Positions 1 through 20,601 of a DNA stretch of 20,601 bases are shown here, one piece after another. The notes beneath the pieces are model-generated. The model was not told the DNA's origin. It did no database searches and saw only the letters and a list, made by a program, of their open reading frames with translations. Numbering within the stretch: the first letter of the stretch is position 1; each line of letters starts with the position of its first letter. The stretch is from a virus, in IMG/VR virus record IMGVR_UViG_3300013117_000058, positions 1 through 20,601 of that record; one strand, 5' to 3'. The position numbers were made by a program, and so were the translations under genes.

Positions 1-113
1 ACTTACCGGCTTTCGCATCATTCCCCGATAAGATAAGAGGGAAGGGCGGTTACACGCTTTACGAAGTAGATGGGGACGGAGTGAAGAAGGAGAAAGCAAA
101 GAAAGGAGATTAA
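1..113 (+). CDS. C-terminal end of an unrecognised phage protein (5' truncated)
   Basis: An open frame enters from the left edge (first whole codon at base 3) and stops at TAA 111-113, giving 36 residues. The end is lysine-rich (VKKEKAKKGD). The ribosome binding site of the next gene (AAAGGAG, 102-108) sits inside its last codons, typical of a tightly packed phage operon. No family can be assigned from so short a tail. It precedes a recombination gene pair, so a role in DNA metabolism is plausible but is inference only. Confidence 0.6.
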   Translation, partial: LPAFASFPDKIRGKGGYTLYEVDGDGVKKEKAKKGD

Positions 114-117
114 CACT

Positions 118-570
118 ATGGTAGAAAAAAAGAACCCGGATTATTCAGGGAGCGCAGTAAAGTTGTGCAATCCTGCCGAAGTAGGAGAATTACTGGCGCA
201 ACGGTTATCACTAACTGGAAGCATTGCCGACCTTAAGGATGAGCTTGAAGCACTTGAACTGTACCGGCAAATACAGGAAACAGAGAAAACCCTGAGGGCA
301 CTGGACGAGGAAATCAAGCAGGCTATTGAGACTCATGGCTCTTACCAGGACACCGAGACCGGTATCTATGGTGTCAAGCAGCGTAAACTCTCGGTAATCT
401 ATGTACCGGGCTTGGTACGTGATGTTATTCCGAAGTTTGCCGATGCGGTTATTGAGGAAGTGGTTAATAAAATAGCTATTGAGGGGCTTATCAAAGGCAA
501 GTTGATAACACCGGAACAGGCCGATAAGATTTCTAACACCACTGAGAACTTTGCATTTATTATCAAGTGA
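118..570 (+). CDS. Coiled-coil phage protein of the recombination module, function unknown
   Basis: 150 residues, with AAAGGAG nine bases before the ATG. Residues about 22-70 (from the LLAQRLSLTGSIADLKDELE stretch onward) are a strongly charged heptad-like helix consistent with a coiled coil. The second half is a compact alpha/beta segment. No membrane segment or signal peptide is visible. It lies directly before the RecT-type annealing protein gene, a place where phages often carry a companion such as a Gam-like nuclease inhibitor or a Gp157-type coiled-coil protein. That is a positional guess; I see no diagnostic motif. The gene is surely real given its ribosome binding site, length and packing. 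Confidence 0.75.
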   Translation: MVEKKNPDYSGSAVKLCNPAEVGELLAQRLSLTGSIADLKDELEALELYRQIQETEKTLRALDEEIKQAIETHGSYQDTETGIYGVKQRKLSVIYVPGLVRDVIPKFADAVIEEVVNKIAIEGLIKGKLITPEQADKISNTTENFAFIIK

Positions 571-577
571 GATAGCG

Positions 578-1666
578 ATGCCATACTACCCGGAGGACCA
601 GAGCAAAGAGAATCTTGGGAGGATACGCGGAACGTCCACTTGTGCCGAGTGTGGCAGGCAACTGTATATCTATCTCAACCGCGAGAATAAGCGGAAATAC
701 TTAGCCTGTCCTACACCGGGCCATGAAGGAATTATCAGAGAATATATCGAACCGAGAGAGGACTATCAAACAAATATAAGGAGGGAATACAAAATGGAAA
801 ATGAAAAAGGGAGCGCAGCAACAACAGCAATAGCTAATATACCGAGAACCGGGCAACTTACACAGGTACAAGCCACTACTATCCTTGACCTCGTTTACCC
901 GAATGCCTCAAAAGAGGAGATTACTCGATGTGCCATATTCTGCCGTGACTTCGGGCTACACCCACTTGCTAATGAGGTCTACCTTATACCATTCAAGGGC
1001 AAGAACGTAATGGTAGTGAGTATTCAGGCTAACAGGAAAATGGCACACGCCTTGAAGGGAGACTTCTCTTTCCTTGATGACACCCCTAGAGCTGCCACAG
1101 AGGAAGAGATTATTAAGCAGTATGGCAAGGACAGTGAGGAGGCCAGAGATAACATCATATCAGTTACCAAGCTCCAAGGGGTGGGCGGAAACTTAGCAAT
1201 AGGTTTTGGCTTGTATCCCAAGAAGGAAAGCCCCTATGGTATGGACAAGGGGAACACTCGCCGGAATATGGCTAACATCAGGTCTGAACGCCAGGGAATA
1301 GATAGGCTGCCCGGTCAGGCTATGCCAAAGAATATAGAGGTTGTCGATGAGGTCTATGCTGATATACCGGATGTTGGCAAGGTAAACACCGAAACCGGGG
1401 AAATGCCTATGGGTGAGCAGGAGAAAGCAGATGCAGAGAAAGTTGTCGAGGGAGAGTTCACGGAAAAGAAAGAGGAAACTGGCAATGAGCCGATTAACCG
1501 CGACACATCAACAATCACATCATTCTCTGACCTGTGTAAAGCCTGTCTCCAGGACTTCGGTATTAAAACCAGTAAGGACGTGCTGGCTGAGTTGGGTGTT
1601 GAATCTCAGAATATGATAACGGAGACCATGCCGGACTGCTACAAGAGGATAAAGGCAGTCAGGTAA
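578..1666 (+). CDS. RecT/Red-beta superfamily single-strand annealing protein with N-terminal zinc ribbon
   Basis: Anneals complementary single strands during phage recombination and replication, normally together with a 5'-3' exonuclease (none is recognised in this window). From ATG 578 it has 362 residues. Residues 22-49 form a zinc-ribbon-like pattern (C22, C25, C44, H49). The annealing domain follows from about residue 85, with the family-typical stretch CRDFGLHPLANEVYLIPF and then VVSIQANRKMA. Next come a charged, low-complexity linker and a C-terminal helical domain (FSDLCKACLQDFGIKTSKDV onward). ATG 578 has only a weak ribosome binding site. An in-frame internal ATG at 794 has a perfect AAGGAGGG (778-785) and would give a 290-residue protein without the zinc ribbon, close to the usual size of this family. 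Either start, or both, may be used. Confidence 0.8.
   Translation: MPYYPEDQSKENLGRIRGTSTCAECGRQLYIYLNRENKRKYLACPTPGHEGIIREYIEPREDYQTNIRREYKMENEKGSAATTAIANIPRTGQLTQVQATTILDLVYPNASKEEITRCAIFCRDFGLHPLANEVYLIPFKGKNVMVVSIQANRKMAHALKGDFSFLDDTPRAATEEEIIKQYGKDSEEARDNIISVTKLQGVGGNLAIGFGLYPKKESPYGMDKGNTRRNMANIRSERQGIDRLPGQAMPKNIEVVDEVYADIPDVGKVNTETGEMPMGEQEKADAEKVVEGEFTEKKEETGNEPINRDTSTITSFSDLCKACLQDFGIKTSKDVLAELGVESQNMITETMPDCYKRIKAVR
778..796 (+). promoter_or_regulatory. Strong internal ribosome binding site and ATG inside the annealing-protein gene
   Basis: AAGGAGGG at 778-785 is followed eight bases later by ATG 794, in frame with the surrounding gene. It is a far better initiation site than the ATG at 578. 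The product would start MENEKGSAATT, just before the annealing domain, so it could be the main start or a second one. Confidence 0.55.
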
Positions 1667-1678
1667 ATAACTTAGAAA

Positions 1679-1752
1679 GGGGGATTTCTCCACTATTAGA
1701 ATAGTCAATCCTAGTTAAGAATCATGGGGAGTGGATGTACTAGGTAAATCCC
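1679..1752. promoter_or_regulatory. Intergenic dyads downstream of the annealing-protein gene
   Basis: The gap 1667-1774 has no gene. It contains a perfect palindrome ACTATT-AG-AATAGT (1692-1705) and a nested pair of inverted repeats: GGGATTT 1681-1687 with AAATCCC 1746-1752 outside, and CCTAGT 1710-1715 with ACTAGG 1739-1744 inside. This could be an operator or an RNA fold in the operon message. There is no T-run, so it is not a standard terminator, and I see no convincing promoter. Confidence 0.3.
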
Positions 1753-1774
1753 TCCCTAAGTAAAGGAGTGAAAG

Positions 1775-1951
1775 ATGGATGCAGGACAAGAGCAACGCAT
1801 ACTAAATGAATTGGCAATTATTAATCGAAATCTCGAAGAAATGATAAGGTTATTGGATGATAGTTTAAAAAAGAAACAGTTTATTAAAACTGTTAGGTCT
1901 AATATTAAAAATAAAATTAGAGAATACCGACCAAAAGGATGGAGGAGGTAA
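1775..1951 (+). CDS. Small basic helical phage protein, unknown function
   Basis: 58 residues starting MDAGQEQRILNEL, with AAAGGAG (1762-1768) well placed before ATG 1775. The stop TAA (1949-1951) directly abuts the next ATG (1952). The final GGAGGAGG codons double as the ribosome binding site of that gene, so the two are very likely translationally coupled. The protein is predicted all-helical: an acidic N-terminal half and a lysine/arginine-rich C-terminal half. No family is recognised. Confidence 0.6.
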   Translation: MDAGQEQRILNELAIINRNLEEMIRLLDDSLKKKQFIKTVRSNIKNKIREYRPKGWRR

Positions 1952-2608
1952 ATGAAAGGGATTTTATTCAAACCAGATTTAATTCCCAGGATAGTTGATG
2001 GAACAAAGACTCATACACGAAGGGCAGAGGCTTGCCTGAAAGTCATTAATGAGGATCCAGATGATTGGATAATTCACGCACATCCCTTTGAAAGTGTATG
2101 GTTATTTTGTAAAAGGAATGACCCTGAATACATAATCACAGTCAAGCCCCGCTACAAGTTAGAGGAAGTCTATATCAAAGAGACTTGGGCTGTACACTTT
2201 ATGTATGATGATTTACCACCTAGAGACCTTAATATTATGAATGGATGGGTAAAAGGTAATTCACAGTGGTATAAGGAGTATGGATTAGAGCCAGTATGTG
2301 GTTTGTGTGTGGCTTCTCAAAAAGGTAAATGGCGTTCTCCTCTATTCATGCCTGAGATGGCTTCATGGTACCATATAGAAGTCCTGTCCAATATGCCTAA
2401 GAGATTGCAGGATATGGGTCCATTAGATGCTCTACAAGAAGGATTCCCCAAATATCACGAATATGATAATGCGGGAGATTGTATTAAAACCTTATCCCCA
2501 ATGGAGCGATTCATAGATACATGGGACTCAATCAATCCCGATCACAAATGGGCAAAGAATGATTGGGTGATAGATTATGGATTTGAACTACTCATGGTGG
2601 AAATGTAA
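1952..2608 (+). CDS. ASCH/PUA-like phage protein
   Basis: 218 residues. The start MKGILFKPDLIPRIVDGTKT followed by HTRR matches the opening of the ASCH-like proteins common in phage early regions (pattern: ILF..., ILxGxKTxTRR). The later features also fit: KWRSPLFMPEMASWYHIEV, then a MxxRLQDM-like segment, 'DALQEGFP', and the closing FIDTWDSIN...W and WVIDYGF blocks. ASCH folds resemble PUA domains and are thought to bind RNA or modified bases; the phage members have no established biochemical role. It is coupled to the preceding 58-residue gene with no spacing. Family placement is by motif pattern only. Confidence 0.7.
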   Translation: MKGILFKPDLIPRIVDGTKTHTRRAEACLKVINEDPDDWIIHAHPFESVWLFCKRNDPEYIITVKPRYKLEEVYIKETWAVHFMYDDLPPRDLNIMNGWVKGNSQWYKEYGLEPVCGLCVASQKGKWRSPLFMPEMASWYHIEVLSNMPKRLQDMGPLDALQEGFPKYHEYDNAGDCIKTLSPMERFIDTWDSINPDHKWAKNDWVIDYGFELLMVEM

Positions 2609-2629
2609 TAGAGAATAAAATTATACCAT

Positions 2630-2734
2630 CCACTAGGGAGGGGTTAAATGAGTTATTCACCAGGTGGCGGTTTATTACTACCAGTGGTGGTGAAGTGGTA
2701 GCCTAGTGGTGAGTGTAATGGTAGTTAAGTGGTG
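2630..2734. repeat. Helically phased G/T-rich AGTGGT array in a gene-poor gap
   Basis: The stretch 2609-2808 lacks a convincing gene. It carries AGTGGT at 2683, 2694, 2705 and 2728, with the variants AGGTGG at 2662 and AATGGT at 2717. Spacings are 21, 11, 11, 12 and 11 bases, about one or two helical turns each. An inverted pair CCACTAGG (2630-2637) and CCTAGTGG (2702-2709) flanks part of it, and CTACCA/TGGTAG forms a smaller dyad (2678-2701). The pattern suggests a protein-binding array or a structured RNA. Confidence 0.4.
2648..2701 (+). CDS. Possible 17-residue peptide
   Basis: ATG 2648 is preceded by GGGAGGGG (2636-2643), a strong ribosome binding site with short spacing, and reads MSYSPGGGLLLPVVVKW before TAG. 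It may be a tiny phage peptide or a leader. It overlaps the phased AGTGGT repeats, so the apparent frame could be incidental to a DNA-level signal. Confidence 0.25.
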   Translation: MSYSPGGGLLLPVVVKW

Positions 2735-2808
2735 GTATGTAGGACAAAGCCAGGTGAGCGCAAATTGGTAGTAAAAATAAGAAAAATATTCCTGCACGAG
2801 GTAATATA

Positions 2809-2922
2809 ATGCAAAACAATGATAGCAAGATAGAATCAACTACCGGACGGCATTACTGGTCTGATTGTGGACAGGAGCCGGAATACTGGAATATAGAGAG
2901 GCAGAAGGATAAGGAGGTCTAA
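2809..2922 (+). CDS. Small acidic phage protein, unknown
   Basis: 37 residues starting MQNNDSKIEST and containing HYWSDCGQEPEYWNIER. A GAGG ribosome binding site lies eight bases before ATG 2809. Its stop TAA overlaps the next ATG in a TAATG junction (2920-2924), and its last codons carry the AAGGAGG site of the next gene. This coupling and the plausible, tryptophan/tyrosine-rich composition support a real gene. No family is recognised. Confidence 0.5.
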   Translation: MQNNDSKIESTTGRHYWSDCGQEPEYWNIERQKDKEV

Positions 2923-3230
2923 TGATACTACCAGATGAGAAGATAAAAGAGGCTGTATTGCCTATATTAAAAAGCTGCGCAGAAGCTAACAACTTACTTG
3001 GTAAACGATTTATAGATGGAGACATAACCTGCGATGAGTACGTGGATTTGGGGGTTAAGTTATCTCAGGCTTACGAGCTACTCTATGAGAAGGCAATCGC
3101 CCAATCTCAGGTAGACTATCTGCTTTCATTGGGCTGGCTACCACCGGAGGAAGTTGAGAAGTGCAGAGAGGAAATAAGGAAACTCACTAATAAATGTGAG
3201 GAAATGATTGAGTCTCTAAAAGATGGATAA
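2922..3230 (+). CDS. Helical phage protein, unknown function
   Basis: 102 residues, with AAGGAGG six bases before ATG 2922. It is predicted almost entirely helical, with an EEVEKCREEIRKLTNKCEEM coiled-coil-like C-terminus containing two cysteines seven residues apart. There is no signal peptide or membrane segment. It follows the 37-residue gene by a one-base overlap and precedes a probable methyltransferase stump. I do not recognise the family. Confidence 0.65.
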   Translation: MILPDEKIKEAVLPILKSCAEANNLLGKRFIDGDITCDEYVDLGVKLSQAYELLYEKAIAQSQVDYLLSLGWLPPEEVEKCREEIRKLTNKCEEMIESLKDG

Positions 3231-3285
3231 CTCTGAGATTTACTCTGACGACTATTCTACAATTCATAAGGGGGATTGCGATTGA
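3223..3285 (+). pseudogene. Probable N-terminal stump of a phage DNA methyltransferase
   Basis: A 20-residue open frame starts at ATG 3223, overlapping the end of the previous gene, and stops at TGA 3283-3285. It contains IYSDDYSTIHKGDCD. Many phage N4/N6 DNA methyltransferases begin with a block of the form 'I-Y-x-D-D-Y-x-T-I-x-x-G-D-C', followed within about 20 residues by the catalytic DPPY motif. Here the frame stops just after GDC, no DPPY is present, and another gene begins 31 bases later. I read it as a deletion remnant. The resemblance is from memory of the family and the match is short, so this is tentative. Confidence 0.35.
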
Positions 3286-3315
3286 ACTATACTGAGTTAA
3301 TAGGAGGGGAATAGA

Positions 3316-3558
3316 TTGGTAGACATTGAATTAAAAAAAGCCCTTACGTATACGGAAGTATTAATTTTGAAACATGTGCGTATGGGTAAAAAACAGACAC
3401 AGATAGCCGAGGATACTCATTACACCATATCTAATGTATCACGGTGTGTGAAAAGCATACTTAACAAGATGGTGATGCCGGAGGGGCTAACTGGTAAGAA
3501 TATTGATAAGAGGGCTGTAGCTATGAGCAACAGATTGGTTTATAGGCAGGTGACTTAA
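3316..3558 (+). CDS. Small helix-turn-helix DNA-binding protein (TTG start)
   Basis: 80 residues. The start is TTG 3316, preceded by AGGAGGGG (3302-3309); no ATG or GTG is placed as well. Residues about 10-50 read LTYTEVLILKHVRMGKKQTQ followed by IAEDTHYTISNVSRCVKSIL. This resembles the LuxR/sigma region 4 type of helix-turn-helix: a first helix, a 'K-x-x-x-I-A' helix, a turn, then a recognition helix with S-N-V-S-R. It is probably a small phage transcription regulator. Its stop forms a TAATG overlap with the next gene. Confidence 0.6.
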   Translation: MVDIELKKALTYTEVLILKHVRMGKKQTQIAEDTHYTISNVSRCVKSILNKMVMPEGLTGKNIDKRAVAMSNRLVYRQVT

Positions 3559-3719
3559 TGGGTAGACCAGCAAAAGAGGCGGCTGATTACCGCCCGCAGA
3601 AAGGCAGGATTATGAGTAGAGAGATATTAAAATTATCACGTAGAGACGATGGCATATTTGAAATATATGGTGATGGGATCCTTGTGGAGGAATACGAAGC
3701 TAATGAGGACACTTCCTGA
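3558..3719 (+). CDS. Small phage protein, unknown
   Basis: 53 residues from ATG 3558, which overlaps the previous stop (TAATG). An internal in-frame ATG at 3612, preceded by AAAGGCAGG, would give a 35-residue product (MSREILKLSRRDDGIFEIYG). The N-terminal part is basic and the end is acidic (EEYEANEDTS). The gene fits the packed chain before the initiator, but no function can be assigned. The start is uncertain between these two sites. Confidence 0.5.
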   Translation: MGRPAKEAADYRPQKGRIMSREILKLSRRDDGIFEIYGDGILVEEYEANEDTS

Positions 3720-3729
3720 AGGAGAATAG

Positions 3730-3939
3730 ATGGTCTCATATATCGATACTCCATTAGATGTAGATAGTTACTTCCTGAAAGTCTACTGCGATCCGACCCG
3801 GGACGTTGACCGGAGCGCAAGAAACTATAGAGGCTGGAATAGTACCTGCATCAAGGCAACCAGATGGGCCGGGCCAGACGTAACCTGCCTGGATTGCCCA
3901 CTAAAAGAGTGTGTTTATCAAAGGAGTAAATATGGCTGA
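3730..3939 (+). CDS. Small cysteine-rich protein upstream of the replication initiator
   Basis: 69 residues, with GAAGGAG ahead of ATG 3730. The C-terminal half contains four to five cysteines in a pattern C-x13-C-x2-C-x4-C (TCLDCPLKECVY) that could bind a metal ion. Its last codons hold the AAGGAG site of the initiator gene, and the two genes overlap by eight bases, so co-translation is likely. I do not recognise a named family. It may be a replication accessory or small zinc-binding protein, by position only. Confidence 0.6.
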   Translation: MVSYIDTPLDVDSYFLKVYCDPTRDVDRSARNYRGWNSTCIKATRWAGPDVTCLDCPLKECVYQRSKYG

Positions 3940-4750
3940 CCCGCAACCGGAAGATGCACACCTGAGAGTAGCGCACAGCATCAACGAAGCTATAATGCTA
4001 AGGGACTTCTCCAAGCGCCAGCGGAAGATACTGGACCTTATCCTCCGGCTGTCCTGGGGCTGTGGCAAGAAGACCGCTATCATAACGCGGCAGAAGGACT
4101 TTGCCGTTGTAGGGGTGGGTGAAGGGCATATCAAGGCAGAGGTTATATGGTTATTACAGAGCAAGATTATTTTTATAGAAGGTAATGAGTACCGGTTTAA
4201 CAAGAATTTTGATGATTGGCAAATATCAAGAGTCCATCCCTTTGAACCGGAAAAACTTACCGAAATGGTAAGATTAAACCTTATTAAAACTTACCAAAAC
4301 GGTAAGATTATTGGTACGGAACTTACCGAAACAGTAAGTTCCAACTTACCGAAACAGGAAGAAAGTACTTACCGAAACGGTAAGTTTCTTGAGCCTGAGT
4401 TAGCCTCGCCTAAAGAAATATTAAAGAAATATATAAATAAAGAGGAACCAGATAATAATATTAATAATAATTACGAAAACAGAGAAATGGCTGAAAAGAT
4501 ATGGAGTGACGTGTTGGTGAAAATCAAGGGCCATGTCAGCAAGCCAAATTACAATACCTGGTTTAGCAGGACGGTAGGGTTGTCGTGCGAGGATGGTGTT
4601 TTTAAGGTGCTGGCTCCCGCGACAGTTATTGACCACATAATGGGGAATATGTGCTCGATGGTGGAGATGTATATTATCGAGGTGGCCGGGGAAAGGATGA
4701 AAGTCCGTTTATACCCATTACAGGTTACTGGTCCAGAAGAGCCGCCGTAG
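3932..4750 (+). CDS. Phage replication initiator: lambda-O-type N-terminal domain fused to DnaA domain I-like C-terminus
   Basis: 272 residues from ATG 3932, chosen over an upstream ATG (3911) because AAGGAG lies at 3921-3926. Residues 4-97 match the replication protein O N-terminal domain: PQPEDAHLRVAHSINEAIM, then a winged-helix segment with SKRQRKILDLILRLSWGCGK. That domain binds origin iterons. Residues 98-186 are a low-complexity linker whose DNA contains the iterons and AT-rich block. Residues 187-262 match DnaA domain I: IWSDVLVKIKGHVSKPNYNTW, with W191 and W210 spaced 19 apart as W6 and W25 are in E. coli DnaA. In DnaA this domain contacts DnaB helicase and DiaA-like partners; here it may recruit the host helicase. 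No phage helicase is seen in the window. Confidence 0.8.
   Translation: MADPQPEDAHLRVAHSINEAIMLRDFSKRQRKILDLILRLSWGCGKKTAIITRQKDFAVVGVGEGHIKAEVIWLLQSKIIFIEGNEYRFNKNFDDWQISRVHPFEPEKLTEMVRLNLIKTYQNGKIIGTELTETVSSNLPKQEESTYRNGKFLEPELASPKEILKKYINKEEPDNNINNNYENREMAEKIWSDVLVKIKGHVSKPNYNTWFSRTVGLSCEDGVFKVLAPATVIDHIMGNMCSMVEMYIIEVAGERMKVRLYPLQVTGPEEPP
4256..4384. repeat. Five palindromic 17-bp iterons (replication origin)
   Basis: Copies of CTTACCGAAACGGTAAG or close variants occur at 4256-4272, 4290-4306, 4322-4338, 4345-4361 and 4368-4384. Start-to-start spacings are 34, 32, 23 and 23 bases, about three and two helical turns. Each is a CTTAC/GTAAG dyad except the fourth, whose right arm is GGAAG. 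The third extends to a 9-bp perfect inverted repeat (4318-4342). The copies are read in all three frames of the gene (LTEMV, TYQNGK, LTETV, NLPKQ, TYRNGK), so the repeat is selected as DNA, not as protein. Confidence 0.9.
4411..4488. other. AT-rich candidate DNA unwinding element of the origin
   Basis: Immediately after the iterons the coding sequence becomes extremely A/T-rich, with runs such as ATATATAAATAA and AATAATATTAATAATAATTA (within 4430-4473), encoding a lysine/asparagine-rich linker. Lambda has the same order: iterons then an AT-rich region inside the O gene. Together with the iterons this defines a likely origin at about 4256-4488. Confidence 0.7.
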
Positions 4751-4788
4751 GTATGAGTGGCACAGGATAAAAAAATTGGAGGTCTCTA

Positions 4789-5028
4789 ATGAGTCTTAAA
4801 GATGAGATAGCAGAGATGTTAAGGAAACATGTTGGTGGTTCGTGGCATACTTATGAAGCGGATAGAGTCCTCACCAAATTCCGTGAGGCAGTGGACAGGG
4901 CGGAGAATCCCTTCCCAAACCATAGCGGTATTCACACCTATACATGGGGAGAAAAGCCAGCAGAGGAATGTGATAGATGTGCTTTTCACCATGCAAAATA
5001 TTTAATACTAAAGGAACTGGACAGTTAG
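4789..5028 (+). CDS. Small phage protein, unknown
   Basis: 79 residues, with GGAGGT before ATG 4789. The first half is helical (MSLKDEIAEMLRKH). The second half contains TYTWGEKPAEECDRCAFHHA, with a C-x2-C-x2-HH cluster that could bind metal, though a full zinc-finger pattern is not present. It follows the initiator by 38 bases in the same operon. No family recognised. Confidence 0.65.
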   Translation: MSLKDEIAEMLRKHVGGSWHTYEADRVLTKFREAVDRAENPFPNHSGIHTYTWGEKPAEECDRCAFHHAKYLILKELDS

Positions 5029-5047
5029 GTACTGTCGGGAGGATAAC

Positions 5048-5206
5048 ATGGGTGATAAAGAAGCAATAGAGATAATGAAAAAGCATGGTATGACCCAAGA
5101 GGAAGCAGAGGAATTTCTGGCAGGAACTAAAAAGGGCTGTGAGGATTATAAAAAGGGCAATATGCGCCGGTGGAGTGATGTTAAAAAGGAGCTTGGTTTA
5201 GATTAA
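5048..5206 (+). CDS. Small helical phage protein, unknown
   Basis: 52 residues starting MGDKEAIEIMKKHGM, with GGGAGGA (5038-5044) before ATG 5048. It contains MTQEEAEEFLAG, then a lysine-rich end with RRWSDVKKELG. It is highly charged, with no membrane segment. The ribosome binding site and packing support it; no function can be given. Confidence 0.55.
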   Translation: MGDKEAIEIMKKHGMTQEEAEEFLAGTKKGCEDYKKGNMRRWSDVKKELGLD

Positions 5207-5246
5207 ATAGACAGTAGCCTACAGAAGGAAGTGGAATAGGAGGGGA

Positions 5247-5555
5247 ATGAAGCGTACAGGGATAAAGCTACCAGCTACAACCGAGACTGAATTAAGAGAG
5301 CAGATAAGAGACTTAGCGAATCTCTTTGGCTGGAAATTCTACTTTACCTGGACATCGATGCACAGTCCTAGAGGTATGCCAGACCTGATACTATGCCGGC
5401 AGCCCCGGTTGATATTTGCCGAATTGAAAACAGAGAAGGGTATTGTATCGGAGCACCAGCAGGATTGGCTTGATTTGCTTGGGGAATGCCCGGGGATTGA
5501 GGTATATTTGTGGAGACCATCGGACATTGAGGAAATAGCGGAGGTATTGAGATGA
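5247..5555 (+). CDS. VRR-NUC domain nuclease
   Basis: 102 residues, with TAGGAGGGGA just before ATG 5247. The whole protein is one VRR-NUC (PD-(D/E)XK-type) domain. The pattern is an N-terminal E (TETELREQIR), S/PRGMPDLIL with the catalytic D, then IFAELKTEKG giving E-x-K, and a QQDWLDLL helix. Stand-alone VRR-NUC proteins of about 100 residues are common in phages and are structure-specific nucleases thought to cut branched or flapped DNA. It sits downstream of the initiator, consistent with processing of replication or recombination intermediates. Its stop overlaps an ATG (ATGA, 5552) that opens only a 13-codon frame. Confidence 0.8.
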   Translation: MKRTGIKLPATTETELREQIRDLANLFGWKFYFTWTSMHSPRGMPDLILCRQPRLIFAELKTEKGIVSEHQQDWLDLLGECPGIEVYLWRPSDIEEIAEVLR

Positions 5556-5593
5556 ACGATAAGTGGTGCAGAAGGAGGATTAAAAGGAGTTAG

Positions 5594-6013
5594 ATGTACA
5601 GTAATAGGGTTATCAGATGGATACTGGATAACTATGCGGAATTATCAGCCGGTAAACTGCCTGACGGTATAGATGATTATGGAGTTAAGATACTGCTTGG
5701 GTCCCGGCAGCAAGCTCCGTATGAGTTGGCTAGAATATATTTAGCTGATGTGGACCGTGCCATGAGTGAGTTAAACCCTACTCAGCGCTTTGTTATTCTG
5801 GCGTTGGGTATAGACAATTACTCTGTTAACGACTGTGCGTACTGGTGCCAGAAAAATCCCGACGACATAGCCGAGATAGAGAGACATAGTATTAACCGGA
5901 TGGTAAGTTTGTTAAACGGCAGGTCAATATTGCCGAGATTTAACGGTAAGCAGTATTTAAGCAAGAAACAACTCCAGGAAAGAGCTAAGAGACGAAAGAA
6001 CAGGAGGCGGTAA
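5594..6013 (+). CDS. Probable late transcription regulator (ArpU/sigma region 4-like)
   Basis: 139 residues, with AAGGAG before ATG 5594. The centre (residues about 58-110) reads LNPTQRFVILALGIDNYSVN followed by a second helical pair around EIERHSINRMVSLLNG. This resembles sigma-70 region 4 helix-turn-helix proteins such as ArpU/RinA-type regulators, which usually lie just upstream of the terminase genes and switch on late transcription. The C-terminus is strongly basic (RAKRRKNRRR). Position and fold pattern agree with that role, but there is no signature motif, so the assignment is tentative. Confidence 0.5.
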   Translation: MYSNRVIRWILDNYAELSAGKLPDGIDDYGVKILLGSRQQAPYELARIYLADVDRAMSELNPTQRFVILALGIDNYSVNDCAYWCQKNPDDIAEIERHSINRMVSLLNGRSILPRFNGKQYLSKKQLQERAKRRKNRRR

Positions 6014-6029
6014 TTATGGATAACAATAT

Positions 6030-6224
6030 ATGTCTAAGGCGGAAGGCTTAGGGATAACTCAAAAAGAATTGGCTTATACGTGTTTTATGTGTATTGGTAC
6101 ATTACGGGCTGTAGAGAAGGGGAAACGCATCCCCTTGCCCGATGAGAGAAAGTTGTTCTGTAAAGCATTGGAATGTAATCCTGAATATTTGTTCCCGTAT
6201 AAAGGTGATATATATCCCGTGTAA
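6030..6224 (+). CDS. Small Cro/CI-type helix-turn-helix regulator, start or frame uncertain
   Basis: 64 residues from ATG 6030. It contains LGITQKELAYTCFMCIGTLR, then AVEKGKRIPLPDE and FCKALECNPEYLFPY, which is the XRE-type order (helix 2, turn, recognition helix, ExGKRxP, closing helices). ATG 6030 has no good ribosome binding site, and the usual first helix is missing. An optimal AGGAGG (6002-6007) instead serves ATG 6016 in another frame, which reads MDNNICLRRKA and stops at 6049. Joined by a -1 shift near 6040-6048, the two would give a normal XRE N-terminus (LRRK...GLGITQKEL). So this may be a frameshifted gene, a sequencing error, or a recoding event. Confidence 0.55.
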   Translation: MSKAEGLGITQKELAYTCFMCIGTLRAVEKGKRIPLPDERKLFCKALECNPEYLFPYKGDIYPV

Positions 6225-6227
6225 TTC

Positions 6228-6259
6228 CTCACGCTCAACACTTTTCGGGTGAGACTGAG
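6228..6259. promoter_or_regulatory. Imperfect dyad upstream of the late promoter (possible operator)
   Basis: CTCACGCTCA (6228-6237) and TGAGACTGAG (6250-6259) match in 8 of 10 positions as an inverted repeat with a 12-base spacer. It lies just after the helix-turn-helix gene and about 25 bases before the promoter, where a repressor or activator site would be expected. Confidence 0.3.
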
Positions 6260-6292
6260 TGTAAACGATACTAGAAAAGGTATTGACATATA

Positions 6293-6301
6293 TGGTATAA
6301 T
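6293..6301 (+). promoter_or_regulatory. Extended -10 promoter before the late genes
   Basis: TGGTATAAT (6293-6301) is a perfect extended -10 (TGn-TATAAT). A hexamer TAGAAA at 6273-6278 lies 17 bases upstream and matches 4 of 6 of the -35 consensus. The nearby TTGACA at 6283-6288 is only 7 bases from the -10 and cannot be its -35. Transcription would start near 6308, just before the terminator. Confidence 0.55.
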
Positions 6302-6317
6302 AAGAATGTTGGAATAT

Positions 6318-6346
6318 GCCCGCACTTAGTTGAGCGGGCTTTTTTT
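6318..6346 (+). terminator. Rho-independent terminator at the early/late boundary
   Basis: GCCCGC (6318-6323) and GCGGGC (6334-6339) form a 6-bp GC stem with a 10-base loop, followed by seven T (6340-6346). It would end early-operon transcription. Because the promoter at 6293-6301 fires only about 10 bases before the stem, it would also stop that transcript unless antitermination occurs. Confidence 0.8.
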
Positions 6347-6353
6347 ATTGGCG

Positions 6354-6390
6354 GAAGCCCCGGGGTTTTTCTCCTTTCCCCCGGGGCTTC
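6354..6390. other. 12-bp perfect GC-rich hairpin just before the terminase genes
   Basis: GAAGCCCCGGGG (6354-6365) and CCCCGGGGCTTC (6379-6390) are perfect complements around a 13-base pyrimidine-rich loop. Only TTCTTCT-like sequence follows, so it is a weaker terminator by the T-run rule but a very stable stem. Possible roles are a second terminator, an antitermination or RNA-processing structure, or part of the packaging (cos/pac) region, which often lies just before the small terminase gene. Confidence 0.6.
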
Positions 6391-6423
6391 TTCTATGGTC
6401 ATAGGTGGGAGCCAGGGGAAACT

Positions 6424-6921
6424 ATGGTTACTAAGAATAATAAAAAGAAAGAGATATCACAGGCTTCGACCTGCCAGAATAAAAAGCTGTTCCTTGAGAA
6501 ATATCCCGAATATGGCAGCGTTGGGGCTACTATGGCAGCAATTGGGGTTAAATGCCGCCGCACGTTCTACAAATGGCTGGATGCAGATCCGGCTTTCAAG
6601 GAACAGTACGAAACAGAACTTCTCCCGAACCGCAGGGATGAGCTGGTATCTTTGCTTTATCGTGTGGCCACAGGGCGGCTTGGTACGCACGTTAAAACAT
6701 ATATCAGGAAAGACGGCACAGAAACTACCGAGGAAGTACCCAACGAGATACCCGCCACGCAGCTAACCGGCATATTCGGATTCCTGAAAGCTACAGACCA
6801 TAACGATATACCGGACTCACCAGACCGCCTGCATTTTACGGAGAAACATCAACTGGAGATGGCTGGCAAAGGTGGAGGTCCGGTGAAGATTGTAGTGGTA
6901 GAAGATGGCAATGACCAGTAG
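6424..6921 (+). CDS. Terminase small subunit
   Basis: 165 residues, with AGGGGA four bases before ATG 6424. It recognises phage DNA for packaging. Residues 20-60 form the DNA-binding helix-turn-helix region: KKLFLEKYPEYGSVGATMAA, then GVKCRRTFYKWLDADPAFKE, the typical 'G-x-x-x-x-A-x-x-x-G-V-x-x-x-T-x-Y-x-W' small-terminase pattern. A helical oligomerisation region follows (residues 60-85), and the end is flexible and glycine-rich. It overlaps the large terminase gene by 17 bases, the standard arrangement. A small terminase starts the late module. Confidence 0.8.
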   Translation: MVTKNNKKKEISQASTCQNKKLFLEKYPEYGSVGATMAAIGVKCRRTFYKWLDADPAFKEQYETELLPNRRDELVSLLYRVATGRLGTHVKTYIRKDGTETTEEVPNEIPATQLTGIFGFLKATDHNDIPDSPDRLHFTEKHQLEMAGKGGGPVKIVVVEDGNDQ

Positions 6922-8245
6922 AGAGTACAAAGTCCATCTGCGTTCATCCTCTGAGCATGAATCACAGGACAGATTTATAACCTCTGTCACTAAGCGGATA
7001 ATCATTAAGGCTGGTAGACGTGGGGGAAAGACTGTAGGAGTGGCTAAGAGGGCTGTTAAACGGTTCCTGGCGGGCAGACGTGTACTATATGCAGCTCCCA
7101 CTTCAGAGCAGACGGCGGCGTTCTGGTTTGAAGTGAAAAGGTCGCTCCAAGAGCCGATAGATGCCGGTGTACTCAGGAAAGACGAGACCCGGCAGATAAT
7201 AGAGGTAGCCGGTACAAAACAGGCTATCAAAGCAAAAACAGCCTGGAATGCTGATAGTCTGCGCGGTGACTACGCAGACGACCTGATAATGGATGAGTAT
7301 CAACTCATGAATGAGGATGCCTGGTCGGATGTTGGTCAGCCCATGTTGCTGGATAACAACGGTGATGCAGTATTTATATTCACTCCTCCAAGCCTCAAAT
7401 CAACCGGTGTCAGTAAAGCCAAAGACCCTCGCCATGCTTCTAAGATGTTTAAGAGAGCACAGGCCGATGTGACCGGGTTATGGGAAGCGATACATTTCAC
7501 CTCGCACGATAATCCGTTTATATCTAACGAGGCATTACAGATAATCACTGCCGATATGTCACTGGACAGCTACCGCCGTGAGATTATGGCTATGGACGAT
7601 GAAATAGAGCATTCATGGCTGGTCTACGGTGTATTCAACGAGACATTGTGCAAATGTAAGCGGTTCGAGATACCTACGACATGGCCGGTATACTCCGGTC
7701 ACGACTTCGGCATTGCTAATCCCGCAGCATTGTTTGTAGCGCAGAATCCGGGGCAGGATGAGCCGAGGACATCAACTTTCAACCAGGTGCGCAAGGGCGA
7801 TTTCGTCATATTCAGGGAATACTGCCCTGGCGGTGGATTATCAGCGTTTAACCACATTGAAAACTACAAAGAGATTACAGCCGGTTACACGATAAGGCGC
7901 AGTGTTGGCGGTAATCTGACAGGCGAGGATGATTCAAGAAGTCTTTACACTTCGCATGGCTGGCCCATAATGCCCCCGAAGTTTGCCAAGATTAACCCGC
8001 AGATAGACCGGGTAATAGGTTTAATGGAGCTTAACAAGCTACACATATTCGAGGACTTGCACAACCTGTTACTCCAGATAGCTAACTGCCTGTGGGTACT
8101 GGATGATGAGAACAAGCCGACTAACAAGATAGACCAGGAAGCTAAATATCATATGCTGGCTTGCCTCAGATACATTATGAGTGATTTTGCCCCTGAGACG
8201 GCTAACGCAACACCAGGATTCAAAGTACATAAATGCAGGATGTGA
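6905..8245 (+). CDS. Terminase large subunit (packaging ATPase and nuclease)
   Basis: 446 residues. It drives DNA translocation into the capsid and cuts the concatemer. The N-terminal ATPase shows Walker A at residues 37-43 (GRRGGKT) and Walker B as DLIMDE with D130 and E131. TPPS near residue 160 fits the coupling motif. The C-terminal RNase H-like nuclease begins around residue 262 with YSGHDFGIANPAALFV (D267 as the first catalytic acid). Later acidic residues lie near ED (407-408 region) and in the closing AKYHMLACLRYIM helix. Length is normal for the family. ATG 6905 is used as start, overlapping the small subunit; ATG 6911 is an alternative. Confidence 0.9.
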   Translation: MAMTSREYKVHLRSSSEHESQDRFITSVTKRIIIKAGRRGGKTVGVAKRAVKRFLAGRRVLYAAPTSEQTAAFWFEVKRSLQEPIDAGVLRKDETRQIIEVAGTKQAIKAKTAWNADSLRGDYADDLIMDEYQLMNEDAWSDVGQPMLLDNNGDAVFIFTPPSLKSTGVSKAKDPRHASKMFKRAQADVTGLWEAIHFTSHDNPFISNEALQIITADMSLDSYRREIMAMDDEIEHSWLVYGVFNETLCKCKRFEIPTTWPVYSGHDFGIANPAALFVAQNPGQDEPRTSTFNQVRKGDFVIFREYCPGGGLSAFNHIENYKEITAGYTIRRSVGGNLTGEDDSRSLYTSHGWPIMPPKFAKINPQIDRVIGLMELNKLHIFEDLHNLLLQIANCLWVLDDENKPTNKIDQEAKYHMLACLRYIMSDFAPETANATPGFKVHKCRM

Positions 8246-8249
8246 TTGT

Positions 8250-9920
8250 ATGGCACATGATTTGAAAGAGATTACAGACAAAGAGAAACTCGAATCTGAT
8301 TTGAGAACACGGTTTGATAATGACCGTAAACTGCATACCGGCGTAGAGTATAAAATGGAGAACACAAAAAGCGAGACGATTGACGATGTTATTAACGTTA
8401 CTCCTCCCAATCTAAAGCTGTTCGGCAATGAGATAATCAGTACGATATGCAAAGCTATTCAGCAAATAGTTGTCTCGTACGACAAAGATGATCAGGACAA
8501 GGCGGCAGAAGTAGAGAATATACTGAGTGCTGCGCTGGTAGGGGCTGACGACCTTCTGATGGCTACTGACGAGTTTCCGCTAAAGTGGTCTGCTGTGGAG
8601 CAAAACTGTGTTTTCGGCAGAATGGCTGCCCGGGTAATGTTTCAGAAAGACGGTAAACTGGTGGAACAAAACATATTACCGTATGACCAGGAGTTTTTCT
8701 GTTGTGACTACAACGGGCGGGACATGGCATGGAGCAGCTACAAAATTGAGAAAACCCCTGCCATGATGAAGGCTGAGTTTGGTATGGATGTAAACTCAAA
8801 TACCTGGGTGCGTGAGGTTTGGGACACGGAGAATTGCACAATTTACCTGAACGATAAAGAGCCGATACTCAACCAGTTTCAGAATCCCTTTGGCTACGTG
8901 CCGGTAGTGTATCAAAAAGTGCTTTACGGCACGTCACTCAAACATAAGGACGTACAGAAATATACCGGCGAGAGCGTCTATTACATGGTCCGGGACATAT
9001 GGGACAATTACTGCATGAATCTGTCTATCTACCAGAGCATGAATTTTTACAACTTCAAAAAGACCTACCTGCGGAAGTTAGACCCGAATAGACTAGGAAG
9101 CGATCTTAACAGTGCCGAGCAGATTACCGAATATCCGGTAGGTCCCGGTAAAGTTATAGATATGCTGACTACTGAGGATATGACACCGTTGGAGATAACA
9201 GACCTCACCAGAGCGGGGCAACTGATATACTCCATACTCAGCCAATTAGTCCAGGACTGCACATTCCCCGCTCATGCCTATGGTTCACTCAATATACCCC
9301 TTTCCGGTGTGGCGCTCATGGAACTGACCGAGGGCATGGGTAACAAGATTGCTCCACGCATTCAGGCACTTGGATTGTTCTACCGGCGGATGTGCAATAT
9401 GATAGCCAGCCAGCTACAGGCTATAGGCGGTACGGTTATGCTTGGCGAATACGGACGTGAAAAGAAGTATGAGACCGCAGTGCTCAGAGGTGAATATACT
9501 ATCCAGTTGGAGTACAATACCAAGTCGGAAACTGAGGATATTGCCAGGTTTGCCAAAGCGGACAAGGCAAGTGAATATTTTGATGAGGAAACAGTGCTGG
9601 CAGATGTGCTGAAGGTTAAAAACCCGGCTGGAATACTGGCAAAGATACGAGCGGAGAAAGCATCAGAGTTGTCTCCCGTGCTGAATATGCGGGATACTAT
9701 TAAATCTTTGATTAACCAGGAACGCAACGAGGAAGCGTGGATTGTGTATTACCAGTTGCAAGACTATCTGGACGGTAGAGGTCAAATGCCGGTACCGGCT
9801 GATGGAGGAAAACAACAGCAACCAGGCAAGCCAATGATAGACCTGTTTGGCGATGCTGGTAAAGAGCCTGCACGTAAAGAGTTACCGGATGAGATGAGAG
9901 AAAATGCACTTAGACTATGA
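8250..9920 (+). CDS. Portal protein
   Basis: 556 residues from ATG 8250, four bases after the large terminase stop; a longer upstream frame overlaps terminase and was not used. The ribosome binding site is weak (AGGATG), so translational coupling to terminase is likely. The portal forms the dodecameric ring through which DNA enters and leaves. Supporting features: position after terminase, length, an acidic alpha/beta N-terminal half (repeated tryptophan/tyrosine-rich strands such as PYDQEFFCCDYNGRDMAWSS), a long helical region from about residue 250 (YYMVRDIWDNYCMNLSIYQS) and a flexible proline/glutamine-rich C-terminus (GGKQQQPGKP). No diagnostic short motif exists for portals, so this rests on context and general pattern. 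Confidence 0.8.
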   Translation: MAHDLKEITDKEKLESDLRTRFDNDRKLHTGVEYKMENTKSETIDDVINVTPPNLKLFGNEIISTICKAIQQIVVSYDKDDQDKAAEVENILSAALVGADDLLMATDEFPLKWSAVEQNCVFGRMAARVMFQKDGKLVEQNILPYDQEFFCCDYNGRDMAWSSYKIEKTPAMMKAEFGMDVNSNTWVREVWDTENCTIYLNDKEPILNQFQNPFGYVPVVYQKVLYGTSLKHKDVQKYTGESVYYMVRDIWDNYCMNLSIYQSMNFYNFKKTYLRKLDPNRLGSDLNSAEQITEYPVGPGKVIDMLTTEDMTPLEITDLTRAGQLIYSILSQLVQDCTFPAHAYGSLNIPLSGVALMELTEGMGNKIAPRIQALGLFYRRMCNMIASQLQAIGGTVMLGEYGREKKYETAVLRGEYTIQLEYNTKSETEDIARFAKADKASEYFDEETVLADVLKVKNPAGILAKIRAEKASELSPVLNMRDTIKSLINQERNEEAWIVYYQLQDYLDGRGQMPVPADGGKQQQPGKPMIDLFGDAGKEPARKELPDEMRENALRL

Positions 9921-10089
9921 AAATCTGGAAAAGGTCTGCCAATTATATTCTGATAATCTGAAGAACCTTAGCTTTGAAGAAAAGCGGTTTACGCTCGAAG
10001 CTTTGCAAATCAAAGTATTAATTGATAATGAGAAGGTGAAAGTAGAAGGAGCTATACCATACCGAATGATAAACAGAGCGTGGTATTAA
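9904..10089 (+). CDS. Small protein resembling the C-terminal tail of large serine recombinases
   Basis: 61 residues from ATG 9904, overlapping the portal gene by 17 bases. The segment LSFEEKRFTLEALQIKVLID followed by NEKVKVEGAIP closely resembles the last part of many large serine recombinases (pattern: FEEKRxxLEALxIKVxxDxxxxxIEGAIP). None of the catalytic, zinc-ribbon or coiled-coil domains is present nearby. It may be an insertion or deletion scar, or a tail captured as a small stand-alone protein. It has a weak ribosome binding site and depends on portal translation. Family resemblance is recalled, not computed. Confidence 0.55.
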   Translation: MHLDYENLEKVCQLYSDNLKNLSFEEKRFTLEALQIKVLIDNEKVKVEGAIPYRMINRAWY

Positions 10090-10103
10090 ACTGAGGTAGC
10101 ATT

Positions 10104-10241
10104 ATGAAAAAGCTGACGATGGCAGAAGTAGACAAGATGATATTTAAGCGGTTAGAAAGAGCCGATAGAGGGAAATTAGGGGATTTGGTACGGCAGGCAT
10201 TAAAAAAGTTTAAGGGGACAGGTAGACAAGATGACATTTAA
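10104..10241 (+). CDS. 45-residue protein sharing its core with the giant protein's N-terminus
   Basis: Starts MKKLTMAEVDKMIFKRLERA and ends with a basic helix (LVRQALKKFKGTGRQ). A GAGGTAGC ribosome binding site precedes ATG 10104. Residues 12-22 (MIFKRLERADR) match residues 1-11 of the 2521-residue protein (MTFKRLERADR) because a 42-bp DNA segment is duplicated. It overlaps the giant gene by 11 bases. Function unknown; a shared targeting or assembly helix is possible. Confidence 0.5.
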   Translation: MKKLTMAEVDKMIFKRLERADRGKLGDLVRQALKKFKGTGRQDDI

Positions 10242-10263
10242 GCGGTTAGAAAGAGCCGATAGA
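10128..10263. repeat. 42-bp direct repeat at the start of the giant gene
   Basis: Bases 10128-10169 and 10222-10263 are identical except for one position (T at 10141, C at 10235). The offset is 94 bases. Both copies are read in the same phase relative to the repeat, by two different, overlapping genes, and the second copy provides the giant gene's ATG. Confidence 0.9.
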
Positions 10264-13200
10264 ATGAAGTGGCACCCGATGGATATTATCGCTCGTCCTA
10301 AAAGGCGAGAAATTAATATTGACGAGTATCCCGACCTTCTGAGAAGACAGATAGAGGAATTAGAGGGAAAAGGTTTGTGGAGCGATTTTGAAAACCTTGT
10401 TCGTGACGAGATACCACAGCCGAAACTTATACCACCTGAAACGCTGCATACCGAAGGGATAGAGCTTGACGCAGGTGTTCAATTAGAGGCAGGTGTAAGC
10501 AAAGCCGGTGAACTTCCCCCCATTACCCTGATTGACAACGGCAACAGACTCATTCTTGACTATGAGACAGGCGAGTTTAGAGAAGCTAGCCAGTCAGAAT
10601 ATGAGATGTGGGAATTATTCTACCGTGATTTTCCTTCAATCAAGCCGGGTACTCCTGGCGAGATGACATTGGTTGAAGGGGTAACACCAGAGAAGATACA
10701 AGAGAGGCAATATGGTATTGGCGGAGATATTGAGGCTGTTGATGCTATGGAAGCAGCAAGGTGGCAGGCACAGCAAGGTTGGGACATAGGGCAGGACCTA
10801 GCTTATATTCAAGCAGGTCAAGAATACCAGATGGATATGGAAACAGCTATTAAAGGTCTGTATCCCGATACCAATTACGATAACTTTGCCAGATTTGTAG
10901 AGAATCATCCAGACCAGTTCGTTCAGGACATCATGGACAAGGGACGGACACCTGAGACGGAGGCATTGTTAAGTGCTATAGGAGTAAGTCCTGCTGAGGT
11001 TTATGGTGTCGAGCCTGCCGATGTCCCTTATGAAAAGTTACCCGGACAATTTACGGAAGGGGAACACAAGGAATATTACGAATCTCAGGTAAGGAATATC
11101 CGGTCACTTTATCCCCAACCTCCTTATACAAGGGAACAGATGAAGACTGACTGGTATAAAGAGATGCGGGCGGAGGAGACTAAGGCATGGGAAGATTATC
11201 AGGAGACATTACCAGGCTTTGAGGAAAGTTTTGTCGGTCAAGTCTTCGAGGCTTTTGATAACGTATTTGCCTTACTGGGGCTATCTACCAGAAGTATGTT
11301 TACTGATTCCGTTGGTGTGAAAGCCCCTGAATTGGGCGATTATTACCAGCAACTTAAAGAAGGCAAGATAACACGTACCGAATACCTACAGAAGGTAGAA
11401 CAATGGCATGGACGTGCAACTGAAGTAAAAGAACAGTTTAGAGAATTGCCTTTGTGGGAACAATTACTGTGGGAAGGCCCTGCTATAATTATTGATATGT
11501 TTCCATCAATGGCTACATTATCTTTAAGAGGCGTTACCTCATTACAAGCCAAGATGTATGAAATCCTGTTGAATAAAGGACTCGACCAGTTAATAGCGAA
11601 GATGAGTAGAGGTGTTCAACCTGCAAGAAATCCCGCACTACAGAGAGCACTTTATAGACTATTCAAGGGTGACAGGGCGGAAGTGGCTGAAAGAGCTACC
11701 AATAACTGGCTTAGACGCATGGGGAAAGACCCTAACAATACGAAGATAATGAAAGAAGCAGTAGAAGAAACTATGGAGGAGTTGGAGACTTTACTTCTAC
11801 CTGCTGTCACTCCGGGCGGTACGGCAGTCCCAGGTCAAGTAAAACCCCTAGCCGAACTGATTAAGGCAGCGGAAGGCGTACCGAAAGTTACCGAAGCAGT
11901 AGTCCCTGAGACAGCAAGGGCTTTGGCTGGTGTGGAAGCTAGGTTGAAGAGAGGGCTTCTAAGTGCTCAACAGATATCTGATTTTAGGGTGGGTACTGAT
12001 AAAGTTGTACGTGAGGGTGGCAAAACATATGTAGTAGATACTGAGGGTATTCGTGCGAAAATACAAGTACAGTCTGATATATTGACTCCTGATGTTGTAG
12101 CAAATATTAACAAGTTAAGTCCTGAACAAAAGACTAAGATGTTAGAAGCTGTTCAGTCTACGCCTTACCTTTCAGATGAGGGGCGTGCTGAAAGATTAGC
12201 ATTATTGAAAGAACCTACTCCTCCAAAAGTCACACCAGAAGTCCTTGTTAAGCCACTTGCTGAAAAGCCCACTCCCAAAGAGGTTACAAAAGAACCATGG
12301 GAAATGACGAGAGAGGAATGGATAAAAGAAGGTAGGGGTAATCCTGAACTTCATAAATTGATTGTGGAGGAGAAATTAAAATCTCAAACACCACGAACTA
12401 GAAATGTTGTACCGCCCGAAGTATTAAAAGACTATCCTGATTTAGTAAAACCTACTGCAACCGCAGAGGATATTACTGCAGCAGTAGTCCCTGAGACAGC
12501 AAGGGCTGTAACGGGGGTAAAGGCTGAGTTGGGTGGTGAAATAAATGCAACATTACGTGAAATAAATGCAACATTACCTGAAGGTTGGCGTATAGAGATT
12601 GGTGAAATTAGAATCAAGCCTGGGATGGAGGAAGTCGCAACAGGTAAGGCAATGGTAGATTGGCTAAGAAAGGTAATTGTTGTTCGTGATGCTAATGTAA
12701 TGCGTGATAACGCTGTTATAAATGAGGAAATAGCACATGTAAGACTTGAAGAACTACCTAGTGAAACAATGAAGGCAGCAATAAGTGAATATGAAGTGGC
12801 TGCCAAGTATGAACCTATAGAAATTAGAAGTCAATATGCTAGACGTGAAGGTTTTGGGGGTGATTACGGTAAGTATCTTACAGACCCTTCAAACGTAAGT
12901 CCTGAGATTGCCTCTGTATTTAGAAAGTATTTCCCTACCAAGCCAGTACCCGAAGTCTTAAAGGACTACCCCGATTTACAAACCAAAGCTGAAGTAGAGG
13001 AAGTGGTTAAAGAACCACCTATTGAGGCTATGGAGGAGTACCCTGATATTACAGGGGCAGATGATCTTACTATATCAGCACGGCAAGCAGGTATAGATGC
13101 TTTTATGGATGATGCCAGTCAGGAAGATATGGTTGCTTCTGCTAAGACAGCTTTAAACGCACAGTCTGAGGCTGCCAACCTTCCACCTCCTAATATACCA

Positions 13201-16200
13201 CCTGCGAGAGTAGGACATATTGGTAGTGGTGGCAAGAATCCCGAAAATGCCCTCTATGATATGACCAATAGAATCATCCACGGAGAAGATGCTGGAAGGG
13301 CTGCTGTTAGAATATGGTCGGGTACTAGAAAAAGGATGGCTACCGAAGCTATATCATGGTGGAAGAAGGGCAATGAAACGCTTAAAAATATGGGGTTAGG
13401 TACTACTGAGGGGATTAATCAAAGGCTAACTAAAGAAGACAGTTACGATTTATTCAAAGCCCTGCACGGTGAAGGCAAAGTCCCTAAGAATCTAAAACCA
13501 GTTTATGATGATTTGAAGAAGATGCTCGACCAGGAGGCTTCAGATATGCTGGCATTCGACCCTAGTTTCTCAAGGGTAATGATGGCACATCCTGATTACT
13601 TCCCTAGAGGCTGGAAACCCCCCAAGGCAGAACAAGCGGGTAAATATAAGTTAGGTGCTAAACCGGGCTTTCTTAAACCGAGAGTAGACGCCACATTCAC
13701 AGAAATGGTCGAAGCTGGATGGGAACCTATATCATGGAATCCCTACGATATGGCAGCTTTAAGACGTGTTGCCGGTACTGAATACAGAGAGGGATGTATC
13801 CTGATTGACAGGTTGAAAACATTTGGCAAGGCTATTAATGAGAATGATGCACCGAGAGAGGGGTGGAGAGTTCCTAAAGTTGGTCCCGCATTTGAAGGCA
13901 AACCCTATGTCAGTACCGATGGCAAAGCCTACATGACACCTAAAGTAGCCGTGCCGAATAGAATTGCGGATATACTCGAAAGTACCTATGGGGTAGAGAT
14001 AGAGTTCCGTATCGCAGGCGTTAATGTATTTGGAGCGTTAAACGCCTTTGGTGCTTTTACAAAAAGAGCAAAGTTGTTCGGTTCTTTATTTCAGCACTGT
14101 GATTTCTTGACCAGAGATTATATAACAACGTTTACGCCTGAAGGAATAAGACATGGTGAGCCTTTAAAGTTTCCCGCACTGGCGGCTAAGGTTACATGGT
14201 CGGCACTTAGTCCTACTCATAGAGCTAATTTGGAAGCTCGTATTTTGTCAGGTGAGCCATTATATGAAGACTCTACTATAACACTCAAGATGATAGCTGA
14301 TTCAGGTTGGGAATTAGGTGCGGATGAAATGCTTATCCGCAGAGACGTGAGAGAGCAACTTGAATCAATAGTAAAGGAAACTAAGGGGTGGAAAACCTTT
14401 AAACCGATTGCAAATCGTTTAGATAGTATAGCTAAATTCTTTGAGGCAGGTTTATTCGATGGCGTATATAGAGAATCACAGGCGTATGCACTGGAGCACG
14501 TTATAGTACCGAGATTAAAAAGACTTCATCCAACATGGACTGACGAACAAATAGCAGGATCGGCTGCCGAGGAGGTAAATAAACAATTCAGTACATTACC
14601 TGTATGGCAGAGTGCATTACAACAGCCGGCAGTCAGAGCCATAGCAAGGACATTAATCTTCAGTTCAAACGAAACAGAGTCGTGGATAAGACAAGCTACC
14701 AGCGCAGTTAAAGGAGAGAATAAGCTATATTGGCAAGAATATGCAATATCTACCTTTGTTTCACTTGCTATAGCTGCTAACGCAATCAACCTTATATCTG
14801 AAGGCGAACCCTTACCGCCTGATAGATACTTACCGATAAAGCTTCATAGTCCTTATAGTCATATGCCCTGGGGTATAGCTTATAATGATAAATTCCTGTC
14901 ACCGCGACTACCCTGGAATGGTAGAAATGGTCAACCTATATACCTCGATATAGTGGGACAGGCTGATACATACCTTAGATGGATTCTTGACCCTGCTGGT
15001 GCTCTAACTGCCAGATATAATGTACTACCCAGAGCAGTAATGAATCAGATACAGGGGCGTGATTTCTGGGGTAGAGAACTAGAAAATATGGGAGAACGGT
15101 CAAGGCAGGCGGTTAATGACCTCTTTATGCCTATAGGTTTTGGCAATCTGGTGGAAGCGGGCAGGCTTATGTGGCCTGTAGTTGGCAATGTTATACCGGA
15201 ACAAGAGGGTAGAATAGGTATTGTAGGCTCACTAATACAGGCAACTGGTTTGAATGTGCGGTCTATAAAGACCAGGGATATGCTTGATAAGTATGCAAGG
15301 GAAAGTGGGCTAAAAAAGGCGGATGGCACACCGGTTACTCAGTGGTCAGACTTAGAACCTGCACAAAAGAAAAACTTTGGGAACAATACCGAACTACAGG
15401 AAGAAATGGGGTTGCGGGGAGATACAGCAGTAGAACGGAAGTACCCCGGTGCTAAAGCATTCGCCATACTCGATGAGTTAGACCAAGAGAGGATAACACG
15501 CGGTGATGCTTTAGTATCTGAGCTTGTAAGTGATTTGATTGGTGAGGAACGGGCAGAAGGCTTTGAATTCTCCAGGAGTTTCAGAGACGAAGTTACTAAA
15601 CTCAAAAGAGAAATAGCCAACAGAAAGTCACAGGTTGATAGGGACTTTGAGTTATTCAAGGATACGGGAAAACTACCGGAGGACCTCAATAAAAGAGCAT
15701 TAGTTGAATATTATAATATGTTCGATGAGTCAAAAAGACCATCCGGTGCTATTGATTGGGAATTCTTAAATCAGAAAGAGGAAGACCTGCGGAAAAAGTG
15801 GACACCTGAGCAAGAAGCCTTTGTAGACAGGAATACCGGGCTTACAGAGTGGGGTCCGTTGATGAAGGAATACATAGACAATCAAAAGGTGCTCAATGAT
15901 TCGGGCTATTGGGATGAAGAGGAACGGGACAGAAAGGCAATGCGTTACTTGAAGCCGGAAATTGAGGACATTCTCACCGGCAAGTTCTATAATTATAAAC
16001 CAATTTCTAAGGAATCTGAGAAATTAGGGCTTAAATGGCAAGATGTCTATAGGCAGATAGATACCTTTAAAGAGAAATATAACGAGATGTCAGATAGTGA
16101 CATTAATAACATTGTTCCCCCTGAAGGTATTTCCCAAGAACTGTGGAATAACATGAGCGTTAAAAACAAAAAAGGCGCTCTACTTGATATCTATAAAGAA

Positions 16201-17796
16201 TCATTATATGAGATAAACCCTGGCTTTTGGGAAGACGATAGAAAGAAATCCGCTTGGAGTACTATCGGTGACAAATTAAACTATAAGCATGGTGAGATAG
16301 TTGCCAATGAATTTGTGGAATACAGCAGAGCCGTAAAAGAACACGGAGCTAATAGCTGGCAGGCTTTACTTTACCGATACCGGAGTACAAAGTTAAATGC
16401 CTTTGGTATACAGGAGGGTACGTTTTCTACTGATGGATGGCATGAGTTAGATACTAGCCAAGTGCCAGTCTGGGAAATAAAAGAGACGTGGAATACCTTA
16501 ATTGAAGAAAGAGAAGCGTGGAAAGACCCTGACTCTGGCCCTGACATTTTTATTGCTGATGATGAGACAATGATACACCCTGAGACGGGTGAGACAGTCA
16601 ATAAAAGACGCTATACGTATGATAAACAATATAAAGATAACCCTGAGTATCGGGATGCCATGAGCAGAATGCAGGTGTATCAGTGGGGCAATGATACTGA
16701 GACGATGTTGAACGCCCATGTTGGATATAACCATGTAGTTGATGAATTCGGTGGTAACAGCCCGGAAGCTTACCTGCACCGATTCAAACATACTGATTAC
16801 AATAACTTCCGTACAAATAAAGATATTCCTGGTATGGAGGTACTCCAACCATTAGACGAAAAGAAAGTGCCATTGTGGGAATTGAAAGTGCAATGGAAAG
16901 AGGAGGAGGATTATTACGACAATAAAATACCGGAATTGTTTGCCGATATAAAGGATGAGGACAAACGCAATAAAGCTATACGGGAAAGGAGAGCACGTGA
17001 GTTGTCTACTAACGAGGATTACCGTAAGGGCAGGCGTGCTATAGAAGGCCTTGAAAAGGGTATATCAAGCAAATATATAGAGGATTATGTATCTCATTAT
17101 GAATTACCAACGAAGGGTTACGCTAGAGAACATAACTTAATTAAGAATATACATTTGGCAAACGAGATGAGGGATGCAGGGATTATCACAGAGATAACCC
17201 CTGCTAACGAATTGCCCGACCCAGAATATGACAGACTATACGCTGATAACAAAAACCGAATTGACGAGTTAGACGATATGACCGGGGACGAAAGGGATAG
17301 CGAACTTAAAAAGGATGTAAACCGTAATCTTGCTATGGTGTATTACAAGAGACAGGCTTACAAGGAGTTTATCCCCAAAGAGCACGTAACCGAATATGCC
17401 GAATATATGTATAAGTACGGGCTCCATAGTAAGCCTGATGATTGGCCGCCCGATGATAGGTGGTGGGAGCCTTACTGGTATCTGGATGAGCATAGGGGTT
17501 TATATAAGGCTATCAAGGAATCGAGGGAGTGGGAAGCAAAGGACTTTCGCAATATGCCGCCCCGGGAAGTGTGGAAACTGTACCTGGAGTATCTTGAAGA
17601 GCCTGACTACAACAAAAAGCAATTCAGGGCTGATAACAGGGACTTGGACGTGTGGGGACAAGGGGCTAAAAGCTGGGCCCCTATTGAGGACTGGGTAAGA
17701 CGCCAGGAGGAAAAGCACGGACTTCACGGGGAGAAACCGGAAGTGCCGGATTGGAAAAAGATGATTGAAGAGTGGCACAGAGCCGGTGTGAGATGA
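10231..17796 (+). CDS. Giant 2521-residue phage 'polyvalent'/internal virion protein
   Basis: Unbroken frame between portal and scaffold genes. ATG 10231 is used; ATG 10264 is an alternative. Visible architecture: acidic N-terminus (1-400); hydrophobic patch 411-430; helical and linker region with repeated AVVPETARA (556, 751) and (D/E)YPD(L/I) motifs (33, 735, 913, 937). A possible metallopeptidase-like domain spans 780-890 with EEIAH at 832-836 in place of HExxH. The core resembles LPD38-type polyvalent proteins (about 1010-1560), with HPDYFPRGW (1120-1128), a FLTRDYI block (1292-1298) and a hydrophobic helix 1503-1522. Long charged coiled-coil helices follow (1640-1980), then three repeat units starting at 1996, 2137 and 2261. 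Proteins of this kind are often packaged and injected with DNA; enzymatic activity here is unproven. Confidence 0.75.
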   Translation: MTFKRLERADRMKWHPMDIIARPKRREINIDEYPDLLRRQIEELEGKGLWSDFENLVRDEIPQPKLIPPETLHTEGIELDAGVQLEAGVSKAGELPPITLIDNGNRLILDYETGEFREASQSEYEMWELFYRDFPSIKPGTPGEMTLVEGVTPEKIQERQYGIGGDIEAVDAMEAARWQAQQGWDIGQDLAYIQAGQEYQMDMETAIKGLYPDTNYDNFARFVENHPDQFVQDIMDKGRTPETEALLSAIGVSPAEVYGVEPADVPYEKLPGQFTEGEHKEYYESQVRNIRSLYPQPPYTREQMKTDWYKEMRAEETKAWEDYQETLPGFEESFVGQVFEAFDNVFALLGLSTRSMFTDSVGVKAPELGDYYQQLKEGKITRTEYLQKVEQWHGRATEVKEQFRELPLWEQLLWEGPAIIIDMFPSMATLSLRGVTSLQAKMYEILLNKGLDQLIAKMSRGVQPARNPALQRALYRLFKGDRAEVAERATNNWLRRMGKDPNNTKIMKEAVEETMEELETLLLPAVTPGGTAVPGQVKPLAELIKAAEGVPKVTEAVVPETARALAGVEARLKRGLLSAQQISDFRVGTDKVVREGGKTYVVDTEGIRAKIQVQSDILTPDVVANINKLSPEQKTKMLEAVQSTPYLSDEGRAERLALLKEPTPPKVTPEVLVKPLAEKPTPKEVTKEPWEMTREEWIKEGRGNPELHKLIVEEKLKSQTPRTRNVVPPEVLKDYPDLVKPTATAEDITAAVVPETARAVTGVKAELGGEINATLREINATLPEGWRIEIGEIRIKPGMEEVATGKAMVDWLRKVIVVRDANVMRDNAVINEEIAHVRLEELPSETMKAAISEYEVAAKYEPIEIRSQYARREGFGGDYGKYLTDPSNVSPEIASVFRKYFPTKPVPEVLKDYPDLQTKAEVEEVVKEPPIEAMEEYPDITGADDLTISARQAGIDAFMDDASQEDMVASAKTALNAQSEAANLPPPNIPPARVGHIGSGGKNPENALYDMTNRIIHGEDAGRAAVRIWSGTRKRMATEAISWWKKGNETLKNMGLGTTEGINQRLTKEDSYDLFKALHGEGKVPKNLKPVYDDLKKMLDQEASDMLAFDPSFSRVMMAHPDYFPRGWKPPKAEQAGKYKLGAKPGFLKPRVDATFTEMVEAGWEPISWNPYDMAALRRVAGTEYREGCILIDRLKTFGKAINENDAPREGWRVPKVGPAFEGKPYVSTDGKAYMTPKVAVPNRIADILESTYGVEIEFRIAGVNVFGALNAFGAFTKRAKLFGSLFQHCDFLTRDYITTFTPEGIRHGEPLKFPALAAKVTWSALSPTHRANLEARILSGEPLYEDSTITLKMIADSGWELGADEMLIRRDVREQLESIVKETKGWKTFKPIANRLDSIAKFFEAGLFDGVYRESQAYALEHVIVPRLKRLHPTWTDEQIAGSAAEEVNKQFSTLPVWQSALQQPAVRAIARTLIFSSNETESWIRQATSAVKGENKLYWQEYAISTFVSLAIAANAINLISEGEPLPPDRYLPIKLHSPYSHMPWGIAYNDKFLSPRLPWNGRNGQPIYLDIVGQADTYLRWILDPAGALTARYNVLPRAVMNQIQGRDFWGRELENMGERSRQAVNDLFMPIGFGNLVEAGRLMWPVVGNVIPEQEGRIGIVGSLIQATGLNVRSIKTRDMLDKYARESGLKKADGTPVTQWSDLEPAQKKNFGNNTELQEEMGLRGDTAVERKYPGAKAFAILDELDQERITRGDALVSELVSDLIGEERAEGFEFSRSFRDEVTKLKREIANRKSQVDRDFELFKDTGKLPEDLNKRALVEYYNMFDESKRPSGAIDWEFLNQKEEDLRKKWTPEQEAFVDRNTGLTEWGPLMKEYIDNQKVLNDSGYWDEEERDRKAMRYLKPEIEDILTGKFYNYKPISKESEKLGLKWQDVYRQIDTFKEKYNEMSDSDINNIVPPEGISQELWNNMSVKNKKGALLDIYKESLYEINPGFWEDDRKKSAWSTIGDKLNYKHGEIVANEFVEYSRAVKEHGANSWQALLYRYRSTKLNAFGIQEGTFSTDGWHELDTSQVPVWEIKETWNTLIEEREAWKDPDSGPDIFIADDETMIHPETGETVNKRRYTYDKQYKDNPEYRDAMSRMQVYQWGNDTETMLNAHVGYNHVVDEFGGNSPEAYLHRFKHTDYNNFRTNKDIPGMEVLQPLDEKKVPLWELKVQWKEEEDYYDNKIPELFADIKDEDKRNKAIRERRARELSTNEDYRKGRRAIEGLEKGISSKYIEDYVSHYELPTKGYAREHNLIKNIHLANEMRDAGIITEITPANELPDPEYDRLYADNKNRIDELDDMTGDERDSELKKDVNRNLAMVYYKRQAYKEFIPKEHVTEYAEYMYKYGLHSKPDDWPPDDRWWEPYWYLDEHRGLYKAIKESREWEAKDFRNMPPREVWKLYLEYLEEPDYNKKQFRADNRDLDVWGQGAKSWAPIEDWVRRQEEKHGLHGEKPEVPDWKKMIEEWHRAGVR
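11896..12507. repeat. 27-bp identical direct repeat inside the giant gene
   Basis: Bases 11896-11922 and 12481-12507 are identical and both encode AVVPETARA in the same frame (offset 585 bases). The following residues remain similar (LAGVEARL against VTGVKAEL), showing a short duplicated module in the linker region. Confidence 0.8.
12538..12579. repeat. 21-bp tandem repeat inside the giant gene
   Basis: Two adjacent 21-base units (12538-12558 and 12559-12579) differ at a single base and encode EINATLR and EINATLP. This is a recent slippage-type duplication at the start of the putative zincin-like segment. Confidence 0.85.
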
Positions 17797-17925
17797 TGAT
17801 ATGAACATAGTGATGTAAATTGGAGAACAGACCGGGTAATACTCCGAAATACTGGGATATAGCACAGGAATTAGATGACTTGTTTGTAATGATAATGACT
17901 TAACAACTAGATAAGAGATACCCGC

Positions 17926-17958
17926 AGCCCACGTCAAATATTAAGGCGTGGGCTTTTT
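17926..17958 (+). terminator. Rho-independent terminator after the giant gene
   Basis: AGCCCACG (17926-17933) pairs with CGTGGGCT (17947-17954) around a 13-base loop, followed by TTTTTATT. It separates the giant gene from the scaffold and capsid genes and may set lower levels of upstream message relative to capsid. The gap 17797-17925 has no convincing gene. No separate promoter for the capsid genes is clear. Confidence 0.8.
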
Positions 17959-17986
17959 ATTACCAAATCTCAGGAGGATTAATAAC

Positions 17987-18679
17987 ATGGACGAAACCAA
18001 CGAGACCACTCAGGACGAAACCAACGCAGCTACTCAGGATTCAAGTAATTCTGCGGGCAATGCTGGCGGTTCTGGTGATGGAGATGGCAGTTCAAAGGAA
18101 ACACCCCGAATGTTTAACGAGGAGGAGCACAGGAAACTTTTAAGTGACGCTTTATCTAAGGCTGGTATGTCTAAAAAGGAATTAGAGACTCGTGAGACCA
18201 AACTTACCGATGATCAAAAGAAGTTTCAGGACACTATGGATTCCTGGTTATCAGCCGAAGCCGAGGCAGCGAAAGAAGACCCGGACGAGCTTGACGTAAT
18301 TACCCGACAAAAGAATTTACGGACAAGACTCACAACCGTTGGAACAAGGGAAAAAGACGCTGACCGGCGAGAAGAGGCTGTCAGGGACAGAGAGACCAAA
18401 GCCGATGAAAAAGAGGCCGAACATCTCTTAGCTGATGTTGCCAAAGAGAAGGGTATCAAAACCGAGGACTTGAAAGCAAAAGTAGAGGAATACAAAATTA
18501 CCGGCAAGGAACAGATTGAATCCGTAGCCGACATGATTAAAAGCTCTACAACAACAAAAGTCGAGGCTCCTTCAGGTAAGACGGTAGGGGGGAAAACAGA
18601 TTATACATCCGTACAATTCGGAGACAACGCCCCCAGTGCTAAAGAAATGATAAAAGCGGGGGCAAAGAAAAAAGAATAA
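17987..18679 (+). CDS. Capsid scaffolding protein
   Basis: 230 residues from ATG 17987, which has CAGGAGGA upstream; a GTG further up lies inside the terminator and was rejected. It would direct procapsid assembly and then leave. Features: acidic, low-complexity N-terminus (MDETNETTQDETN, then a glycine/serine stretch), a long charged helical coiled-coil (residues 45-170, with repeated E/K/R/D heptads such as REKDADRREEAVRDRETKAD), and a small basic C-terminus (IKAGAKKKE) of the sort that binds coat protein. It directly precedes the major capsid gene, as scaffolds normally do. The assignment is from composition and position. Confidence 0.75.
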   Translation: MDETNETTQDETNAATQDSSNSAGNAGGSGDGDGSSKETPRMFNEEEHRKLLSDALSKAGMSKKELETRETKLTDDQKKFQDTMDSWLSAEAEAAKEDPDELDVITRQKNLRTRLTTVGTREKDADRREEAVRDRETKADEKEAEHLLADVAKEKGIKTEDLKAKVEEYKITGKEQIESVADMIKSSTTTKVEAPSGKTVGGKTDYTSVQFGDNAPSAKEMIKAGAKKKE

Positions 18680-18691
18680 GCGAGGTAAAAC

Positions 18692-19714
18692 ATGAGCACT
18701 TCATTAGCTGAATATAAATATCTCGGACCAGAGGCAGAGATTCGGGCAGGCGTAGCTAAAACTATCGTAACCGAATCGCCCTGGCTGAGAGAAATGCCAT
18801 TTATAGAAATCAATAACGATACATCCCGGTACAAGATGGAGAATGAGGCTGCTGCTGCCGATACCTATGAGGTCGGTGATACATGGGTGGAAGGCGCACC
18901 GACATGGGAATACAGGGACGCACCGCTGGCTATCCTGGGCGGCGATGCCGATGTGGACAACTTCGGTAATCAGGCAGCCGGTCCCGAAGATGCGATGGCA
19001 GTGGTTATCGAACTGAAAGCCAAAGCCGTAGCACAGTGGTTTGAAACGCTTGCTATCTTAGGGCAAACCACTGCCGTATCTACATACAGCGCAGCAAAGA
19101 ACTTTAAGGGGCTGTTAAGGCTGCTCTGTGAATGTGAATCATCTACGGCTACCGACCTGGACGGCGCTCTTTATTCCGCCATCGGCAGTGCCAACAATGC
19201 ACAGGTTATACAGGCTGCTTCCGGCGCATCCGGCACACTGACACTGGATATGGTGGACGTGCTGGTTGACCTGGTTAAACCAAAGGCAACACATATCATT
19301 CTCAACAGGCTGATGCGGAGGAAACTACAATCACTGGCCAGGGCTGCGGGAAACAACCTTGAACACGATAAAGGTGTATTGGGATTCCCTGTAACCAGAT
19401 ACGGTGATTACATTGTGCTGGTAGACGACAGCACTCCGGTCAACTTCCCTGACCCTTCCACACTGGTAAGCGCACCGGCTTCCTACACACCTTCTACTGC
19501 CGTAGCTGCCGCTAATGATACCTCTCCTATCTTTGCCGTCCGCTTTGGAGAAGACGGACTGGTGGGGATTAATGGGGTTGGAATGATTCAGACCGAACGG
19601 TTTGAAAAGCTGGAAACCAAAGATGCTAAGAGGACTCGTATTAAGTTCTATGCCGGTATGAGGCTGACCAATAAAAGGGCGGCTGCCGGGCTCTTCAGCG
19701 CAACTTCCAGTTAA
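18692..19714 (+). CDS. Major capsid protein (HK97-like fold)
   Basis: 340 residues, with GAGG before ATG 18692. The N-terminal block VAKTIVTESPWLREMPFIEI and the following YKMENEAAAADTYEVGDTW with WVEGAP fit the common family of coat proteins that begin with a '...ExS.lL..lPF..i.g....Y' pattern. Later KPKATHIILNRLMRRKLQSL matches the A-domain/spine helix region, and IFAVRFGEDGLVGINGVGM with a C-terminal KFYAGM strand matches the closing P-domain. There is no visible N-terminal delta domain or protease gene, which agrees with a separate scaffold protein. It would form the icosahedral shell. Confidence 0.85.
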   Translation: MSTSLAEYKYLGPEAEIRAGVAKTIVTESPWLREMPFIEINNDTSRYKMENEAAAADTYEVGDTWVEGAPTWEYRDAPLAILGGDADVDNFGNQAAGPEDAMAVVIELKAKAVAQWFETLAILGQTTAVSTYSAAKNFKGLLRLLCECESSTATDLDGALYSAIGSANNAQVIQAASGASGTLTLDMVDVLVDLVKPKATHIILNRLMRRKLQSLARAAGNNLEHDKGVLGFPVTRYGDYIVLVDDSTPVNFPDPSTLVSAPASYTPSTAVAAANDTSPIFAVRFGEDGLVGINGVGMIQTERFEKLETKDAKRTRIKFYAGMRLTNKRAAAGLFSATSS

Positions 19715-19751
19715 ACCGAAATAAGTAAATAAACAAGCGAGGTAATAAATC

Positions 19752-20228
19752 ATGGCAAATCCAACTGCTGTTTCAAAACCTGCTGTATTCACACAGCAAG
19801 GCAATCAAGGCGCACTCCGGGACTTCTGGATTAAAATACCTGACCTGTCTGCTGCCGCTGATTGCGATTCATCGTCCCAAATCTACTACACCCTGAATCC
19901 GAAATATATGGACTTGGTGATAGTAGAAGCGATAGCCAACATAACCACACTGGACGCCCAGGACGGCGATATTGACATCGGGCTGGCAGATGACGCTGAT
20001 GGAACCAACAAGGGAGTTGAAATCTGCGATAGCCTGGTCAACAGCGCCACAGGCGCATTGTCATTACTGGCTACCGAGGAGATAACCGGTGCATCACGAC
20101 CTATCTGGAAAGCCAGTGGGACATCTACCGACTCATATATAAGCATCTGGCAAAACGGTGATGCTGATGTGAGTGCGCTGGTGTGGCACCTGTTCTTACG
20201 GGTAATCCCACTAGCCGATATGGACTAA
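19752..20228 (+). CDS. Probable capsid decoration/accessory head protein
   Basis: 158 residues, with GAGGTAA before ATG 19752. It is beta-rich, with many serine, threonine, alanine and aspartate residues, and without signal peptide or membrane helix: DIDIGLADDADGTNKGVEIC and similar strands, closing with ISIWQNGDADVSALVWHLFL. It lies 37 bases downstream of the major capsid gene. Proteins in this slot usually decorate or stabilise the shell. I recognise no specific family, so the role is positional. Confidence 0.55.
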   Translation: MANPTAVSKPAVFTQQGNQGALRDFWIKIPDLSAAADCDSSSQIYYTLNPKYMDLVIVEAIANITTLDAQDGDIDIGLADDADGTNKGVEICDSLVNSATGALSLLATEEITGASRPIWKASGTSTDSYISIWQNGDADVSALVWHLFLRVIPLADMD

Positions 20229-20243
20229 ATAAAAGGAGGCGAT

Positions 20244-20492
20244 ATGTTAATACCTGAAGTATCAATTACGGATTTCCGCAAACTCAAGGCAAGAAAGATA
20301 AAGAAACTGAAGTCCTGCAATGTTATGGCTGATGGCGAAGTGTTATTTATTGCCATCATACCGCCTGAAAATGGCGGAATTTCTATAACAGACAATATCA
20401 GGACACAGGGTGAATATCTTGGCATGAGGGGCAATACCGTTGGCGGTAAGACCATCGAGGAATTGAAGGAGGCTGCCGATGCCCTTGTATGA
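20244..20492 (+). CDS. Small phage protein in the head operon, unknown
   Basis: 82 residues, with AAAGGAGG seven bases before ATG 20244. A basic helix (FRKLKARKIKKLKSC) is followed by beta strands (GEVLFIAIIPPENGGISIT) and a C-terminal helix. Fourteen bases overlap with the following zinc-ribbon gene, whose ribosome binding site lies within its end. Function is not apparent. Confidence 0.6.
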   Translation: MLIPEVSITDFRKLKARKIKKLKSCNVMADGEVLFIAIIPPENGGISITDNIRTQGEYLGMRGNTVGGKTIEELKEAADALV

Positions 20493-20601
20493 ATATGAGT
20501 GCCCTGAATGCGGTGTCTTTGAGCAAAGGAACACCGTAGAGAAAAGGGGGGAAGCATATTGCCCGAACTGCGGACGTTTATCTGAGAAGAAAATGTCCGT
20601 T
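20479..20601 (+). CDS. FmdB-type zinc-ribbon protein (3' truncated by window end)
   Basis: 41 codons visible from ATG 20479, with AAGGAGG at 20466-20472. The start MPLYEYECPECG, followed by YCPNCGRL, is the signature of the FmdB-type putative regulatory zinc ribbon: two CxxC pairs (C8/C11 and C28/C31) binding one zinc. Such small proteins are frequent in phage structural operons, but their role there is not established. The frame is still open at the right edge. Confidence 0.75.
   Translation, partial: MPLYEYECPECGVFEQRNTVEKRGEAYCPNCGRLSEKKMSV

Follow-up and report, generated by a model that had tools for sequence, protein, structure and literature searches.

A candidate lambda-type replication origin inside a phage initiator gene, with iterons that covary with three recognition-helix residues

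Analysis of a 20.6-kb IMG/VR virus contig (hereafter the window, meaning the whole stretch of DNA analysed) points to a lambda-type replication origin at 4256-4481, inside the initiator gene, with a probability of roughly 0.93. The fuller account, in which the iterons of this in-gene origin are read by initiator residues 64-66, the DNA is melted and a DnaA domain I recruits the helicase, is considered very likely.

Iteron array and AT-rich stretch within the initiator gene

The features discussed below are the following.

3932..4750, + strand: initiator gene, 272 aa, comprising a Phage_rep_O winged helix, an iteron linker and a DnaA domain I (ORF; PF04492, PF11638)
3950..4219, + strand: winged-helix DNA-binding domain, residues 7-96 (PF04492, E 1.6e-18; AlphaFold2)
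4121..4159, + strand: recognition helix, residues 64-76 (helix in the AlphaFold2 model)
4121-4129, + strand: E64, G65 and H66, covarying with iteron bases n1, n4 and n5 (covariation)
4256..4272, + strand: iteron 1, CTTACCGAAATGGTAAG (17-bp site, pattern match)
4290..4306, + strand: iteron 2, CTTACCAAAACGGTAAG (17-bp site, pattern match)
4322..4338, + strand: iteron 3, CTTACCGAAACAGTAAG (17-bp site, pattern match)
4345..4361, + strand: iteron 4, CTTACCGAAACAGGAAG, the most degenerate of the five (17-bp site, pattern match)
4368..4384, + strand: iteron 5, CTTACCGAAACGGTAAG, near-palindromic (17-bp site, pattern match)
4412..4481, + strand: AT-rich, A-strand-asymmetric stretch, candidate DNA unwinding element (AT content, A:T count)
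4493..4711, + strand: DnaA domain I spanning residues 188-260, a candidate module for helicase recruitment (PF11638; phmmer and Foldseek to 4tps)
4556-4561, + strand: T209-W210, aligned with B. subtilis T26-W27 (alignment)

The iteron pattern CTTAC-N7-GTAAG (5+7+5) is matched six times in the whole window at up to three mismatches, compared to 0.08 matches expected, and six matches were reached in 0/100 window shuffles. All six lie inside the array, the sixth being the near-palindromic iteron 5 read on the other strand. The original prediction had described five 17-bp CTTAC...GTAAG palindromes spaced 34, 32, 23 and 23 bases apart between the two domains of the initiator, and these were found at 4256, 4290, 4322, 4345 and 4368, between the Phage_rep_O domain (residues 7-96) and a second domain that begins at residue 188. 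Relative to the reading frame the iterons have phases 0, 1, 0, 2 and 1, so that all three frames are in use, as had been claimed, and iterons 1-5 encode the peptides LTEMV, TYQNG, LTETV, LPKQE and TYRNG, respectively. When codons were resampled 5000 times from window usage with the protein held fixed, a mean of 0.23 and a maximum of 3 sites were obtained and five sites in 0/5000 trials, which strongly supports the earlier proposal that selection acts on the DNA.

AT content reaches its maximum of 87% at 4412-4471, and the coding strand is A-rich at 4412-4481 (43 A vs 16 T). The AT-rich stretch expected after the iterons is therefore present, although it does not follow them at once, as its peak begins ~28 bp past the last iteron. 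Elsewhere in the window, the structural gene region includes one ORF of 2521 aa (positions 10231-17796), for which Pfam gave nothing convincing (best E 0.0099).

In lambda (oriLambda/O), iterons similarly lie inside the initiator gene, past the DNA-binding domain (PMC4488673, PMC5043065). Both systems have the 5+7+5 geometry (lambda has the centre CAAAACG and four sites at 20/24/23 bp), a 3' AT-rich, A-asymmetric stretch and a Phage_rep_O-type initiator. Inverted repeats of this kind are bound in lambda by dimers of O, and unwinding depends on the AT-rich flank (PMC5043065, PMC4488673, PMC7466680). In contrast, lambda has the half-site TCCCT where the window has CTTAC, recognition-helix residues V-K-R where the window has E-G-H, and a partner, P, that delivers DnaB, with no DnaA domain I; a sequence search with lambda O returned no related solved structure. 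Thus, the window has the inverted-repeat sites 3' of the DNA-binding domain and the adjoining AT-rich, strand-asymmetric stretch of a lambda-type in-gene origin, but not the loader or own DnaB encoded alongside the initiator in the O-P type: neither PF03796 (DnaB_C helicase) nor PF01695 (IstB/DnaC loader) was matched in the window or in its sister contig, which at 20.6 kb and 27.7 kb may both be incomplete. Bacillus phage SPP1 (gp38/oriL) also has origin repeats and an AT-rich unwinding element inside its initiator gene (PMC6316719) but, unlike the window, separately encodes a helicase loader (gp39) and a helicase (gp40) of its own.

Domain architecture of the initiator

PF04492 matches the initiator at 67.4 bits, compared to a curated cut-off of 28.7, which places it in Phage_rep_O, and AlphaFold2 pLDDT exceeds 90 across most of the winged-helix domain. 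The second half had been described as different from that of lambda, with its identity left open; the difference holds, and the matches together identify this half, at the level of sequence and model, as a DnaA domain I. These are a PF11638 (DnaA_N) match from residue 188 that is barely above threshold (26.6 bits vs a cut-off of 24.6), a phmmer match to B. subtilis DnaA domain I (PDB 4tps, E 0.0011), and a Foldseek search with the AlphaFold2 model in which 4tps is the top hit (E 2.7e-4, TM 0.74 by target, with local pLDDT of ~60). The likeness to B. subtilis DnaA extends over fold, sequence and T26-W27. However, bacterial DnaA also has an AAA+ module and domain IV, whereas the window protein attaches domain I to a phage winged helix, and no Pfam match to an AAA+ ATPase or to the DnaA-box-binding domain IV was found in its 272 aa. 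The DnaD/DnaB_2 C-terminal domain (PF07261), which a Pfam scan found in 19 of 69 relatives, is absent from the window initiator.

Among the 69 proteins scanned, DnaA_N is present in the window and sister contig alone. Searches for DnaA_N in phage and plasmid records and 199 Bacillota genomes returned almost solely chromosomal dnaA or other HTH fusions, so that, at the sensitivity used, no other case of a fusion to Phage_rep_O was found. Two HTH + DnaA_N proteins from Paenibacillus and Terribacillus plasmids (WP_119851436 and WP_217324263) have a C-terminal DnaA domain I like that of the window, but their N-terminal regions look different by eye. At L206:1754-2740 (Paenibacillus lautus) and L207:1670-2749 (Terribacillus), plasmid proteins combine a C-terminal DnaA domain I with a different N-terminal region, and these fusions apparently arose independently.

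Related initiators and their in-gene arrays

When close relatives were sought with the full-length protein or with its second half, the sister contig was the single hit, and scanning genomes with one sequence gave no match; relatives were found with alignment queries, which yielded 67 viral and 18 genomic loci, with further loci from other queries. The relatives are phages and Bacillota prophages. For instance, Brevibacillus phage Jimmer1 and Geobacillus phage GBK2 (PHROG 16826, Bacillota O/DnaD-like initiators) have homologous winged helices, 41% and 34% identical, and in-gene arrays. The PHROG 16826 initiators differ from that of the window in a C-terminal half that is DnaD/DnaB_2-like or unassigned, in neighbouring genes for a DnaC-like loader or DnaB helicase, and in their half-sites (GTTAC, GTTGG).

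Palindromic arrays just past the winged-helix domain beat all 40 synonymous shuffles in 79 of the 86 loci first examined. The 60 non-redundant loci have mostly 4-7 sites, nearly always across two or three frames, and an A-tract lies on the coding strand at 292 of their 315 sites. Spacings between sites cluster at 23, 33, 44 and 54 bp, with a best period of ~10.8 bp (R 0.75, from non-independent observations). Such helical-turn steps imply that the sites recur on the same helix face. Additionally, in 49/60 loci the 60-mer with the highest AT content on the 3' side of the array exceeds the rest of the gene. Given the orientation, the helical phasing and an A-rich centre that is common to the relatives and also found in lambda, there is good support for a lambda-type origin. 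Nearly all relatives repeat the layout with sequences of their own, which agrees with the lambda-like, gene-embedded origin of the original prediction. The counter-example named there, a relative with the same protein and neither iterons nor substitutes, does not arise in the core family, the great majority of which carries substitute repeats.

The exceptions are a few distant members and one Brevibacillus clade. The distant members (e.g. L059-L071 and L103-L115) have other spacers or no detectable 5+7+5 array, and were excluded from the code or the tree described below. In the YRNVV clade (L076, L077, L080 and L117; Brevibacillus-type, helix GVYRNVVSEE) no clear A-centred 5+7+5 array was found past the winged-helix domain, and the origin may lie elsewhere or be of another form.

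Several individual loci vary in other ways. The sister contig (L002:222-992) matches window positions 3932-4750 exactly apart from an in-frame loss of 48 bp between iterons 2 and 4, which leaves three sites, one a hybrid, compared to five in the window. The deletion may be a natural variant or an assembly difference; since the rest of the gene is identical, iteron number may vary without breaking the protein. L015:759-1868 is the sole one of the 69 proteins scanned with a GIY-YIG-type domain (Pfam MUG113/T5orf172), inserted in the linker directly before the remaining iterons. A DNA-pattern scan with the window iteron returned two other contigs, a Paenibacillus-type phage with the window's site (L006/L039) and a lambda-O-like phage (L005). 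The Paenibacillus (pro)phage initiators of L085/L039 and L006 have nine CTTAC-type iterons, the same helix as the window (GVGEGHI) and another C-terminal half, and are predicted to match the window phage in origin specificity.

Covariation of recognition-helix residues and half-site bases

Half-sites among the relatives include CTTAC, CTTAG, CTTCC, CTTCT, CTTAT, GTTAC, GTTCC, GTTCT, GTTAT, GTTAG, GTTGG and a few more. In an unbiased scan of every winged-helix column against each half-site base, residue 64 ranked first for n1 (z 10.6, next 7.9), residue 65 for n4 (z 10.8, next 8.9) and residue 66 for n5 (z 24.7, next 11.2). In the AlphaFold2 model, these three residues make up the opening turn of the recognition helix. 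The alignment of relatives had been suggested as a check on whether iterons covary with the winged helix, and the outcome is positive, which lends indirect support to binding of the iterons by the initiator. Across 61 core loci, residue 66 pairs with n5 as D-G (12/12), N-T (13/13), K-C (4/4) and H-C (29/32), and residue 64 with n1 as K/R-G (32/32), while E occurs with C in 9 and with T in 2. Residue 66 is therefore predicted to set n5 (H or K giving C, N giving T, D giving G) and residue 64 to set n1 (K or R giving G; E, Q or Y mostly C), and residue 65 would set n4 in part, a looser link. These residue-base pairings match textbook side-chain contacts, provided that residue 66 reads the opposite strand.

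Shared descent was controlled for with a tree built without the contact columns, on which n5 changes ~11 times. No independent pair ran counter to the rule, and well-supported branches agreed in 5/5 cases for residue 66 H/K vs n5=C (p 0.06, from few pairs). For instance, L008, the window's sister in the tree and 72% identical to it outside the contact region, has D66 and CTTAG compared to H66 and CTTAC in the window, and L017 and L020 (88%) have N66/GTTCT and H66/GTTCC, respectively. A table learnt solely from loci with <60% identity over the remainder of the domain predicted n5 in 74/77, n1 in 61/67 and n4 in 52/78 cases, compared to 47/78, 47/78 and 14/78 for a majority guess and 31/78, 38/78 and 36/78 for the nearest remote neighbour.

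Two blind tests were also carried out. In the first, rules set beforehand served to predict half-sites at new loci whose arrays had yet to be read; canonical A-centred arrays agreed at n5 in 10/10, n1 in 9/9 and n4 in 7/10 cases, and three more loci with odd arrays also fitted n5. In the second, the frozen rules were applied to further loci, mostly Paenibacillaceae, and canonical arrays agreed at n5 in 17/17, n4 in 17/18 and n1 in 14/15 cases with the RIQDA clade, an exception noted earlier, excluded; the raw figures, which include that clade and array-less loci, are 17/22, 21/25 and 15/20. Together, unseen loci with canonical arrays, some of them akin to each other or to training loci, agreed at n5 in 27/27, n1 in 23/24 and n4 in 24/28 cases. 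For L211 the rules predicted the half-site CTTAT, which none of the earlier sets contained, and its array reads CTTATCAAAACGATAAG.

Two clades break the residue 66-n5 rule. The PATHI clade (L046, L047 and L051) has the half-site CTTCA, and the RIQDA clade (L083, L215, L217, L219 and L220) has GTTAC and GTTACGAAAAGTGTAAC with an altered centre. These clades may use another contact or register.

Proposed initiation mechanism and helicase recruitment

It is proposed that initiator dimers use the Phage_rep_O winged helix to bind the five iterons, with one monomer per 5-bp half-site and each dimer spanning the A-rich 7-bp centre. Residue 64 would read n1, residue 65 would influence n4, and residue 66 would read n5, probably through its opposite-strand partner. 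As the distances between iterons go up by roughly one helical turn at a time, the dimers are proposed to stack on one DNA face, where they would wrap the DNA and melt the adjoining AT-rich stretch. The C-terminal DnaA domain I would then recruit the host replicative helicase, either directly, as with E. coli DnaA, or via a DnaD-type loader, as in B. subtilis, and so replace the DnaB helicase or DnaC-type loader encoded by related phages.

DnaA domain I brings the helicase directly in E. coli and via DnaD in B. subtilis, where the loader contact requires DnaA T26, W27 and F49; the domain is also an oligomerisation and regulator-binding hub (PMC10201431). In the window, T26-W27 are kept as T209-W210, and the residue aligned with F49 is not conserved. 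Among 25 relatives checked, 23 carry a helicase or loader gene (a DnaB-type helicase in 12 and a DnaC/IstB-type loader in 11 others), and L014 and L056 have neither of these and no DnaA_N. A DnaC/IstB-type loader is present in 6/7 of the nearest relatives checked (L008, L009, L011, L013, L015 and L016), and in L008 its gene overlaps the end of the initiator gene. Downstream of the window initiator are small ORFs and a VRR_NUC gene, with no loader match. It is rather likely, on these comparisons, that DnaA domain I brings the host helicase to the origin, a step that is less certain than the origin itself because both contigs may be fragments and a helicase or loader could sit off-contig.

The same incompleteness lends some weight to an unlikely alternative, in which the in-gene origin is unchanged, a loader gene lies off-contig and DnaA domain I serves initiator self-assembly or binds host DnaA or a DnaA regulator, thereby coupling to or competing with host initiation. 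The hub function of the domain, the non-conserved F49 equivalent and the two relatives without helicase, loader or DnaA_N are consistent with such a role, but the loaders of the nearest relatives have no counterpart in the stretch downstream of the window initiator, and T209-W210 match the very residues of the B. subtilis loader contact.

Other readings of the repeats

Palindromes bound by a winged-helix protein could instead be operators for autorepression of the initiator gene or operon, with no origin present, and the covariation indicates recognition rather than replication. However, the array is in the middle of a coding sequence, it has 4-9 phased sites, its AT-rich, A-asymmetric flank is on a fixed side in 49/60 loci, the family is an initiator family and the same layout in lambda is an origin (PMC4488673, PMC5043065). 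The operator array was therefore rejected as very improbable. A repetitive coding linker or chance palindromes, with no DNA function, has a negligible probability and was rejected as refuted at the sequence level: inter-domain linkers are often repetitive, but these sites encode different peptides in three frames, synonymous resampling never reproduces five of them, their spacings follow the helical turn and not multiples of three, and half-sites track DNA-contact residues and not linker peptides.

Implications for phage origin specificity

That iteron origins can lie within the gene of a type-specific initiator has been known since lambda. The description of the window as a distinct ori-initiator pair was right, but understated, in that initiators with this binding half form a large family that is already known, and the distinctive part is the DnaA domain I half. 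In the literature searched, which included few subscription papers, no earlier account was found of residues that set specificity or of a Phage_rep_O/DnaA domain I fusion. It is reasonably probable that the residue 64/65/66 code predicts origin specificity in the family and that the window origin, its recruiting half exchanged for a host-type DnaA domain I, calls the host helicase without a phage loader.

Phage_rep_O initiators carry their binding sites inside their own genes; each genome thus records a matched protein-DNA pair, and as gene and sites travel together, many such natural pairs are available. If the three-residue code is true, phage origin specificity and compatibility would be predictable from sequence, and H66D, for instance, would shift the preference from CTTAC to CTTAG, i.e. 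from CTTACCGAAACGGTAAG towards CTTAGTGAAACACTAAG. With the code, candidate origins within initiator genes can also be located in many phages and prophages. Finally, judging from the DnaA domain I fusion, helicase recruitment may be a module that can be exchanged behind a common DNA-binding head, the module being DnaD-like, partnered with DnaC or DnaB, or a DnaA domain I.
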